Shown here one piece after another: positions 1-64,000 of a stretch of DNA of 64,000 nt. The position numbers and the translations under genes are program-made. The DNA lies in NCBI GenBank assembly GCA_016934985.1, contig JAFGRU010000053.1, positions 1 to 64,000 of the forward strand, read 5' to 3'. The notes beneath the pieces are model-generated. The model was given only the letters and a program-made list of their open reading frames with translations. It did not search any database and had not been told where the DNA came from. The stretch is from Deltaproteobacteria bacterium. GTDB lineage: Bacteria > Desulfobacterota > Desulfuromonadia > Desulfuromonadales > JAAYDE01. The number at the start of each line of letters is the position of its first letter. Within the stretch, counting starts at the first letter, position 1.

Positions 1-246
1 CCATACGGCCTGGCCATCTTCAAACCTGATGTTCGTCTCCTGAAACAGCGCCTGAATAACAGCCACCAGATCGTTCTTGTTCAACTGGTACTTTTTCCCT
101 CGCAGTGTCCAGATCGTTTCAACCAGCACTACATCAGTGACCAGAACTTTCTGCTGCCCCGAAATCAATTTAACCGCTTTTTCAAACTGATGGGCATCAT
201 CCTCAAGCAGATATCGCAACAGCACATTGGTATCTATTGCGATCAT
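1..246 (-). CDS. VapC-type PIN-domain toxin (partial)
   Basis: The gene starts at ATG 246 and runs off the left edge, so only about 82 residues are visible. They begin MIAIDTNVLLRYLLEDD, the classic N-terminal strand of PIN-domain ribonucleases with the first catalytic Asp (D5) in the IDTNVLLR motif. An acidic VLVET segment further on supplies the second expected active-site residue. PIN toxins of this kind cleave tRNA or mRNA and are held in check by a co-encoded antitoxin. The ATG overlaps the antitoxin stop as TAATG, so the two are translationally coupled. The C-terminal half, with the remaining acidic residues, lies outside the window. Confidence 0.85.
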   Translation of the reverse strand, partial: MIAIDTNVLLRYLLEDDAHQFEKAVKLISGQQKVLVTDVVLVETIWTLRGKKYQLNKNDLVAVIQALFQETNIRFEDGQAVW

Positions 247-458
247 TACAGGGCGCTCTCCAATGACTCCTCATCGGTCATGGAAGGGTCCCACTGAACA
301 TGCCTTAAGACGCCCCTAGCAGCCCCTTTCTGCTTCTTTACAATAGTCAATTGCCCATAAGCCACAAAGCTTTCCACTTCATCCCCTGGTTCAATTCCCA
401 GGGCTTCACACTGACCTATAGGCAAGGTAATTTGCCGCTTTGCACTGACCTTTGGCAT
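246..458 (-). CDS. AbrB/MazE-type (VapB) antitoxin
   Basis: This 70-residue protein begins MPKVSAKRQITLPIGQCEALG, the swapped-hairpin AbrB/SpoVT DNA-binding fold in which a K-RQITLP strand is followed by a short helix and a GD(E)V turn. The C-terminal acidic tail (WDPSMTDEESLESAL) is what normally wraps the toxin. It should neutralise the PIN toxin encoded directly downstream and repress its own promoter. A strong ribosome-binding site (AAAGGAGG) precedes the ATG, and a consensus-like sigma70 promoter lies about 30 bases upstream. Confidence 0.85.
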   Translation of the reverse strand: MPKVSAKRQITLPIGQCEALGIEPGDEVESFVAYGQLTIVKKQKGAARGVLRHVQWDPSMTDEESLESAL

Positions 459-487
459 AACGCCTCCTTTACTTTCGGCTTAAAGTA

Positions 488-516
488 ACGATAAAATATT
501 CTTTACCGATTGTCAA
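488..516 (-). promoter_or_regulatory. sigma70 promoter of the toxin-antitoxin pair
   Basis: Read on the minus strand, TTGACA (511-516) and TATCGT (488-493) are separated by exactly 17 bases, and the antitoxin ATG lies about 30 bases past the -10. No other feature competes for the site. Confidence 0.6.
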
Positions 517-820
517 ATGGTAAAGACGTATGTTTTCTACTTTATTCACCCCATGCAAAGTGGTCGGGATTATGAATTCCCGCTGGCCATGTGCAACCCT
601 CTTTTACATTGTTTTTTGCCCCACAAGTCACCTGATTTCAGACAGTAAAATCAGCATAAAGAAAATTTTGCTTTCTGAAAGCAGTAACAGGACCACCCAG
701 ATGATATAATCGAGGGATCCTGTCTTTTTTTACGCCAGTTTTTAAACACTTTAAAAAGTCCCAGCTGACGGCTGTGACCTATTTTCATATTTGCCTTCTT
801 GATAACTTGTGGCAGTTGAC
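517..820. other. Intergenic gap without recognised gene
   Basis: This stretch lies between the divergent antitoxin and SEC-C genes. It is AT-rich, with no convincing reading frame, hairpin terminator or repeat that I can recognise. A promoter for the SEC-C gene should lie here, but no clear -35/-10 pair stands out. Confidence 0.5.
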
Positions 821-1831
821 ATGAAAATCAGCAGAAACGATCCTTGCCCTTGCGGTAGTGGTAAGAAATACAAAAAGTGCTGTCTCGAACGTCGGCAAAC
901 TCCCAGCCAACTTGAAATACCTGCTGATGTACTTGCAGAAGTCCGTCAGACTCTGGAGGGAAAAGAATTTGCCTCTCTGGAAGAAATGAACGCCTTTCTT
1001 TCCAAATACATGAATCAGCGTAACCAGGCGTCACGTGAGGATTTCGCCGGTTTATCCCCGGAACAAATGCATCGTTTTCTTCACTTTCCTTTCGAATCTC
1101 CTGACTTGGTATCCTTTCCGGAAAATCTGGCGGTGGAACCAGCCGCACCGATCATGACCCTTTTCCAGTTGCTGGCAGAGGCGATCGGGAAGGAGGGATT
1201 AAAGCCAACCGCGAAGGGGAATTTACCGCGGAATTTTTGTCGCGAGACGGCGCTGGCCTACTGGGGGGAAGAAACCTATCGTGAGAATACCCGTTTTGGA
1301 AATATTAACAAGGAGGACGATTTCACCGACCTGCATGTCACACGAATAATTGCTGAGTTGGCGGGGCTGATCAGGAAAAATCGTGGGAGATTTATTCTTA
1401 GTCGCGATTTCCGTAAATTTCTGGAAGTATCAGGAATGGCAGGTATTTACCCTCAACTTTTCTGTTCTGGCACGTTGAAGTTCAATTGGGCATACCGAGA
1501 CCGGTATCCGGAACTTGGGTTCATCCAACAGTCCTTCCTCTTTACTCTCTACCTGTTGCACAGGTATGGAAAGGACTGGAGACCCAACACCTTCTACGAG
1601 GATCATTTTCTGAGTGCCTTCCCCATGATTTTGAAAGAAGTTCCACCCGAGTCTTATTTCACTCCAGAACAAAACGTGCGTTCCTGCTACAGTTTTCGCA
1701 CTCTTGAGAATTTTGCCAGATTCTTTGGGTTAGCAGAAGTTGAGGCGATCACTACTGAAGATCACTTCTCTCGTCAGTTGAGAATAAAAAAGCTTCCTCT
1801 GTTGGAAAACGCAATTATATTTCGAGTCTGA
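821..1831 (+). CDS. SEC-C motif-containing protein
   Basis: This is a protein of 336 residues if it starts at ATG 821; a GTG four codons upstream (809) is an alternative, and neither has a good ribosome-binding site. Residues 1-25 carry a SEC-C zinc-binding motif (RNDPCPCGSGKKYKKCC), with the CPCGSG and KKCC cysteines that bind zinc in the SecA C-terminus and many small metal-binding modules. The remaining 300 residues match nothing I recognise; they are soluble, aromatic-rich and lack membrane segments. The motif alone does not define a function. The gene stands alone and is followed by a good terminator. Confidence 0.75.
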   Translation: MKISRNDPCPCGSGKKYKKCCLERRQTPSQLEIPADVLAEVRQTLEGKEFASLEEMNAFLSKYMNQRNQASREDFAGLSPEQMHRFLHFPFESPDLVSFPENLAVEPAAPIMTLFQLLAEAIGKEGLKPTAKGNLPRNFCRETALAYWGEETYRENTRFGNINKEDDFTDLHVTRIIAELAGLIRKNRGRFILSRDFRKFLEVSGMAGIYPQLFCSGTLKFNWAYRDRYPELGFIQQSFLFTLYLLHRYGKDWRPNTFYEDHFLSAFPMILKEVPPESYFTPEQNVRSCYSFRTLENFARFFGLAEVEAITTEDHFSRQLRIKKLPLLENAIIFRV

Positions 1832-1854
1832 GATTTTAGCCCTTGTAAAACACG

Positions 1855-1887
1855 AAAAGCCCTCGGCCAGCAGGCCGGGGCTTTTCT
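1855..1887 (+). terminator. Rho-independent terminator
   Basis: A GC-rich hairpin (AAAAGCCC-CGGCC, loop AGCA, GGCCG-GGGCTTTT) followed by TTTTCT lies 24 bases after the SEC-C gene stop. Confidence 0.85.
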
Positions 1888-2059
1888 CAAAAGGCAGAAT
1901 ATATAAGACGTTCTTTTCTGGAAATTAGCTCCTGTCTCGCGCTAAATTGACGATAGAAATTTTATGCAGATTTCTGCAAAATTGGGAAAATCAAATCGCT
2001 GACCAGAAACCGTCTGAAGAAAAGTGAACGGTTTTCCCCTGCCCCTGAAGGAAAAGGCT

Positions 2060-3205
2060 ATGGCTGGAGCAACGACTTTAAATCACTTGTCGACACCTTG
2101 CTTGATCCTCGACGAGAGGAAAATGAATCGAAACATCATCAGATTAAGGTCACATACAAATAAGCTGGGTGTTTCGCTTCGCCCTCACCTGAAAACGGCG
2201 AAGTGTGTTGAGATCGCGAAGCGCCTGTTGAAAGACAACAATGGCACCGCCACCGTTTCCACTTTGAAAGAAGCGGAGGTTTTTTCTGAGGCAGGTGTTA
2301 AAGACATGATTTATGCGGTGGGGATTTCCCCGGACAAATTGAATCGCGTGCTGGAGCTTCGCGCCAAAGGCTGTGACCTGAGCGTTTTACTGGATTCTAA
2401 AAACCAAGCTTTGGCAATTGTTGAAGCCTCGCAGCGTTCCGGGGATCCGATCCCTGGACTGATTGAAATTGACAGCGACGGACATCGTTCCGGTCTGAAA
2501 GGGGACGATCCGGAAATTGCTGTCATCGGCCGCATGCTCCATGAAGGTGGCGCAGAGTTGCGAGGAGTGCTGACGCATGCCGGAGAAAGCTATCATGCAA
2601 AAGGGGCAGAGGAGCTGGCAGCCTTCGCTGAACGTGAAAGAGCTGCAGCGGTAACTGCCGCAAAAATTTTACGGGGGGCGGCATTGCCGTGTCCTGTCGT
2701 CAGCGTAGGCTCGACACCTACAGCTCATTTTGCAAGCGATCTTTCAGGAGTAACAGAGCTCCGTGCCGGCGTATTTGTGTTTTTCGATCTGGTGATGGCT
2801 GGCATTGGTGTGTGCATGCTTGATGATATTGCACTTTCCGTGCTGACGACAGTCATTGGACATCAGAACGAACGTGGCTGGGTCATTGTCGATGCCGGAT
2901 GGATGGCTCTGTCCAGTGATCGAGGCACGAAGGATCAGACCATCGATCAGGGGTACGGCATCGTTTGTGATGTTGATGGCCATGTACTTCAGGATCTCAT
3001 TGTTACAATGGCAAACCAGGAACATGGAATTATTGCTCTTCGTCCTGGCAGCGTGGCAAAAATACCAGTGTTGCCGGTCGGCACCCGACTGCGTATCTTG
3101 CCTAATCATGCCTGTGCAACGGCAACTCAATTTGATGGCTACCATCTATTGCCTGCAAATTCTAAAAACCAAATGGAATATTGGCCTCGTTTTCGTGGCT
3201 GGTGA
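2060..3205 (+). CDS. D-threonine aldolase / D-serine dehydratase-like PLP enzyme
   Basis: This is an alanine-racemase-fold (fold type III) PLP enzyme of the DSD1/D-threonine aldolase family. The N-terminal barrel has the PLP lysine in RPHLKTAK, the family signature. The C-terminal domain ends with the PNHACATA motif, whose His and Cys bind the catalytic metal in this family. Members cleave D-3-hydroxyamino acids to glycine plus an aldehyde, or dehydrate D-serine or D-3-hydroxyaspartate; the exact substrate cannot be read from sequence. I chose ATG 2060 because AAGGA sits just upstream; a longer frame begins with GTG at 2024. Glyoxylate and glycine are typical products, which would fit the glyoxylate/glycerate genes at 8.7-11 kb, but that link is inference. 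Confidence 0.8.
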   Translation: MAGATTLNHLSTPCLILDERKMNRNIIRLRSHTNKLGVSLRPHLKTAKCVEIAKRLLKDNNGTATVSTLKEAEVFSEAGVKDMIYAVGISPDKLNRVLELRAKGCDLSVLLDSKNQALAIVEASQRSGDPIPGLIEIDSDGHRSGLKGDDPEIAVIGRMLHEGGAELRGVLTHAGESYHAKGAEELAAFAERERAAAVTAAKILRGAALPCPVVSVGSTPTAHFASDLSGVTELRAGVFVFFDLVMAGIGVCMLDDIALSVLTTVIGHQNERGWVIVDAGWMALSSDRGTKDQTIDQGYGIVCDVDGHVLQDLIVTMANQEHGIIALRPGSVAKIPVLPVGTRLRILPNHACATATQFDGYHLLPANSKNQMEYWPRFRGW

Positions 3206-3268
3206 TAGAAACTTCTCTTCTCAAGGGAAAATTCGTTTTCTGACAATACACCTTTTCTAGAACACCAA

Positions 3269-3303
3269 ACGGCCCGACCGATTGCAATCGGTCGGGCCGT
3301 CTT
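3269..3303 (+). terminator. Rho-independent terminator (perfect palindrome)
   Basis: Bases 3269-3300 form a perfect 32-base inverted repeat (stem ACGGCCCGACCGAT, loop TGCA) followed by CTTATTT, 63 bases after the PLP enzyme stop. Confidence 0.85.
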
Positions 3304-3310
3304 ATTTGTT

Positions 3311-3568
3311 GTTTCATAATGGTATCCAAAATTTCCTTAGGATTTTTTGGACATCCTTTGCTTGGGCGCTCTCATCTTTTCCCCCCTCGTGAGATAGTCC
3401 TTTTTCAGTCCAAAAACCCAACCCACTAGGCATTCAAGGTCGCCACGCCGAATTCCTCTTCGACCCGGCCTTTCAAAATGTACGGTTTGTGGCGGCAGAG
3501 CTTGCCGCAGAAGCGGGCGTAGGCGTTGGGGAAAAAGGTCACGTCGAAGATAGCCGTGGTGTCCTCGA
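3311..3568 (-). pseudogene. Decayed duplicate of the dnaE2 3' end and its downstream flank
   Basis: Bases 3311-3568 align with 14164-14420, which is the last about 55 codons of dnaE2 plus about 95 bases beyond its stop. Over the coding part (3430-3568) I count nine mismatches in about 139 bases by eye; the flank is more diverged but clearly homologous. A GAG-to-TAG change near 3428 stops the frame four codons after TLNA would begin (TLNA followed by stop), so this copy is dead. Homology ends abruptly at 3568, where transposase sequence begins. It is a fragment, not a gene in use. Confidence 0.85.
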
Positions 3569-3750
3569 CGGGGAATATAGAATGTCCCCGAATGCTTTTT
3601 ATACCTAAGATGTTCAGTCATCTCGGCTTGCATGGTTCGCCCCAGCAGTTTTTTAGTAAGTTGCTTCAGGGGCCCTGTGCCCCCGATAAGGTCTTCAGGA
3701 TTCTTGTAATCCTTCATCAGAACGTCGAGCAGATTTTTGGGTAGGGCCAT
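3569..3750 (-). pseudogene. IS256-family transposase, 5' fragment
   Basis: Starting at ATG 3750, about 60 residues match the N-terminus of IS256/Mutator-type transposases: MALPKNLLDVLMKDY, then NPEDLIGGTGPLKQLTKKL, then a LGRTMQAEMTEHLRY-K-H segment. The usual protein is about 400 residues with a DDE catalytic core. Here the match stops at about 3569 and the frame continues out of register into the dnaE2 remnant, so the element is inactive. Confidence 0.85.
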
Positions 3751-3785
3751 CAGTTTCTCCTGAGATTATGTGTTGTAACCGGCTG

Positions 3786-3815
3786 TGGCGATTTACACAA
3801 ATGATTTTATAGGCT
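3786..3815 (-). repeat. Probable terminal inverted repeat of the IS256 remnant
   Basis: Read on the minus strand this is AAAATCATTTGTGTAAATCG. A TTTGTGTAAA core close to the outer end, upstream of the transposase start, is common in IS256-family inverted repeats. The other end is gone, so the match cannot be confirmed by pairing. Confidence 0.4.
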
Positions 3816-3957
3816 TTGATCCGGTAACGAAAAGCTGGAGAAATGCCATTGGAAAACTTTCTTTGGGTTGAGGTATCCGTTTGCCGTGTTTAGTGTTTTG
3901 AAAGGTTTAAAAAATTTATTGTGGAGGAGGGTAGAAAGATGCTCGTTGCATTTTAGT

Positions 3958-4007
3958 TTGACAATCCTTTCTAAACTGCTATTTTTAACTTGTCTGATGA
4001 GCAGACA
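3958..4007 (+). promoter_or_regulatory. gntR promoter with candidate operator palindrome
   Basis: TTGACA (3958-3963) and TATTTT (3980-3985) are 16 bases apart and form a plausible sigma70 promoter. Just past it, at about +1, is a perfect palindrome TGTCTG-ATGAG-CAGACA (3991-4007). A palindrome around the start site, 41 bases before the regulator ATG, suggests autorepression by the GntR protein. Confidence 0.5.
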
Positions 4008-4048
4008 TCTGATGAGAAGTTTTTCATTTTCTTACGTTCGAGCCCTCA

Positions 4049-4789
4049 ATGAATTCAATCAAAAAAGTCCGTCTGTCAGAGAGCATTATAGACGTCATCA
4101 AACAGATGATTGCAAAGGAAGGTTTCAAGCCCGGGGAAAAATTCTATTCGGAAAACGTTCTTACCAAAAAGCTTGGAGTCAGCCGCTCGTCTATTCGCGA
4201 AGCCTTAAAGATGCTCGAAGCTTCAGGTCAAGTGACAATCCGCCATGGTAAAGGGGTGTTCATTGAAGAACCGCGGGGAAGGCAGTTCAAGGCTTTTACC
4301 GCCTGGCTGAAAAACAACGAACAGTCGATCAATGACAACTTCGAGGTTCGCCTGATCATTGAACCGAAAGTTGCGAGCCTTGCTGCAAAGAATGCAGACG
4401 CCAATGATACCACCCAGATGGAGGAGGCCTGTCGGCTTTTTGAAAAGTATGCCGCGGAAAACAACATTGAGGAAGTGATTCGCTGCGACCGCCAGTTCCA
4501 TCGTTTTCTTGCTGAATCTTCGAAGAACAATACCCTCTACGTACTGATGAAATCGATGACCACCACCCTGCCAAATGGCTGGATTTCGAGCCTCTATACC
4601 CCCGGCCGGATAGAAAAAACGATTACCGAACATAGAGCTATTCTGGCAGCTGTCCAGCGCCACCGGATTGTTGCCGCAGAAAAGGCAATGACCCGGCATC
4701 TGGTCAATGCTCACCGGGATGTGCAGGCCCAGATGCTTCGAGACACGGAGGAAAAGACGGATGGCGGTCAAGATCACCACCCTGATTGA
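4049..4789 (+). CDS. GntR/FadR-family (FCD) transcriptional regulator
   Basis: A 246-residue protein. Residues 8-75 form the winged helix-turn-helix (GEKFYSENVLTKKLGVSRSS, then IREALKMLEASG and the wing RHGKGVFI). Residues 85-230 form an all-helical FCD ligand domain, with candidate metal or ligand residues in CDRQFHRFL, ITEHRAI and MTRHLVNAH. FCD regulators typically sense organic acids and repress adjacent catabolic operons. Its 3' end overlaps the next gene by 29 bases, so it heads the operon that includes the metallo-hydrolase and, 76 bases later, the TRAP transporter. The substrate of that transporter is the likely effector (inference). Confidence 0.9.
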   Translation: MNSIKKVRLSESIIDVIKQMIAKEGFKPGEKFYSENVLTKKLGVSRSSIREALKMLEASGQVTIRHGKGVFIEEPRGRQFKAFTAWLKNNEQSINDNFEVRLIIEPKVASLAAKNADANDTTQMEEACRLFEKYAAENNIEEVIRCDRQFHRFLAESSKNNTLYVLMKSMTTTLPNGWISSLYTPGRIEKTITEHRAILAAVQRHRIVAAEKAMTRHLVNAHRDVQAQMLRDTEEKTDGGQDHHPD

Positions 4790-5591
4790 AAACAGCCCCG
4801 GTGAACATCATGCCCTGAAGACTGAGCACGGTCTTTCGTTTTGTATCGAGAAGGATGGTCACTGCATTCTCTTCGATACAGGCCAGTCGGGGGCTTTTAT
4901 TGACAATGCCGAACAGTTGCGCATCGATCTTTCTGCGCTCGAACATGTCATTCTAAGCCATGGCCACTACGATCACTCCGGTGGCCTGCGTGCGCTGACC
5001 GAGCTTACTACCAGCTTTCAGTTGAGCATGGGGCGAGGGTTCTTTGAAGAAAAGTACGGCTTCCGCAATAATGCCTATGAATACCTCGGCAACAATTTCG
5101 ACGAAAAGTACCTCAAAGAAAAGCTGATCCCCTACCATTTTGTCCACCAGCCCCTTTCCGAAATCATCCCCGGGGTCTATGTGGTCACCGATTTCCCCCG
5201 CGTTCATCGGGATGAGGTAATCAACCAGCGCTTCAGGGTCCGCAGGGGCAATACTTTTCTTCCGGACCCCTTCGACGACGAGGTCCTGCTTGCGATCGAT
5301 ACATCGCAGGGCCTCGTGGTACTTCTGGGTTGCTCCCATCCGGGGATGAAAAACATGCTTGATGCGGTCGTCAAGCTGCTTAAGCGTCCAATTTATGGGG
5401 TCCTGGGTGGAACTCACCTGGTCGAGGCCAGCGAGGCAAGCCTTGCCGAATCGCTCGATTACCTCGGTGACGAGAAGTTCAAGGTGGTCGGTGTCTCCCA
5501 TTGTACCGGCCAGTCCGCCATGGAGCGGATGGCCACGTCGAACAATAACTATTTTCACAACCGAACCGGCAGTTCCCTGTTTATTGCCTGA
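4761..5591 (+). CDS. Metallo-beta-lactamase-fold hydrolase
   Basis: A protein of about 276 residues. ATG 4761 is chosen because GGAGGA sits 8 bases upstream, although the frame stays open back to 4707. The metal-binding signature SHGHYDHSGG is near residues 63-72, and further ligands are probable in LGCSHPGMKN and VGVSHCTGQ. The layout (early HxHxDH, long insertion, late SHCTG) matches the MJ0937-like / dihydropteridine-ribofuranosylaminobenzene-phosphate-synthase-like subgroup, whose members are mostly of unknown substrate. It is co-transcribed with the GntR regulator and precedes the TRAP genes, so a role in converting the imported compound is possible but unproven. Confidence 0.8.
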   Translation: MAVKITTLIENSPGEHHALKTEHGLSFCIEKDGHCILFDTGQSGAFIDNAEQLRIDLSALEHVILSHGHYDHSGGLRALTELTTSFQLSMGRGFFEEKYGFRNNAYEYLGNNFDEKYLKEKLIPYHFVHQPLSEIIPGVYVVTDFPRVHRDEVINQRFRVRRGNTFLPDPFDDEVLLAIDTSQGLVVLLGCSHPGMKNMLDAVVKLLKRPIYGVLGGTHLVEASEASLAESLDYLGDEKFKVVGVSHCTGQSAMERMATSNNNYFHNRTGSSLFIA

Positions 5592-5667
5592 TTATTTTTT
5601 CCGTGTCCGACCGTTTCAACAAATGTTTTTTCGGGGTGGGCACATCAAACGAAAAGGAGGTTAAAAG

Positions 5668-6723
5668 ATGAGTATCCGCTGGAGTAAAAATGTTGTTTGG
5701 TTGGCGCTACTGGCAAGCGTGGCTCTGGTTCTGGTGATGGCTTCGAGCAGTCTCGCGGCCAAAGACGGCAAGATCATCTGGAAATCCTCCGGTCATGGAC
5801 CGGCCTCCGACCCCTCCCAGATATATCATGACAAGCTCTGTAACGCGATTACCGAGGCAACAGGTGGTCGTTTGACGGTCAAGCCTTTTGTTGGCGGGTC
5901 CATCGTGCCCGCCTACAAGGAGGTGGATGCCATCGACCAGGGGGTTCTGCAGATGGGCTATACCTGCCCGATGTACAATCTCGACAAGTGGCCCGCCGCC
6001 GGTTTGATCAGCTCCCGACCGGGTGGTCTGCCGGGTGAGGCGTTGCGGACCTGGTTCGATTACGGCGGTGGTGCGGATCTGCTCAATAAAATGATGGGGG
6101 GTTACAATGTCATTACTTTTCCGGGCGCATTGTCCCCATTGCCCGAAGAAGTTTTTTTCCACTCCAAAAAGAAGCTTGAAACGTTGAAGGATATCAAAGG
6201 GCTCAAAGCCCGCTGCATGGGCGATGGCGGTGAAATCCTCAAGCGCATGGGCGCGGCAACTGTCATCATCCCCGGGGGCCAGCTGTATGAAGCCATGCAG
6301 CGTGGCACCATTGACGCCTTCGAATATTCGACCCTGGCATCCAACTGGAACATGCATTTCAACGAAGTCGCCCCTTACGTCTACCTTTCTCCCAGCCGGG
6401 CGCCCAGCGATCCCCAGGTTGTCTTTGTCAACAAGAAAGCCTGGAACGAGCTGCCGGACGACCTGAAAATGACGGTTAGAGCGGTCGTGGCCAAATTCAC
6501 CCAGGACCAGCACGAGTATCTCGTTTACGAGTCGATCAAGGCGGTGGATAAGTTCAAGGCGGCCGGAAATCAGGTCTTCAAAGTGCCTAAAGAGATCGAG
6601 GATGCCCTCCAGGCGGAAGCAGACAAGTTTTATGCGGAAAAATCCAAGTCCGAATCACCGATTTTTGCCGAGATTTATAATTCGATGAAGTCGTTTGGTG
6701 AGGCCTACAACGCAATCAAGTAA
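5668..6723 (+). CDS. dctP: TRAP transporter substrate-binding protein, DctP family
   Basis: A 351-residue protein with a typical Sec signal peptide (positive MSIRWSKN, hydrophobic core, cleavage near SSSLAA-KDG at about residue 31). The mature part is a DctP-type binding protein; GAATVIIPGGQLYEAMQRG-I-DAFEY contains the conserved region where an Arg contacts a substrate carboxylate. It binds an organic acid in the periplasm and passes it to DctQM. The ribosome-binding site is excellent (AAAGGAGG). Of the three TRAP genes it is first, and a stable hairpin separates it from dctQ. The ligand cannot be told from sequence. Confidence 0.9.
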   Translation: MSIRWSKNVVWLALLASVALVLVMASSSLAAKDGKIIWKSSGHGPASDPSQIYHDKLCNAITEATGGRLTVKPFVGGSIVPAYKEVDAIDQGVLQMGYTCPMYNLDKWPAAGLISSRPGGLPGEALRTWFDYGGGADLLNKMMGGYNVITFPGALSPLPEEVFFHSKKKLETLKDIKGLKARCMGDGGEILKRMGAATVIIPGGQLYEAMQRGTIDAFEYSTLASNWNMHFNEVAPYVYLSPSRAPSDPQVVFVNKKAWNELPDDLKMTVRAVVAKFTQDQHEYLVYESIKAVDKFKAAGNQVFKVPKEIEDALQAEADKFYAEKSKSESPIFAEIYNSMKSFGEAYNAIK

Positions 6724-6744
6724 AATTTTAAGCAGACCCAAAAG

Positions 6745-6770
6745 GCGCCCACCCTTTATCGGGTGGGCGC
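6745..6770 (+). promoter_or_regulatory. Intercistronic hairpin between dctP and dctQ
   Basis: A perfect 10-base stem GCGCCCACCC/GGGTGGGCGC with loop TTTATC and no T-tract follows the dctP stop by 21 bases. Without a U-run it is more likely an mRNA-stabilising element or partial attenuator that raises binding-protein level over permease than a full terminator. Confidence 0.6.
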
Positions 6771-6803
6771 TCAGCCACAACCCCAACCGGGCGGGAGAAA
6801 TAG

Positions 6804-7322
6804 ATGTCTGGGTTAAGCAAATTTCTTAAGGCGATAGACTGGATGAGTGAAAAATCCGGGCAAATCGGAAAGTGGTTCGCGCTGGTTCTGGTTTTTGCCG
6901 GTTCCTACGAAGCGATTGCAAGGCATTTTTTCAATTCTCCGACAATCTGGTCTTACGACACCATGTGTATGGCCGGCGGGGTCATCTATATGCTGGGGGC
7001 TTCCTACAATTTTAAACATGATGCGCATACCAGGGTCGATCTGTTCTACATGCATGGTTCTCCGAGAACCAAAGCCATTGTCAACGTAATCTGTTCGCTT
7101 TTCTTCTTTTTCCCGCTGATGATCATCATGTTTAAACTGGCCGTTACCTGGGCTGTCAAAGCCTGGAAAATCCACGAAGTCATGTTCACCAGCTTCTGGT
7201 ATCCACCGGCCGCTCCTTACCGCACCCTGTTTGCTGTTGGCCTGTTGTTGCTCATCCTCCAGGGACTGGCCCGTTTTATTCGTGACCTCTATTTAATAAT
7301 AAAGGGTGAAGAAATTGCTTGA
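6804..7322 (+). CDS. dctQ: TRAP transporter small permease, DctQ family
   Basis: A 172-residue membrane protein with four predicted hydrophobic helices (about residues 22-45, 52-72, 92-115, 135-158), the size and topology of DctQ subunits. It pairs with DctM to form the sodium-driven TRAP membrane complex fed by the upstream binding protein. A GGGAG motif sits about 8 bases before the ATG. Its 3' end overlaps the next gene's start, implying translational coupling. Confidence 0.85.
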   Translation: MSGLSKFLKAIDWMSEKSGQIGKWFALVLVFAGSYEAIARHFFNSPTIWSYDTMCMAGGVIYMLGASYNFKHDAHTRVDLFYMHGSPRTKAIVNVICSLFFFFPLMIIMFKLAVTWAVKAWKIHEVMFTSFWYPPAAPYRTLFAVGLLLLILQGLARFIRDLYLIIKGEEIA

Positions 7323-8661
7323 ACTCAGTGCCGAACTCGTAGCGTTCCTGATGTTGGGTGGCGTCTTTACTCTGGTATTGACGGGTTTCCCTATTGCTTT
7401 TGTTATTGGCAGTGTCTCCTTTATCGTCGGCATTCTGGTCTTCGGTCCGACCACGACATTTCATATCCTGTACAGCCGCTTTTATGATCTGTCGCTCAAC
7501 TATCCATACCTTGCTGTTCCGCTGTTTACCTTCATGGGGGTTATATTACAACATTCAGGGATAACCAAAGACCTTTACGAAAGCCTTTATGAGGCTCTTG
7601 GCCGGCTTCGGGGCGGTCTCGCCATTGTTACCATCATATTCGGTACGATTCTGGCGACCTGCCTGGGAGTCATTGCCGCCTCGGTGACGATCCTCACCCT
7701 GATCGCGCTAAGTCCGATGGTAACCCGCGGCTACAACAAACCCCTGGCTGCCGGTTCAATAGTGGCCGCCGGGACCTTGGGCATCCTGATTCCACCCAGT
7801 ATCATGCTGGTCGTCTACGGCCCTCAGGCGGGGATATCAATCGGTCAAATGTTTATGGGCGCGGTATTCCCCGGGTTGCTGCTGGCATTTTTTTATGTCA
7901 CTTATGTTTTTGTCCGTTGCTGGATCAACCCGGAACTGGGGCCTGCGATTCCTGCAGACCAGCTCACGCCTTTTTCAATGGCGAAAGTGTGGCGATTAAT
8001 CAAGTCCCTGGTCCCGCCGGTGCTGCTGATCCTCGCGGTTCTCGGAACCATATTTTCGGGGGTTGCGCCACCGACCGAAGCTGCCGCAGTTGGTTGCCTG
8101 GCTACCGTACTGCTGGCCATGGCCTACGGCAAGTTCAGTTTCGGATTGCTCAAGCACGCATCTCTGGAAACCTTGCGGGTCAGCGCTTTCGTCGTCATGA
8201 TTGCTGCACTGTGTTATGCCTTTGTCGGGGTATTCATGAGCGCTGGCTCCGGTGAGGTGGTTTCACAAGCCATTCTTGCCATCCCGGGAGGCAAGTGGGC
8301 TTCGTTCGCCATGATAATGCTGATTGTTTTTCTTCTCGGGTTGTTTATTGAATGGATCGGCATTGTTTTTATTATTGTTCCGATTTTCACTCCGATTATG
8401 GCCGAACTCGGGTTTAATTCTCTCTGGGCCGGAATGATGATCTGCATCAATTTACAGATGGCCTTTCAAACGCCCCCCATGGCCATGTCGATCTTTGTGC
8501 TTAAAGGGACTGCTCCGAATGAATTGGGGCTTACCATGGCCGATATCATCAAGGGTGTCTCGCCCTTTGTCGTCATCATAATGTTCGTTTTGTTGCTTTG
8601 CACGATTTTTCCGGGCATCATCACCTGGTTGCCGGAGCAGATGATCGGGCCGTCGCACTGA
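7306..8661 (+). CDS. dctM: TRAP transporter large permease, DctM family
   Basis: A protein of about 451 residues with many hydrophobic helices and DctM hallmarks: an early PYLAVPLFTFMG segment, GRLRGGLAIVTI, GILIPPSIMLVVYG (helix-hairpin motif) and a late MICINLQMAFQTPPMAMS. It forms the sodium-coupled transport channel of the TRAP system. The track start is GTG 7306, overlapping dctQ by 17 bases; TTG 7315 is an alternative better spaced from AAAGGGTG, so the exact start is uncertain by three codons. Confidence 0.88.
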   Translation: MKKLLELSAELVAFLMLGGVFTLVLTGFPIAFVIGSVSFIVGILVFGPTTTFHILYSRFYDLSLNYPYLAVPLFTFMGVILQHSGITKDLYESLYEALGRLRGGLAIVTIIFGTILATCLGVIAASVTILTLIALSPMVTRGYNKPLAAGSIVAAGTLGILIPPSIMLVVYGPQAGISIGQMFMGAVFPGLLLAFFYVTYVFVRCWINPELGPAIPADQLTPFSMAKVWRLIKSLVPPVLLILAVLGTIFSGVAPPTEAAAVGCLATVLLAMAYGKFSFGLLKHASLETLRVSAFVVMIAALCYAFVGVFMSAGSGEVVSQAILAIPGGKWASFAMIMLIVFLLGLFIEWIGIVFIIVPIFTPIMAELGFNSLWAGMMICINLQMAFQTPPMAMSIFVLKGTAPNELGLTMADIIKGVSPFVVIIMFVLLLCTIFPGIITWLPEQMIGPSH

Positions 8662-8730
8662 CAGGCACCTGACAAAGCCATTCGCGGCCAGGGCTGAAAA
8701 ATTTGTTCCGCCATCCGGGGGAGAAGGAAA

Positions 8731-10062
8731 ATGGGGCCATCCAAACAACGCAGTGACGCCGTAGCGATCTTCCGGGCCGGTCTTGAGGCCGTTGCACCCG
8801 GTGCGGCAATCAAGCGTCATTGCCACCTTGAGGGGGAAACGCTCAGGGTCGGGGAGGCGCGTTACAATCTCGGCAAGTTTAAAAAAGTCGTCGTGATTGG
8901 TGCGGGCAAGGCGGGGGCTTCAATGGCACTGGCGATTGAGGAGATACTCGGCGACCGCATCGATGACGGACTTATCACGGTCAAATACGGACATCTCGAA
9001 GCACTGAAAAAAATCAGAATTTGTGAAGCTGGGCATCCGGTCCCGGATTCAAATGGTCTCGATGCAGCCCGGGAAATTTTCGAGCTGGCCAGTGCGGCCG
9101 ATGAAAAGACTTTGGTAATCTGCCTGATCTCGGGTGGTGGGTCGGCCCTCTTGCCCCTACCAGTCGAAGGGGTCAGCCTGGAAGATAAGCAGGCGACGAC
9201 CCGCGTCCTGCTTGCTTGTGGGGCGACAATCCACGAAATTAACGCGATCAGAAAGCATCTTTCGGTAATCAAGGGCGGTGGCCTGGCGAGGGCTGTCCAT
9301 CCGGCGACGCTGATAACCCTGATTCTTTCGGACGTGATTGGGGATGACCTCGACAGTATTGCTTCCGGCCCGTGCGTACCTGATTTGAAAACCTTTGCCG
9401 ATTGCCGGGCGATTCTTGACAAATATGGGATTGGAGATCAGGTCCCGGCGAACGTCCGGGATTACCTCGGGGCCGGGATCAGGGGTGAGGTGCCGGAGAC
9501 GCCGAAAGCTGGCGAGGCCTTTTTTGATCGAACCCAAAATTTGATCGTGGCCAGTAACTTCGACGCCCTGTTGCAGGCCCGGATCATGGCAGAGAAGCTG
9601 GGCTATAACTGCCTGCTTCTGTCTTCGATGTTCGAAGGGGATACCCGTGATCTGGCTGTCAACCATATGGCTATTGCCAGGGAAATCCGGCTCCACGGTT
9701 ATCCGCTGAAGACGCCCGCCTGCCTGCTTTCCGGAGGGGAAACGACAGTTAAACTCCAGGGGCGTGGCAAGGGAGGCAGAAACCAGGAGTTTGTCCTCGC
9801 TGCTGCTCTTAAGATGGCGGGCCTTGAAGGTATCCTGGTTCTCAGTGCCGGGACCGACGGGACGGATGGCCCTACCGATGCGGCTGGGGCGTTCGCTGAT
9901 GCAATGACCGTTGCCCGGGCGGAGGCAGCCGGCCTTGATCCCCGGCATTACCTCAATAACAACGATTCCTATCATTTTTTTGCAAATCTTGAAGACCTTT
10001 TTAAGACCGGCCCGACCAACACCAATGTCATGGACATGCGCATCATCCTGATCGACCATTGA
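8731..10062 (+). CDS. Glycerate 2-kinase (MOFRL family)
   Basis: This 443-residue protein has the two-domain DUF4147/MOFRL layout of bacterial glycerate 2-kinases (GckA/TtuD type). Visible signatures are VVVIGAGKAGASMA near residue 52, SGGGSALLPLPVEGVSLEDK near residue 140, and the C-terminal LLSGGETTVKLQGRGKGGRN and SAGTDGTDGPTDAAGA. It phosphorylates D-glycerate with ATP to 2-phosphoglycerate. It follows dctM by 69 bases with a good ribosome-binding site and belongs to the same operon. With the convergent tartronate semialdehyde reductase it would complete the route from glyoxylate to glycolysis. Confidence 0.92.
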   Translation: MGPSKQRSDAVAIFRAGLEAVAPGAAIKRHCHLEGETLRVGEARYNLGKFKKVVVIGAGKAGASMALAIEEILGDRIDDGLITVKYGHLEALKKIRICEAGHPVPDSNGLDAAREIFELASAADEKTLVICLISGGGSALLPLPVEGVSLEDKQATTRVLLACGATIHEINAIRKHLSVIKGGGLARAVHPATLITLILSDVIGDDLDSIASGPCVPDLKTFADCRAILDKYGIGDQVPANVRDYLGAGIRGEVPETPKAGEAFFDRTQNLIVASNFDALLQARIMAEKLGYNCLLLSSMFEGDTRDLAVNHMAIAREIRLHGYPLKTPACLLSGGETTVKLQGRGKGGRNQEFVLAAALKMAGLEGILVLSAGTDGTDGPTDAAGAFADAMTVARAEAAGLDPRHYLNNNDSYHFFANLEDLFKTGPTNTNVMDMRIILIDH

Positions 10063-10149
10063 GCTGCGCCGGATAGCTGGGCATTGATCGACTCAGCATT
10101 TGCCCCAACCGGAGCGGAGGCCACTAGGCCGACAACCCTTTCCCCTGGC

Positions 10150-11034
10150 TCAGCGCTTGACTTCGACCTGGGCGAGTTTTTCATAATGACGCACCAAGGC
10201 ACCGTGATCCAGCTCTCCCATGCCGTCCACCTTCATAGCCTGCATCATTTCCATAACCAAGGCCGTCAGGGGCAGGGGGACTCCTATCTCATGGGAGGTC
10301 TCCAGAACATTGGCCAGGTCCTTGACATGGAGATTGACGCGGAAACCGGGATTGAACCTGCGGTCCATGACCAGGGGGGCTTTAGCGTCGAGTACCGTGC
10401 TGCCGGCCAGGCCGCCCCGGATCGCCTGATAGACCAGCTCCGGCTCGACGCCGGCCTTGGTGGCCAACACCAGAGCTTCGGACATGGCCGCGATATTGAG
10501 GGCGACGATGATCTGATTGGCGAGTTTGGTAATATTGCCGGCGCCGATATCGCCTGTCAGAACCACCGAAGCAGCCATGGTCTTTATGATGTCATAGCAT
10601 TTTTCGAAAACCTCTTTCTTGCCTCCGACCATCACGGACAGGGTGCCGTCAATGGCCTTGGGCTCGCCGCCGCTGACCGGGGCATCGAGCATTTCAACGC
10701 CTTTTTCAGCCAGCGCCGCGGCGACCTCGCGGCTGACCAACGGAGCGATGGAACTCATATCAATGACTACCGTACCCGGCCGGGCAGTCTCGATAATGCC
10801 ATTTTCACCGAGCACGACCTCTTTCACTTGAGGTGAATTGGGCAGCATGGTAATGATGATGTCCGTTTTTTCCGCAACCGCCCGAGGGGAGTTCACCGCC
10901 TCGGCCCCGGCAGCAACGAGTTCCTTGGTCACGGCAGGGTTACGGTTCACGATGACCAGTTGGTACCCCGCTTTGAGCAGGTTTTTGCTCATGGGTTTGC
11001 CCATAATGCCTAAGCCGATAAACCCGATTTTCAT
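10150..11034 (-). CDS. 2-hydroxy-3-oxopropionate (tartronate semialdehyde) reductase
   Basis: A 294-residue beta-hydroxyacid dehydrogenase. ATG 11034 has AAGGAGAG just upstream; the frame extends nine codons further without support. The Rossmann motif GFIGLGIMGKPMSKNL is at the N-terminus, the substrate motif DAPVSGGEPKA near residue 117, and the catalytic lysine in GAGNITKLANQ near residue 168. The family includes tartronate semialdehyde, 3-hydroxyisobutyrate and succinic semialdehyde/glyoxylate reductases. The glycerate kinase ending 88 bases away, tail to tail, favours the first, giving D-glycerate for that kinase. Confidence 0.85.
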   Translation of the reverse strand: MKIGFIGLGIMGKPMSKNLLKAGYQLVIVNRNPAVTKELVAAGAEAVNSPRAVAEKTDIIITMLPNSPQVKEVVLGENGIIETARPGTVVIDMSSIAPLVSREVAAALAEKGVEMLDAPVSGGEPKAIDGTLSVMVGGKKEVFEKCYDIIKTMAASVVLTGDIGAGNITKLANQIIVALNIAAMSEALVLATKAGVEPELVYQAIRGGLAGSTVLDAKAPLVMDRRFNPGFRVNLHVKDLANVLETSHEIGVPLPLTALVMEMMQAMKVDGMGELDHGALVRHYEKLAQVEVKR

Positions 11035-11652
11035 TGCTTTCTCTCCTTGTTGGTCATTCAAAAAACGGATATTTTATGCCGGGTTTTTAGAAGTGTGTCG
11101 GACTTAGGCATGAATCTACTGCGAAAAAAGTAAATCGGTCCATATTGCCGCAAATTTTCGACAAATAGTCCCGCTGTTCGCTCTCAAATTTGCGAAAATC
11201 TGCCCTCGATTCCCCATTTTCTCGTAACGATCCCCCAAGTCCGACACACTCCTAGCGCCGAGTTCGTCAAGCACATTCCTGGGCTTCACATCTCAACTCT
11301 ATCCGGAATTTCAGAAAATTCCTAAAAAATAAAGTTCGGGAGCCCCCTGTGTTTTTTTATCCAAAATTTTTTAGAATTCTTCATTCCCCCTGCGTCAGGC
11401 ATTGACCATTTCAACCTACCCAAACAATCTGAGACGAATTTTCAGAAAAAAGGAACGACCTGAACAATTTTTTAGTTGATTTTCCAATCGGATGCGGGAC
11501 GAAAGGGGAAGGTAAGGCACGAATTCTGAATAATGCCGAATATATAACACCGGCAGATTCCGTCCAGGACCAGGAGGAAATGCCTTGAAAAATAAGGGAG
11601 ACGTTGGGTGAACCGGTGCGTCAAAAACCGGGTAAAAAACCAACGAAAAATC
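11035..11652. other. Long intergenic region with MITE-like element
   Basis: Besides the inverted-repeat element at 11088-11254, this gap shows no convincing coding sequence. Minus-strand open frames at 11416-11684 lack ribosome-binding sites and recognisable composition. The right half is AT-rich and featureless to me. Confidence 0.5.
11088..11254. mobile_element. MITE-like element, copy 1
   Basis: A 167-base element bounded by inverted repeats. The left end TAGAAGTGTGTCGGACTT (11088-11105) and the complement of the right end (11237-11254) differ at one base; the inner 14 bases AGTGTGTCGGACTT pair perfectly. It encodes no protein. A related element of nearly the same length lies at 53845-54010, with a shared internal core (AAATTTTCGACaAATAGTCC and neighbouring blocks). 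The size, terminal repeats and second dispersed copy suggest a non-autonomous transposable element mobilised by a transposase elsewhere. Confidence 0.75.
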
Positions 11653-11677
11653 ACCCTCTCCGGCGAGGGGTTTTTAT
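11653..11677 (+). terminator. Small terminator-like hairpin
   Basis: CCCTC-TCCGGC-GAGGG followed by GTTTTTATTT. It sits immediately before the next promoter and may insulate it from upstream readthrough. Confidence 0.5.
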
Positions 11678-11706
11678 TTGACAAAGAAATGTGGGTGCAT
11701 TAAATA
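11678..11706 (+). promoter_or_regulatory. sigma70 promoter of the GH77 gene
   Basis: TTGACA (11678-11683), a 17-base spacer and TAAATA (11701-11706). The promoter covers an in-frame GTG at 11691, so that codon cannot be the start on this transcript; ATG 11814 is therefore preferred. Confidence 0.6.
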
Positions 11707-11813
11707 CAGAAAGCCATTCGGTGGGTCGATTTCACATCACCCACCCCGGCTGTGGCTCCCTGCGGCGCCAAAAGCGCGCCCCCCCCGAAAAAGCGATTTC
11801 CTGTCGACTTACT

Positions 11814-13649
11814 ATGATTCAAAAAGCTCTTCAATATCTCGGTAAAAAACGATTCGTATTAACCGTTCACGATATGAGTTTTCCGTCGTTGCCCGATGAG
11901 GAAATGGGATACGGGAGTCCGTATTCCAACGGGGCAAAATCTTTTATTCAATTTGCCAAATCTTTAGGGTTTAATGCCATTCAGTTGGGGCCACAAGGTC
12001 GCGTCACGTCGGCGGATCGATCGCCTTATAGTGGCACGGTTTTTTCTCGCAATACGCTGTCCCTATCGTTTCGGACGCTTTTGGAAAATCCACAGTTAGA
12101 GGGGCTGTTTTATCCCGAGGATTTTAATACTTTGGTAGCGGGTTTGCCCGCCTTTGATACCAATCGCGCCCATTTTGAACGGGCTTGGGTGTTTGAAAAG
12201 CGATTGTTGGATTTGGCACTCAAACGGATGCAGCAGCTTCTGCAACGGAATCATCCAACGGCCAAACGTTTTATCCGCTATCGTCAACAGCAACTCACGG
12301 ATTTATTGGGCTGGTTCAGTCGCGAATGTGCCCATGATATCCTCGTGCAACTATATGGCACGGACAATTGGCGAAATTGGCCGGAAGCCGATCTATTCAA
12401 ATCCAATGAACAGGCGAGACAAACCATTCAGCGCCTGATTCGGGGCCAGCCACGGTTGGTGGATCGATTTTGTCTGGGACAATATCTGGTGGCTACCCAG
12501 CATCAGATGTTCAGGATCTTTTTAAAGCAGCAGGGCTTGAACGTATTTGGAGATGCCCAAATTGGATTTTCGTTTCAGGATCAGTGGATGTGGCGGCCCT
12601 TGTTTCTGCAAAATTACGCTTTGGGGGCGCCCCCCAGCCGCAGCAATCCCGACGGCCAACCATGGGGGTATCCGGTTCTGGACCCCAAAGGCAATATCGC
12701 GGCATTTATTAAAAGCCGGTTTTCAAAAATGTTTGATGAATACGACGGCCTCCGTATTGACCATCCACATGGGTTGGTGTGTCCGTGGGTGTATCGAACG
12801 GATGACCCCGATCCCCTGCATGCGGTCCAAAATGGGGCCCGCTTGAATTGTGCACCCGATTTCGCCGATCATCCGAATCTGGCGGCCTATGCCGTGGTGG
12901 ATCAATCACAGTTGGATTTATCTCAAGCAAGATATGCCGATACCTTTGTTCAGCGGATTACACCGCCTCAAGAGGACCGGTTCAGGCAGATGCTGGATCT
13001 GATTTTAGGGTTGGCTGCGACCAAAGGATTCCCGAAATCCAATGTGCTTTGCGAGGTTTTGAGTACATGGCCGACTCCGCTGAAAGCGGCAATGCAGCGA
13101 CATGGTTTGGGTCGGCTCTGTGTAACCCAGAAAGCCGATCCGGCCGATGAAAACGATCTGTACCGGATCACCAATACCTGCCCTCAGGATTGGGTCATGA
13201 TCGGGACGCATGATACCAAGCCGATTTGGCACGTGGTGGATATCCAGCCCGACTCCTGGCGAGCCTCCCGGGCAGAGTTGCTGGCCAAGCATTTAAAAGT
13301 AGCTGAATCCCAAAGAGCTCAATTTATTAATCGATGTGTTCAAGACAAAGCTTTTTTCACTCAAAAATTGTTTGTGGAGATGTTTGTCGCGCCAGCTGAA
13401 AATGTATCGGTGTTTTTCCCTGATTTAATGGGCCTCGCGGAGATTTTTAACCAGCCGGGCACTATGGGAGATTTTAATTGGAGTCTCCGGGTACCGAATG
13501 ATTTTGAATCACATTACCATAATCAATGTCGGGCGGGCCGGGCCTTTGATGTGGCCAGGACCTTGGCTGAGGCCCTGGAAGTCCAGGCTTCCGGGGTGGT
13601 GGAATCGGATATGAAGCAGATGGCCGGGCAACTGAGTTTTTCCTGTTAG
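11814..13649 (+). CDS. Divergent GH77 4-alpha-glucanotransferase (amylomaltase-like)
   Basis: A protein of about 611 residues; bacterial amylomaltases usually have about 500. GH77 landmarks are present: an early FAKSLGFNAIQLGPQG with a SPY-SG segment, the nucleophile region YDGLRIDHPHGL, the acid/base region SNVLCEVLSTWP and the GTHDTKPIW motif holding the third active-site Asp. These enzymes move maltosyl units between alpha-glucans in glycogen or starch metabolism. Residues between the landmarks diverge strongly from typical MalQ. Codon use favours TTA, TTG and AAA more than its neighbours, and no glycogen genes are adjacent, so acquisition by transfer is plausible. The start is chosen from promoter position; the ribosome-binding site is poor. 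Confidence 0.8.
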   Translation: MIQKALQYLGKKRFVLTVHDMSFPSLPDEEMGYGSPYSNGAKSFIQFAKSLGFNAIQLGPQGRVTSADRSPYSGTVFSRNTLSLSFRTLLENPQLEGLFYPEDFNTLVAGLPAFDTNRAHFERAWVFEKRLLDLALKRMQQLLQRNHPTAKRFIRYRQQQLTDLLGWFSRECAHDILVQLYGTDNWRNWPEADLFKSNEQARQTIQRLIRGQPRLVDRFCLGQYLVATQHQMFRIFLKQQGLNVFGDAQIGFSFQDQWMWRPLFLQNYALGAPPSRSNPDGQPWGYPVLDPKGNIAAFIKSRFSKMFDEYDGLRIDHPHGLVCPWVYRTDDPDPLHAVQNGARLNCAPDFADHPNLAAYAVVDQSQLDLSQARYADTFVQRITPPQEDRFRQMLDLILGLAATKGFPKSNVLCEVLSTWPTPLKAAMQRHGLGRLCVTQKADPADENDLYRITNTCPQDWVMIGTHDTKPIWHVVDIQPDSWRASRAELLAKHLKVAESQRAQFINRCVQDKAFFTQKLFVEMFVAPAENVSVFFPDLMGLAEIFNQPGTMGDFNWSLRVPNDFESHYHNQCRAGRAFDVARTLAEALEVQASGVVESDMKQMAGQLSFSC

Positions 13650-14256
13650 TAATTCGGAAACAGGCGGAGGTCTTTACTGGTTCATACGATTCTTTTTCAA
13701 TAGACAAGCAAATATTTTTAGGGGTTTACGGTTTACTGACATTTTTTCATGGGGCGTGAGTTCCGTTTCGCCAATTTTTTTCGTTCCCTAAGTTTCAATA
13801 AAGATGGTCAAATAGCAAACGATTTGAGCTTCAAGCTTGGGCCAAAAAAAATATGCCTGGATCATAACTTTGAAAATCAATATTATCCCCTTCTTCCGAA
13901 GGGCTTTTAAAAAAACGATTTAAGGCACTTACTATCTCGTAAATCACCGATTTTCAGACCCACGAATGGCCAACCTCAAAATTGGGGTTGGCCATTCTCA
14001 TTGAACAGAGTTTGTAAGAAATTTTCTATCATCCCTTCTTTTTACCCCCAAAAACAATCAGAAAAACTTTTTTGACATCAGGGCTGCCCCTTCACTTCAA
14101 TAAAATCTTATTGGCCGGATTATCTTTTAAAATCAGATATTTGCTTTTGCCGGCAAACTAGTTGTTTCCTAATTGTCCAAAATTTTCTTAGGATTTTCAG
14201 GACATTTTTTGACTTGGTGTTTTTATCTTTTTCCCCTTGCGAGCTAGCCAGTTGTT
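13650..14256. other. Intergenic region, mostly featureless
   Basis: A non-coding gap between the GH77 gene and the convergent dnaE2. It holds a hairpin terminator at 13964-13997, and its right end (14164-14256) is the flank that is duplicated at 3311-3415. Nothing else is recognised. Confidence 0.5.
13964..13997. terminator. Bidirectional hairpin terminator
   Basis: GAATGGCCAACCTC pairs with its near-perfect complement GGGGTTGGCCATTC across a short AAAATT loop. It lies between the convergent GH77 and dnaE2 genes and could serve both strands. Confidence 0.6.
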
Positions 14257-17200
14257 TCAATCCAGAAACCTCACCCACTCAGCATTCAGGGTCGCTACGC
14301 CGAATTCCTCTTCGACCCGGCCTTTGAGGATGTACGGTTTATGGCGGCAGAGCTTGCGGCAGAAGCGGGCGTAGGCGTTGGGGAAAAATGTCACGTCGAA
14401 GATGGCCGTGGTGTCCTCGAAGGAGACGAACTCCATGGGGCGGCCGTTTTTGTCCTGAACGGTCTTGCCTGTCACCCACCAGCCGATGAGGGTGATATTA
14501 CGCCCCGTCCAGCGCCGCAGTTCCCTGGCCGGAACCGGTTTGAGGCGGTGGATTCTGTCCCGGTAAAGTTCCAAAGGATGGCAGGAGAGGAGCATGCCCA
14601 GGGTTTCCACCTCCTGGCGCAGCACCGTCTGTCGATCATAGGGAGCCGGAGACGGCAAAACAGGCCTGGCCTTCTGGAAAAGAGAATGGCTTTCGCAGGT
14701 TCTCCTTTCCATCTGGAAGGCCAGCACCTGCCAAAGCAGGGCAGGGCGCTTTTTCATTCCCGCCAGGCCGTCGAAACATCCCGCCTTGATCAGCAGCCCG
14801 GCGTCCGCCGCGTCAATTTTCACCCGCTGCAGAAAATCCGCAAAACCTGGAAACGGCCCATGTTCTCTCCGTTCCTCAAGAAGGTCATCCGCCGCCCGGC
14901 GGTTCAAACCCTGGATCTGCATGAGGCCGACCCGGATGTCCTTTTCTTTTCCCGCATAAGGGTAGTCACTCTCGTTGATGTCCGGCGGCAGGACCCTAAG
15001 TCCCATGCGCCTGGCTTCGGAGAGGTAGGCCAGGGGGGAATAGAAGCCGCCCTGGTTGGAGATGACCGCAGCCATGAATTCGGCCGGGTGGTTGGCTTTG
15101 AGGCAGGCCGATTTGCAGCTCACCAGGGCATAGGAGGCCGAATGGGGCTTGCAGAAGGAATAGCCCCCGAAGGAAAGGATCTGATCCCAGATTTTCTCCA
15201 GCGTTTTTTCGGATATGTGGTTCTCCAGCCCTCCCGTGAAAAATTTCTTGCGGAAATCGGCGAGCTTTTTCCCCTTGTGTTTTTTGCTGATGATCTTGCG
15301 CAGCTGGTCCCCCTCGAAAGCCGAAAAATTCGCCAGGGCCATGGCCATCCGGGTGATCTGCTCCTGGTAGACGGCGATGCCGTAGGTCTCATCCAGGACA
15401 TCCTTGAGCAGGGGGTGGAGCGGCAGCCAGGGCTTGCCCCGCATGCGCCCGATGAACTCGCGGATGAAGGTGTTGGCCGCCGGACGGATGATGGAGGAGG
15501 CCATGACGAGGTGCTCGAAAAGGTTGCATTCACGGGCCCGCGGATTGCCGAGCCACATCCTTTTCAAAAGCTGGCGTGTGGCGGGCGACTCGATGTAGAA
15601 GCAGCCCATGGTCTCTCCGGAACAGAGCAGGCGGCGGGTTTTTATGTCTTCCAACGGTCTCCATGAGGCATAGTCGATAACTATCCCGGTGTTTTTTTCG
15701 ACGGCGGCCAGGGTGTCGCGGATCACGGCCAGGGAGCGGTTGCCGAGGATATCGATCTTGACCAGCCCGGCGGCCTCGGCCTGGTCCTTTTCCCACTGGA
15801 TGACCGGCAGCCCTTTGGCGGAAATCTCCACCGGCACGAAGGCGCAGATCTCGTCGGGCACCACCACCAGTCCCCCGCAATGGAGGGAGAGATGGCGCAG
15901 CTGGCCGTTCAGACGTTGGGCCAGGCGCAGGACCTCCTGCCAGTCGTCACTCAGCTGCTCTTCGCGGAACAGGGGGTGCCGGGCCACGGCATCGGCCATC
16001 CGTTCTGCATGCCAGTAGCCGGAGATGCGTTCGGTGACTTTTTTGATTTCACCATCAGGGATGCCGAAGACCTTGGCTACCTCACGTAGCGCGGAACGGC
16101 CTTTAAAGCCGATCTGGTTGGCGACCATGGCGGCACGGCGCGCGCCATAGCGGCCGAAGGCGAAATCGAGGATGGCGTCGCGCTCGTCCCAGGGAAAGTC
16201 GATGTCGATGTCCGGCGGGTCCGTGCGGCCGGGGTTGAGGAAACGCTCAAAAAAGAGGTTGTGGCGGATCGGGTCCACGTGGGTGATGCCGAGGGCGTAG
16301 GCGACCAGGGAGGCCGCCGCGCTGCCCCGGCCGCAGGTGCGCGGCGACTGTTTGGCGATTTCCTCCACGACCAGGAAGTAGTGGGCAAAGCCTTTGTCTC
16401 CGATGATGCCGAGCTCCTTGCCGAGCCGTTTTTCGATGGCGGCGTTGGTTTTTCCGTAGCGCCAGGTGATGCCCTGGCGGGCGCGGCGTTCCAGCTCGCG
16501 GAAGGCCTCATCTCCGTTGAGACTGCGGAACGCGGGAAACACCGTTTGCGAAAAATCCCAGTCGCTTTGACAGCTTCTGGCGATGTGCAGACTGTTCTCA
16601 ACGGCTTCGGGACAGTGGGGGAAATAATCGGCCATGCGCTTTTCGCAAAGCAGTAGGTCCCCTTCGCAGGCGGTCTCTTGCGGAGCCAGGCGCGACAGCT
16701 TGCTGTTGAGGGCGATGGCCCGGAGCACCCGGTGCAGTTCCCAGTCGTTTTCATCCAGCAGGACGGCGCGGCTGGTGGCCAGCGGCGGCAGCTTCATCTC
16801 CCGGGACAATGCCAGGGCGCGGTGCATCCGGTGGCCGGGGGAGAGTTCCACGTAAATATTTCCCCGGCATTGACGAGCGAGGGGCCGCAGTAGGTCCTCA
16901 TCATCACTGACAATGAAAAGGCCCCGGCGGTATGCGCTCAGGGCTTTGGCGAGATCGAAGTCGCGGCTGCAGTGGAGGTCCGAGATCAGGCGGCAGAGGT
17001 TGGCGTAACCCTCCGGATTGCGGACCAGAAGCACGGCCCGCCGTTTTTGATGGACGGCCTCGGCGCCGATAAGCGGCTTGAGGCCGAACTCCCGGGCGGT
17101 CTCTAAAAAACGGGGGATGCCGTAGAGGCCGTTGCGGTCGGTCAGGGCTAAGTACTCCATGCCCATTTCACGGGCCGCAGCGCAGATATCTTCAAGAGAG

Positions 17201-17259
17201 CGGACGCCCCACTGCGGAGAAAAGCAGGAATGGACATGTAGGTGAACGAAACCGCTCAT
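14257..17259 (-). CDS. dnaE2: Error-prone DNA polymerase III alpha subunit DnaE2 (ImuC)
   Basis: A 1000-residue C-family polymerase, slightly short of the usual 1020-1080. Domains in order: PHP (HLHVHSCFSP near residue 6), palm with the paired aspartates PDIDIDFPWDE near 350 and KIDILGNRSL near 500, a Y-x-G-type active-site GGYSFCKPHSASYA, helix-hairpin-helix repeats, and a C-terminal OB fold (ITLIGWWVTGKTVQDKNGRP). DnaE2 performs mutagenic translesion synthesis during the SOS response and works with ImuB and the beta clamp. It overlaps imuB by 4 bases (ATGA), so the two are one operon. Its last about 55 codons plus flank are duplicated at 3311-3568. Confidence 0.93.
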   Translation of the reverse strand: MSGFVHLHVHSCFSPQWGVRSLEDICAAAREMGMEYLALTDRNGLYGIPRFLETAREFGLKPLIGAEAVHQKRRAVLLVRNPEGYANLCRLISDLHCSRDFDLAKALSAYRRGLFIVSDDEDLLRPLARQCRGNIYVELSPGHRMHRALALSREMKLPPLATSRAVLLDENDWELHRVLRAIALNSKLSRLAPQETACEGDLLLCEKRMADYFPHCPEAVENSLHIARSCQSDWDFSQTVFPAFRSLNGDEAFRELERRARQGITWRYGKTNAAIEKRLGKELGIIGDKGFAHYFLVVEEIAKQSPRTCGRGSAAASLVAYALGITHVDPIRHNLFFERFLNPGRTDPPDIDIDFPWDERDAILDFAFGRYGARRAAMVANQIGFKGRSALREVAKVFGIPDGEIKKVTERISGYWHAERMADAVARHPLFREEQLSDDWQEVLRLAQRLNGQLRHLSLHCGGLVVVPDEICAFVPVEISAKGLPVIQWEKDQAEAAGLVKIDILGNRSLAVIRDTLAAVEKNTGIVIDYASWRPLEDIKTRRLLCSGETMGCFYIESPATRQLLKRMWLGNPRARECNLFEHLVMASSIIRPAANTFIREFIGRMRGKPWLPLHPLLKDVLDETYGIAVYQEQITRMAMALANFSAFEGDQLRKIISKKHKGKKLADFRKKFFTGGLENHISEKTLEKIWDQILSFGGYSFCKPHSASYALVSCKSACLKANHPAEFMAAVISNQGGFYSPLAYLSEARRMGLRVLPPDINESDYPYAGKEKDIRVGLMQIQGLNRRAADDLLEERREHGPFPGFADFLQRVKIDAADAGLLIKAGCFDGLAGMKKRPALLWQVLAFQMERRTCESHSLFQKARPVLPSPAPYDRQTVLRQEVETLGMLLSCHPLELYRDRIHRLKPVPARELRRWTGRNITLIGWWVTGKTVQDKNGRPMEFVSFEDTTAIFDVTFFPNAYARFCRKLCRHKPYILKGRVEEEFGVATLNAEWVRFLD

Positions 17260-18425
17260 AGGGCAAGGGCGCGTCCCCAGCGCACCGCCTCCCGGCCATA
17301 GCGGCCGCGCAGGCGGTCAAGGACCTCCTGAAGGGCGGCCTGCTTGGGGGAGGGGCCGGAAACAAGCGGGAAGAGGCAGGCCTGGCCGCTCTCAAGGGTG
17401 AGGCGGTCGCACAGCAAACGCATGCCGCGGAGGCGGACACGGCGCACGCAAGCCTGGAAGAACAGCTCTTCGGCCGCTTCATAGAGAAGCAGATCATGGT
17501 TAAGTGGAACAGGCAGAAAAGAGCTGCGCTTCTCCACGGCCCCGTCAGTGTAGATGATGGTCAGGGTAAGGCGCTCCGTTTCCCGCTCCGATTGGCGCAA
17601 ACGCAGACCGCAGCTTTCCACCAGGCGGCAGAGTTCGGCCAGAAGCAGGTTGTCGTCGTTCTCTTCCCGGACGAGAAAGCTTTCCTCGAGGATTTGCGGT
17701 GTGCGTTTGGGCGGCTGCACCGGCGAGGGATCGACACCGCGGGCGCGCTGGTGGAGAAGCGGCGCAAAAGGGCCGAAGGCGAGGCGGAGCTGGTTCTGGG
17801 AAAGGGCGGCGATCTCCTCCACGCGTCTGAGATTGAGGTCCTGCATGAGCACCTGGCGGCGTGCTTCCCCCACCCCGGGCAGCACGGAAACCGGCAGCGG
17901 CCCGATAAATGGGTACTCCGCGCCGCGCAGCACATCGCAGACGCCGGGTTTGTCGAGGCAGCCTGCGGCGATGCGGGAGACCAGCTTGTTGCCGGCTACG
18001 CCGACCTGGCCCTGCAGACGCAGGCCGGAGGCGATCTCCCGGTCGAGGCGGGCGGCCACGTCCCGTCCCGGACCGAGCAGCCTGCGGCAGCCGGTGAGGT
18101 CGAGAAACAGCTGCCCTCCGGAAACCGGTTCGCTTACCGGACTGTATGCCGCGGTCATTTTGAGCAGGGCCTGCATGCCCTGATGGATTCTGTGCGGCTG
18201 GGGCGGCAGCAGGGTCAGGGCAGGGCAGAGGCCCCGGGCATGGCGCACCGAGAGCCCCTCGCAAACCCCTTCGGCCCGTGCTTCGGCCGAAGCCGACTGG
18301 ATCACGGCACGCTCCGACGCACCGGCGGCGACAGCCACGGGCCGTTCCCGCAGGGCGGGATCGTCAATCCGGGCCAGGGCGATGGGAAAGGCCGGAATGG
18401 CAAGGTGCAGGATGTCCCGTTCCAT
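17256..18425 (-). CDS. imuB: ImuB-like inactive Y-family polymerase
   Basis: A 389-residue Y-family-polymerase homologue that has lost its catalytic acids. The usual DMDAFFASVE start reads AIPAFPIALARIDD, and the usual SIDEAFLDVT reads SGGQLFLDLT, so the metal-binding Asp and Asp-Glu pair are absent. The fold is otherwise intact: ERPVAVAAG, GVAGNKLVSRIAAG, a helix-hairpin-helix at LPVSVLPGVG, and a little-finger-like C-terminus. ImuB proteins act as non-catalytic adaptors that bring DnaE2 to the beta clamp at lesions. No partner imuA is found between lexA and imuB, where it usually lies. Confidence 0.88.
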   Translation of the reverse strand: MERDILHLAIPAFPIALARIDDPALRERPVAVAAGASERAVIQSASAEARAEGVCEGLSVRHARGLCPALTLLPPQPHRIHQGMQALLKMTAAYSPVSEPVSGGQLFLDLTGCRRLLGPGRDVAARLDREIASGLRLQGQVGVAGNKLVSRIAAGCLDKPGVCDVLRGAEYPFIGPLPVSVLPGVGEARRQVLMQDLNLRRVEEIAALSQNQLRLAFGPFAPLLHQRARGVDPSPVQPPKRTPQILEESFLVREENDDNLLLAELCRLVESCGLRLRQSERETERLTLTIIYTDGAVEKRSSFLPVPLNHDLLLYEAAEELFFQACVRRVRLRGMRLLCDRLTLESGQACLFPLVSGPSPKQAALQEVLDRLRGRYGREAVRWGRALAL

Positions 18426-18678
18426 TATTGAAGTCCTACAGAATTAATTTACGGTAACTGTTCGGCACAAAGACTCGTGTCGCCCATTCCAGGGGCCGTA
18501 TAAACAAAGTTTTAAGTTGAAAGTGTTAAGTTTTAAGTATTATTCCCCTTGCACCGCAACCCCGGTGCTGAAAATGACCTTTCCATGGGTAACCCAACCC
18601 CATTCGAAATCTCTTTATTTGCATCCAGCCCATGTCGAGTAGTCAGGTTTCTTCTTTGTAGGTTTCTTTTTACCCGGT
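18426..18678. promoter_or_regulatory. lexA-imuB spacer with possible imuB promoter
   Basis: A 253-base gap on the minus-strand operon. A possible promoter (TTGTGC, 17-base spacer, TTAATT) lies 20-55 bases before the imuB ATG. Its spacer contains ACAGTTACCGTAA, which resembles the AAAGTTACGCA repeat in the lexA promoter. An AACTTAAAAC-rich tract (18507-18540) is also here. The gap is where imuA would be expected, but it holds no reading frame. Confidence 0.4.
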
Positions 18679-19281
18679 TTACAAACAATGGCGAATGACG
18701 CCGACCACGACGCCGTCGATGTGAAAATCCTCCTCGTTTTCGACGAGGATGGGGCTCAGGGTCGGATTGGCGGGGTGCAGCTCGATGCGTTCGCCCTTGC
18801 GGTAAAAACGCTTGACCGTGGCTTCCCCGCGAATGAGGGCGACAACGGTCTGGCCGTTGTCCGCCGTGGCCTGTTTGCGCACCACGACCAGGTCGCCGTC
18901 GAGAATGCCGTCGCCGATCATGGAGTCTCCCTGCACCCGCAACACGTAGTTCTCGCCGCTTCCGGCCATGCTCGAAGGCACCTCGACAAAATCCGGGGTG
19001 GTCACCGCTTCGATGGGCTTGCCGGCCGCCACCCTGCCGGCCAGAGGCAGCTCGGTTCCATTTATCTCAGGAGCGATAACCCGCATGCCGCGCCGGGCGT
19101 TCCAGTTTTTGACCAGGAATCCCTGACGTTCGAGGCGGACCAGGTAATTCTGTACCGTACCCAGGGAGCGAAAGCCGAAAGCGGCGGCGATCTCCTGCTG
19201 GGAGGGGGCGTAGCCGGCCCGGTCGCTGTAGGAGCGGATGAAATCGAGAACCTTTTTCTGCTTGGGCGTGAGGATCTTCAT
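18679..19281 (-). CDS. lexA: LexA repressor
   Basis: A 200-residue SOS repressor of standard length. It has an N-terminal winged helix (residues 1-65; PSQQEIAAAFGFRSLGTVQN recognition region), the self-cleavage site Ala81-Gly82 in PLAGRVAAG, catalytic Ser120 in VQGDSMIGD and Lys157 in GEATVKRF. Activated RecA triggers self-cleavage and releases target promoters. It heads the minus-strand run lexA-imuB-dnaE2, so it most likely represses itself and the mutasome. A strong promoter with direct repeats in its spacer lies upstream. AAAGGA precedes the ATG. Confidence 0.95.
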   Translation of the reverse strand: MKILTPKQKKVLDFIRSYSDRAGYAPSQQEIAAAFGFRSLGTVQNYLVRLERQGFLVKNWNARRGMRVIAPEINGTELPLAGRVAAGKPIEAVTTPDFVEVPSSMAGSGENYVLRVQGDSMIGDGILDGDLVVVRKQATADNGQTVVALIRGEATVKRFYRKGERIELHPANPTLSPILVENEEDFHIDGVVVGVIRHCL

Positions 19282-19313
19282 GGATGTGTCCTTTCAAAAG
19301 AAGCTCTTCTGAA

Positions 19314-19342
19314 AGAATATGCGTAACTTTTGCGTAAGTCAA
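19314..19342 (-). promoter_or_regulatory. lexA promoter with direct-repeat operator candidate
   Basis: On the minus strand TTGACT (19337-19342) and TATTCT (19314-19319) are separated by 17 bases reading TACGCAAAAGTTACGCA. With the T before it, the spacer holds two copies of TTACGCA separated by AAAG. A repeat placed exactly between the -35 and -10 is an ideal position for autorepression by LexA. The motif is unlike the classic CTGT-N8-ACAG box. Confidence 0.6.
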
Positions 19343-19423
19343 GAAGGGAAAATTATGGAGAACCGTTCAGGCTGAATTTGAGTTATCGTCACGGCTCTTT
19401 ATGGATAGGTTTGAAGGATCGTC

Positions 19424-19465
19424 ATCGCCGGACGGCCTGTGCCCAAGCCTCGCCCGCCCGGCGAT
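19424..19465. terminator. Possible hairpin terminator
   Basis: ATCGCCGG (19424-19431) pairs with CCGGCGAT (19458-19465) over a GC-rich 26-base loop, about 60 bases past the stop of the arylsulfotransferase-like gene. There is no clear T-run, so confidence is low. Confidence 0.3.
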
Positions 19466-19522
19466 AACTATATGATGATAATCGGGGTGACCTGCCAGCT
19501 AGAGGTCGGGATCAATTGCGAG

Positions 19523-21109
19523 TTACTTTTTCTTCCGGTGGTGATGCTTCCCCTTTGCAAGGTCTTTGGGACCCCACCAGTACGGAACTCTGTAAGCGCG
19601 GTAGACGGCGCCGCCCATGAATTGTGAGGAATCGATCCAGGTGGGCGCATACTCCCAGACCACTTCGCCGGAATTGGTAACTTCAAAGATGCGCCCAACG
19701 TCCGCTTCGGTGATGAGGGTATTCCCGTTCGGGAGGCGTTGTGCCCCGGACATGAGGTTGCTGAAGAAGAGCTTCTCGTTCCCGAGGATTTTGCCGTCGC
19801 CGTTAAGGTCCTTGGACAGTTTCGGCTGCTTATACTCCCATACGATCTGCTTGGTCAGCGGATTGATCTCGAGGACACGGCTGAACATCCGAAACGTGTT
19901 GGGCCAGGTGCCCAGCGGCTCGCCTCCTTCTCCCCTCAGGCCGTGAACAAGCGCACCGTATCCCGCAGCTCCCCCGTTGTCGAAGATCAACAGGTTGCCC
20001 GCGCCAGGTAAGTTCTTGGGAATCATGTGGGCCATGTGCTGGCCGATGATCTGTCCCACTTTGTAGTTGTCGCTGGCCGTCGAGTAGTCCGGACCAAGCT
20101 GCCAGACGATGTCGCCTTCCTCCCACTTGCCTTCCGGATGTGGGTGCCTGGCGATAATAATCGTGATGTTGAGTGACCGGAAGTCGGCAATGATGTTATC
20201 AGGGTGGAAGCGTGCATCGCGGTATTTATCCCACCATTTGTTCTTTCCGACCCAGGCGACGGCATTGCCGTGCGACCAGTCCTCGGGCAACATGGGCGCC
20301 ATGAAATCAGGCCCCTGGTAATTGTGCCCCAGATCAATGCCTGCCTCAGCCCACTCGTCCAAACCGAGCTGGTCGAAGTGTTTCCATATTTCCCATCGAA
20401 ACAGCTCCTCCCCGTCCCAGCTCAGCTCCCGGATCGTGTCGTCTACGATCCGCTTGCTGGCACAAATATGCGTCGTCTCCTCAAAAGGCGGATCATTGCT
20501 TTCGAGAACCAGCACCTTTCCGCCAAAGGCGAGCGGTTCCTGAGACGGGGCGAAGTAGCCGCATGGGCTGCCTTCCCGCTCATGGTCATGGTGCATGTTT
20601 GTATCCCACTGCTTAATGACCTCGCCATACCAATCCAACTGGGTCAACTTGCCGCCCCCTGCCATATAATCTTCGATCGAACTGCCGACGAGGTATCCTC
20701 CCGGCAATGCTTTTGAGGCCGAAAGGTATGCCATCCCCGGGAATGTCCACTCGTTGACGATGTTGCCATCCATATCAATCAGGATATTGTTGCCGTTTTT
20801 CTCCGTTCCAGTGCCTGTAAAGCAGTTGAGCAGGGTATAACCGTCCCAGGTTTTGTCAGGATCGTAGATCCTGAGGCCCCGATGTTCATCGTTGACCATG
20901 TCACCCGTTGGGAAACCGGTGGGCGTCGCTGCCAGATCGGTCATTCCTGCCAATATGGCATCGTGGATGAGTTCCATATCCTCATATGCCATCCCGGAAT
21001 CTCCAATGTCAGCGCCGTGCCAGAATGCTTCGCTTGCCTGCAGCGTGGCTGGCGCTGTCGTGGAGCCGACGAGGAACGCCATCACCATGAATAATAGGTT
21101 TCTTTTCAT
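19523..21109 (-). CDS. Secreted arylsulfotransferase (ASST)-like beta-propeller protein
   Basis: A 528-residue protein with a Sec signal peptide (MKRNLLFMVMAFLVGSTTAP, cleavage near LQA-SEA). The body is built of repeated blade-like units such as NILIDMDGNIVNEWTFPG, TQLDWYGEVIKQWD and VLEINPLTKQIVWEYK, the pattern of the arylsulfotransferase family. Genuine members transfer sulfate between phenols in the periplasm, but many are of unknown activity. The catalytic His is not certain; HHDHEREG and HPHPEGKW are both candidates. It is monocistronic, with AAAGGAGG before the ATG and a long AT-rich upstream region. Confidence 0.75.
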   Translation of the reverse strand: MKRNLLFMVMAFLVGSTTAPATLQASEAFWHGADIGDSGMAYEDMELIHDAILAGMTDLAATPTGFPTGDMVNDEHRGLRIYDPDKTWDGYTLLNCFTGTGTEKNGNNILIDMDGNIVNEWTFPGMAYLSASKALPGGYLVGSSIEDYMAGGGKLTQLDWYGEVIKQWDTNMHHDHEREGSPCGYFAPSQEPLAFGGKVLVLESNDPPFEETTHICASKRIVDDTIRELSWDGEELFRWEIWKHFDQLGLDEWAEAGIDLGHNYQGPDFMAPMLPEDWSHGNAVAWVGKNKWWDKYRDARFHPDNIIADFRSLNITIIIARHPHPEGKWEEGDIVWQLGPDYSTASDNYKVGQIIGQHMAHMIPKNLPGAGNLLIFDNGGAAGYGALVHGLRGEGGEPLGTWPNTFRMFSRVLEINPLTKQIVWEYKQPKLSKDLNGDGKILGNEKLFFSNLMSGAQRLPNGNTLITEADVGRIFEVTNSGEVVWEYAPTWIDSSQFMGGAVYRAYRVPYWWGPKDLAKGKHHHRKKK

Positions 21110-22470
21110 TTTTCTCCTCCTTTATGAAAGGCCTTCTGATTTAATGAATTCTGGCTGCATACACGGTCTCAGGATCCTCAGCCCTGCCGCCAGGAGATCC
21201 GGTCACCGTGTAAATTCCCAAATGTTTTGCCATCTGAATGAAGTGGATGTGTCTCAACAACGGCAAAAAGAAGAGCATTGAAACAATCACTGAAAATTTT
21301 CTTGCTTTCGCCAACTAGTGTAAGCGTGGTTTGACCCTGTCACCTCCTTTCTAAGTGTGCCTATGACAGTTGGTATCATAAGCAGTCACAAGATTGGAAA
21401 AAGCGAGTTCAGAAAATCAGTCCAAAGTAATTTTGGCAAAGCCCTTTTCAGCTAATAAAAAAATAAAATTAAAAATTTTGCTGATAAATTTTTTTTAGAA
21501 TTTATATTTAAGTTCATAAATTAATTATAACAAAATCATAAAATTTTTTTATTTGTAAAAGAATTATTAAAACAAATGATTTTATTTCTATTTTTATCTT
21601 AATTTATCAAAACGTTGTATTTTCGATTGCATGATGTTTTTAAATAAAATTTTTGAAACTTAAGTTTTAAATTAAATTTAATCCAAATTATTTTTATAAA
21701 ACTATATATGTATATTTTTAAAAATTTATATGATAAATAGAGAGTAAAAGTTTGAAAAAAATTAATAAAAAGTTTGAGAATAAAACTAACCTTTTGAAAT
21801 GAAATATTGTGACTTTTGTTCCACCCCAGAATCCAGGTTTTTGAAAAGCCCTTAGAATTAAATAAAAAAAGGTGGTTTTGGTTTGTAATGGACAGAAAAA
21901 GCAGCCGGCCATTGCTTTTCTGCCGGAGAAAAACTGGTGCGCCTCTCCCGATGAAGCCCTTTTTTTATGCGTGTTTCGTGTGACGGAACCTTTGATTGGC
22001 TGAGCAGGGCGTCGGAGGTGTGTCTTCCGCAAAAAGGGTGGACCTGGAACAGCTGGTTTGGGAATCGCGCTATTTGTTGAAGGATAAAGAGGTGGGTGGC
22101 ATTGTTGAGTCATCAACCTTGGTGGTTAAGTTTGCCGGGATTTCTGTCCGCATTTGTCATGGGTAATCTGATTCGCAACGTTTTTCAGCACACCTGGCGT
22201 GGCAAGGTCCACATCTGGTAAAAGGATAAGGATGTGGAAATTATCCATGACCTGGCTGAGGGCGATGACCTGAACAGGGATATTGGTTGCGGATTGAGGC
22301 TTCAATTTACTGAGAAATTGACCCGGAAATTAAAATGGCCCTTCAGCCATAGCTCAAGAGCGGAGGGAAACTGCGGCAAGGTCTGTGTCGGTTGAGGCGT
22401 CTTGTTCATTATCGTGATTTGAGTTTTTTGAATCGTCTTGGAATTTTTCAGACCTCTTTTTTTCACATTT
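21110..22470. other. Large AT-rich gap with a possible gene relic
   Basis: A 1.36 kb stretch without an intact gene. Bases about 21420-21850 are extraordinarily AT-rich, with runs of A/T over tens of bases, unlike the flanking genes. The minus-strand frame 21718-22116 has no start signal and a composition unlike a protein. From about 22010 the composition returns to normal and looks like decayed coding sequence (see 22159-22395). Confidence 0.6.
22159..22395 (+). pseudogene. Possible decayed coding sequence
   Basis: ATG 22159 opens a frame (MGNLIRNVFQHTWRGKVHIW) interrupted by TAA at 22219; the same frame then stays open to a TGA at about 22393 and reads like protein (DVEIIHDLAEGDDLNRD). A second protein-like stretch lies just upstream in another frame (VDLEQLVWESRYLLKDKEVG). 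Together they suggest a gene broken by a stop and a frameshift. I do not recognise the family. Confidence 0.3.
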
Positions 22471-22854
22471 TTATAGTTTCCCTTTGGCGACCCCCTCCTT
22501 GAGGTGGTCCTCCTTTTCTTGCCGGGCCTTGCAGGCGGTGCAAAAGCGGGCGAAGGGGCGGACTTCCAGACGTTCATCCTCAATCAGGTTCCCGCACTCC
22601 TGACATTGGCCGTAGGTTCCCTCCTGCAGCCGTTCGAGAGCTTCGTCGATTAAAATGATCTCCTCCCGTTTGCGGTCGCTCAGCAGGTGGAGGAATTCTC
22701 CGAGATTATCTATCAGCCCCAGATCCTCCATGTCACCGACACCTTCGTCCCCAAGACCGGCGGCTTCGGCATTTTTGCGCCGGATTTCTTCCAAAATATC
22801 TTCACGAAGGCTGATGAGCTGCTTTCTGATGGTTTCCCGGTCCGGTTGCTTCAT
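22471..22854 (-). CDS. DksA/TraR-type zinc-finger protein
   Basis: A 127-residue protein starting at ATG 22854, which has AGGAG 8 bases upstream. Residues 1-75 form a helical hairpin (coiled coil) and residues 80-110 a four-cysteine zinc finger (YGQCQECGN and RFCTACKARQ), the DksA/TraR C4 architecture. Such proteins enter the RNA polymerase secondary channel and tune transcription, often with ppGpp. The coiled-coil tip reads DNLGEFLHLLSD rather than the DxxDxA of true DksA, so this is probably a paralogue with a different role. Confidence 0.85.
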   Translation of the reverse strand: MKQPDRETIRKQLISLREDILEEIRRKNAEAAGLGDEGVGDMEDLGLIDNLGEFLHLLSDRKREEIILIDEALERLQEGTYGQCQECGNLIEDERLEVRPFARFCTACKARQEKEDHLKEGVAKGKL

Positions 22855-22919
22855 GGCCAACTCCTGATGGCAGTTGTCATCTTTTTGCACCTTGATTGTG
22901 ACCCCCGTGAACTACTGGC

Positions 22920-23144
22920 TTAGTTCCTCTGCCCAGGGGGCTTTGGCCCTGGTTTCGGGAGACATTTTTCCTTTTTGATGATTTCCTTGAGTGTGTCGAT
23001 GGCTTCGTCAAGCTTTTCGTGGCCACTGTTGCGGGTCGACAGATTCCTCACCAGCCAGGCAGCATCACGTCTGCGGCGTAGCGGAACTTCCATGCCGACG
23101 GCCAGGTTGTCAAAGTTTTTCCATAGTCTATCGAGACTCATCAT
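22920..23144 (-). CDS. Small hypothetical protein
   Basis: A 74-residue basic protein. ATG 23144 is chosen because GAGGG lies about 9 bases upstream; the frame extends to 23213 without support. It is rich in Arg and Lys (PLRRRRDAAWLVRNLS) with a helical middle (LDEAIDTLKEIIKKE) and a proline-rich tail. No family is recognised. It lies 65 bases upstream of the DksA-like gene on the same strand and may be co-transcribed. Confidence 0.55.
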   Translation of the reverse strand: MMSLDRLWKNFDNLAVGMEVPLRRRRDAAWLVRNLSTRNSGHEKLDEAIDTLKEIIKKEKCLPKPGPKPPGQRN

Positions 23145-23372
23145 GGTCTTGTTCCCTCTTTTTTTCAATCTTACCAGCAATAGGGCGAACATCCAGTCAC
23201 ACGCAGTTGACATTTGGTCAATTACGGATAACTCTTAAAAGAGGCCGATTTGAATTTTTATGCTGTTGTTTCTCTGGTTGAAATCATTGGCACGGCCGAA
23301 AAACAGGGCGTTTGGCAGAGATGGTTTATGAAAATCACCAGCAGCAGGATGTTGCCAGTCAGGAGGATGATT

Positions 23373-23549
23373 ATGAGTACCATTCGCAAGTGGTTTTGCT
23401 CCTGCAGGGGAAGACCTGTGGAAATCGATTATGAGCCGACCGCCGACGACGAATACGGTGAACCGACCTGCAAACGATGCGGGGCCACCCCTTCCGCCGA
23501 CCCGGCGAAAACCGTTTCTTTCAAAGATTTCGACGAACAGGATGCATGA
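23373..23549 (+). CDS. Small zinc-ribbon-like protein
   Basis: A 58-residue protein with an ideal AGGAGG six bases before ATG 23373; the longer frame from 23250 lacks a start signal. Four cysteines are paired as WFCSCRG near the N-terminus and PTCKRCGATP in the middle, a probable zinc knuckle, with an acidic linker (EIDYEPTADDEYGE) between them. No function is recognised. It diverges from the 74-residue gene and has no obvious partner. Confidence 0.65.
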   Translation: MSTIRKWFCSCRGRPVEIDYEPTADDEYGEPTCKRCGATPSADPAKTVSFKDFDEQDA

Positions 23550-24226
23550 AGCGGCCATGGTCGCTAATCTTCGCGCAGCTTGATTGGATCGCAGCTGTTG
23601 TCCTGGGTTGGCCTTCGTCCTCTTTTTTTTACCTGCAGCCATGAATTATGACCGGGGAATAGCACAAGTCACAGACCTGCCTATGCATCCCAAAAATCAC
23701 CGACGAACCTAAGGGTGCGGCTTAAGATTTTTTAAACACTTGTTCAGGCCAAGCACTTACACTCTTTTCCCGCCCTCAACCCACGGATTCATATATTGCC
23801 TGAAGCAACCGACTTTTCTCAGCCTTGATGGCAGCGCGCTGGTTGCCAAAAACCGATTGTCCATATTGCAGCGTCCATGGAAAGGATATTTGACCTCCGG
23901 CCGGGTTTATGCGAATCTTGAGCGACATCCAAAAAGGCGAATTGCTGTGTTGCAACGAGTGGCAAAGGCCTTGGTATGTGGATGGGCCAATTGTGGATAT
24001 GTGAGGTTTTAATAATTTTCCATTTCTTCTTTGCAAAAAATCCAAAAGTCTTGAAATTGCTTGCGTTATGAGGTTTCACCGATTAGAATATTTTGAAATT
24101 CCGGGGGGGACAAGTGCTTTTTCCATATAAGTAAATTTTCATATATGTCCCAGCCTCCACCCGCCCGTCCGTCCACAGGCTCACTTTGGTATGTAACTAT
24201 TTGATAATCAAAGAGGAGATATTGCC
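23550..24226. other. Intergenic region, no gene recognised
   Basis: Overlapping open frames on both strands at 23740-24079 have no ribosome-binding site or recognisable similarity, so I do not call them. The promoter of the downstream acyl-CoA dehydrogenase operon should lie near 24110-24200, in the AT-rich part, but no clear pair of boxes is visible. Confidence 0.5.
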
Positions 24227-26317
24227 ATGGCTTCAGCCAACAATGAGAATGCTGAATTCGAATATATGAGTACCCTTCCGGGGGATGATGTCCGTCAGAT
24301 TATGTGGCGTTATGCCGACCGTTTTGAATTTCAGATGGCGGTCCAGTCGGCCAGGGCTCTGGCCCGGGGCCTGGTGGCAAGGATGGTGGCCGACGGCATG
24401 CGCAACACCCACGAATGGAACGAGCGCAAGGCTGAACTGCTGACCGCTTTTGACGAGACAGGCCTGACCACCATCTTCATGGATCCGGAAGAGGGTGGTT
24501 TCATCACCGGGCCAAAGAACGTTGCTCTCGCCCTGGTGGCGTTCGAGCTTTCCTGGGTTGACGGCGGGGCCGCCACCTGCTCCCTGGCCAGCAATCTGGC
24601 CCTTTCGCCCATCCATGAAAAAGGGACACCCGAGCAGAAACAGGATTATATGAGCCGCTGCGTTCCCCCTCAGCCCGGGGAGGATCGTGAGGTCTGGCGC
24701 GGAGCTTTTGCCCTGACTGAGCCGCTCCCCTATGTCGGGGTCGATACCGGCGTTGTGTCGGGCAAGATGCGCATTGTCGAATGGCAGGAGGGGGAGGAGC
24801 CAATTCTGCAGGTCGACAAGCGTGGACGTTTTATCACCAACATGGATTTCGCCAATTTCGTGACCGCGGCGGTCGATTCCGACGACGAGCGCATCAAAGG
24901 GAGCTGCATGGTCATCCTCGACGAGAACGACCCCGGGCTCTTCGATCGCGGCGCTCCCACCCTTAAGATGGTGCATCAGCTATCCTCAACCCGTGACCCG
25001 ATCCTGAGCCTCAAGGTTCCCGCCAGCCGCATTATCGGCGGCTACACGGTCAAGGACGGGGTTATCGTTCCCAACTTCAACCATGGCGAGGTCATCGAGG
25101 CGGTTTTCCGCCGCACCCGCGTTCCCGTCGGGCTTATGAGTTCGGCCAAACTGCTCTCCGCCATCGAGCCGGTCATCCGTTATCAGCGCACTCGCTTCCG
25201 GGGTGGCGCGGCCGGTGCTCCCGGCAGTCCCCGCTACGATTTAGGTCTGCAGCAGAAAGAGGACAGCCTGCAGCGCCTGGTCGATGTCTGGGCCACGGGT
25301 GAAGCCGGTACGTCCCTCGGATTTGCCGCGGCTCGGCTGCTTGACAGTTTTGATCCCACCGAGCGCCGCAAGGAGGAAATCCTGGAGGAGCAGGGTGTTG
25401 TCGGTTCCCGTGCTCAGATGAAGCTTTTCAAAGGGCTTGAAAAAGAGGCTCTCGAATACCTGGAACTGGTGGCAGCCAATGACAACTCGGCGCGTCTCCA
25501 GGAACTGGAAGCGAACACCCTGGTGCAGTTCCTGGTGCAGGAGTCTTTGGCCAATGTCTTCTGTCCGGCCTGCAAACTCTGGAATACCGGTTACGGCGCC
25601 ACCATGATGCGCGAAGCTGTGAGTCTCATGGGCGGCTATGGTATTACCGAGGACTGTCCGGGTTTCCTGTTCCAGAAATGGACCGATCAGCAGCTTGAAG
25701 CCACCTATGAAGGCCCTGAGGCCGTTCAGCGCCGCCAGTTGAGCATCACCCTGACCAATAAGCTGTTCCTGGCCCAGTTCCGCCTCTGGATCAAAGAACT
25801 GGAGAAAATTGAAACGGAGCATCCCGGTCTCGGCGCCGGAACTTTGGCCGCAGGCATGGAGTTGTGGTTCTGGACCCTGGAATATCTGCAGGAGACTAAG
25901 GATGCAGAAGGCAAGGCGCTGTATCATTCCAATCGCCACGGCGTGGTTTTCCCCTTTTCCGACGCCCTCTGCTGGCTGTTGGCATCCCGTTACCAGATTC
26001 TGGATGTTATCGAACTGAAAGTCAAAGGGCCGGAGAACCCGGTGCTGGCCGAAGGACTGGCCGGTTTTGTCCGCTTCTTCAGCGACCTGAGCCATACCCA
26101 GGCAGGGCGGGCTGTTGGTGAAGCGAGCCGTATCTGCGCCGAGCTGGTACACGGTTTCCTCGCTCCCGGCAGCGCGGACGACAGCACCCTGAACGGTTTT
26201 TACGACCTGCGCCGCAAGGCCGAAAGCTCTTTGAGCGGCAGCCGTCTGGCGAAGGATCGTGCCGCCGTTGCCCTGAGCCGGGTGGTTATCCCCGAAGCTT
26301 TGGATTATCCGCTTTAA
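24227..26317 (+). CDS. Large acyl-CoA dehydrogenase-family protein
   Basis: A 696-residue flavoprotein, far longer than the usual 380-residue acyl-CoA dehydrogenase and closer to FadE12/AcdB-type large forms. FAD/substrate landmarks are GAFALTEPLPYVGVDTG near residue 165, EAVSLMGGYGITEDCPG near 465, and the catalytic glutamate region TYEGPEAVQRRQ with Glu at about 495. The final 180 residues are an extra helical domain. It should oxidise an acyl-CoA to the 2-enoyl-CoA and pass electrons to the EtfBA pair encoded two genes downstream. GAGGAGA precedes the ATG. The chain length or ring structure of the substrate cannot be told. Confidence 0.88.
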   Translation: MASANNENAEFEYMSTLPGDDVRQIMWRYADRFEFQMAVQSARALARGLVARMVADGMRNTHEWNERKAELLTAFDETGLTTIFMDPEEGGFITGPKNVALALVAFELSWVDGGAATCSLASNLALSPIHEKGTPEQKQDYMSRCVPPQPGEDREVWRGAFALTEPLPYVGVDTGVVSGKMRIVEWQEGEEPILQVDKRGRFITNMDFANFVTAAVDSDDERIKGSCMVILDENDPGLFDRGAPTLKMVHQLSSTRDPILSLKVPASRIIGGYTVKDGVIVPNFNHGEVIEAVFRRTRVPVGLMSSAKLLSAIEPVIRYQRTRFRGGAAGAPGSPRYDLGLQQKEDSLQRLVDVWATGEAGTSLGFAAARLLDSFDPTERRKEEILEEQGVVGSRAQMKLFKGLEKEALEYLELVAANDNSARLQELEANTLVQFLVQESLANVFCPACKLWNTGYGATMMREAVSLMGGYGITEDCPGFLFQKWTDQQLEATYEGPEAVQRRQLSITLTNKLFLAQFRLWIKELEKIETEHPGLGAGTLAAGMELWFWTLEYLQETKDAEGKALYHSNRHGVVFPFSDALCWLLASRYQILDVIELKVKGPENPVLAEGLAGFVRFFSDLSHTQAGRAVGEASRICAELVHGFLAPGSADDSTLNGFYDLRRKAESSLSGSRLAKDRAAVALSRVVIPEALDYPL

Positions 26318-26692
26318 TTGGTATTAGTTTTTATTTTGGGATTTTGGCCCCAAACCGTTCATTGCACATATTATCCGGTTTAGGCATAACATTGGTGCCT
26401 TGGCCCATGATTCTGTGCGCGCCGGGGTTGCGTCCCCGGACGAAGCCTTACTCTTTTTGCTTGGCCAAAAAGAGTAAGCAGAAAAAGGACACCCCGGCAC
26501 CTTGCCCTTCGGGTTCCCTGCGCTCCAGAAAGATTTTGAGGACGGTCAGAAACTCGCTTCGCTCAGACAGTCTGCCCGTCTTTTCCTCAAAATCTTTCTT
26601 CCGCTCCGGCTGAGGTGCAAGGGGGTTAAAAAACAAAAAACCAAAAACTTAAAACCTGAAACTTAACACTGGTTTTTAAAAGGAAAATTGCT
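26318..26692. repeat. Dispersed structured intergenic repeat
   Basis: The gap between two operon genes is filled by a structured element at about 26424-26630. It has a hairpin CTTACTCTTTTTG / CAAAAAGAGTAAG-like (26447-26477), then CACCTTGCCCTTCGGGTTCC and GCGCTCC, then a perfect 16-base inverted repeat AGAAAGATTTTGAGGA (26528-26543) with its complement (26583-26598). I recall similar TTGGCCAAAAAGAGTAA...CCCTTCGGG intergenic repeats from many proteobacteria. It contains no gene. An AACTTAAAAC-type tract follows at 26645-26672. Confidence 0.6.
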
Positions 26693-28549
26693 ATGGATAG
26701 CCAGACAGAAAGCCAGACGATGGAAGTGGATATCGCCTGTGTCGGTTTCGGGCCGGCGGTGGCGGGTTTTCTGAACACCCTGACCAAGGCCATGGTTGAC
26801 GACCAGGGCCAACCCACTCTCGCCAGCAAGGTCATGCCCGGCGCCCCTCTGCAGGTCCTTTGCTATGAGCGCGCCGACGACATTGGTTTCGGCGTTTCCG
26901 GGGTGGTGACCCGGGGCCGAAGCATCAAAGAAGCCTTCCCCGAGCTCAATATCGAAGAAATCCCCATGGCTTGTCCGGTGAGCGAGGAAAAAGTCCTTTA
27001 CCTTATGGACCCCATAGGCGCCAGCAAACGTTCACCGGTACTGAAAGGGGTCGACAAGCTCCTTAACGCCGGCAAAGGGATTCTGCCGGTCTGGGATCAC
27101 GCCTTCCAGCTCCCCTATATCCCGCCCTTTCTCAGCAAGGAGCCGGGCATGGTCCTCTCCATCGGCCAGTTCAACCAATGGATCGGGTCGCAGCTCATGG
27201 CTTCCGGGCTGGTCCAGATCTGGCCCGGTATGCCGGTTTCCCAACCTCTTTTTGAGGGTGATAAAGTGGTTGGGGTCAAACTTGTCGACCAGGGGGTTGA
27301 AAAGGACGGCACCCCCGGCCCCGGCTATCTTCCCGGCATGAATATCCGTGCCGGTCTGACTGTTGTCGGCGACGGGCCTTTCGGTCCCGTCGGGCAGAAG
27401 CTCAACGAACATTTCGGTTTTCCCGAGGACCATCACCAGCGCGAATGGGCTGCAGGTATGAAAGTGGTCGTGGAACTGCCGCCCAGTTGCAAACTCCAGC
27501 CGGGGACGGTCCTCCACACCTTCGGTTTTCCGGAACCGGAAATATTCGGTTTCTTGTACGTCCTTCCCAACCGTATCGCTTCTCTCGGGATTTTCGTTCC
27601 CTCCTGGCTCGACAGTCCGGTACGCACCAGCTACCGCTACCTCCAGCACTGGATGATGCATCCCGCCATCTGGACCCATCTTGAAGGTGGCACCCTGCTT
27701 TCCTGGGGAGCCAAGAGTCTGCAGGAATCCGGCAAGCGGGGCGAGCCTTTCCTGGCCGGCGACGGTTATGCCCGCATCGGCGAAGGCTCCGGCAGCACCA
27801 ATGTCCTGACCGGCTCCGGGGTTGATGAAGCCTGGGCCACGGGGACGCAGTTGGCCGAAGGGGTCATCGAACTGATCAAGGCGGGCAAGCCCTTCACCCG
27901 CGCCAACCTGGAGGAGACGTATGTCAAACGCCGCCGGCAGAGCTGGGTGGAAAAAGAGGGCGAAATCGCCAAGAAGGCCCGCGACGGTTTCCAGCGCGGC
28001 GTGGTCCTCGGTCTTATCGGCATGGGTCTGACGGGTATGACCCGTGGCCATCTCAACATTCCTGCGGCCATCAAGCGTCCCTACGAGCGGGTGCCGACCC
28101 TGGAGGATTACTGCCGCGGGCGCATTCCCGCCGAGGAGCGGGAAAAAATCAAGCAGGAGGCCAAAGCCAAAGGGGTTCCCGCTTATCAGGGTATTATGGA
28201 TCGCCTCGGCTGGCCCCAGATACCTTTTGACGGGAAACTTCTCGTTTCCCAGCAGGACGTGCTGCTCGTGGGCGGCAAGGTTCAGGCTGCGGCCGGTTTT
28301 GCCGACCATGTTAAATTTTTGTCTCCGGAGCTTTGTGAAAACTGCCATCCGCAATTGTGCGCCGAGATGTGTTCGGCCCAAGCCATTGAGCCTGGCGAAG
28401 GCGGTGGCATCCCCCGCTTTGACCGGGAAAAATGTGTTCACTGCGGAGCCTGCATGTGGAACTGTATCCGTCGCCGCGAAAACGATTCGGAACGCACCAA
28501 TATTGATTTCAGTGCCGGTTCAGGCGGCCTTCATTCGGCCGAGAACTGA
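26693..28549 (+). CDS. ETF:quinone oxidoreductase-like flavoprotein with Fe-S domain
   Basis: A 618-residue protein. The N-terminus carries an FAD-binding Rossmann motif (VDIACVGFGPAVAGFLNTL) and the C-terminal 75 residues two cysteine clusters: CENCHPQLCAEMC and CVHCGACMWNC. This is the layout of ETF:quinone oxidoreductase (FixC/ETFDH-like), but those usually carry only one [4Fe-4S] motif; here cysteines sufficient for two are visible. It likely takes electrons from the neighbouring ETF and passes them to the quinone pool. AAGGAAAA precedes the ATG. Confidence 0.8.
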   Translation: MDSQTESQTMEVDIACVGFGPAVAGFLNTLTKAMVDDQGQPTLASKVMPGAPLQVLCYERADDIGFGVSGVVTRGRSIKEAFPELNIEEIPMACPVSEEKVLYLMDPIGASKRSPVLKGVDKLLNAGKGILPVWDHAFQLPYIPPFLSKEPGMVLSIGQFNQWIGSQLMASGLVQIWPGMPVSQPLFEGDKVVGVKLVDQGVEKDGTPGPGYLPGMNIRAGLTVVGDGPFGPVGQKLNEHFGFPEDHHQREWAAGMKVVVELPPSCKLQPGTVLHTFGFPEPEIFGFLYVLPNRIASLGIFVPSWLDSPVRTSYRYLQHWMMHPAIWTHLEGGTLLSWGAKSLQESGKRGEPFLAGDGYARIGEGSGSTNVLTGSGVDEAWATGTQLAEGVIELIKAGKPFTRANLEETYVKRRRQSWVEKEGEIAKKARDGFQRGVVLGLIGMGLTGMTRGHLNIPAAIKRPYERVPTLEDYCRGRIPAEEREKIKQEAKAKGVPAYQGIMDRLGWPQIPFDGKLLVSQQDVLLVGGKVQAAAGFADHVKFLSPELCENCHPQLCAEMCSAQAIEPGEGGGIPRFDREKCVHCGACMWNCIRRRENDSERTNIDFSAGSGGLHSAEN

Positions 28550-28587
28550 CCCGCTTGACCCAAAATAATATTCAAGGAGAGAGGTTA

Positions 28588-29397
28588 ATGAGCGCAGAAT
28601 ATCATATCGTTGTCTGCGGGAGTGTTGTTCCCGACCCGCTTCAAACCCTGGCACCCATGCAGGGGCCGACAGGGCCGGGCCTGAAAAACGAACTGATGTT
28701 GCCGGCGGTTCTCGACCCCTTTGCCGCCCACTCGCTTTATGAGGCCGCCGATCTGGCCAAAAAAAATCCCGGCAGCAAAATCTGGCTGGTCAGCCTCGGC
28801 AACAAAATGAAGCTGCAGCAACTGATGATGACCATTGCCCAGAAGGTCTCTTTTGAACTGGTTGCTCTCGACGGTTCGGCCAGCGGTTTTACCGATTCAT
28901 TTGAGGTTGCCGAGGTTCTGGCCGGGGCCATTGAAAACATTGCCGGTCTTGACCGCTCGAAGCTGCTGCTTTTCGGCGGTTGTTCCTCCGCTTCCAGGGA
29001 TGCCGGTGTAACCTTGCAGATGATCGGGGAACGCCTCGGTCTGGTCAATCAGTTCCTGGCCGTGGACAAGCTGACCAGCGAGGATGGCGGGAACCTGCGG
29101 ATTCTGGAGCGTATTGAGGGTGGAGAATACCAGGTTTCGACCTGCAGCGGCCCTCCCGCAGTCATGGGCTGGGCGACCGGTAATCTGCCTGAGCCGCCCA
29201 ACAATCCCCAGGTCGGGATGGCCAACATGCGGACCATCATGCCGGCCCTTCAGAAAGCTACCGCGAGTCAGGTCGGGGCTGCCGGGATGACCTTCGAAAA
29301 GGTCGAGCTTCCTTCCCAGCAACGCAAGACCCGCATTGTTAAAGACACCCCCGTTGAAGAAATCGCCCGGGAAATCGTGGCATGGATTAAAGGCTGA
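28588..29397 (+). CDS. etfB: Electron transfer flavoprotein, beta subunit
   Basis: A 269-residue protein starting at ATG 28588 (AAGGAGAGAGG upstream); the track frame begins earlier without support. The ETF-beta fold shows in the N-terminal VVCGSVVPDP strand, the VLAGAIEN...LLLFGGCSSAS segment and the AMP-binding-like SGPPAVMGWATGNLPEPP. It forms a heterodimer with EtfA and carries electrons from the acyl-CoA dehydrogenase to the Fe-S flavoprotein. Confidence 0.88.
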   Translation: MSAEYHIVVCGSVVPDPLQTLAPMQGPTGPGLKNELMLPAVLDPFAAHSLYEAADLAKKNPGSKIWLVSLGNKMKLQQLMMTIAQKVSFELVALDGSASGFTDSFEVAEVLAGAIENIAGLDRSKLLLFGGCSSASRDAGVTLQMIGERLGLVNQFLAVDKLTSEDGGNLRILERIEGGEYQVSTCSGPPAVMGWATGNLPEPPNNPQVGMANMRTIMPALQKATASQVGAAGMTFEKVELPSQQRKTRIVKDTPVEEIAREIVAWIKG

Positions 29398-29443
29398 ATA
29401 GTTGTTTTTAAATTAATTTTTCAGATAAATATGGAGAGAGAAG

Positions 29444-30475
29444 ATGGAAAGCATTCTTTTTCTGGCCCATAGCCAGTCCGACGGCACTCTTCCCAAATCA
29501 GCCCTGGAGGCTCTCAGTGCCGCCCTTGAAGTAGCCGGGAAGATGTCGGGAGGCGGGTTGAGCGTCGGCCTTATCGGTGACAATATTCAAGGGGCTGCTG
29601 ATGCCATCGCCGCCTGCGGCGCCCAGAAGTTTCTGGCCGTTGAGGGTCCCGAGTTTTCCGTTTCCCGCTATGGCTCGGATGCGGCGGCTGCCGAAGCTTT
29701 GGTCCGTCAAAGCGGGGCGACGCTGGTTCTGGCACCGGGGACCTCGCGTTTTTCCCGTTCTCTTCCAGGTGTCAATCAGCGCTTGAACGGGCGTATAGAA
29801 ACCCATGTCAGCGGCCTCGATTGCGCCGGCGATACCCTGAAGCTTCAGCGCTGGTACTATCGCAAGCGCATGGAAGCGACCCTGACCCGTTCCCAGCGCC
29901 CCTGGTTTGTCCTGGTCGATGCCGGTGTCTTTCCCGTCTGGGAAGGGGAGGCCGGAAGTGCGAATCTGGAAAAGGTGGAGGTCGCTTTGGATGACGACTG
30001 CAAACGCACCCAGGTGGTGGGGGTCGAGGCTCCGACCAGCGATGCCCAGACCATTCGTCCGGATGCAGAGCTTCTGTTTGTGGCAGGGGCCGGATGGACC
30101 AAAAAACAGGCCGACGGCGAGATTCATCTGAAAGATGCCGAGAATCTCATCCTCGGCTTCCTGCAGAAGAGCAAGGCTTCTCTCGGCAGCAGTAAGTCCC
30201 TGGTTGATCAATCCTGCGAAGGCGAAGCTGTCCTTACCTTCATGAGCCACCTCAATCAGGTCGGGCAGACCGGCGCCACCCCCCGCCATCCCAAAGGGCT
30301 GGCCACCTGTTGCCATGGCGAGGAACCTCATGTCGTGGGCTGGCGCTTCATCAACGAACGCCGGGCCATCAGTATTGATCCGAACTGCGGCTGGGCCATC
30401 GGCAAGGCGGATGTCCTCTATGTGGCCGATGCTTTCGAGGTCATTGCCAAGGTCAACGAAATTCTGGAAAGCTGA
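29444..30475 (+). CDS. etfA: Electron transfer flavoprotein, alpha subunit
   Basis: A 343-residue protein. The C-terminal FAD domain has the conserved VGQTGATP turn near residue 270 and a final ISIDPNCGWAIGKADVLYVAD strand, although the usual SGAIQH motif is replaced by CCHGEEPHVVGW. The N-terminal domain matches EtfA topology. It pairs with EtfB and holds the FAD. It ends the four-gene operon, and a hairpin terminator follows. Confidence 0.85.
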   Translation: MESILFLAHSQSDGTLPKSALEALSAALEVAGKMSGGGLSVGLIGDNIQGAADAIAACGAQKFLAVEGPEFSVSRYGSDAAAAEALVRQSGATLVLAPGTSRFSRSLPGVNQRLNGRIETHVSGLDCAGDTLKLQRWYYRKRMEATLTRSQRPWFVLVDAGVFPVWEGEAGSANLEKVEVALDDDCKRTQVVGVEAPTSDAQTIRPDAELLFVAGAGWTKKQADGEIHLKDAENLILGFLQKSKASLGSSKSLVDQSCEGEAVLTFMSHLNQVGQTGATPRHPKGLATCCHGEEPHVVGWRFINERRAISIDPNCGWAIGKADVLYVADAFEVIAKVNEILES

Positions 30476-30525
30476 AAGCGCAATAGGGCTCAATTCACCG
30501 GTCTTCAAAAGCTTTTTTCAAAATC

Positions 30526-30565
30526 ACAAAAAATGGCCTTCCAAATCCGGGGAGGTCATTTTTTG
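30526..30565 (+). terminator. Rho-independent terminator of the ETF operon
   Basis: AAAAATGGCC pairs with GGTCATTTTTT across a 13-base loop, 50 bases after the etfA stop, and ends in a T-run. Confidence 0.65.
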
Positions 30566-30814
30566 TATGCAAACATTCCAGTGCCGGTAGGCGGCATATG
30601 CGCAGATCTCTGTTTGGCTCTTGATGGAATATCCGTTCTTCGATTGACGTGAACAGGCTATTTCGCAAAGGAAATTTTGTTATAAAAAGAATGAAATAGA
30701 TAGTGGCTGCCGTGAGCAGGCGATTTTTCTGTTTCTGAGAGAGTGCGGTGATTTAACATTTGAAAAATTTCACTGATGGCAGTTTAATAGGAAGCAACCG
30801 CAAAGGAGGTTCTT
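30566..30814. other. Intergenic region upstream of the hydroxyacid dehydrogenase
   Basis: AT-rich and non-coding. It presumably holds the promoter of the next gene, but no clear boxes or riboswitch-like structure are visible. Confidence 0.4.
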
Positions 30815-31780
30815 ATGAAACTTGTTGTTCTGGATGGTTACGCCCTTAATCCCGGAGACCTCAGCTGGGAGGGGATCGAAGGCCTCGCTTCCTGCACCGT
30901 TTATGACCGAACGTCGCCGGAACTGGTGGTGGAGCGGGTCGGGGACGCCGAGCTGGTGCTGACCAACAAGACGATCCTTAACCGCCCGATGCTGGGAAAA
31001 ATGCCTCAACTGCGTTACATCGGTGTTCTTGCCACCGGGGTGAACGTCATCGACCTTGATTTTGCCCGTGAGCGGGGGATAACGGTCACCAACGTCCCCG
31101 GATACGGTACCTCCGCGGTCGCTCAGATGGTGTTCGCCCTGCTCCTGGAGATGACGTTGCAGGTCGGTCATCACTCCAATCTGGTTCGCAACGGCGCCTG
31201 GTCCCGCAGCCCCGACTTCTCTTTCTGGGACCGGCCGCTGGTCGAACTTGGCGGTTTGACCATGGGAATCATCGGTTTCGGCGGAATCGGCCAAAACGTC
31301 GCCCGTCTTGCCAAAGCCTTCGGCATGCGGGTGCTTGCCCATGCCCCCCATCCCGGAAAATTTTTGCAGGCCACCGACAATCAGGACCTCGATTTTGTCG
31401 ATCTCGAGCGGCTGTTCAAGGGGAGTGACGTGATATCCCTGCACTGCCCGTTGACGGAAGAGACGGCTGGCCTGGTCAACGCCTCCCGCCTTTCCCTGAT
31501 GAAGCCAACCGCCTACCTCATCAACACCGGTCGCGGCCAGCTGGTGGATGAAGTGGCCCTGGCAGCTGCGCTCAATGAAGGACGACTCGCCGGGGCGGGG
31601 CTGGACGTCCTGTCGTCGGAACCGCCGCCAGCGGACAATCCTCTCCTGTCGGCCCGCAACTGCTTCATAACACCTCACATCGCCTGGGCGACCCGTGCCG
31701 CCCGGGAACGGCTCCTGGCAATTGTGACGGAAAACCTGGCCAGCTTTCTGGCCGGACAGCCGCAAAACAGGGTGGTGTGA
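30815..31780 (+). CDS. D-2-hydroxyacid dehydrogenase (glycerate dehydrogenase / hydroxypyruvate reductase type)
   Basis: A 321-residue NAD-dependent dehydrogenase. The Rossmann motif GIIGFGGIGQNVA is near residue 150, the catalytic Arg in NTGRGQLVDE near 235, Glu in LSSEPPPADNP near 268 and His in TPHIAWAT near 288, the full catalytic set. The sequence is closest in character to hydroxypyruvate/glycerate dehydrogenases. It could interconvert hydroxypyruvate and D-glycerate, feeding the glycerate kinase 20 kb away, or act on another 2-oxoacid. An ideal AAAGGAGG precedes the ATG, and a strong terminator follows, so it is monocistronic. Confidence 0.88.
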   Translation: MKLVVLDGYALNPGDLSWEGIEGLASCTVYDRTSPELVVERVGDAELVLTNKTILNRPMLGKMPQLRYIGVLATGVNVIDLDFARERGITVTNVPGYGTSAVAQMVFALLLEMTLQVGHHSNLVRNGAWSRSPDFSFWDRPLVELGGLTMGIIGFGGIGQNVARLAKAFGMRVLAHAPHPGKFLQATDNQDLDFVDLERLFKGSDVISLHCPLTEETAGLVNASRLSLMKPTAYLINTGRGQLVDEVALAAALNEGRLAGAGLDVLSSEPPPADNPLLSARNCFITPHIAWATRAARERLLAIVTENLASFLAGQPQNRVV

Positions 31781-31842
31781 CCGGAAGCCTTCGCCTTATT
31801 TTCAAGTTTCGGAATTTTTTACCATTTTCAGAAAACTTAATG

Positions 31843-31875
31843 GCCCAACCAGATTCTCCTGGTTGGGCTTTCTTG
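31843..31875 (+). terminator. Rho-independent terminator
   Basis: GCCCAACCAG-loop-CTGGTTGGGC followed by TTTCTTGGTTT, 62 bases past the dehydrogenase stop. It may also end the convergent minus-strand transcript. Confidence 0.8.
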
Positions 31876-31972
31876 GTTTGGCAGGCGGAAATTATCCTCT
31901 TTGTGCGGGAGCCGGATGCCCTTTTCATGGGTGCCACAATTTCCCATGCTGAATAGCAACACTGTTCTTGAT

Positions 31973-32458
31973 TTAACCCTGTGGTGTCCCTTCCTCGAAA
32001 TCGGGAAAGCTTTTTTTCTCTTCAGGGATGTGCTCCTGAAGGATGGACGCAAGTTTTTCAGGTTCATCCGAACCGAGGAGAAAACGTTTGCCCGTTTTCA
32101 GGCGGATAACTACCGCCTGGTTACCGGAGACACTGTAATGCCAACCGCGCCGGGTCAGATGGATGCCCCATCCTTCCAGCAGGCTGGTGGTGGTCACGGC
32201 AACGTCGACAATGGTGTCGAGGGGGACCTGATTGTGGATCAGGCCCGGACCAAATGACCAGCGAAGATGGGTGCCATCAACGGCTATGGTCAGGGAAGAA
32301 AAAAGGATGGCTCCGACAAGAAGAAGGGCCGAAACAAGGAGAAGGGTAATACTGGCCTGGGATGACAGCATGACCATCATTAGCAGGCAGAAAATAGCTC
32401 CCCCGCCGAGAATACTCACCAGGGTCTTGCCGAATTGTTGATGGTAATAATAATTCAT
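31973..32458 (-). CDS. Small membrane protein with bacterial PH-like domain
   Basis: A 161-residue protein with two adjacent hydrophobic helices (about residues 12-30 and 36-58), followed by a beta-rich soluble domain (LTIAVDGTHLRWSFGPGLI, VVIRLKTGKRFLLGSDEPEK). This is the arrangement of small bacterial PH-domain membrane proteins. The function of the family is unclear. The start at 32458 has only a weak GGTGA. It lies 41 bases downstream of the nitroreductase gene and may share its transcript. Confidence 0.6.
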   Translation of the reverse strand: MNYYYHQQFGKTLVSILGGGAIFCLLMMVMLSSQASITLLLVSALLLVGAILFSSLTIAVDGTHLRWSFGPGLIHNQVPLDTIVDVAVTTTSLLEGWGIHLTRRGWHYSVSGNQAVVIRLKTGKRFLLGSDEPEKLASILQEHIPEEKKSFPDFEEGTPQG

Positions 32459-32499
32459 ATTTTTTCACCGACTGATCGCATCCCCAGATCGGACACCTA

Positions 32500-33408
32500 C
32501 TAAACGGTCTGAACATGAGAGAAATGGCGGCGCAGGGCTTTTCTGAAAGTAATGGACGGGTAGCCGAGAACCAGGGCTGTGGCCGGTTTGTTTTGTTTTG
32601 GGATGTCCAGTTGATCGCACAGCTTGCGGTTGCGTTGGAGGATGGGAGGGGCGCCGCCGATAATGGTGCTTCCGAGCCCAAGGGACTCAGCAGCAAGCAT
32701 GGCATAGGTGGTAGCAATGGTGGTGTCGACGCTGTCGATATAGGGCGAATGATGAAAAATTATCACGGCCGGAGCATCAAAAAAAACGATATCCCGACCT
32801 TCCCGGTAGGAGGCTAGGTACATCTCCGCCAATGGGCGAATAAAGTATTTAAACTGTTCATAGGTTTCTCTTTTGATGAAAAGACGCATGCTTTCAAGCA
32901 GCCAGGGGCGGAAGGTTTTGAGAAATCCCTCATAACCCCGGATGATTTCTGCCGTAAGTTTCCTGACCTTTTCCCGGCTGCGGATGGTGACGCAACCGAC
33001 GTCCCATGGTGGGATGCTCATAGGGGCGGATGACGCCATGGCGACTATCCGGTCCAGCACTTCGGGTTCGATCTCGCGTTCCTCAAAATGGCGCATGCTG
33101 CGGCGGCCCTCCATCAATGCCTGGAGGGAATCGGCATCGGCTTTGGCCGCTGGAGCGGGAAGGGGTATCAGGTCATCAGGGGAAATGCCGCGTCCTTTGA
33201 CGACGATACACTCTTTTGGGCAGACAGCCATACAATGTCCGCAGCCGATACAGCCGAAAGAGCTGTCTTCGGAAAGCCTGATGTGACCGTTTTCCAGACA
33301 AAGGGCCTGTGCCGGGCAGATGGCCGCGCAAGATCCGCAACGGCTGCAGTTTTGATCGTCAATCTCGACTTGTGCCCCTTCCCGGTAAAGGCTGTGGATA
33401 ACGGGCAT
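32500..33408 (-). CDS. Nitroreductase-family protein with N-terminal ferredoxin domain
   Basis: A 302-residue protein. Residues 10-75 hold two [4Fe-4S] motifs (CSRCGSCAAICP and CIGCGHCMAVCP). Residues 95-300 form an FMN nitroreductase domain (GRRSMRHFEEREIEPE, then SAPMSIPPWDVG and the late GLGSTIIGGAP). Such fusions reduce an unknown organic substrate with electrons from ferredoxin. A good AAGGAG precedes the ATG. It is probably the first gene of a two-gene transcript with the PH-like membrane protein. Confidence 0.88.
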   Translation of the reverse strand: MPVIHSLYREGAQVEIDDQNCSRCGSCAAICPAQALCLENGHIRLSEDSSFGCIGCGHCMAVCPKECIVVKGRGISPDDLIPLPAPAAKADADSLQALMEGRRSMRHFEEREIEPEVLDRIVAMASSAPMSIPPWDVGCVTIRSREKVRKLTAEIIRGYEGFLKTFRPWLLESMRLFIKRETYEQFKYFIRPLAEMYLASYREGRDIVFFDAPAVIIFHHSPYIDSVDTTIATTYAMLAAESLGLGSTIIGGAPPILQRNRKLCDQLDIPKQNKPATALVLGYPSITFRKALRRHFSHVQTV

Positions 33409-33579
33409 GAAAGGACTCCTTGCGGTAACGAAAATGAATGTCTTGCCGGCAGGAAGGGTATTTCAAGGTTTTTTCCGATCCTCAGGGTAAAAAATTAGCC
33501 GTTTAAGTGCCTGTCCTTTAAAAAAAGGGAGGCCCGGTGACGGGTCAGTTGAGGAAAAGGTATACCGCCGGTTTCAAAA

Positions 33580-33909
33580 TCAGTTTGCCATCTTTCTTAG
33601 GGTTCGTTTGACAACGTACCAGAAAAGTTGGCTTTGGAACTGTTCAGCGGTACGGATTTCATTGAGGATTGCTTTGTCAAAGGTTGCCGTTATCATAGCC
33701 AGGGGATTGGCGTACCCCAAAGCTTCGGCATCTTCGACAAGTGCGTCCCAGATTTCATTCTGAAAACGGTGGTAAAGCTTGCTCAGATCCGAATACTGAG
33801 CAAGTCCCGCCCACCCTGCGTCAATGCCGAAGGTGGCCATATCCTTAAGTTGTTGTTGGGTGAGATTTTCCGTCATCCATGTTTCCAGGTTTGTTGAATT
33901 GTCCTGCAT
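33580..33909 (-). CDS. Conserved-looking hypothetical protein
   Basis: A 109-residue, mostly helical, slightly acidic protein (TWMTENLTQQQLKDMATFGI at the N-terminus, a W-rich C-terminus FWYVVKRTLRKMAN). AGGAGGAG before the ATG makes it a real gene. It has no signal peptide or membrane helix, and I do not recognise the family. It is monocistronic between two unrelated genes. Confidence 0.65.
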   Translation of the reverse strand: MQDNSTNLETWMTENLTQQQLKDMATFGIDAGWAGLAQYSDLSKLYHRFQNEIWDALVEDAEALGYANPLAMITATFDKAILNEIRTAEQFQSQLFWYVVKRTLRKMAN

Positions 33910-34186
33910 TTGCTCCTCCTGTCGAAAAAGCGGTTTTCGGAAATTCCCGGAAAAATTCCTGAGCCCATTTTGTTTTCATTAGAGCAGAGAATTCAGCCTT
34001 TTATAAAATTTTAACGCCTCATCCCCATTCGTCCAGAAAAACGGTAATAAATTGTTAGCCAGGGTTATTCATGAAAACTTTTGCTGCAACCTTCATTTGT
34101 CCGCCATCTCAAGCCGGGCTGGCCGGACTCCGTCGAAGGGATAATGTAGCCGCAACCCTGTTTCCAGGAAGTTATTAAGAATGGGG
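33910..34186. other. Intergenic region
   Basis: Non-coding, with AT-rich patches, upstream of the 109-residue gene. No terminator or repeat is recognised. Confidence 0.4.
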
Positions 34187-35005
34187 TCAATTATCGGTCG
34201 GTCCGAAATTGACGAGGAGTGGCCGGAGTTCCCGGAGCTTGGCGAGGACGGCCCCTGAATTTTCGTTGCCCATGCGGATCAGCAGTTTTTGTCCGGCGGA
34301 AAGGGCTTCCAGTTTGGGGTCCGCATATTGGTAGCGGATGTGAGGCTGAACCAGGCGGATTGGCTCCTGGATGTCAGGGGTGGCCAGAAGATGATCAATA
34401 ACCTCGATGAAACGGTCGTTGAAGCGGCCATCGGGATAACCCAGCTCACGATAAGCTTCCTGAAAAAGAGGATAGTAGCTGAAATACAATTCCGCCGCTT
34501 CCATCATTTCCACTTTATCGACCAGACTGACAAACGATTTGTAGCGATCATAGTTTTTCGGGCTGATGGCCAGGGCTCCATTGTACTCAGCTGGGATAAA
34601 GCGGTTAAAGGGGGTGTAGAGGGGCAGACGGTTGTATGACATATCCGGCCGGGGAAGGCTGTCCACCATGAGGACAAAGCGCCGGATCAGGTGGTCGAAA
34701 ATGAACATGTCGAGCCAATTTTTCTCGGGCAGAATACCGGTCAATGCTTCCCGCAGGACCGTATCGCTCTTTTCCAGGGCGGGCAATTGTTTTTCCTGCT
34801 CAGCTGTTACCTGGTCAGTTGGTGGCGGAGTGACGGGAAGGCGTACGACAGGCGCCGGTTGAGGTTGAGCCTCGGAGGGTTGTGCTTCTTCCACTTTCGG
34901 TGTCGGCGGAGGTGTTGTCTCTTTGGGGTTTTGGGAGAGAAAAAGTGCAGCGAGCAGGCCGACGACAAAGGCTGTGGTCAGAAAAAGCAGAGTGGATTTT
35001 TTCAT
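34187..35005 (-). CDS. DUF3014-like membrane-anchored periplasmic protein
   Basis: A 272-residue protein from ATG 35005 (AGGTGGGG upstream). A single N-terminal hydrophobic helix (LLFLTTAFVVGLLAALFLS) is followed by a Pro/Glu-rich linker (residues 25-75) and a folded domain. Blocks such as LIRRFVLMVDSLPRPDMS, YDRYKSFVSLVDK and YPDGRFNDRFIEVIDHLLAT match what I recall of DUF3014. No enzymatic role is known. It is probably exposed in the periplasm. Confidence 0.7.
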   Translation of the reverse strand: MKKSTLLFLTTAFVVGLLAALFLSQNPKETTPPPTPKVEEAQPSEAQPQPAPVVRLPVTPPPTDQVTAEQEKQLPALEKSDTVLREALTGILPEKNWLDMFIFDHLIRRFVLMVDSLPRPDMSYNRLPLYTPFNRFIPAEYNGALAISPKNYDRYKSFVSLVDKVEMMEAAELYFSYYPLFQEAYRELGYPDGRFNDRFIEVIDHLLATPDIQEPIRLVQPHIRYQYADPKLEALSAGQKLLIRMGNENSGAVLAKLRELRPLLVNFGPTDN

Positions 35006-35192
35006 GATTCCCCACCTGACCGGTTTATCCATGCAGAAAGGATAACCGGCCTGAAAGAAAGGACAGCAACTGAAATATCAACCGGAAAAGAGATACTTTC
35101 TTGGGCAAATAATAGCAGAATTAACTTGTTGATCAAGCTTAAATCATTAAATACATTAGGAAAATAAGGGGTGCTGGAGAGACGGAAGCTGT

Positions 35193-35849
35193 TCACGCCC
35201 AAGCTTCGAGTTTTTGTTGGGCCTCATCATGAGCCTGGCGAAGGGCCTCTTCGACGGCCCGGCAGTTCTGTTCCAGCTCCTTTTCGGAAGAGGAAGCAGG
35301 AATCGTAAGAGGTTTCCCGACCAGCACGACCAAACGCGAGAATGGCAAGGGGATGAAGGCTTTGTTCCACGCTTTCTCAAAAGTCCATTTTTTGGAAGAC
35401 GCTACGCCGACGGGAAAGAGCGGAACGCCGGTTTTTTGCGCCAGGCGCACGATACCGGGTTTACACACGCCCCTGGGTCCACGGGGCCCGTCAACCGCAA
35501 GGACCACGCTACGGCCGTCCCGAACAGCCTTGATCAGGGCAATGAGACCGGCAGCGCCGCCGCGGCTGGAGGAGCCCCGTTTAACTTGGTAGCCGAGATA
35601 TTGGGCCGCCCTTGTCATGCTCTCCCCATCTTTGGAGTGGCTGACGAGAATGGTCAGAGCCAGATGGCCGAAGCGGGGTGTCAGGGCGAGTTCGTCGCCA
35701 TGCCAATGGGCTGCGGCGAAATTGGGGGTGTTTTCGAATTGTTCCAGGCCGAAAGTTTTGGTTCGAATCAGTTTGGAGAGAAAACGGAGAACTTTTGCAG
35801 CCCATAAGGGCCAGCGATCATTCAACCAGGGGTGGGGAGCAAAAGCCAA
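35193..35849 (-). CDS. Lysophospholipid acyltransferase-like protein (DUF374 type)
   Basis: A 218-residue protein using a TTG start at 35849, selected by AGGAGG 5 bases upstream. It has the acyltransferase features HWHGDELA (in place of the usual HxxxxD), RGSSSRGG and VDGPRGPRGV, characteristic of the DUF374 branch near LpxL/PlsC. It may acylate a lipid A or phospholipid precursor at the inner membrane. It lies between the DUF3014-like gene and the CBS-ACT gene with short gaps. Confidence 0.8.
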   Translation of the reverse strand: MAFAPHPWLNDRWPLWAAKVLRFLSKLIRTKTFGLEQFENTPNFAAAHWHGDELALTPRFGHLALTILVSHSKDGESMTRAAQYLGYQVKRGSSSRGGAAGLIALIKAVRDGRSVVLAVDGPRGPRGVCKPGIVRLAQKTGVPLFPVGVASSKKWTFEKAWNKAFIPLPFSRLVVLVGKPLTIPASSSEKELEQNCRAVEEALRQAHDEAQQKLEAWA

Positions 35850-35892
35850 TGGAGCCTCCTGTGTCGGTGGGAGCCGTTTAACCGTTATAACG

Positions 35893-35917
35893 GAAAAGCC
35901 ACCTTGCGGCGGCTTTC
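35893..35917 (-). terminator. Hairpin terminator after the CBS-ACT gene
   Basis: GAAAGCCGCC-GCAA-GGTGGCTTTT on the minus strand, just past the CBS-ACT stop; it ends the liv/acyl-CoA ligase transcript. Confidence 0.65.
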
Positions 35918-35919
35918 TG

Positions 35920-36603
35920 TCAATCTTCCATGATCATCAGCTGTTCGCTGCTGAGCACGCTTGTTATTTTAAAATTCTCTTTTTTCAGAGCTTCAACAGC
36001 AAGAGCTATTTTGGAGGGATCGTCGCAGGCCACCCGGTAGACGACGTCCCGAAGGCTCCTGTCCTCTTTTTTGAGGTAAAAGGTTGCCAAACTGATGATA
36101 TTGATGCCGAAGGATTTGACGATCCGGGTCATATCGGCGATGGCACCGGGTCTGTCCTCGACCTCGATAGTGATGCGGGAGCCGGGAGTGCGCATGCCCA
36201 TGGCCTCAACAAAGACATCAAAGACATCAACGGCCGTGATGATGCCCACCAGACTATGGTTGTTATCTACTACAGGTAGCCCCCCAAAGCGTTTGTCCCG
36301 AAGAATCAGGGCCGCCCTTTCGATGGGGTCGTCCGGATTTACCGAAATGACGTTGGCGGACATGGCTTCCTTGACCGTGGTTTTGGCCAGAATATTATGG
36401 ACCTCGTAGATGTCAAGGGAGCTGGCTTTGGAAGGGGAGAACTCCTTGACGTCCTTTTCGGTGATGATGCCAACCAGGCGGCCCTTGTGAACCACCGGCA
36501 ACTGGCGGATGTTATTCTCCTTCATAAGATGCACGGCATCCAGAATGGGATCGTCATCTTCAACGATTATGACATCTCTCTGCATCCAGTCTTTTACGAA
36601 CAT
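35920..36603 (-). CDS. CBS-pair plus ACT-domain protein (AcuB-like)
   Basis: A 227-residue cytosolic protein. Two CBS motifs span about residues 5-60 (DWMQRDVIIVEDDDPILDAV) and 77-135 (MSANVISVNPDDPIERAAL), followed by an ACT domain at about 145-215 (SRITIEVEDRPGAIADMTRI). This is the AcuB-like arrangement; CBS pairs bind adenine nucleotides and ACT domains bind small ligands such as amino acids. It begins 9 bases after the PaaK-like gene with GAGGAG between, so it is the last gene of that operon and may sense energy charge for it. Confidence 0.85.
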   Translation of the reverse strand: MFVKDWMQRDVIIVEDDDPILDAVHLMKENNIRQLPVVHKGRLVGIITEKDVKEFSPSKASSLDIYEVHNILAKTTVKEAMSANVISVNPDDPIERAALILRDKRFGGLPVVDNNHSLVGIITAVDVFDVFVEAMGMRTPGSRITIEVEDRPGAIADMTRIVKSFGINIISLATFYLKKEDRSLRDVVYRVACDDPSKIALAVEALKKENFKITSVLSSEQLMIMED

Positions 36604-36612
36604 GACGTCTCC

Positions 36613-37764
36613 TCAGCGCTCGCTCAGATGTGTGCGGTTATCTGTGATCTCACTTTTTTCAATTGTACCATCCACCTTAATTTGGCCCAGAGTCAAGCCA
36701 AAAGTTTGTTTGAATTCCGCCGAGAGCTTCTTTTCATCGGCTGCTTCAGCAACCAGCAGAACAATACGATCAGTCCCTTTGGTGGCACTCTCCACGACCA
36801 GCCTGGCTTTGATCTCGAGGCGCTGGCAAAGGCTTTCGAATTGCCAGAAATGCACAAATACCCCCTTGACCTTGACGGAACTGTCAGCGCGGCCGAAGAT
36901 GCCGGCAATGCACTCTGGTCTTTCGGGGTGAATGCGGCTCAGATCGCCGGTGGCCAGACGCAGGTAGGGAGTGGTGCTGTTGAGAAAGGTGACTATGGCT
37001 TCGCCCGTGGCATCGCCTGGCACCGGTGTGCCGGAGCCGGGCTCGACAATTTCCAGAAAGATCGCCTCGCCATCGACGACCATGCCGTCCTGACGACTGT
37101 CTTCCGTGGCAATAAGGCCGACTTCGGCAGTGCCATAGCCCTGAAAGGCAGCAACAGCGAAATCCTGCTGAAACATGAGGCGATCCGCTTCGGTGAGCTT
37201 CTCGGCAATCAGGTAGGCCTTTTTGATTTGGTGGCGGCCCTGGAGGTGCTCCAGGGTCTTGAGGAGAAAGGTGCGGGTGCCGATGAAGGCTGTGGCGCCG
37301 ATGGCGGCAGCCAACTCGGCAGCTTTGTCCGAACCTGTCGGCCCCAGGGGAAAGGTCACCGCACCGATCTTGAGCAGGGCATCGTCAAACATTTCTCCAG
37401 CCGGGGAAAGATGGTAGGAAAAGGTGTTCAAAACGATGTCCCCGGCACCGAAACCGGCCATTTCCAGGGCCTTGTGAAAGCGGTAATAGGTGAAGGCTTC
37501 TCCCTTGACATTATAGATGGGGCCGGGCGACTGGAAAATTTTGCTGATGCGTCCCTTGTCGATGAGACCGGCAAAGGGCGGATTCTCGGTCTGAAGTTGC
37601 GACAATTCCCCCTTGGTGAAGGGTTTGATACGGATGAAATCCTCATAGCTGCGGATATCCTCCAGGCTCATGTTGCTGCGCTTGAGGAAAAACTGCTGCA
37701 GCGGTTCTTCCCGGTTTTTGTGAAGCTGATCCAGAACGGCCTGAAATTCCCCTATGAAAGCCAT
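36613..37764 (-). CDS. PaaK-like adenylate-forming enzyme (phenylacetate-CoA ligase family)
   Basis: A 383-residue protein. Features of PaaK-type ligases are the YGTAEVGLIATED motif near residue 210, LRLATGDLSRI near 270 and the C-terminal GRADSSVKVKGVFV hinge near 290. It is shorter than usual (about 430) and its N-terminal phosphate-binding loop, normally SSGTTGKP, reads QSPGPIYNVKG, so the ATP site is altered. It overlaps livF by 13 bases. With the long-chain-type synthetase at the other end of the operon, it suggests import and CoA activation of aromatic or other carboxylic acids, but activity is uncertain. Confidence 0.75.
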   Translation of the reverse strand: MAFIGEFQAVLDQLHKNREEPLQQFFLKRSNMSLEDIRSYEDFIRIKPFTKGELSQLQTENPPFAGLIDKGRISKIFQSPGPIYNVKGEAFTYYRFHKALEMAGFGAGDIVLNTFSYHLSPAGEMFDDALLKIGAVTFPLGPTGSDKAAELAAAIGATAFIGTRTFLLKTLEHLQGRHQIKKAYLIAEKLTEADRLMFQQDFAVAAFQGYGTAEVGLIATEDSRQDGMVVDGEAIFLEIVEPGSGTPVPGDATGEAIVTFLNSTTPYLRLATGDLSRIHPERPECIAGIFGRADSSVKVKGVFVHFWQFESLCQRLEIKARLVVESATKGTDRIVLLVAEAADEKKLSAEFKQTFGLTLGQIKVDGTIEKSEITDNRTHLSER

Positions 37765-38534
37765 CTTTTTCTCCTGCGGTAGTGCTTGACCTCACGAAAG
37801 CTTTTTTGTCCTGTAACGCCAAGATAAAACTCCTTGACGTCGTCGTTTTCCTTAAGTTCCGAACTCGGACCGTCAAGGACGATGCGGCCGTTTTCCATGA
37901 TATAGCCGTAGTGCGAGGCGGACAGCGCCATATTGGCGTTCTGCTCGACGAGGAGGATGGTGGTTTTTTCCTCCTCGTTCATCATCTTGATGATACTGAA
38001 AATTTCCTTGACCAGAAGCGGCGAGAGGCCGAGCGAAGGTTCGTCCATGAGCACCATGCGTGGCGATGCCATGAGGGCGCGGCCGATGGCGAGCATCTGT
38101 TGCTCGCCGCCGCTCATGTAGCCGGCAACCTGGTTGCGGCGCTCCTGGAGGCGCGGGAAGTAGTGGTAGACACGGTCAATGTTGGTCTTGATGGTGGACG
38201 ATTTCTGGGTATAAGCCCCGGCAATGAGGTTCTCCTCAACGGTCAGGTCCTTGAAGACCCGGCGCCCCTCCATGACCTGGAAAATGCCGCTTTTGACGAT
38301 GTCGGCGGCGTCCTTGCGGTCGATGCGTTCGCCCATGAAGGTGATGTCACCGTCGGTGATTTCGCCGTCATCGGGGCGCAGCAGACCGGAAACAGCTTTC
38401 AGGGTTGTCGATTTGCCGGCGCCGTTGGAACCGAGAAGAGCCACAACCTGTCCTTCCTCCACATGCAGGGACAGCCCCTTGAGGACGAGGATGACATCGT
38501 TGTAGACCACTTCAATGTTATTTACGTTAAGCAT
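37752..38534 (-). CDS. livF: Branched-chain amino acid-type ABC transporter ATP-binding protein LivF
   Basis: A 260-residue ATPase. Walker A GSNGAGKST near residue 35, signature MSGGEQQMLAIGRAL near 140, Walker B MVLMDEPSLGL near 160, and the H-loop region replaced by VEQNA, as is normal for LivF. It pairs with LivG on the cytoplasmic face of LivHM. A hairpin separates it from the binding-protein gene upstream. Confidence 0.92.
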   Translation of the reverse strand: MLNVNNIEVVYNDVILVLKGLSLHVEEGQVVALLGSNGAGKSTTLKAVSGLLRPDDGEITDGDITFMGERIDRKDAADIVKSGIFQVMEGRRVFKDLTVEENLIAGAYTQKSSTIKTNIDRVYHYFPRLQERRNQVAGYMSGGEQQMLAIGRALMASPRMVLMDEPSLGLSPLLVKEIFSIIKMMNEEEKTTILLVEQNANMALSASHYGYIMENGRIVLDGPSSELKENDDVKEFYLGVTGQKSFREVKHYRRRKRWLS

Positions 38535-38586
38535 GGAAACATCCTGCAGACACGTCCCCGGTTGAACAAAGGAAAAGACGTGAAAG

Positions 38587-38608
38587 AGGGGCGCGATTTC
38601 GCACCCCT
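38587..38608 (-). promoter_or_regulatory. Intercistronic hairpin after the binding-protein gene
   Basis: AGGGGTGCGA and the near-complement TCGCGCCCCT form a tight stem on the minus strand between the livJ stop and livF, without a T-run. It parallels the hairpin after dctP and may stabilise the binding-protein mRNA. Confidence 0.5.
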
Positions 38609-38639
38609 GATCTATTAACTCACGGATACATGTTCAAAC

Positions 38640-39782
38640 TTACTGAGCGGAAATGAACTCCGTCATGGGTTTCACGTTGCCGTTTTCGATCTTGTAGATC
38701 TTCAGCGCGCTTACCCCTTTGTGGCTTTCCGGGGTGAAGGTTACGGGAGCGGTCAGCCCCATAGTATCGAAATTTTTCATGCCCTCATAGATTTTTTTCA
38801 GGTTTTCGCCGTCGTAGTTTTTGTTGGCCATTTTCATGCCCGAAAGAAGCACGTACATGGAGGAGAAACCCTGCACGTAGTTGACGGGGCGGAAGGTCAA
38901 TTCCGGATGGTATTTTTTATTCAGTTCCTTGAGGAACTTAATCCCTTCGATCTCATCGTTATCCCAGAAGGCGAAACCGCTGGTGCCCATGAAGCCTTCG
39001 GCATCTTTACCAACCAGCTCCACCAGTTTTTTGCCGAAGGTCCAGTTGAGGCCGATGTACTGAGTCGGCAGGCCGAGCTTAGCTGAATCCTTGAGAATAG
39101 TGGAAGTTGCCATATAGGTCTGCTGAATCAGGGCGAACTCCGGATTGGCTTTTTTCATATTAAGCAGCTGGCTTGTGGCGTCGAGATCCTTGAGACCGAC
39201 GACCTCGGTATCGACCAGCTTCACGCCCAGTTCCTTGGCTTTATCCTCTCCATGGGGGAAGAAAGGTGCGCGTCCAAAACCGGAATCGTTGTAGAGAAAG
39301 GCTACAGTCCGAGCTTTGCCATTGTCTTTGACGTATTTCAGGGCGACAGTGGTTTGATCACCGTAGGTGGGGCCTACGAGAAAGTTGTAAGGGGCCTTAG
39401 CTGGATCGGTCAAATGCTGGGAATAGGAAGCAGAGAAATAGGGGATTTTGTCTTTGCTGATGAATTTGACCATGGCTTCCGTGTCGCCGGTTCCCCAACC
39501 ATGAATAGCAACGACCTTTTCACGATTGAAACGCTTATAAGCACTGATGGCCTGGGGAACTTTATAGGCATAATCCTCGTAAATGAGGTCAATTTTGTCG
39601 CCGTTGAGTCCGCCGTTGTCATTGAACCACTGGACGGCATCTTTGATGCCTTCACCGTAAGGTTTGCCGACATCACCCGTGGGGCCGGACTCATCGATCA
39701 AAGCAGCAATTTTTACCGTTCCGGCAAAAGCCAACGGAGCAGCAAGCAATAATCCCAATACCAGAACCAGAATCTTTTTCAT
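38640..39782 (-). CDS. livJ: Branched-chain amino acid-type ABC transporter substrate-binding protein
   Basis: A 380-residue periplasmic protein with a clear signal peptide (MKKILVLVLGLLLAAPLAFA, cleavage after AFA). The type I binding-protein fold shows in KIAALIDESGPTGDVGKPYG, the LGVKLVDTEVVGLKDLDATS middle and the FVRPV-like FRPVNYVQGFSSMYVLLSG. The surrounding acyl-CoA ligase genes suggest that it binds an aromatic or fatty acid rather than leucine. AGGAGG precedes the ATG. Confidence 0.9.
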   Translation of the reverse strand: MKKILVLVLGLLLAAPLAFAGTVKIAALIDESGPTGDVGKPYGEGIKDAVQWFNDNGGLNGDKIDLIYEDYAYKVPQAISAYKRFNREKVVAIHGWGTGDTEAMVKFISKDKIPYFSASYSQHLTDPAKAPYNFLVGPTYGDQTTVALKYVKDNGKARTVAFLYNDSGFGRAPFFPHGEDKAKELGVKLVDTEVVGLKDLDATSQLLNMKKANPEFALIQQTYMATSTILKDSAKLGLPTQYIGLNWTFGKKLVELVGKDAEGFMGTSGFAFWDNDEIEGIKFLKELNKKYHPELTFRPVNYVQGFSSMYVLLSGMKMANKNYDGENLKKIYEGMKNFDTMGLTAPVTFTPESHKGVSALKIYKIENGNVKPMTEFISAQ

Positions 39783-39842
39783 CCCATCCTCCTGTTCAAA
39801 AAAGGTTAATGACAGGGAAATACCGACCCCGCCGTAGTTGCA

Positions 39843-40892
39843 TCAATATGAAAATGGCCACAGCTTCCAGTAGGCCTTGGTCAGCTTCCAGCGACGCACC
39901 AGTCCTTCCGGCTCGAAAAGGAGGAAGAGAATAATGACGAGGCCAAAGGCCATCTCCTTGAGGGAACCGACAATTTGGGTGATGGCCGGATAATAATTTG
40001 ATCCAAAATCGGAGATGAACTGCAGGGCTTCCGGGAGGAGAATCAGGAAGGTGGCGCCAAAAATCCCACCGAGAACGGATCCCAGACCTCCGATGATGAC
40101 CATTGAGAGATACTGGATGGAGACCATGATGGTGAAATTCTCAACCGTGATAATCGTGGTGTAGTAGGCCCAGAGAGCTCCAGCCACGCCGGCATAAAAC
40201 GAGCTGATGGCAAATGCCATGAGTTTATAGCGGAACAGGCCTATTCCCATGGCCTCGGCGGCGATGTAGTTGTCTCGAATGGATAGGAAAGCGCGGCCTA
40301 TTTTCGAGCGCGTGATATTGGTGGCCGCCATAGTCATGGAAACCGCAAGGATCATGGCCAGAAAATAGAATTTGAAATCATCGTCCAGTTCCACACCGAA
40401 AAAATTCGCGTAATTGATGGACAAACCAATGACGCCACCCGTGATAGGTTCGGCGCGAATGATGATGAATTCAATAATGAACTGGGCCGCCAGGGTGGCG
40501 ATCGACAGGTAGAGACCCTTGAGGCGCAGAGAGGGGATGCCGAAAAAAGCGCCGACCACAGCAGTTATAATCCCCGCCAGGGGAATGGTCAGATAAAAGG
40601 GCATGCCCTGGAGGGAAAGATAGCCCGCGCTGAAAGCGCCGACGGCCATGAAGGCCCCCTGGCCCAGGGAAATCAGCCCGGTAAAGCCGGTCAGGATGTT
40701 GAGGCCAACGGCGCCGATGACGGCGATGAAGATCATGTTGGCTATGTAGATGAAGTAGCTGTCAAGGACAAAAGGCATGACCACCAGGGCTATCAGAAGA
40801 CTGTAGATGCAGAGCCGGGAAAAGCCGGTCTGGAACAGGGCAGTGTCCTTTGAGTAGTCGGATTTGAAGTTGCCGCAGTTGGTGTAGTTCAT
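39843..40892 (-). CDS. livM: Liv-type ABC transporter permease LivM
   Basis: A 349-residue membrane protein with about ten hydrophobic helices and the LivM signatures ILTGFTGLISLGQGAFMAVG and the cytoplasmic EAA-like loop (RSKIGRAFLSIRDNYIAAEA MG). It forms the membrane channel with LivH. The ATG overlaps the livH stop by 4 bases. Confidence 0.92.
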   Translation of the reverse strand: MNYTNCGNFKSDYSKDTALFQTGFSRLCIYSLLIALVVMPFVLDSYFIYIANMIFIAVIGAVGLNILTGFTGLISLGQGAFMAVGAFSAGYLSLQGMPFYLTIPLAGIITAVVGAFFGIPSLRLKGLYLSIATLAAQFIIEFIIIRAEPITGGVIGLSINYANFFGVELDDDFKFYFLAMILAVSMTMAATNITRSKIGRAFLSIRDNYIAAEAMGIGLFRYKLMAFAISSFYAGVAGALWAYYTTIITVENFTIMVSIQYLSMVIIGGLGSVLGGIFGATFLILLPEALQFISDFGSNYYPAITQIVGSLKEMAFGLVIILFLLFEPEGLVRRWKLTKAYWKLWPFSY

Positions 40893-41773
40893 ACCTTTTC
40901 AACCTCCACCGTGCCAAACAGCCCATATGGCTTGATCATCAAAACCACGATCATGATGACGAAGGGGAAAAGTTCCTTGGCGCCGCCTCCGATGAGCGGG
41001 TCGATATAGCCGCCGGCCAGATTTTCAAGAATTCCGATAATCAGGCCGCCGACAATGGCGCCAATTATGCTGTCGAGACCGCCGAGGATCACCACGGGGA
41101 ACACCTTGAGACCAAAGTGTGAAAGCGAAGTGTTGACGCCGTTGATGTTGGCGAGAAAAATCCCTCCCACCGCCGAAACGACAGCCGCAATGGCCCAGGA
41201 AAGGGCGAAAATGCGTTTGACGTCGATTCCCATGGAGAGGGCAGCCTGCTGGTCGCTGGCCACTGCACGCATGGCCACACCGACCTTTGATTTTTTAAAG
41301 AAGATGGTGAAAAGGCCGAGAAAGATCGCCACGGCAAAGATGGAGTAGATATAAACCTGGCTGATACTGAGGCCGAATACCACGATTGGGGCCTGTGAAA
41401 AGACTTCCGGAAAGGTAAGGGTATCGGTCCCCCAGATGATGGTCACGATGGCGCGCAGAACCGAAGAAAGACCGATGGTGAGCATGATGATAGAGATAAT
41501 CGGCTCGCCTATCATGCGTCGCAGAAAAATTTTTTCGATGCAAAATCCCATCAGGAAGGTGAAGACCAGGGTTAGAAAAAAAGCGGCGATAAAAGGCACG
41601 TTGTAGGTCACGGTGGTGTGGAGGCAGATGTAGGCCCCGACCAGCAGCAGTTCCCCCTGGGCAAAATTCACTACATCCGTGGCTTTATAGATAAGGGTAA
41701 AGCCGAGAGCCAGCAGGGCGTAGATGCTGCCGATCACAATCCCCGTGATGACGAGCTGAAAAAAGAGTTCCAT
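40889..41773 (-). CDS. livH: Liv-type ABC transporter permease LivH
   Basis: A 294-residue membrane protein with about eight helices and LivH landmarks: an N-terminal VIGSIYALLALGFTLIYKAT and the loop VGVAMRAVASDQQAALSMGI. It forms the channel with LivM. AAAGG precedes the ATG, and 102 bases separate it from the upstream acyl-CoA synthetase gene. Confidence 0.92.
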   Translation of the reverse strand: MELFFQLVITGIVIGSIYALLALGFTLIYKATDVVNFAQGELLLVGAYICLHTTVTYNVPFIAAFFLTLVFTFLMGFCIEKIFLRRMIGEPIISIIMLTIGLSSVLRAIVTIIWGTDTLTFPEVFSQAPIVVFGLSISQVYIYSIFAVAIFLGLFTIFFKKSKVGVAMRAVASDQQAALSMGIDVKRIFALSWAIAAVVSAVGGIFLANINGVNTSLSHFGLKVFPVVILGGLDSIIGAIVGGLIIGILENLAGGYIDPLIGGGAKELFPFVIMIVVLMIKPYGLFGTVEVEKV

Positions 41774-41875
41774 GGCAATACCTTTACTTGTGACTATTCC
41801 GGTTTCTTGGCGGATGGGCGCCGCGAGTCCAATTTCCCGAAAAATCAGGGCATTTTTCCGATTACAGGCGGCTGG

Positions 41876-43768
41876 TTACATAACGTAAAGCCGCATATTG
41901 GTGTCCAGGGTGCGCTCGCGGCCGTCCTGGAGCTTGATGGTGGCTTTAATGCGCACACTTTCGAGCTCAGTGTAAAGCGCCTCTACTATTTCCTGATATT
42001 TCTCTTCGATGAAGTCACGGCGCACCTTGCGGGTCCGGGTCAGTTCGCCGTCGTCTGCGTCGAGTTCCTTGTAAAGGAGAACGAATTTTTTGACAGGCGT
42101 TTCGGGCGGCAATTCGGCGTTGACCTTTTTCACCTCATTCGCCACCAGGCCGTAAATTTCACTCTTGGCGGACAGATCGGTGTAGGTCGTATAGCCGATT
42201 TTGTTGTTTTCCGCCCACTTGCCGACAATCTCCATATCTATATTGAGAATCAGGGTGATGTAATCGCGCTGATTGCCGACGGTCACCGCTTCCTTGACGT
42301 AAGGGCTGAACTTGATTTTGTTTTCGATGAATTGCGGCGAAAAGCGGGTGCCGTCATTCAGGTGCATGAGATCCTTCATGCGGTCGATGACCACCAGCTT
42401 GCCGTTGTCGTCAAAATAGCCGGCATCCCCCGAATAGAGCCAGCCATCGACAATGGTCTCTTCTTTGGCGTGGCGGCTTGTGTAATAGCCGACAAAAACA
42501 GCATCGCTTTTGGAAATAATCTCGCCTTCTTCGGTGATGCGGATTTCGGTGCCGCGAATGGGGCTGCCCACGGAGGTGAAATCGATGTCGTCATTACGGT
42601 GGATGCAGCTGATTCCCGAGATTTCCGTCTGGCCGTAAATCTGCTTGAGGTTGACGCCCAGGGCGTGGAAAAACTTGAACGTGTCAGGTCCGAGGGCAGC
42701 GCCGCCTGTCATGGCGCTGCGCAAAAAGGAGAAGCCGAGGCGCTCTTTCAGTTTGCGGAAAAGCACCAGGTAAGAAAATTTGTAGGTCAGCATCAGGCCC
42801 AAGCCGGGCTTGGTTTTATTGAATTTGTATTCCGCATAGCGATAGCCCACGGGGAGCAGAGTACGGTAAACGAAACGTTTGACGGCCGAAGCATCCATGA
42901 TCTTGACCTGGACGGAGGAGGCCATGTTCTCCCAGACGCGCGGCGGTGAAAAGACGAAATGGGGGCCGACTTCTTTCATGTCGGCCTGCATGGTCTCGGC
43001 GCTTTCCGGGAAGTTGACGGTGAAGCCGAAGCGCAGGGCACTGACCACGCACATCATCTGCTCCCCCATCCAGGGCAGGGGCAGAAATGAGACGAATTCG
43101 TCCTCGGGGTACTTGGGGTCGGCTTCCGCCAGGCTTTCGGTCATGAACAGCAGGTTGCGGTGGGTCAGCATGGCCAGCTTCGGCTTGCCGGTGGTCCCCG
43201 AGGTGGTGCACATGACGGCGATGTCGTCCATGGTCAGAGCTGCGATTTTCTCTTCCAGGTAGGCATCCACCTTTTTGGTGTCGACCTCGAAAGCAGCAAT
43301 GGCATCCTCGAAATAGATGAGGATGTCCTGGTCGTACTGGTACATGCCGCGGTCGTCGTAATAGACGATTTTGCGGATGCGCGGCAGTTCGTCGAGGATA
43401 TCGAGTGCCTTGTCAACCTGTTCCTGGTCCTCGCCAACCATGATGGTCGAATCCGAAGCCTGAAGCAGGTACTGGACTTCTGCCGTCACCGAATCCTGGT
43501 AGATGCCGATAGGTACGGCACCTAGTAGCTGGGCGGCCAGTTCGGCAATGACCCACTCCGGCTTGTTGTCGCCGATGATGGAGATGTTTTCGCCCTTTTT
43601 TAGGCCAAGGGATTCGAAATACATTGCCAGGCGGACGATCTTGGCCGCGTATTCCTCCCAGTTGGTTTCCTGCCAGATGCCGTAATCCTTCTCCCGCAGG
43701 GCGGTTTTTTTGGGGTTTTTGCGGAGGTTCTCAAGGATGTAATAGGGAAGGGTTTTGTTCAGATCCAT
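41876..43768 (-). CDS. Long-chain fatty acid / aryl-CoA synthetase (AMP-forming)
   Basis: A 630-residue adenylate-forming enzyme of the FadD15/long-chain type. Its core motifs are TTSGTTGKPKLAMLTH near residue 187 (P-loop), YGQTEISGISCIHR near 390 and YSGDAGYFDDNGKLVVIDRMKD near 450. It joins CoA to a carboxylic acid using ATP. It overlaps livG by 10 bases, an unusual placement between transporter genes that implies it traps the imported acid as its CoA ester. GGGGAGG precedes the ATG. Confidence 0.88.
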   Translation of the reverse strand: MDLNKTLPYYILENLRKNPKKTALREKDYGIWQETNWEEYAAKIVRLAMYFESLGLKKGENISIIGDNKPEWVIAELAAQLLGAVPIGIYQDSVTAEVQYLLQASDSTIMVGEDQEQVDKALDILDELPRIRKIVYYDDRGMYQYDQDILIYFEDAIAAFEVDTKKVDAYLEEKIAALTMDDIAVMCTTSGTTGKPKLAMLTHRNLLFMTESLAEADPKYPEDEFVSFLPLPWMGEQMMCVVSALRFGFTVNFPESAETMQADMKEVGPHFVFSPPRVWENMASSVQVKIMDASAVKRFVYRTLLPVGYRYAEYKFNKTKPGLGLMLTYKFSYLVLFRKLKERLGFSFLRSAMTGGAALGPDTFKFFHALGVNLKQIYGQTEISGISCIHRNDDIDFTSVGSPIRGTEIRITEEGEIISKSDAVFVGYYTSRHAKEETIVDGWLYSGDAGYFDDNGKLVVIDRMKDLMHLNDGTRFSPQFIENKIKFSPYVKEAVTVGNQRDYITLILNIDMEIVGKWAENNKIGYTTYTDLSAKSEIYGLVANEVKKVNAELPPETPVKKFVLLYKELDADDGELTRTRKVRRDFIEEKYQEIVEALYTELESVRIKATIKLQDGRERTLDTNMRLYVM

Positions 43769-44538
43769 TTTTCCTCCCCGAGATAGGCAGATAAAACCTT
43801 AGGATTGACGGCAACCTCTTTGGGTATCCCCTCGCAGATTTTTTCCCCGAAATCAATAGCTACCACGCGGTGGGAGAGATCCATGACCACCTTCATGTCG
43901 TGTTCAATGAGAATGACCGTGATACCCCTCTCTTCATTGAGATCGATGATGTAGCGGGCCATGTCTTCGGTCTCTTCGGTGTTCATCCCGGCCATGGGCT
44001 CGTCGAGAAGCAGCAGGCGCGGCTCCAGGCACATGGCGCGGGCCAGCTCGACCCGTTTCTGGAGACCGTAGGAGAGCTCGTAGACGTATTTTTTGCGAAT
44101 GTGGGTCAGTTCGAGAAAGTCGATCACCTCTTCGACCTTGCGGCGGTGGGCCACCTCTTCCCGGCGGGTTTTGCCGAACCAGACAATGGACGAAAGTAGC
44201 CCGTAATTCATTTTCAGATGGCGGGAGAGCATGAGGTTGTCGAGAACCGTCATCCCCTTGAACAGCTCAAGGTTTTGGAAGGTCCGGACAATGCCCTTGA
44301 GGGGCCGCTTGTGCACGGGGATACGGGTGATATCGCCCCCTTCGAAAAGGATGGCGCCTTTGTCCGGCGGATAGATGCCGGTAATGGTATTGAGAATGCT
44401 GGTTTTGCCGGCGCCGTTGGGGCCGATGATGGAAAAGATTTCTCCCTCGTTGACATGGAAACTGACCCCTGCAATTGCCATGATGCCGCCGAAGCTGAGG
44501 TAGACATTTTTGACATTCAGAAAATTTTGCTTTTCCAT
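43759..44538 (-). CDS. livG: Liv-type ABC transporter ATP-binding protein LivG
   Basis: A 259-residue ATPase with Walker A GPNGAGKTSILN near residue 39, signature LSYGLQKRVELARAM near 160, Walker B LLLLDEPMAGM and switch IEHDMKVVMD. It is the first gene of the seven-gene operon and pairs with LivF. A consensus-like sigma70 promoter lies about 30 bases upstream. Confidence 0.93.
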   Translation of the reverse strand: MEKQNFLNVKNVYLSFGGIMAIAGVSFHVNEGEIFSIIGPNGAGKTSILNTITGIYPPDKGAILFEGGDITRIPVHKRPLKGIVRTFQNLELFKGMTVLDNLMLSRHLKMNYGLLSSIVWFGKTRREEVAHRRKVEEVIDFLELTHIRKKYVYELSYGLQKRVELARAMCLEPRLLLLDEPMAGMNTEETEDMARYIIDLNEERGITVILIEHDMKVVMDLSHRVVAIDFGEKICEGIPKEVAVNPKVLSAYLGEEKWI

Positions 44539-44567
44539 AAAAAAACCTTAGATCAATTTAGAACGGC

Positions 44568-44595
44568 AGTATAAAGAATCGTTCCTGAATGTCAA
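44568..44595 (-). promoter_or_regulatory. sigma70 promoter of the liv/acyl-CoA ligase operon
   Basis: TTGACA (44590-44595) and TATACT (44568-44573) on the minus strand are 16 bases apart, close to consensus. A GAACG...CGTTC inverted repeat (44561-44565 and 44580-44584) overlaps the -10 and spacer and could bind a repressor. Confidence 0.7.
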
Positions 44596-44911
44596 TGGAA
44601 TATCCAGTAAGGTTGGGGTGTTTGGATTCTATGCGACTATTATCTATATGTCAAAAAACGGTTTTTATTCTCTTTTTAACCAAAAGTATTTTTTAGAAAA
44701 AGGTTTTAAAAATCATCACCAAAAATTTTTTAGAAAATTTCCCCGGCCCGGGATGTTTGACTTTTGAGTTTAGCATGGGGCTGGGAAAAAGTTTATTAAT
44801 CAAATGGGAAAAAGTTAAAAAATTTTGATTTTGGCCTTAAATTTGCTTTAATTTGTAAACATTTAGGTTCTGTTTGGCAATGTTTTAATTATCCTCTCGA
44901 GGTCGGGCACA
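44596..44911. other. AT-rich divergent intergenic region
   Basis: This gap separates livG from the divergent diguanylate cyclase gene. It has long A/T runs and no open frame or hairpin that I recognise; the cyclase promoter presumably lies in 44800-44890. Confidence 0.4.
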
Positions 44912-46009
44912 ATGAATCCCGCGGTGGCAAAAATTTCCAGTGGCATTTCTTTTTCAGTAGAAGAGTATACCTCTTTGCGAAGAACGATTGTGGAACTGGA
45001 AAAAGAAAATGCCGAACTTCGTGATTTTTGTCGGGGTTTGAGTCAGGCTCAGGAAGGGCTTGAGATGGTCCTGGGGGAAACCAACCGGAAGCTTCTCGAA
45101 GGCGAAATGCTTGCCATGGAGTTGGGGCGGGTTTTTTCCGTTGCTTCGGATGCGACCTGCGTGGTGCGTGATGATCACCTGGTAGTGCGCGCCAATGATG
45201 CCATGTTGAGGTTTTTGAACAAAAGCGAAGACGAGGTGATAGGCAGGGAAATTTCCGGTTTGTTGAAGGGTATTCTCAATCGAAAATTCATCGTGCAGTT
45301 TATGGCCATGCTGGAAAAAGGAGTGGCGCTGGAAAATGACATGGAACGCCGCTGTTCAGCCGGGAAAACCGAGCACTTTGTTGTTTCAACCCTACCGCTG
45401 GTGACCATCGATGGCTCGCCGGGAGCTGTTGCTCGTTTTCAAAATATCACCAGCCGTAAATGTGCGGAACTGGCCCTGGAAAAAGCCAATAATGAACTGG
45501 AGAGGCTGGCTTGTATTGATGGCTTGACGCAGCTTTTCAATCGGCGTTGCTTTGATGACAATCTGGACAGGGAATGGAAAAGAATGTTCCGGGATGGGAA
45601 GTCGCTGTCTCTGGTTTTGTGTGATATCGATTTTTTCAAGAGGTATAATGATTTCTATGGCCACCAAGAGGGGGACGATTGCCTTTGTCAGGTGGCGAAG
45701 GCTCTTGGCGCATGTGTCAAACGTCCTGCTGATCTGGCGGCCCGTTACGGCGGGGAGGAGTTTGTCCTGCTGCTTCCCGATACTCCGGTGGAGGGCGCGA
45801 TCGTCCTTGCTGAAAAGGTCCGCCGGGAAGTTGAAACACTGGGATTGCCCCATGCCGCTTCAGAAATTGCTCCGGTTGTTACCCTCAGCCTTGGTGTTGC
45901 TTCCCTTATGCCATCTTCGGGAAAAACCGCCAAGGAGCTTGTCCGTGCCGCGGATGAGGCCCTCTACCTGGCCAAACAACAGGGCCGCAACCGCTTTGTC
46001 TGCGCTTAA
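44912..46009 (+). CDS. PAS-GGDEF diguanylate cyclase
   Basis: A 365-residue cytosolic protein: an N-terminal coiled coil (residues 18-60), a PAS domain (about 65-185; FSVASDATCVVRDDHLVVRA), then a GGDEF domain (about 200-365). The active site RYGGEEFVLLLPD is intact, and the product-inhibition I-site RPAD lies exactly five residues before GGEEF, so it should make cyclic di-GMP and be feedback inhibited. The PAS domain would sense a small molecule or redox signal. It stands alone. Confidence 0.93.
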   Translation: MNPAVAKISSGISFSVEEYTSLRRTIVELEKENAELRDFCRGLSQAQEGLEMVLGETNRKLLEGEMLAMELGRVFSVASDATCVVRDDHLVVRANDAMLRFLNKSEDEVIGREISGLLKGILNRKFIVQFMAMLEKGVALENDMERRCSAGKTEHFVVSTLPLVTIDGSPGAVARFQNITSRKCAELALEKANNELERLACIDGLTQLFNRRCFDDNLDREWKRMFRDGKSLSLVLCDIDFFKRYNDFYGHQEGDDCLCQVAKALGACVKRPADLAARYGGEEFVLLLPDTPVEGAIVLAEKVRREVETLGLPHAASEIAPVVTLSLGVASLMPSSGKTAKELVRAADEALYLAKQQGRNRFVCA

Positions 46010-46068
46010 CTCCTGCATTTCCCCCTCCGATATTTATCCACCTCAGATGTAGCCTATCGAAGACGACG

Positions 46069-48240
46069 CTATTTTTTAAGCAGCCTGAGCCCATTGGAAA
46101 CAACCAACAGGGAAGCCCCCATGTCGGCGGCAATGGCAAGCCACAGGGATACGTCCCCCAGGAAAGCAAAAGCCAAAAAAATCAATTTCACCCCAAGGGC
46201 AAAGCCAATATTCTGTTGGATGATTTTCAACGTCCGGCGTGAGTGGCGGACAAGCCAGGGAATTTTGGACAGGTCATCTGCCATGAGGGCGATATCCGCC
46301 GTTTCAATGGCGGCATCCGTTCCCATGGCGCCCATGGCGATTCCGAAGGTGGCGGCTGCCATGGCCGGCGCATCATTGACCCCGTCACCCACCATGGCGA
46401 CCTGCCCGTGTTCCCTGGTCAGTTCAGCCACGGCCTCCACCTTGTCCTCGGGAAGAAGTTCGGCGCGATATTCATCCACGCCTGCCAGTTCAGCCACGGC
46501 CCGGGCTGTAGTGGCATTGTCGCCGGTTAGCATCATGATCGGGCGGATGCCAAGATTATGCAGGTCATCCACCAGCCCCCGGGATTCGTCCCGCAAGCCG
46601 TCGGCGATGCTGATAAGCCCGCAGACATGCTCCTCGTGCCCGAGGGCCACCACGGAATGACCGGCATCCTCCATGGTTTCCGCTTTTTCATGGACCTCCG
46701 GGGTTTCTTCACCCACTTCTTCCATAAAGCGGTGGCTGCCGATCCAGAAACGGCGGCCGTCCATGTCGGCTTGGGCTCCCTTGCCTCTAAACACCTGAAA
46801 GTTTTCTGCCTTAAGGGGGGAGATAAACCCCTCCTGGGAAGCTTTGTGGAGGATGGCCCGTGCCAGCGGGTGGTCACTGTGGGTTTCCAGAGCGGCGGCC
46901 CTGGCCAGAATTTCGGCTTCGCTATGGTCGTGAAAGGGAACAATGTGCTGGACCTCCGGCTCTCCCCTGGTGAGGGTGCCGGTTTTATCGAGGGCCAGGG
47001 CGCGGATGCGGCCAGCCGCTTCCAGATACATGCCTCCTTTGATCAGTACGCCGTTGCGGGCAGCGGCTGTTAAACTTGAAACCACGCTGACCGGCGTGGA
47101 GATGACCAGCGCACAGGGACAGGCAATGACAAGAATGACCAGGGCCCGATAGAACCAATCGATCCAGCCGCCGGCCAGAAACAACGGTGGCAGGAGGGCA
47201 ACACCCAGGGCCAGAAGAATCATGGCGGGGGTGTAGCGGCGGGCGAATTTTTCCACCCATTGTTCGCTGGGAGCCCGCCTGGCCTGGGCATCCTGGACCA
47301 GATGGATGATTCTCGCCAAAACCGTATCGTCTGCCGGGCGGGTGACCTCAAATTCCAGGGCGCCGTCGCCGTTAATGGTGCCTGCGAACAATTCGTCTCC
47401 GGGCTCTTTCTCCACGGGAATGGACTCGCCGGTGATGGGGGCCTGGTTGACAGCGGAAAAACCTTTTAAAACGATGCCGTCAAGGGGGATTTTTTCTCCC
47501 GGACGGACCAGTGCAGTCACTCCGAGCGGAACGCTCTCGACCGGTTTTTCCATGATGTCGCCGTCATTGGGGCAGATATAGCGGGCCGTGTTCGGGGTCA
47601 GGGCCATGAGAGCACTGATGGCCCGCCGGGCGCGGCCGACGCTCCAATGTTCCAGGAGCAGGGCCAGGGCAAAGAGGAAGGCCACCGAGGCGGCCTCGAA
47701 CCATTCCCCGATGAGCATGGCTCCGATGACAGCAAGGGTCATGAGAAAATTCATATCAGGACGCAGCCTGCGGGCGGCGAAGATGGCTTTGGGAATGACG
47801 AACCATGCGCCGCTGATGACCGCACCGGAATAGAAAACAAGACTGGCAAGGGGGAGGGAATGGGCCTTCTGATCGTTCCCGGCAGTCAACGCTTCCACCA
47901 GGCTGCCATGTAAAATCCAGTGGCTTAAAAAGCCGCTGAGCAGAAAGAGGCCGCTGATGATAACCATAATAAGACGGCTATGGCGTTGCCATAAGGATTC
48001 CTGAGGCTCCGGGGCCTTTCCTCCGTCCCAGGGTTGGGCTTTCATGCCGGTTTCGGCGACGGCGCTTATGATGCCTTGCGGAGTGATCCGGCCGGGATCG
48101 TAAGAGGTAATCATGCGGTTGTTGAGAATATCGAAATCCAGCTCCAGTATGCCATCCCGGCTGGCGACGGCCTTCTTGAGGGTCGCCACTTCTTCGCCGC
48201 AGCAAAGGCCGGTTATTTTAAAGGATGTTTTGGAACCCAT
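46069..48240 (-). CDS. P1B-type heavy-metal ATPase (ZntA/CadA-like)
   Basis: A 723-residue ATPase with one N-terminal HMA-like domain in which the usual CxxC is CCGEE (ITGLCCGEEVATLKK), transmembrane helices, the CPC motif IACPCALVISTPVS, phosphorylation site DKTGTLTRGE near 415 and the hinge GDGVNDAPAMA. The CPCALVISTP wording and the CCxEE motif fit zinc/cadmium/lead exporters (P1B-2) rather than copper pumps. It is the last gene of the copper operon, starting 6 bases after the periplasmic protein gene. Confidence 0.88.
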   Translation of the reverse strand: MGSKTSFKITGLCCGEEVATLKKAVASRDGILELDFDILNNRMITSYDPGRITPQGIISAVAETGMKAQPWDGGKAPEPQESLWQRHSRLIMVIISGLFLLSGFLSHWILHGSLVEALTAGNDQKAHSLPLASLVFYSGAVISGAWFVIPKAIFAARRLRPDMNFLMTLAVIGAMLIGEWFEAASVAFLFALALLLEHWSVGRARRAISALMALTPNTARYICPNDGDIMEKPVESVPLGVTALVRPGEKIPLDGIVLKGFSAVNQAPITGESIPVEKEPGDELFAGTINGDGALEFEVTRPADDTVLARIIHLVQDAQARRAPSEQWVEKFARRYTPAMILLALGVALLPPLFLAGGWIDWFYRALVILVIACPCALVISTPVSVVSSLTAAARNGVLIKGGMYLEAAGRIRALALDKTGTLTRGEPEVQHIVPFHDHSEAEILARAAALETHSDHPLARAILHKASQEGFISPLKAENFQVFRGKGAQADMDGRRFWIGSHRFMEEVGEETPEVHEKAETMEDAGHSVVALGHEEHVCGLISIADGLRDESRGLVDDLHNLGIRPIMMLTGDNATTARAVAELAGVDEYRAELLPEDKVEAVAELTREHGQVAMVGDGVNDAPAMAAATFGIAMGAMGTDAAIETADIALMADDLSKIPWLVRHSRRTLKIIQQNIGFALGVKLIFLAFAFLGDVSLWLAIAADMGASLLVVSNGLRLLKK

Positions 48241-48246
48241 GACACC

Positions 48247-48765
48247 TTACCTTCTTCTCCAGCCGCTCCAGTAGGGAAAGCCGTTTTCATCGCGCAGCTT
48301 GAGGATATTGTCCCCTTTTTTGACCTCATTGGCCATGATGGCTTTATCTCCGTTGAACGGAATTTTTCCTTGCTCCGGGTTGGAAGTTTTCCAGCCCATA
48401 TGGGAATAGGTTTCGAAATTGATGAGTGAACCGGTAACCTCGACCGGGTCGCCGGGCTGCAGCTTGACATCCTGGTTTTCGATATACCATGCCGGCCCCA
48501 GATGAACGGAGAAATTCTCTTTTTCGGTTTTCAAAATCAGATGGACGCCCTGCGACATGCCGTTCCTCGGGGTAAAGGTGTCAATGCTGGCAATTTCACC
48601 CTTGAAGGTTTCAAGGGCGGCGTGATCATACATTTGGCAGTAGCCGCCCATGGGGCCCCATCCGCCGCTTCCTCTCCACATCATGCCATGGTTATGGGCG
48701 ACAGCGCTCAACGCCCAGAATCCCGTGAGAAGCAGAATAAATAAGGAAATTAGTGTGGTTTTCAT
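48247..48765 (-). CDS. Periplasmic Met/His-rich protein, probably metal-binding
   Basis: A 172-residue protein from ATG 48765, with GGAGGG upstream; the longer frame to 48924 is unsupported because the preceding gene ends at 48785. It has a signal peptide (MKTTLISLFILLLTGFWALS, cleavage near VAHN), a His/Met/Gly-rich stretch (HNHGMMWRGSGG, MGGYCQMYDH), then a beta-rich domain (GEIASIDTFTPRNGMSQGVH) resembling small OB-type periplasmic domains. Its operon position suggests copper binding or delivery; that is inference. Confidence 0.75.
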   Translation of the reverse strand: MKTTLISLFILLLTGFWALSAVAHNHGMMWRGSGGWGPMGGYCQMYDHAALETFKGEIASIDTFTPRNGMSQGVHLILKTEKENFSVHLGPAWYIENQDVKLQPGDPVEVTGSLINFETYSHMGWKTSNPEQGKIPFNGDKAIMANEVKKGDNILKLRDENGFPYWSGWRRR

Positions 48766-48784
48766 TTTTCCCTCCGTTGCTGAT

Positions 48785-48958
48785 TTATGGTTGTTTCGGG
48801 TTTTCCATCTTTTCGGCGATTTTTTCAACGGCTTTGACCAGCCGTACACCAAGGAAGAGAAGATAAATGACAAACACGATCCAAAGAATTCCGGATATGA
48901 ACGGGAAAAACATAAATCCCTCATATCCTCCGCCTGCTACCATGTGTCCACCCCACAT
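48785..48958 (-). CDS. 57-residue membrane protein of the metal operon
   Basis: A very short gene: ATG 48958 with AAGGAG eight bases upstream, TAA at 48785. It starts MWGGHMVAGGGYEGFMFFPF, with one His and several Met residues, then one transmembrane helix (GILWIVFVIYLLFLGVRLV) and a charged amphipathic tail (KAVEKIAEKMENPKQP). Small single-helix proteins with Gly/Met/Trp/His-rich N-termini often accompany copper-resistance genes. The stop is 20 bases before the next start, so it is part of the operon. Confidence 0.75.
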   Translation of the reverse strand: MWGGHMVAGGGYEGFMFFPFISGILWIVFVIYLLFLGVRLVKAVEKIAEKMENPKQP

Positions 48959-49017
48959 ATCGATCTCCTTTTCCGTAAGCTTGTTTTTAATGATTGGGTT
49001 GAGTTTACTTTAAAAGC

Positions 49018-49245
49018 CTAGTGGCATTTGGGTTTGGTGTTCCCGTAGGTTTTGTGGTTTTCATCTGCCAATCTGTCGAGAAATCTTTTAAAAAAACCTT
49101 TTTTCGCAGTTTTCAAACCGGCTTTTTCCTCAAAAGATTCCTTGCATTTTTCTGAACAGAAATAGAAGGTTTCATGGTCGAGATGAACCAGATGCCCGGC
49201 TTTTTCCTCGCTGACCTCCATACCGCAAACAGGATCTTTATGCAT
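49018..49245 (-). CDS. YHS-domain protein
   Basis: A 75-residue protein whose first 45 residues are a YHS domain: DPVCGMEVSEEKAGHLVHLD, then TFYFCSEKCKESFEE, with the Cys residues that bind metal in this family. A basic tail ends KPKCH. YHS domains are common appendages or partners of copper ATPases and probably hand over or sense copper. It lies 45 bases downstream of copA with AAGGAGG before the ATG. Confidence 0.9.
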   Translation of the reverse strand: MHKDPVCGMEVSEEKAGHLVHLDHETFYFCSEKCKESFEEKAGLKTAKKGFFKRFLDRLADENHKTYGNTKPKCH

Positions 49246-49290
49246 GTTGCCTCCTTCCCACGGGAAGTTATCCCGCTTTTTGTGAAACTT

Positions 49291-51750
49291 TTATACTCTG
49301 GCCCGGCGCAGCCGCAGGCTGTTGCTGACGACCGTCACTGAGCTGAAAGCCATGGCAAAGGCTGCGGCGATGGGGTGAAGTTCACGCAGCCAGATGGTCA
49401 TGTCGGGTATGACGGCCAGTGCTCCGGCGGCAACCGGAATGAGGATGACGTTGTAGGCAAAGGCCCAGAACAGGTTCTGTTTGATGGTTCTCATGGTTGC
49501 CCGGCTCAGCCGGATGGATTTAGCGACACCCCTCAGATCGCCGCTGGTCAGGGTAATGCCGGCAGCCTCCATGGCGACATCGGCTCCGGTGCCGATGGCG
49601 ATGCCGACGTCGGCCTGGGCCAGGGCCGGAGCATCGTTGATGCCGTCACCGACCATAGCCACGATCTTTCCTTCTTTTTGCAATTTTTCAAGGTTGCCTG
49701 CTTTGTCGGCGGGCAATACCTCGGCCAGGATGCGGTCAACCCCGACCTCCCGAGCGATGGCTTGGGCTGTTGCCTGATTGTCCCCGGTCATCATGACCAC
49801 CTCCAGACCCATGGTTTTAAGGGTGGCGATGGCTTCCCGGGAACTTTCTTTCAAGGTGTCGGCAATGCCGATCACAGCTTCCGCCTTGCCGTCGACGGCC
49901 ATCCACATGGCGGTTTTGGCCTCTTTTTCCAACCTTTCGGCCTCGGTTTCCAGCCCGTTGAGAGCGATATTTTCGTTTTTCATGAGCCTCAGGTTGCCGA
50001 GCACCACTTTTTTCCCGTCAACCTCGGCAGAGACACCGTGGCCGGCAATGGCCCTGAAACCATCAGGATTGCTCAATCTGGAACCTTTTTCTTCGGCAGC
50101 CCGGACAATGGCTTCGCCCAAAGGGTGTTCGGAACCACGTTCAACAGAGGCTGCCAACTGGAGAATGCCGGTCTCGGGATCATCGTTTTCGGAGGGGGTT
50201 TGGCCGTCCGCGATTACTACATCGGTAACCGCCGGTTCGCCCCTGGTGATGGTGCCGGTTTTATCCAGAACAACGGCCTGCAGGGCATGAGCGCGTTCCA
50301 GGGAAGCGCTGTTTTTGAAGAGAATTCCCTGACCTGCTCCCTTGCCCATGCCTACTACGATGGCCGTAGGCGTGGCCAGGCCGAGGGCGCAGGGGCAGGC
50401 AATAACCAGAACAGCGATGAGGCGGATAAGGGCAGGGGTGAAGCCGGCTCCGGCGAGCAGCCAGATGGCAAAGGTGAGCACGGCAATGACAATGATCGCA
50501 GGAACAAAAACGGCCGCGACCTTATCGGCAAGCGCCTGGATGGGGGCTTTGGAGCCCTGGGCCTCTTCCACCAGGCGAACGATCTGGGCGAGGGCGGTCT
50601 CTCTGCCCACTTTAGTGGCTTCAAATTTAAGCCGTCCCTCTTTGTTGAGGGTGGCCCCGATAACCTCGTCGCCGGTCTTTTTGTCTACCGGCAGGCTTTC
50701 CCCGGTCAGCAAGGCCTCATCCACGGCGGATTGGCCGTCTATGATTGTGCCATCCACGGGGATTTTTTCCCCGGGGCGGACAATTACCACGTCCCCAACT
50801 TTTACCTGATCGGCGGGAATATCGATCTCTTTCCCGTCCCGCTCAATACGGGCAGTTTTTGCCTGAAGCCCCATCAGGGCTTTGATGGCTTCACTGGTTT
50901 TGCCTTTGGCCCTGACCTCAAGCAGTTTCCCGATTTTAATCAGGGTGATGATGGCCGCCGAGGTTTCGAAATAGACGTGTCCCCCCAGCAAGCCCGTGGT
51001 AATGACAATGGAGTAGAAGTAGGCCACCGAGGAACCCAGGGCGACAAGGACATCCATGTTGGCGGACCTGTTGCGCAGACTCTTCCAGCCACCGACATAA
51101 TAGTCCCTGCCGGTATAGAACTGGACTGGAGTGGCAAGCAGCCAGAAAAGGACATTGACCCAGGGCGCGTGAGCCCAGACCCCCACCAGACCAAAATCAC
51201 GTGCCATGCTGAGGATGAAGAGGGGCAGGGTGAATAACACACCGATCCACAACTTATGGGTCTGATCACGAATTTCGTCTTCACGGGCCTTTTTCTCGGC
51301 ATCCACCATGTCTTCTTCCGAGTCGGCCTGAACCACCCCGTAGCCGGCCCTCTCGATGGCGGCGACCATGTCGGCCCGCGAGGCCACACTTGAAATATAG
51401 CGGACCGTCGCTTTTTCGTTGGCAAAGTTGAGCCCGGCTTCGAGAATGCCCGGCACCTTTTGCAGGAGGGCGCGTTCGATAGTTTTCGCGCAATTGGAGC
51501 ATGTCATCCCGGTAACGGCAAGTTCAAGGGTGGCGCTTGGTACCTTGAAGCCTGCCTCCGTAATGCGGTCGACCATGGCCGGGATCGCGGCGACAGTTGG
51601 ATCGTAGCTCACAGAAGCCTTTTCCGTGCTCAAATTGACTGAAACAGTGCTCACTCCGGCTAACTTCTTAATATTGTTTTCAACCTTGCCCGCACAAGTG
51701 GCGCAATGCATTCCCCGTACGGGAAGGGCGATTTGCTTTTGGGCAGCCAT
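49291..51750 (-). CDS. copA: Copper-exporting P1B-1 ATPase
   Basis: An 819-residue ATPase with two N-terminal heavy-metal-associated domains ([14 protein letters not shown] at residue 13 and [14 protein letters not shown] near 81), eight expected transmembrane helices, the copper-type CPC motif [12 protein letters not shown] near 450, phosphorylation site [10 protein letters not shown] near 498, the HP motif SEHPLGEAI and [14 protein letters not shown] near 705. It pumps Cu(I) from the cytoplasm into the periplasm. It follows csoR by 66 bases and is its clearest regulatory target. Confidence 0.95.
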
Positions 51751-51816
51751 AAAACACCTCTTTTGCTGGGGTTATAAATTTCTTTACCGGCCGCATGGTA
51801 GGTAATTACCAAAATT

Positions 51817-52092
51817 TTAAATTTTGCCTTTGGCATTAAAAACTTGAACAATCTCATCGATGACCCGCTCGCGCTCGCTGGGGTCATCGCCCCGGATGGC
51901 GGTGGTCACGCAGGTGTGCAGATGTTTGTCGAGAACCAGGGTGCTGATCTTTTGCAGGGCTGCTTGAACCGCATTGATCTGATTGACTATGTCAATGCAG
52001 TAGGCACCGTCCTCAACCATCTTGATTACCCCGCGAACGTGACCTTCGGTACTTTTAAGCCGGTTAACGATTTTAATTTTTTCCTGGACCAT
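51817..52092 (-). CDS. csoR: CsoR-family copper-sensing repressor
   Basis: A 91-residue all-helical protein of the CsoR/RcnR/FrmR family. ATG 52092 is preferred because GGAGGGAAGG precedes it; ATG 52104 lacks such a site. The copper ligands of CsoR are present at the exact spacing: Cys32 (AYCIDIV), His57 and Cys61 (LDKHLHTC). Cu(I) binding releases it from DNA and opens the operon. The palindromic G-tract at 52123-52136 is the expected operator just upstream. Confidence 0.93.
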   Translation of the reverse strand: MVQEKIKIVNRLKSTEGHVRGVIKMVEDGAYCIDIVNQINAVQAALQKISTLVLDKHLHTCVTTAIRGDDPSERERVIDEIVQVFNAKGKI

Positions 52093-52122
52093 CCTTCCCT
52101 CCATATCATCTTAAAAACCCAG

Positions 52123-52136
52123 CCCCCCATGGGGGG
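52123..52136. promoter_or_regulatory. CsoR operator candidate
   Basis: A perfect CCCCCC-AT-GGGGGG palindrome lies immediately after the csoR -10, covering about +6 to +20. CsoR/RcnR-family operators are known for G/C-tract inverted repeats around an AT centre, so this fits autoregulation. Confidence 0.75.
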
Positions 52137-52146
52137 GGATGTCTAA

Positions 52147-52175
52147 ATTAAACAGCAAAAGCAAATCAGTGTCAA
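52147..52175 (-). promoter_or_regulatory. sigma70 promoter of the copper operon
   Basis: On the minus strand TTGACA (52170-52175) and TTTAAT (52147-52152) have an exact 17-base spacer. It should drive csoR-copA-YHS and the genes beyond. Confidence 0.75.
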
Positions 52176-52309
52176 GGGGAATAAATAACTAAATTAGTCT
52201 TTTTTTGAGCCCGAAATTTTCCGGCAGGTTTGGGCAGAATCAAAGACGGCCGGAAAGTGAAGAGGCTTTCTTTTGCGCGGTGTTTTGGCGAGGGACGGAA
52301 GTCGCGAGC

Positions 52310-53530
52310 TTATGTAGTGTTATTTTTTTCTTGCGGGAGAAAGATCAGAGCACAAACTCCGCCGAGGGTAATGAGGATTCCAGTCAAAGAAAAAGCGGAT
52401 CGGAAGTGCCCGGCATCGCCCATGGAGCCGATGGCGGCAGGCACCAGGCCTCCGCCGATGAGAAAGGAGAAGGGTACGGTCAGAGAAATGATGATGTTGC
52501 GGGCCTCCTGGGCGACAACCGAGGACATGGCGGCGAAGGCGGCGGGGAAAAAACAAACCGCTACAAGAGGTTGAAGAAAAATGACCAGAATGTTCCAAGG
52601 TCCGTAAAAGAGGCCCAGGCAAGCGGTCAGGGCTCCGGTCAAAAGGAGGGCCACACCCATGGTTCGCCTGGGGCCGAAGCGATCGCTGGCCAATCCTCCG
52701 GCGAGTACTGCGGCCAGAGTGGCTACGCGTGAGAAACCAACCAGGAGATTGGCCGAAGAACGGGCCATGCCGGCATCCTCAACGAGAAAGACGGGAAGCA
52801 TGGTAAAGACACCGATGGTTGAACTGACCCCGAGAGCGAAGAGAGCCATGATCCCCCAGAAAGAGCCTTTTCTCATCAGATTTCCCATGGAAATGAGGTT
52901 TGGGCGTTGACCGTGAAAATCGCCTCCCCGGCCGATTTTTAGAAAAATAACCCCGGCCAGAATTGACCCGAGGCCGAAAATTGCCAGAACCCCTCGCCAC
53001 GAGATGACGAGCATGAGAAATTCGGCTACCAGCGGGATGAGGAGAAAGGAGAGATTGGGGGCCAGTTCGTGAATGGACAAGGCCCGACCCCATTGCTGAG
53101 GCCCGGCGAGAGAGGTCAGGGTGGCAATGCCCGATGGCAGATATATCCCGGCCGCCAAGCCGAGGGCGAACAGCCCAAGGTGGAGCTGCCAGATTTCAGC
53201 CCCCAAGGCGGCGCCGAGCAGGATCAGGCCGAGCAGAAAGGAGGAAAGCAGCAAAGTGCGTCGGTGGGTCAGGCGGGACGCCACATATCCCGAACCAAGC
53301 AGCGACAGAAAATAACCGACAGACATGGAGAGGAAAAGGGAACCGGAAGCGCCGTGGGAGATCTGCAGATCCCTTTCGATGGCCGGAAGAAGGGGCGCGA
53401 AAATGATGCGGCCGGAAAAGTTGAGAAAAAATATACCGGTCAGGAGGCAGGCGGGAATAAGCCAGCCGCTTTTGGTCGATTTTTGTGGCGAAGGGTGGGC
53501 GGTCATCTGTTCCCGAGGTGGTTTATTCAA
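52310..53530 (-). CDS. Major facilitator superfamily transporter
   Basis: A 406-residue membrane protein with twelve expected helices, the MFS loop-2 motif region GSGYVASRLTHRRTL and the corresponding loop-8 motif AGGLASDRFGPRRTMG. The substrate is not predictable; the family includes drug, sugar and organic acid exporters or importers. ATG 53530 and ATG 53506 are both possible starts, neither with a strong ribosome-binding site. It lies upstream of the copper operon, which has its own promoter, so a shared function is not implied. Confidence 0.8.
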   Translation of the reverse strand: MNKPPREQMTAHPSPQKSTKSGWLIPACLLTGIFFLNFSGRIIFAPLLPAIERDLQISHGASGSLFLSMSVGYFLSLLGSGYVASRLTHRRTLLLSSFLLGLILLGAALGAEIWQLHLGLFALGLAAGIYLPSGIATLTSLAGPQQWGRALSIHELAPNLSFLLIPLVAEFLMLVISWRGVLAIFGLGSILAGVIFLKIGRGGDFHGQRPNLISMGNLMRKGSFWGIMALFALGVSSTIGVFTMLPVFLVEDAGMARSSANLLVGFSRVATLAAVLAGGLASDRFGPRRTMGVALLLTGALTACLGLFYGPWNILVIFLQPLVAVCFFPAAFAAMSSVVAQEARNIIISLTVPFSFLIGGGLVPAAIGSMGDAGHFRSAFSLTGILITLGGVCALIFLPQEKNNTT

Positions 53531-54035
53531 AAGGCTGTTAGAAAAAAATCCGGCCCCTTATGCAAAAAGGTGTTAATTTCCCTGGTTGGGTACGGTTGCC
53601 TGGCCAACCAATAATTCTAATCCTCGAGCTTTGCTTTATCCAGTTTAATCTCACCATAGGCCACTTTTTTGCCCTACCGCTCAAAAATAAAACCTTTCTC
53701 ACTTGGCAAAGTGAATAGTTTTTAACTCCCCTTCCCAGGAAATTTACACTTTATGCTATGGTTATAAAATAAACTGGCTGTGCTTCGCGGAGGGTGTCCC
53801 GCTGCCAGATAATTTTTGGGGTGCTGTTGGTCCATGGCGCTTATCAGGAGCCTGTCGGAATCAGGAGTGAAGCTGCTGCCAAAAAGGCAGATAGGCCCCT
53901 ATTTCCGTAAATTTTCGACGAATAGTCCCGCTATTTGCTCGCAAACTTTCGAAAATTTGTCCTTGATGCCCTTTTTTTCGTTAGGTCTCTCCAAGCCCGC
54001 CAGGCTTCTGGCAAAAAGAAAGGATTAAAAAACCG
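53531..54035. other. Intergenic region with MITE-like copy 2
   Basis: Apart from the element at 53845-54010 the region is AT-rich and without a gene. A weak hairpin (TGGTTGG at 53582 with CCAACCA near 53610) lies near its left end. Confidence 0.5.
53845..54010. mobile_element. MITE-like element, copy 2
   Basis: A 166-base element related to the one at 11088-11254. Ends: CAGGAGCCTGTCGG on the left and, on the complement, CAGAAGCCTGGCGG on the right, matching copy 1's TAGAAGTGTGTCGG. The shared interior includes AAATTTTCGACGAATAGTCC and CGAAAAT blocks in the same order. The terminal repeats are more diverged than in copy 1, so this insertion is older. It ends 25 bases before the rnr start and may therefore carry part of the rnr leader. 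Confidence 0.7.
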
Positions 54036-56174
54036 ATGAGTCGGAGCCGAAAACATGGCAAAAAAGGCCGCCCTCGCCAAGAGGAGCTCCTGAAAGCTTT
54101 CCAGCGGGTTGACAAGCCCCTGAAACTACAAGAGTTATTTTCTTTGCTGGGTATTTCCAAGACCCAGCGCGAATGGGTAGAGGAGATGGTGGAAAGTCTT
54201 GTCTCCCAAGGGCGCCTTATTCGCATGGGCCGGGCTTTTGGGCTGGTTAAGAAGATGCCGATGCAGATGGGCACCCTGGAAATCCAGCGTTCCGGCGTAG
54301 GTTTCGTCATTCCCGAGGACAAGCGTCACCGCGACATCTTTATTTCCCGCAGTGCGCTCGGCGGGGCCTGGCATGGCGACAAGGTTCTGGTGACGGTTCT
54401 TCCCCGGCGACGGGGAAAAAATCCCGAAGGACGCATCGTTCGTGTCGTCGAGCGTTTTCACTCCCGCATCGCCGTCAAAATTATCCGTCAGCTTGGCCAT
54501 GGGACTTTCTTTTCCCGGCCTGTCGATCCGAAACTCGGTTTCAACGTTATTATCGATCAGACGGGGGCGGTGGGGCAACCCTCTCTTGCGGATATAGTGC
54601 TGGTAAGGCCGGAAGCGGAAATTGACGGCGGAACCTGGTCGGCGCGGCTGGAGGAAATTCTTGGCAGTGAAGAGGATGTCCGGGTTCAGGAGACCTTGGT
54701 CAAGACCGGTTTCGCCATCCCGACGACGTTCTCCGAAGGCGTTCTGAGTGAGGCTGGACTATTGCCGGAAACGCCGCAGGAGAAAGATTTGATCGGCCGC
54801 CAGGACCTGACGAAAGTATCACTGGTCACTATTGACGGGGCTAATGCCCGAGACTTTGACGATGCTGTCTGCGTAAGCCGGGAAAATTCGGGCTGGCGTC
54901 TCTGGGTCGCTATTGCCGATGTTTCTCATTACGTCGCACCGGGTTCGGCCCTTGACCGCGAAGCCGAGGAACGGGGGAATTCTTACTATTTTCCCGCTTC
55001 GGTGGAGCCTATGCTTCCCGAAAAGCTTTCCAACGGTCTTTGTAGCCTGGTGCCGGCTCAGCCGCGTCTGGCCATGGTGGCTGAAATCCTTTTTTCCTTT
55101 CAGGGACTTCCAATTGAAGAGCGTTTTTATCCGGCGCTCATTCGCAGCCGTGCCCGCTTGACCTATGATCAGGTCAAAAGGGCGATCCTCGATAGCGACC
55201 AGGGAGAGCAGGAACGCCTTGAGGTGCATCTTCCCATGTTGTACCAGGCCGAGGCTCTTGCCCGGGAACTGCTGGCCCGGCGGGAGGAGCGGGGTTCTCT
55301 TGATTTTGACCTCCCGGAACCCGAGATTCTCATCGATATTTGTGATCATGCCAAGGATGTGCGGCCCCGACCCCGTCACTTCGGCCATCAGATCATTGAG
55401 GAGTTCATGCTTGCCGCTAACGAGGCGGTTGCCCGCTTTCTGGAACAACGTGAGGCCCGGTTTTTGTTTCGCAACCATCCGAGTCCCGATCTGGAAAAGC
55501 TCGAATCTCTTTTCAAACTCTTGCGTTTTACCTCCATTGGTTCATCCCTCCCGGAAAAGCGGGATGCCAAAGGGCTGCAAACCCTCTTCTCTGCTGCAAA
55601 AGGAACAGAGATGGAATTTCTCGTCAACCGCCTGGCACTTCGCTCTATGATGCAGGCCGGTTATTCCCCTGTTAACGAAGGGCACTTCGGACTGGCTTCG
55701 GATTGTTATTGCCACTTCACTTCTCCCATACGGCGTTATGCAGACCTGGTGGTTCATCGGGCTCTGAAAGCGGCTCTGTCAGAAGAACCGCCCCGGACGG
55801 CAGGGGAAAAACGCCTGAAGAATACAGCCGAGCACATCAATGCCATGGAACGGAAAGCTGTGGAGGCGGAAAGGGAAATTGTCAAACGCCTTACAATTCT
55901 CTTCCTGCGGGAAAAGGTGGGGGAGACCTACAGCGGGATTATCTCGTCCCTTACCGACTTTGGTTTCTGGGTAGAGCTCAAAGAGGTTATGGCCGAGGGG
56001 ATGGTTCGTCTTTCCACCCTGACCGACGATTATTACATCTTTCTGGATAAAAGGCATGAATTGCTGGGAGAGCGTACCGGCCGCTCCTTACGGCTTGGCC
56101 AAGAAGTCAGGGTCAGGCTGGTGAGTGCTGATCTTTCCCGGTTGGAAGTTAATCTCGAACTGGAAGGGTCCTGA
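54036..56174 (+). CDS. rnr: Ribonuclease R
   Basis: A 712-residue RNB-family exoribonuclease, shorter than E. coli RNase R (813) because its Lys-rich tail is missing. Order: winged helix (residues 15-72), cold-shock domains (about 78-240), the RNB catalytic domain (about 255-590) with DGANARDFDDAV holding the metal-binding aspartates, and an S1 domain (about 635-710; TYSGIISSLTDFGFWVEL). It degrades structured RNA 3' to 5' in mRNA and rRNA quality control. A weak AAAGGA precedes ATG 54036. Confidence 0.93.
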   Translation: MSRSRKHGKKGRPRQEELLKAFQRVDKPLKLQELFSLLGISKTQREWVEEMVESLVSQGRLIRMGRAFGLVKKMPMQMGTLEIQRSGVGFVIPEDKRHRDIFISRSALGGAWHGDKVLVTVLPRRRGKNPEGRIVRVVERFHSRIAVKIIRQLGHGTFFSRPVDPKLGFNVIIDQTGAVGQPSLADIVLVRPEAEIDGGTWSARLEEILGSEEDVRVQETLVKTGFAIPTTFSEGVLSEAGLLPETPQEKDLIGRQDLTKVSLVTIDGANARDFDDAVCVSRENSGWRLWVAIADVSHYVAPGSALDREAEERGNSYYFPASVEPMLPEKLSNGLCSLVPAQPRLAMVAEILFSFQGLPIEERFYPALIRSRARLTYDQVKRAILDSDQGEQERLEVHLPMLYQAEALARELLARREERGSLDFDLPEPEILIDICDHAKDVRPRPRHFGHQIIEEFMLAANEAVARFLEQREARFLFRNHPSPDLEKLESLFKLLRFTSIGSSLPEKRDAKGLQTLFSAAKGTEMEFLVNRLALRSMMQAGYSPVNEGHFGLASDCYCHFTSPIRRYADLVVHRALKAALSEEPPRTAGEKRLKNTAEHINAMERKAVEAEREIVKRLTILFLREKVGETYSGIISSLTDFGFWVELKEVMAEGMVRLSTLTDDYYIFLDKRHELLGERTGRSLRLGQEVRVRLVSADLSRLEVNLELEGS

Positions 56175-56207
56175 CCATTATTTTTCTTTTCAGTGGAGGC
56201 TAAGTTA

Positions 56208-56615
56208 ATGAATTTACCGAAAATTGGCGACCCAGTGACAACCGAGTATGCCATAGAGTTATGTCAGCATTTTGGATTTGATTATCTGGTTGAGCGTCTT
56301 GAAGCTTATCCCGAGGATTATAAGGAATGGGTGTTTGACGGGGCCTCTATGATTCCGGATAACCTTTTTTCAAAATTGTTCAAGATCCCCAATCTGACCG
56401 AAATTGCTTTGAGGCACGATCTCAAATATGCCTACGGTGCTTCGGGGGATAATCGGGAAAAGTTAAAAGCTGACCTGGAGTTCGCCCTGGAAGTTTTGAA
56501 TGATGGTGCTTCCGCAGAAATGACCAAGCTGATGTTCACCGCCGTCGATGTGGGCGGAAAGGAAATCCTGAAAACCAGTTTTTCCTGGGGTTTCGCGCGT
56601 AAAAAGAAAAAATAA
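56208..56615 (+). CDS. Hypothetical protein
   Basis: A 135-residue protein from ATG 56208, with GTGGAGG upstream; the frame from 56193 lacks a site. It is acidic and helical with a conserved-looking core SLFKIPNLTEIALRHDLKYA-type region (IALRHDLKYAYGASG) and a Lys-rich end. The HDLKY pattern is reminiscent of phage-type phospholipase-like HDxxY motifs, but the evidence is thin. It follows rnr by 33 bases and is probably co-transcribed. Confidence 0.6.
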   Translation: MNLPKIGDPVTTEYAIELCQHFGFDYLVERLEAYPEDYKEWVFDGASMIPDNLFSKLFKIPNLTEIALRHDLKYAYGASGDNREKLKADLEFALEVLNDGASAEMTKLMFTAVDVGGKEILKTSFSWGFARKKKK

Positions 56616-56641
56616 AGGACGGGCAAAAACCCGTCCTTTAA
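56614..56641 (+). terminator. Rho-independent terminator
   Basis: GGACGGG-CAAAAA-CCCGTCC followed by TTTAAAA right after the hypothetical-protein stop; it ends the rnr transcript. Confidence 0.85.
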
Positions 56642-56701
56642 AATGTTTTTATCATGTTTCGTTTGAGGCTTCCCTCAACAGGGCATGCCTTTTAAAAGGA
56701 A

Positions 56702-57280
56702 TTACATGGGCGTCATCCAGAAGATGTCCATGTCGATCCCAAAGGTGATAACCCCCACCACGACGCCCTTGTCTTTGACCGGAACGTTGACGTGTGCCAG
56801 AAAAGCCTTGGCGCTTTTGTCAAAACTTACATCATCGACAAAAACCGCGTTTCTCTGAAAAGGTCTCTGGAATTTTTTCTCGTCGCCCTGCCAGTAGTCA
56901 GAGGTTTTGTCGGAGAGGGCTACAAGGGCGCCCTGATTATCCATCAGAAATATTTCTTTGAAGAAATACTGGGTATCGCGGATGCCGGCCAGATGTTTGC
57001 CCATGGGCGAATCCATTCGCTCTTTGACATAGGATGGGATGCCATCGGAAGCGATCCATTTCTCATCCAGCTTTTTTATGTCATCCAGGGATTTGTTTTT
57101 TGCATTTTCAACGACAACTGCTTTGACAATAGCTGGATCGGCAGCCAATTGGGTCAGCACTGTCTCCGCATATTTTTTTACCTTCTGTGTCGCTGTTTCG
57201 GCCAGGCAATAACCGCTGCCCAGAAATAATACGGTAAGAGTAATGCCCAGCAAGGACACAAGAATTTTTTTAACCGACAT
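56702..57280 (-). CDS. Secreted PDC/Cache-like sensor protein, paralogue A
   Basis: A 192-residue protein with a signal peptide (ILVSLLGITLTVLFLGSGYC, cleavage near CLA-ETA) and one soluble PDC-type domain; there is no membrane anchor beyond the signal or output domain. Landmarks are WIASDGIPSYVKERMDSPMG, IFLMDNQGALVALSDKTSDY-WQGDE and a final VVVGVITFGIDMD. These motifs are shared with the product of 62954-63523. PDC domains bind small ligands such as organic acids. It sits 168 bases after the HAMP receptor gene; AAGGAG precedes the ATG. Confidence 0.8.
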   Translation of the reverse strand: MSVKKILVSLLGITLTVLFLGSGYCLAETATQKVKKYAETVLTQLAADPAIVKAVVVENAKNKSLDDIKKLDEKWIASDGIPSYVKERMDSPMGKHLAGIRDTQYFFKEIFLMDNQGALVALSDKTSDYWQGDEKKFQRPFQRNAVFVDDVSFDKSAKAFLAHVNVPVKDKGVVVGVITFGIDMDIFWMTPM

Positions 57281-57448
57281 GATTTTTACTCCTTATATTT
57301 CTTGTCAACTGAGATTGAATTATACCTTTTAGGCAACCCGGAAATTTTTCCCAAAACCTTATTCCCTTTCAGGTGTTTAACCAGACACTAAACACCTTCA
57401 TTGGTTGCTGAAATCCATACAAATCCAGAAAAAAATTAGAGTAATCGA

Positions 57449-58339
57449 TCATTTCTGGCTGAGTTTTGTCATGGCCACTTTGAGGCTGACGCGCAGTCGC
57501 TCGAGAACGTCCGCCAATCTGCCGATCTCGTCCTTGGAACTATGGGTGATTTGCTGATTAACATTGCCGTCGGCCAGGTCGGATGCGATCTGGGTGAATT
57601 TCTTCAGGGGTGCCAGGGCCGAGTTCACGACGATGAAAACCAGGACGGCGGATACGGCCAGAATGGCTGCCATAATGGTAACCAGGGCAATCGTCAGGTT
57701 TTTCTGTGCCATGCGGGCTTCGTCAGGGTTAAAACCGACGCGGAAGTTGCCCCAGTGTTTGCCTTTGATGAAAATTGGGGAGGACACGTCGAGCATATCG
57801 CCGTAAACTTCGTGCTTATAGGTTTGGAAGAATCCTTCTTCCTGATTCTGGGCGGCTTTAAGACCAACAGGGTCGTTGAAGATTCGCTTGGTTCGGTTGC
57901 CGGCACGGTCCTGGTCTTTATTGCCGGTCAGCGGTTTCTGAAACCGGGTATTGTGGGTAGGAACATAGCCGTTACGGTCAATGGCGTAGGCATAAAGAAT
58001 ACTCTTGTCCTTGAGAAATTCGTCCTGCATGGCCAGAAGTGCCTTGTCGAGATAAAAATCGTACATGGTGTGATACTTGGCCGGGTCAAAGCCGGGAATT
58101 TCGAGATAATTAGTGTCGAAGGCATCTCTTTCTTCCAGAACTTCGTTATCAATAGCCTCTTCAAAAATGTTCCCAACCAGTTTAGCGCCGATTAGAGATT
58201 CGATTCTTCCGCGTTCCCGAAGCTGGGTTTCTAAACTTTGACTCTGCTTCTGGATGAGATAAAACGCTCCGGCAGCAATAACAATTAACAACGCAAGACA
58301 TACTTGGAAGGCTACTTTGATACCCACTTTCTTAAACAT
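57449..58339 (-). CDS. Membrane Cache-HAMP receptor without output domain
   Basis: A 296-residue protein: an N-terminal helix (VAFQVCLALLIVIAAGAFYL), a periplasmic Cache-like domain (about 35-205) with GYVPTHNTRFQKPLTG and KGKHWGNFRVGF, a second helix (about 212-235) and a HAMP domain (about 236-290; NSALAPLKKFTQIASDLADG, KDEIGRLADVLERLR). It stops just after HAMP; there is no kinase, cyclase or chemotaxis signalling domain. The receptor must therefore signal through a partner. AAAGGAG precedes the ATG. It lies 71 bases downstream of its soluble paralogue. Confidence 0.85.
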   Translation of the reverse strand: MFKKVGIKVAFQVCLALLIVIAAGAFYLIQKQSQSLETQLRERGRIESLIGAKLVGNIFEEAIDNEVLEERDAFDTNYLEIPGFDPAKYHTMYDFYLDKALLAMQDEFLKDKSILYAYAIDRNGYVPTHNTRFQKPLTGNKDQDRAGNRTKRIFNDPVGLKAAQNQEEGFFQTYKHEVYGDMLDVSSPIFIKGKHWGNFRVGFNPDEARMAQKNLTIALVTIMAAILAVSAVLVFIVVNSALAPLKKFTQIASDLADGNVNQQITHSSKDEIGRLADVLERLRVSLKVAMTKLSQK

Positions 58340-58410
58340 TTACATTCTCCTTTGCCAAAAAGTAAAATTGACCAGATAGTCAAAATTTGAAAATCTTTTT
58401 TCCCAGATAA

Positions 58411-59019
58411 TTATCTGTCACGATAACCGATGCGAATCGCACCCCAATGACGGTTTTTCACAACAATCGGAACCGACATGTCGGTTATGATCCTTTTTCC
58501 TTTGAAAGCTTTGACCTGCATCAATTCAGGGTCGGTATTGCGTGAGGCCTTTAGGCCCATGCGATTGGTATACATGCGCTTGCTCTGGTTCCATTTATAA
58601 TCATGGTCGGGGTCCCCGGTAAGCGGTTGAGAAAACCTCGTATTGTGGGTTGGCAGGTAACCGTTTTTATCGACGGCGATTACATAGATAAGCCGGGGGT
58701 CTTTTTCCAGATATTTGTCCAGGATCGGGCGGATGATTCCAGTGGCCAGGTTATCGTAAGCCGTGTGGAACTTTTGGGGGTCGGTATCGGGAATCGGCAC
58801 GTAAAAAGTGTCAAAAAGTTGAGCGACATTCAGTTGGCCGGAACTCAACAAGAGATCAAACTGTTCCAGAATTTCTTTGGCGCAGTCTTTGGCAATCTTT
58901 GCCATATTCTTATCCAGAGGAGTCATCTCTTCCGCAGCCCGCAACGGAGTCGCATGTAAACAGATCAGCAGGGCCAGACAGGCAATCAGCACGTCGGTCC
59001 ATAAGCGTTGCAGTTTCAT
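58411..59019 (-). CDS. Secreted Cache-like sensor, soluble paralogue of the HAMP receptor
   Basis: A 202-residue protein with a signal peptide (VLIACLALLICLHATPLRAA) and one Cache-like domain. It shares with the downstream HAMP receptor the pattern GYLPTHNTRFSQPLTG, an N-x2-KR segment, GLKASRN and KNRHWGAIRIGY, but has no transmembrane helix or HAMP domain. It looks like a free periplasmic ligand-binding unit that could dock on the receptor. Its ATG overlaps the roadblock gene's stop as TGATG, so they are translationally coupled. Confidence 0.8.
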   Translation of the reverse strand: MKLQRLWTDVLIACLALLICLHATPLRAAEEMTPLDKNMAKIAKDCAKEILEQFDLLLSSGQLNVAQLFDTFYVPIPDTDPQKFHTAYDNLATGIIRPILDKYLEKDPRLIYVIAVDKNGYLPTHNTRFSQPLTGDPDHDYKWNQSKRMYTNRMGLKASRNTDPELMQVKAFKGKRIITDMSVPIVVKNRHWGAIRIGYRDR

Positions 59020-59396
59020 CAGTGTTCCTCCTCTTTCGACGTATTGTTGGTTTTCTTTTGATTTTTAAGGTTGAAAAGAAACCTGCTAACATCTTCAATT
59101 AACTGGGTTTGATTGGAATCAATTTTTTGAAGGATCCCGATGTAGTATTTATCCAGGGCGAAGATGATAAGATTTTGATTTTGAGGTCTGATGTAAATAA
59201 GGTAACCAAAATCGCTGAAACCAAGAGTTTTTTGAATAGCTACAGAATGAAAACCTCCAATGGTCACCAGGGATGTCAGCTTTTCCGGGTTTTCCAGGTT
59301 GTGAATGACGATCTGGCCATCGTTACGGGCAACGATATAGTTTCCGACGCCCTTGATCTGCTCAATTCGATTGGCGAAACGCTGGACTCCAGTCAT
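59019..59396 (-). CDS. Roadblock/LC7-like protein (short)
   Basis: A 125-residue protein with the alternating strand-helix pattern of roadblock/LC7 domains (VGNYIVARNDGQIVIHNLEN at the start, FGYLIYIRPQNQNLIIFALD later) and a charged C-terminal tail ending in KNQKKTNNTSKEEEH. The match is by pattern, not a strict motif. Roadblock proteins form dimeric scaffolds that control small GTPases such as MglA; no GTPase is encoded in this window. AAAGGAG precedes the ATG. Confidence 0.6.
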   Translation of the reverse strand: MTGVQRFANRIEQIKGVGNYIVARNDGQIVIHNLENPEKLTSLVTIGGFHSVAIQKTLGFSDFGYLIYIRPQNQNLIIFALDKYYIGILQKIDSNQTQLIEDVSRFLFNLKNQKKTNNTSKEEEH

Positions 59397-59416
59397 GGCA
59401 CATCACTCCTTTTTTC

Positions 59417-60085
59417 TTATGCAGCGGGTAAAAAGCTTTGCACCAGTTCCTGATAACGCTTCGCTTTTTCTGAATCGTCAATTTCTTGGCACAAACTGTC
59501 AACAAGTTCAGGCAGATCGGATGGTGTTGGGGCACGTCCGGCTGCCCACCTGGCAACGGTATCATCAAAAACGATGAGGGCCATGGGACCGAGTATTTTA
59601 GCGAGCAATTTTGACATCTCTTCAAGCGGTTTTGCCAAAGGACCGTTTTCAAAAGATGGGGTAGCAACTGCTTCGGTTGGAACTGGATCTTCCACCTCTT
59701 CGAGTTGGGGTTCTTCCTGAACTGCAGGGGGAGAAGTTTCCTCAGCCTCGACCCGGCTGGTTACTTCTTCCAGCGCCATGTTCAGCGACATGGCCAGAAC
59801 CCCAAGATTCATGCCCGGATCACAGACAGCCATGACGTAATCAGAGGGGGTGAACTGTCTGCAGAACAGCAGGGACTCTTCGTAATTGATAAAAACTTCA
59901 ACCAAATCGGCAAAGTTCTGCTTTCCTGCGGTGTGGATTTTAATCAGACTTTTGGTGATTTCGGCGATGCGCTCGGGTTTGAAAATCGAGGGAAGATTAC
60001 TGCAACGCACCCCTTCGTTAGTACGGAAAACATAAGCACCAATCACGCCTGGAATGGATTTAAGATCGTCAATTAACTGTTGCAT
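59417..60085 (-). CDS. Roadblock/LC7-like protein with C-terminal extension
   Basis: A 222-residue protein. Residues 1-118 resemble a roadblock/LC7 domain (LKSIPGVIGAYVFRTNEGVR, then LLFCRQFTPSDYVMAVCDPG). A Glu/Pro-rich linker (about 120-150) leads to a helical C-terminal domain with the GPMALIVFDDTVARWAAG block, which I recall next to bacterial roadblock/response-regulator proteins. AAGGAG precedes the ATG. It lies 22 bases after the response regulator gene and 20 bases before the short roadblock gene. Confidence 0.7.
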   Translation of the reverse strand: MQQLIDDLKSIPGVIGAYVFRTNEGVRCSNLPSIFKPERIAEITKSLIKIHTAGKQNFADLVEVFINYEESLLFCRQFTPSDYVMAVCDPGMNLGVLAMSLNMALEEVTSRVEAEETSPPAVQEEPQLEEVEDPVPTEAVATPSFENGPLAKPLEEMSKLLAKILGPMALIVFDDTVARWAAGRAPTPSDLPELVDSLCQEIDDSEKAKRYQELVQSFLPAA

Positions 60086-60107
60086 GGTTTCTCCTTGTGC
60101 GATTTTG

Positions 60108-61235
60108 TCAAGACGTTTCGAATAACGAGTTCGACATCTGATCGAGAATTTCGTTCAGCTTTACGCCTTTGTTCAAAGAAAGAACCACCTGACATTTTCC
60201 GCGCTTGAAGAGCAGTTTGGAATTACGGCTTGCCGTGGTGAATTGAATATATCGAAACTTATTCCCTTCCAGTGATTTGCCCAGAGTCTGACACTGGGTC
60301 AGATAAAATGCCGGGTCAACCTTGGCCAGGGAGCAGGCGTCGGAACTTTGGTGTTGCAAGAAGTTGGCCTCATCGAAAATGGCAAACTCCCGGATAGCGA
60401 CGGACTTCTTAAGATTGACCAGAAGCTTTTCAGCGAAAGGGGGTTTTGGAGGTGGCGTTGATTTGCCGACAGTAGCATCCGCTTTGGCTGTTTTCGCCGG
60501 AGGCTCGAAAGATGGGTCCAGGGCTGGTTCAGGGGCCGATTTGGATTTGGCTTGGAACTCTGGAGCATTTTCCTCGTCCTTGATTCTGAAAGCTTCCAGA
60601 AGGACAAAATCGAGGGGTTTTTCGATTTTTTTCTCACTCCGGCGGCAGACGTTGTCCATTTCAATATCGGCGTCTTCCCAGACCATAATTTCCATGGCTG
60701 CTTTTTCTCCCTGGAGATTGGATGTCTGAGCGTCGTAGAGATCGCCTTTTTCAATAAAGAGGAAGCCTGATTTATCTTTGGAGCTGACTTTTAAGGTACA
60801 GCTCTTTTTTTCCAGGTGGACCATCTGCAAGAAAGCCGGCAGGGTGATCCCGCGGATAAAACTACGCGAATTATCCGACAGGGCCTGTTCGATCTTTTGG
60901 GTGAGGGCGTCAAAATCGAGGGGTTTTTCCAGGTAGTGAAAGGCCATCATATTGGAAATTTTTTCCTCGATTTCCGGCGTACCGAAAGCAGTCATTACAA
61001 TAACCGGCAGGTAGGGGTCCTGTTTGCTGACATGGGCCAGTAATTCGAAGCCGTCCATAACCGGCATATGAAGATCTGTAACCAGGAGGTCGATTTTTTC
61101 TTTTTTCAGAACAGCGAGGGCTTCTTGACCATTGTTGGCGCAAATGACGTTCAACTGGTCGCTGTAAGTGGCGATGCCGTCTTGCAGGCTTTCCAGAAAA
61201 GGTCTTTCATCGTCGACGATAAGAATTTTTTTCAT
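60108..61235 (-). CDS. Response regulator with DUF4388-like and C-terminal domains
   Basis: A 375-residue protein. Residues 1-120 form a receiver domain with Asp8-Asp9, phospho-acceptor Asp54 (LLVTDLHMPVMDG) and Lys104 (YLEKPLD). Residues about 130-225 match the DUF4388/PATAN-like pattern (GITLPAFLQMVHLEKKSCTL, then GFLFIEKGDLYDAQ). A Pro/Ala-rich linker leads to a C-terminal domain (about 285-375). There is no DNA-binding or enzymatic output, so it acts by protein contact. It overlaps the kinase by 4 bases (ATGA). Confidence 0.85.
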   Translation of the reverse strand: MKKILIVDDERPFLESLQDGIATYSDQLNVICANNGQEALAVLKKEKIDLLVTDLHMPVMDGFELLAHVSKQDPYLPVIVMTAFGTPEIEEKISNMMAFHYLEKPLDFDALTQKIEQALSDNSRSFIRGITLPAFLQMVHLEKKSCTLKVSSKDKSGFLFIEKGDLYDAQTSNLQGEKAAMEIMVWEDADIEMDNVCRRSEKKIEKPLDFVLLEAFRIKDEENAPEFQAKSKSAPEPALDPSFEPPAKTAKADATVGKSTPPPKPPFAEKLLVNLKKSVAIREFAIFDEANFLQHQSSDACSLAKVDPAFYLTQCQTLGKSLEGNKFRYIQFTTASRNSKLLFKRGKCQVVLSLNKGVKLNEILDQMSNSLFETS

Positions 61236-62377
61236 GCTTCACGTCCATCCTGAGTTTGGGGCTGGTTTTCAATTTTTTCTCCCGCAGTTGTTTTAACCAG
61301 CGGAATAAGAAGCCTGACCGTGGTTCCAACATCCTCACTGCTTTGAACAGCGATGCTGACATTCATTCTTGCCAGCAGTTTCTGGGTGATAACCAAGCCC
61401 AGACCATTGCCGTGGGCTTTGTTAGTGTAAAAGGGCTGAAACAGGTTTTTCTGTTGCTCCGGTGACATGCCGCAGCCGTTGTCCGCAATCTCCAAGCCGA
61501 TATAATCGTCTCCCAATTTTGGTAAGATTCGGATCTGGGGGGAGGGGCGTCCATTCAAAGCGTCGGCCGCATTGGCGAGAATATTCAACAGGGCCTGGTT
61601 CATGGCACGTGAATCGATAAAAACCGAGGTCCGATTGGGAACGGAGGCGATGCTCAAGGTGATTTTTTTTTCTTTGAAATCCCTCGACACCAGGTCCAAA
61701 AAGCTGTTCAGGTAAGCCCCGAAATTTACCGGCTTGATATCGAATTTTTCGTACATGCTGAAATTTTTCAGGGATTTCAACATGAATTCCATTCTTTTTA
61801 CTTCGGCGACGATACGGTCAATGTAATTAAAGACCGTTTCTCTCGAAAAAGAGTCGAAATTTTTTTTCAGGACACTGATGGTCATTTTGATGGAGTTGAG
61901 AGGATTGCCCATTTCGTGCCGAATTCCGGAAAAAACCAGCCCAATATTGTCCATGGTGTTGACCGCTTGGGCGATGGACTCCAGGCGAATTTTTTCGGTG
62001 ATGTCCCGGATGAAAATACAGAGATGGCAATCAGAAACCGGATAGGTTGAAAATCCGAGCATTCTCTGACCATGCTGAACGACCTGGGAGGACTCGGAGT
62101 ATGCGGGCATAACTGGCTTGGGTCGGACAGTGTTTTCTGCGAACAGGTAATTCTCCAACGTTTTGTAGGACAATTGATTGGCCGATAGTTGAAGAATATT
62201 CAGAGAAGTTGCGTTGCAGAACTCTAGGGTTTTTTCCCTGGAATTGACAATAATGATGCCGATATCAATACCATTCAATATCTCCTCGAAAAACCATTCC
62301 CTTTCCGGCTCAGAACTACCGTAAGGTTGATTATCACCCGGGAAGGCCGAGTGGCGTATGGGTTCGGAAGTTTTCAT
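61232..62377 (-). CDS. PAS-domain sensor histidine kinase
   Basis: A 381-residue soluble kinase. A PAS domain lies at about 30-130 (NGIDIGIIIVNSREKTLEFC), the phospho-acceptor His154 in SGIRHEMGNPLNSIKMT, and the ATPase domain has the N-box LLNILANAADAL, G1 DNGCGMSP and G2 HGNGLGLVI. There is no transmembrane segment, so periplasmic signals must reach it through partners. It heads the operon and phosphorylates the coupled response regulator. The start at 62377 has only a weak GAGAA; a sigma54-like promoter lies about 105 bases upstream. Confidence 0.9.
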   Translation of the reverse strand: MKTSEPIRHSAFPGDNQPYGSSEPEREWFFEEILNGIDIGIIIVNSREKTLEFCNATSLNILQLSANQLSYKTLENYLFAENTVRPKPVMPAYSESSQVVQHGQRMLGFSTYPVSDCHLCIFIRDITEKIRLESIAQAVNTMDNIGLVFSGIRHEMGNPLNSIKMTISVLKKNFDSFSRETVFNYIDRIVAEVKRMEFMLKSLKNFSMYEKFDIKPVNFGAYLNSFLDLVSRDFKEKKITLSIASVPNRTSVFIDSRAMNQALLNILANAADALNGRPSPQIRILPKLGDDYIGLEIADNGCGMSPEQQKNLFQPFYTNKAHGNGLGLVITQKLLARMNVSIAVQSSEDVGTTVRLLIPLVKTTAGEKIENQPQTQDGREA

Positions 62378-62480
62378 GAATTTTGAGTTCTCATTAAAGC
62401 AGCTCTTAATAAAGAACCGGTTTAAAAAGGGGAAAATTTACCTAAAGGTGTCACATATTATTAAATTAGCTCCTCCTTTC

Positions 62481-62496
62481 TGCAAATTAGATGCCG
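62481..62496 (-). promoter_or_regulatory. sigma54 (-24/-12) promoter candidate for the kinase operon
   Basis: On the minus strand CGGCATC-TAAT-TTGCA matches the TGGCACG-N4-TTGCW consensus, with the GG and GC dinucleotides exactly ten bases apart and a perfect TTGCA at -12. The start would be about 92 bases before the kinase ATG. Confidence 0.55.
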
Positions 62497-62819
62497 CTTT
62501 ATAGTTGCTTTTTTGCGGGGCCCTGGCTGAGAAAATTTGTCATTTCCGTTTGCAGTGTTACGACAAAAATGAATTTAAGAAAAAATAATTAATTATTATA
62601 GGGAGGTTCTAATATTTTAATACATTTGCCTTTCCTTGATATTGATAAAACCTTTAGATTTGATAGAATTTTTCACGGTAGAAAAATGACAATTTTCTGC
62701 ATATTTTGGTCGAAATTGTGAATTTTTTTGTCAAAAATGTAATGTGTTCCCATTGAGTTGTTAAAAATTTGACATAAAATTCGGGTGATAATTGATTAAA
62801 TTACAAAAATTAAAAAAAA

Positions 62820-62836
62820 TGGCTCGACACCTGCAT
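62820..62836 (+). promoter_or_regulatory. sigma54 (-24/-12) promoter candidate for PDC paralogue B
   Basis: TGGCTCG-ACAC-CTGCAT matches the sigma54 consensus with correct GG-N10-GC spacing and two mismatches. The transcript would have a leader of about 110 bases before the ATG at 62954. Confidence 0.5.
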
Positions 62837-62953
62837 GTCGTTCACCCTGAAAATGTGTCACGACTCTTGACAACCTTCCAGGGTCAATCCTCAGTCCATT
62901 TAAAGGGCGCCCAGGTTTTATCCAAAAATAAATGGTGACAAGGAGAAATGTTC

Positions 62954-63523
62954 ATGTTTGGCAAAAATCACTTTATGCCTGTACTCGCTGTCCTCTTTTT
63001 TGTTCTGGTTGTCAGCATCAATTTTTCGTTTGCTGAAGGTCCTCCACCGGCAGTTGTTGAACTTGCAAACAGCAAACTTGCCGAAATAGGTAGGGACCCT
63101 TTAATTGTCGCCGCTGTTAAAGCTCAAAATGCAAAGGGACAAACCCTTGATCAAATCAAGGCCAGGGACAAGGAATGGATTGCTTCTCAGACACTTCAGC
63201 CGTATATGCGGGAAATGATCAATTCTCCCACGGGAAAACATCTTTCCAATATTTTTTATAGTACGCAGTATTTTATGGAAATCTTTGTCATGGATAATCA
63301 GGGTGCCAACGTCGCCATGACCAGCCGGACCTCAGACTATTGGCAGGGAGACGAATCCAAGTTCAAAAAAGCCTATAATGGCGGCAAAGGAGGCATTTTT
63401 ATTGACGAAGTCGAATTTGATTTGAGCTGTATGGCTTTTTTGATTCAGGTTTCGGTTCCGGTCATGGATGGGAATAAAGCTATCGGGGCCATTACTTTCG
63501 GGATTGATTCCGATAGAATTTAG
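62954..63523 (+). CDS. Secreted PDC/Cache-like sensor protein, paralogue B
   Basis: A 189-residue protein. ATG 62954 is chosen because AAGGAG is eight bases away; ATG 62948 is too close to it. It has a signal peptide (PVLAVLFFVLVVSINFSFAE) and one PDC-type domain. It shares with the 56702-57280 product KEWIAS/EKWIAS, NSPTGKHL/DSPMGKHL, QYFMEIFVMDNQGA and TSDYWQGDE, and ends ITFGIDSDRI. It has no anchor or output domain. It diverges from the kinase operon, flanking it on the far side from paralogue A. Confidence 0.8.
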   Translation: MFGKNHFMPVLAVLFFVLVVSINFSFAEGPPPAVVELANSKLAEIGRDPLIVAAVKAQNAKGQTLDQIKARDKEWIASQTLQPYMREMINSPTGKHLSNIFYSTQYFMEIFVMDNQGANVAMTSRTSDYWQGDESKFKKAYNGGKGGIFIDEVEFDLSCMAFLIQVSVPVMDGNKAIGAITFGIDSDRI

Positions 63524-63626
63524 CTTCTTTTGAAAAATCTGAACTTGGAGCAAAACTCACAAAAAAGGGGTTTTCTCTACCGGCCAAAATAAATTTTTAA
63601 AAGATTTTAGAAAACACTTATTTTTG

Positions 63627-63661
63627 AAAGGGAATGAACGTCAACGTTCTTTCCCTTTTTT
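63627..63661 (+). terminator. Rho-independent terminator
   Basis: AAAGGGAATGAACG-TCAA-CGTTCTTTCCCTTTTTT, a long stem with a T-run, about 100 bases after paralogue B. Confidence 0.85.
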
Positions 63662-63756
63662 ATTGGGAAAATTGAAGCGGAGTTTTTTTCTTTCCCAGTC
63701 GGGGGTGAAGTAGTACCCTTGACATGCGAAAGTAATTTAAGAAAATGGTGGTTCTC

Positions 63757-63945
63757 ATGCCCAGCAGACGAGCACATGATCACATTGGCGCCTTCAACTT
63801 CAAGGTCGAAGTCGAAGGGGTTACTGCCGGTGCTTTTTTTGAAGGATGGCCCTGCCGCTATTCTTTGAGCACCCTCAATGGTGCCAGTGATCGGACCCTT
63901 TTTGAGGAAATAGAGATTGCCGTTGAGAAAATTGAAAGGGGATAG
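63757..63945 (+). pseudogene. Phage tail tube-like protein fragment
   Basis: From ATG 63757 about 62 residues start MPSRRAHDHIGAFNFKVEVEG then VTAGAFFE, the typical N-terminus of contractile-tail (phage/Afp/Pvc) tube or tail region proteins, which usually read DPYxxFNFxVExDG-xxGGF-EVSGL. After FFE the sequence no longer matches the family, and the frame ends after 62 residues against the usual about 140. It looks like a truncated or frameshifted remnant; a real small protein cannot be excluded. Confidence 0.45.
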
Positions 63946-64000
63946 CAGCAGGCAGGTTGTTGAAAGGTGCTCCCTTTTGCGTTGAGCCGGTGACAAATTT

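Follow-up and report, generated by a model that had tools for sequence, protein, structure and literature searches.

Gene content of the locus

The window, the whole stretch of 64,000 nucleotides that was analysed, carried a minus-strand run of six genes for a soluble two-component pair, two roadblock proteins, a secreted protein and a membrane receptor. The following genes and features were assigned:

62948..63523, plus strand: secreted PDC protein 2, divergent, a lineage-specific neighbour
61232..62377, minus strand: HK, soluble PAS-HisKA-HATPase histidine kinase with the H-box HEMGNPLNS, first gene of the conserved order
60108..61235, minus strand: RR, receiver-DUF4388 response regulator with no DNA-binding domain (open frame and Pfam)
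60888-61226, minus strand: receiver of RR (Pfam Response_reg)
60570-60854, minus strand: DUF4388/PATAN domain of RR (Pfam)
60108-60434, minus strand: C-terminal roadblock-like domain of RR
59417-60085, minus strand: RB1, roadblock-like protein (open frame)
59735..60085, minus strand: N-terminal roadblock/LC7 domain of RB1 (AlphaFold2 model and Foldseek; profile match to 7yh1, E 1.2e-6)
59420..59656, minus strand: C-terminal four-helix STAC-like domain of RB1 with the motif LGPMA, proposed to dock the HAMP receptor (AlphaFold2 model, profile and motif)
59019..59396, minus strand: RB2, single roadblock/LC7 domain (open frame and fold)
58411..59019, minus strand: secreted protein with a signal peptide and without membrane anchor, paralogous to the receptor ectodomain
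57449..58339, minus strand: HAMP-terminated receptor, composed of a transmembrane segment, periplasmic sensor, second transmembrane segment and HAMP, then ending (open frame and Pfam)
57482-57628, minus strand: HAMP domain of the receptor (Pfam)
57482..57499, minus strand: signature R-L-R-V-S-L of the receptor C-terminus, where the HAMP match ends; its pattern R[LM]xxS was present in all 40 HAMP-terminated receptors inspected
56702..57280, minus strand: secreted PDC protein 1, outside the conserved core
56613..56640, no strand assigned: strong terminator-like hairpin (12 pairs and a T-run)

An earlier note on this DNA had read the run as a split sensory system. Every gene that it listed was present as an open frame, and both overlaps that it named were real: ATGA at 61232-61235 between HK and RR, and TGATG at 59019 between RB2 and the secreted protein. 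Judged from its sequence, the hairpin is a place where the minus-strand transcript can end. Within the operon, neither a GTPase gene nor a transporter gene was recognised. A scan with NCBIfam returned generic kinase and regulator matches only.

In Pfam, HK matched PAS_8 (weakly), HisKA and HATPase_c, and RR matched Response_reg and DUF4388. The hallmarks of a two-component pair were present, with the H-box and ATPase domain in the kinase and the aspartate and lysine in the receiver; the latter, D54 and K104 of RR, were invariant among relatives. The C-terminus of RR was related to RB2 (hhalign probability 96.5) and formed the third roadblock-like domain of the operon. At one other locus (L127), RR and RB1 were fused in one frame. 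Since RR has no DNA-binding domain, its output is probably exerted by protein contact through the PATAN and roadblock parts, possibly via an unlinked MglA GTPase. A literature search for DUF4388 returned unrelated work only.

The models of RB1 and RB2 showed the alpha-bb-alpha-bbb-alpha roadblock fold, with roadblock/MglB structures as best structural matches (AlphaFold2, Foldseek). No Pfam model matched either protein, and both stayed below the cut-off of Robl_LC7, which 15 of 24 RB2 relatives reached at E 0.1 or better. The N-terminal domain of RB1 aligned weakly by hhalign with both RB2 and the C-terminal domain of RR, so that this relation rests on fold. The description of RB1 and RB2 as two roadblock/LC7-like proteins was thus correct for the fold and incomplete for the operon: RB1 has an extra C-terminal four-helix domain, and RR carries a further roadblock-like domain.

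The HAMP domain of the receptor was matched in Pfam at residues 238-286 of 296 (E 1.6e-9). The chain stopped 10 residues past this match, leaving HAMP as its sole cytosolic part. The neighbouring protein, labelled earlier as secreted and Cache-like, is indeed secreted; the Cache label is weak, with no Pfam family, and the protein is better described as a paralogue of the receptor ectodomain with 36% identity. The two flanking secreted PDC proteins were present as well, but they are dispensable. Neither was conserved, which ruled them out as core parts: PDC protein 1 was not found beside the module at other loci, and relatives of PDC protein 2 occurred only in the closest two loci (L114 and L115).

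Conservation of the gene order

The order HK-RR-RB1-RB2, starting with the kinase gene, was kept in 30/30 best loci in a search across genomes, far beyond chance. The six-gene order, including the secreted sensor and the receptor, was found in about 17 of these 30 loci, and the secreted protein adjoined the receptor in many loci. The possibility that homologous loci rarely keep these genes together therefore did not hold. The split sensory system is real and is conserved as a unit.

STAC-like domain of RB1 and its association with HAMP-terminated receptors

In the AlphaFold2 model, the tail of RB1 comprised helices at residues 151-165, 169-181, 188-201 and 205-218. A GPxA motif, LGPMA in the RB1 of the window, was located between the first and second helix, and its G and P were invariant in 59 sequences. 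Af1502 was the top or near-top PDB match of the tail, with E values of 0.084, 0.014 and 0.0047 for successive profiles that were narrowed to the domain and then broadened; the next match had 0.35. Af1502, a STAC protein, is described as a four-helix bundle with the motif LGPx(x)A; in archaea, its gene lies next to that of a HAMP-only receptor of the Af1503 type (PMC4834066). The comparison was made by profile, motif and published fold description. By sequence alone, the relation is weak at E 0.0047, suggestive and not decisive. No Pfam family matched the domain. In one Pseudomonas genome, where a CbrA-type STAC was assumed to be present, the profile gave no match.

A search with the STAC-like domain alone yielded 40 further loci in the phylum. 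A HAMP-terminated receptor was encoded within 4 kb at 32 of them, at a distance of 0-250 bases in most loci, and no receptor was within reach at the remaining 8/40. Among control regions, 373 kb from these genomes contained one such receptor and 1.02 Mb contained none, which corresponds to about one expected against 32 observed. With all STAC loci counted, the receptor was present within 4 kb in 41/52. By genome, receptor and STAC occurred together in 35, the receptor only in 3, STAC only in 16 and neither in 190; all of these counts are raw and include shared ancestry, and the HAMP profile used for the receptors, being derived from HAMP-terminated ones, may miss part of the ordinary HAMP proteins. 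Two genomes (G156 and G164) had a HAMP-only receptor and no detected STAC. RB1-like proteins without the STAC tail were found at L147-L153, with no HAMP-terminated receptor among the neighbours examined; at L146, from a related genome, tail and receptor were both present.

The effectors that carried the STAC-like domain differed, comprising roadblock, PATAN with winged helix, and Ser/Thr kinase proteins. The fusion to a Ser/Thr kinase, beside a HAMP-terminated receptor, was found in cyanobacteria and one other genome. Sensor domains also varied freely, with at least eight families among the 40 HAMP-terminated receptors inspected. Pfam HAMP was matched in 39/40 of these receptors, and all 40 ended in R-[LM]-x-x-S; effector-fused relatives had FN[KQ]M in its place. 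The HAMP-only receptors formed their own group of about 300 aa with at least 49% identity, as against at most 43% for effector-fused relatives.

Proposed signalling route

The HAMP-terminated receptor probably signals in trans, via a roadblock-STAC adaptor, to the soluble two-component pair. A receptor dimer, perhaps together with the secreted paralogue, would sense a periplasmic signal and change the state of its HAMP bundle. Since the receptor lacks an output domain, this change would be handed from the end of HAMP, where the conserved R[LM]xxS tail marks the likely contact, to the STAC-like domain of RB1. The roadblock domain of RB1 may pair with RB2, the roadblock-like domain of RR or both. 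In this way the receptor would control a platform in the cytosol, where the PAS kinase and the receiver-PATAN regulator would act, presumably with phosphotransfer between them. The roadblock proteins had been proposed as a scaffold; given the STAC-like tail of RB1, they are probably the adaptor itself and not a scaffold alone.

RB1 and RB2 may instead be orphan MglB-like regulators of an unlinked MglA, making the cluster a polarity or motility input into which the receptor feeds by some route. The match of both models to MglB structures is consistent with this, as are a canonical MglB-MglA pair on another contig of the genome and the known neighbourhood of MglB and PATAN genes in a survey of the Ras superfamily (PMC4316618). 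However, no GTPase gene adjoins the operon to couple RB1 and RB2 to MglA, and this reading leaves both the STAC tail and the HAMP-only receptor unexplained. The explanation appears rather doubtful; it can hold together with the adaptor route. It is unlikely that the receptor acts in trans directly on the PAS kinase, like a split sensor kinase, with the roadblock proteins being secondary. Kinase and regulator do share the tight operon, in a conserved order. Yet L146 and L243-L246 kept receptor and RB1 with no matching kinase and regulator next to them, which makes a direct link from receptor to RB1 the more likely one. Likewise, no kinase was detected beside the receptor and RB1-STAC at L279 and L282, and kinase genes were near only 6/40 STAC loci in the phylum. 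It is highly improbable that the receptor is a decayed chemoreceptor or kinase, left without output next to an unrelated two-component operon by chance. Among its nearest effector-fused relatives are chemoreceptors that share the ectodomain (L355-L359), but the HAMP-only group is separate, keeps a specific C-terminal motif and has stayed with the STAC domain throughout the phylum. Accidental truncation of a chemoreceptor was rejected on account of this conservation.

Beyond the adaptor route at this locus, HAMP-terminated receptors in archaea and several bacterial lineages could use the STAC-like domain as a general plug to control separate soluble effectors in trans, with both effectors and sensors swappable. 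We regard the chances of this generalisation as evenly balanced. If it is true, signal transduction would have a further route, next to those through cis-fused kinases, chemoreceptors and cyclases. Af1503, the source of the first HAMP structure, continues to serve as a reference in work on HAMP signalling, but the partner of such a receptor had been left open. With a candidate partner domain now seen in bacteria, attached to effectors of recognisable kinds (roadblock, PATAN, Ser/Thr kinase), the output of HAMP-only receptors can be tested directly. The cluster also points to a way in which sensors that lack an output part can relay a signal. Having no Pfam family, the STAC-like domain can serve as bait for annotating many unannotated adaptors.

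Comparison with known systems

The wiring of receptor to kinase had been considered outside any known family. As worded, this found no support, since an archaeal HAMP-only receptor with a four-helix STAC protein is published (Af1503/Af1502 of Archaeoglobus fulgidus, PMC4834066) and the tail of RB1 is STAC-like. In both cases HAMP is the sole cytosolic part of the receptor, and a nearby gene encodes a four-helix domain with (L)GPx(x)A between the first two helices. The present system differs in being bacterial and in the fusion of the STAC-like domain to a roadblock domain. RB1 and receptor share one operon, with the RB2 and secreted protein genes between them. Whereas Af1502 stands alone, the RB1 gene shares its operon with those for RB2, the PAS kinase, the REC-PATAN-roadblock regulator and the secreted sensor paralogue. 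Membrane transport genes, frequent neighbours of Af1503-type loci as a published trend and not a requirement, were absent from the operon.

In the SLC5-STAC histidine kinases CbrA and CrbS, STAC lies between membrane input and two-component signalling, as proposed for the STAC-like domain here. There it acts in cis between transporter and kinase, whereas the domain of RB1 and the Cache-like HAMP receptor are in trans to each other. The conservons of Actinomycetota (CvnA-D) are likewise operons in which a kinase-like membrane protein and an MglB-type roadblock protein occur with partners. Membership was ruled out, as the conservon core of four genes includes the CvnD GTPase and the cluster has no GTPase. 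It also lacks a CvnC-type protein and has receptor and kinase on separate chains, and the four conservon core proteins are without the STAC, PATAN and receiver domains found here. MglA/MglB with RomR of Myxococcus and the cyanobacterial PATAN-type response regulators resemble the system in having roadblock proteins and in receiver-PATAN regulators that lack a DNA-binding output. In contrast to these, the cluster contains no MglA gene and has a dedicated HAMP-terminated receptor together with a STAC-like domain.

Gene order and domain composition of the module

The module was encoded in a minus-strand run, 62377-57449, comprising a kinase (HK), a regulator (RR), two roadblock-like proteins (RB1 and RB2), a secreted protein and a HAMP receptor.

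Within 62377-57449, minus strand: HK, soluble PAS-HisKA-HATPase kinase
Within 62377-57449, minus strand: RR, receiver-DUF4388 (PATAN) regulator
End of 62377-57449, minus strand: receptor, TM-sensor-TM-HAMP, with 10 residues beyond the HAMP match, then stop
56613-56640: strong terminator-like hairpin

HK and RR overlapped by 4 bases and RB2 and the secreted protein by 1 base, bearing out the tight coupling proposed in the earlier note. Short gaps separated RR from RB1 and RB1 from RB2, and 71 bases lay between the secreted protein and the receptor. Sequence comparison identified the secreted protein as a paralogue of the receptor ectodomain. The contig beyond the window carried a reductase-like gene and no recognisable output partner for the receptor. 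A 140-codon frame at 56193-56615, flanked by the terminator and an RNase R-like gene, had no Pfam or NCBIfam matches.

Structure models of the N-terminal half of RB1 and of RB2 showed an alpha-bb-alpha-bbb-alpha fold (mean pLDDT about 89), and roadblock and MglB structures were their best structural matches. Profile searches agreed, matching RB1 to an archaeal roadblock protein (E 1.2e-6) and RB2 to dynein roadblock chains (E 4e-8). The regulator had no DNA-binding domain and ended in a third roadblock-like domain. The C-terminal extension of RB1 comprised four helices (151-165, 169-181, 188-201 and 205-218). The motif GPxA, located between helices 1 and 2, was invariant. This STAC-like tail is referred to below as STAC.

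Conservation within the class

RB1 relatives were present in 93 of 244 genomes of the class, many weaker matches covering the roadblock half alone. The order HK-RR-RB1-RB2 was kept in 30 of the 30 best loci and all six genes at about 17, the window included in both counts. The split system described in the earlier note is thus real and conserved. At loci L185-L191, the secreted protein and receptor were separate from the rest of the module. The window receptor fell into a HAMP-only group (identity at least 49%, frames of about 300 aa), clearly separate from effector-fused relatives such as chemoreceptors (identity at most 43%, frames mostly about 580-830 aa). Counted without correction for ancestry, 35 of the 244 genomes held both a window-type HAMP-only receptor and STAC, 3 the receptor only, 16 STAC only and 190 neither. 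In several of the 16 STAC-only genomes, HAMP-terminated receptors with other ectodomains adjoined RB1 (L127, L134, L137, L138, L140-L142).

Several variants were observed. Regulator and RB1 formed a single 489-codon receiver-PATAN-roadblock-STAC frame at L127:7910-9376, either a natural fusion or a lost stop codon. A second, paralogous cluster of HAMP-terminated receptor, RB2 and RB1, with no adjacent RR-PATAN gene, occurred at L138:9424-12173 and L241-L246; at L138 its receptor had a CxxCH motif and a TPR-OmpA-like protein was also present. The regulator receiver domain had diverged at L144 and L145, losing the second acidic residue, and no kinase was found nearby. In chemoreceptors at L357:4208-6508 and L358:5010-7298 the same sensor-like domain was present twice, the extra copy lying C-terminal to the signalling part.

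Association of STAC with HAMP-terminated receptors across the phylum

Searched with a profile built solely from the RB1 tail, 58 of 395 phylum genomes gave matches, and 40 new loci were retrieved. With a HAMP profile biased towards HAMP-terminated receptors, such a receptor was found within 4 kb of STAC in 32 of these loci and not in the other 8. Most lay 0-250 bases away on the same strand, and they stopped 0-9 residues past HAMP. Adding 12 further class loci gave 41 of 52 with a receptor. Random regions of the same genomes held one HAMP-terminated receptor in 373 kb, from a genome whose STAC genes had no receptor neighbour; unrelated loci held none in 1.02 Mb. Pfam confirmed HAMP in 39 of 40 receptors and assigned their sensors to at least eight families, so the sensors were swapped while the HAMP end and STAC-like neighbour stayed constant. 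All 40 ended in R-[LM]-x-x-S, a position occupied by FN[KQ]M in the effector-fused relatives inspected.

L146 had the STAC tail, and its neighbours included the secreted protein and a receptor of the HAMP-only group. Distant RB1-like proteins at L147-L153 had the roadblock part and a different C-terminus; their neighbourhoods yielded no HAMP-only receptor. They adjoined a PATAN or receiver-like partner, forming a related roadblock pair.

STAC was also found on other effectors. At many phylum loci the adaptor was DUF4388 plus winged helix plus STAC, with DUF4388 in 14 of 16 adaptors scanned. In 'Bacterium isolate SZAS-1' (L347:5293-7373), a Ser/Thr protein kinase ended in a STAC-like domain, and its start overlapped the stop codon of a Tll0287-like receptor that was itself HAMP-terminated. 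Such receptors also lay beside cyanobacterial Ser/Thr kinases that each carried a pair of STAC-like domains (L360:1396-3509, L361:3-2115). In the same cyanobacterial order, L362-L365 and L372 had the receptors and no kinase in the short flank examined.

Proposed mechanism and relation to known systems

The observed genes, domains, conservation and association best support a route from the receptor to RB2 and the regulator by way of STAC and paired roadblock domains. The receptor HAMP end would dock on the RB1 STAC-like domain, and RB1 would reach RB2 and the regulator by roadblock pairing. The PAS kinase would phosphorylate the regulator. At some loci, receptor and RB1-STAC occurred where no matching kinase or regulator was adjacent, a pattern that favours contact of the receptor with the adaptor rather than with the kinase. 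MglA was encoded elsewhere in the genome, together with MglB; our guess is that output may proceed by protein contact, perhaps through MglA.

The system is broader than the earlier note supposed. Of the wiring it called undescribed, the receptor half has a precedent published for archaea (PMC4834066); the part of the literature covered by our search yielded no account of HAMP-only receptors coupled in bacteria to roadblock, PATAN, receiver and kinase proteins. A general hypothesis follows from the system and is open to immediate testing.

Among all solved structures, the archaeal STAC protein Af1502 was matched by the whole RB1 profile (E 0.084) and was the top match with the tail domain alone (E 0.014) and with a broader alignment (E 0.0047). 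These values, of modest significance on sequence alone, are suggestive of a relation between the RB1 tail and Af1502. In one Pseudomonas genome expected to carry it, CbrA-type STAC was not matched by the STAC profile. The Af1502 depositors described the protein as a STAC domain, a bundle of four helices in which h1 and h2 are connected by a shared LGPx(x)A motif; its gene lies beside Af1503-like receptors whose sole cytosolic part is HAMP (PMC4834066). The RB1 tail resembles Af1502 in helix count, motif position and neighbourhood.
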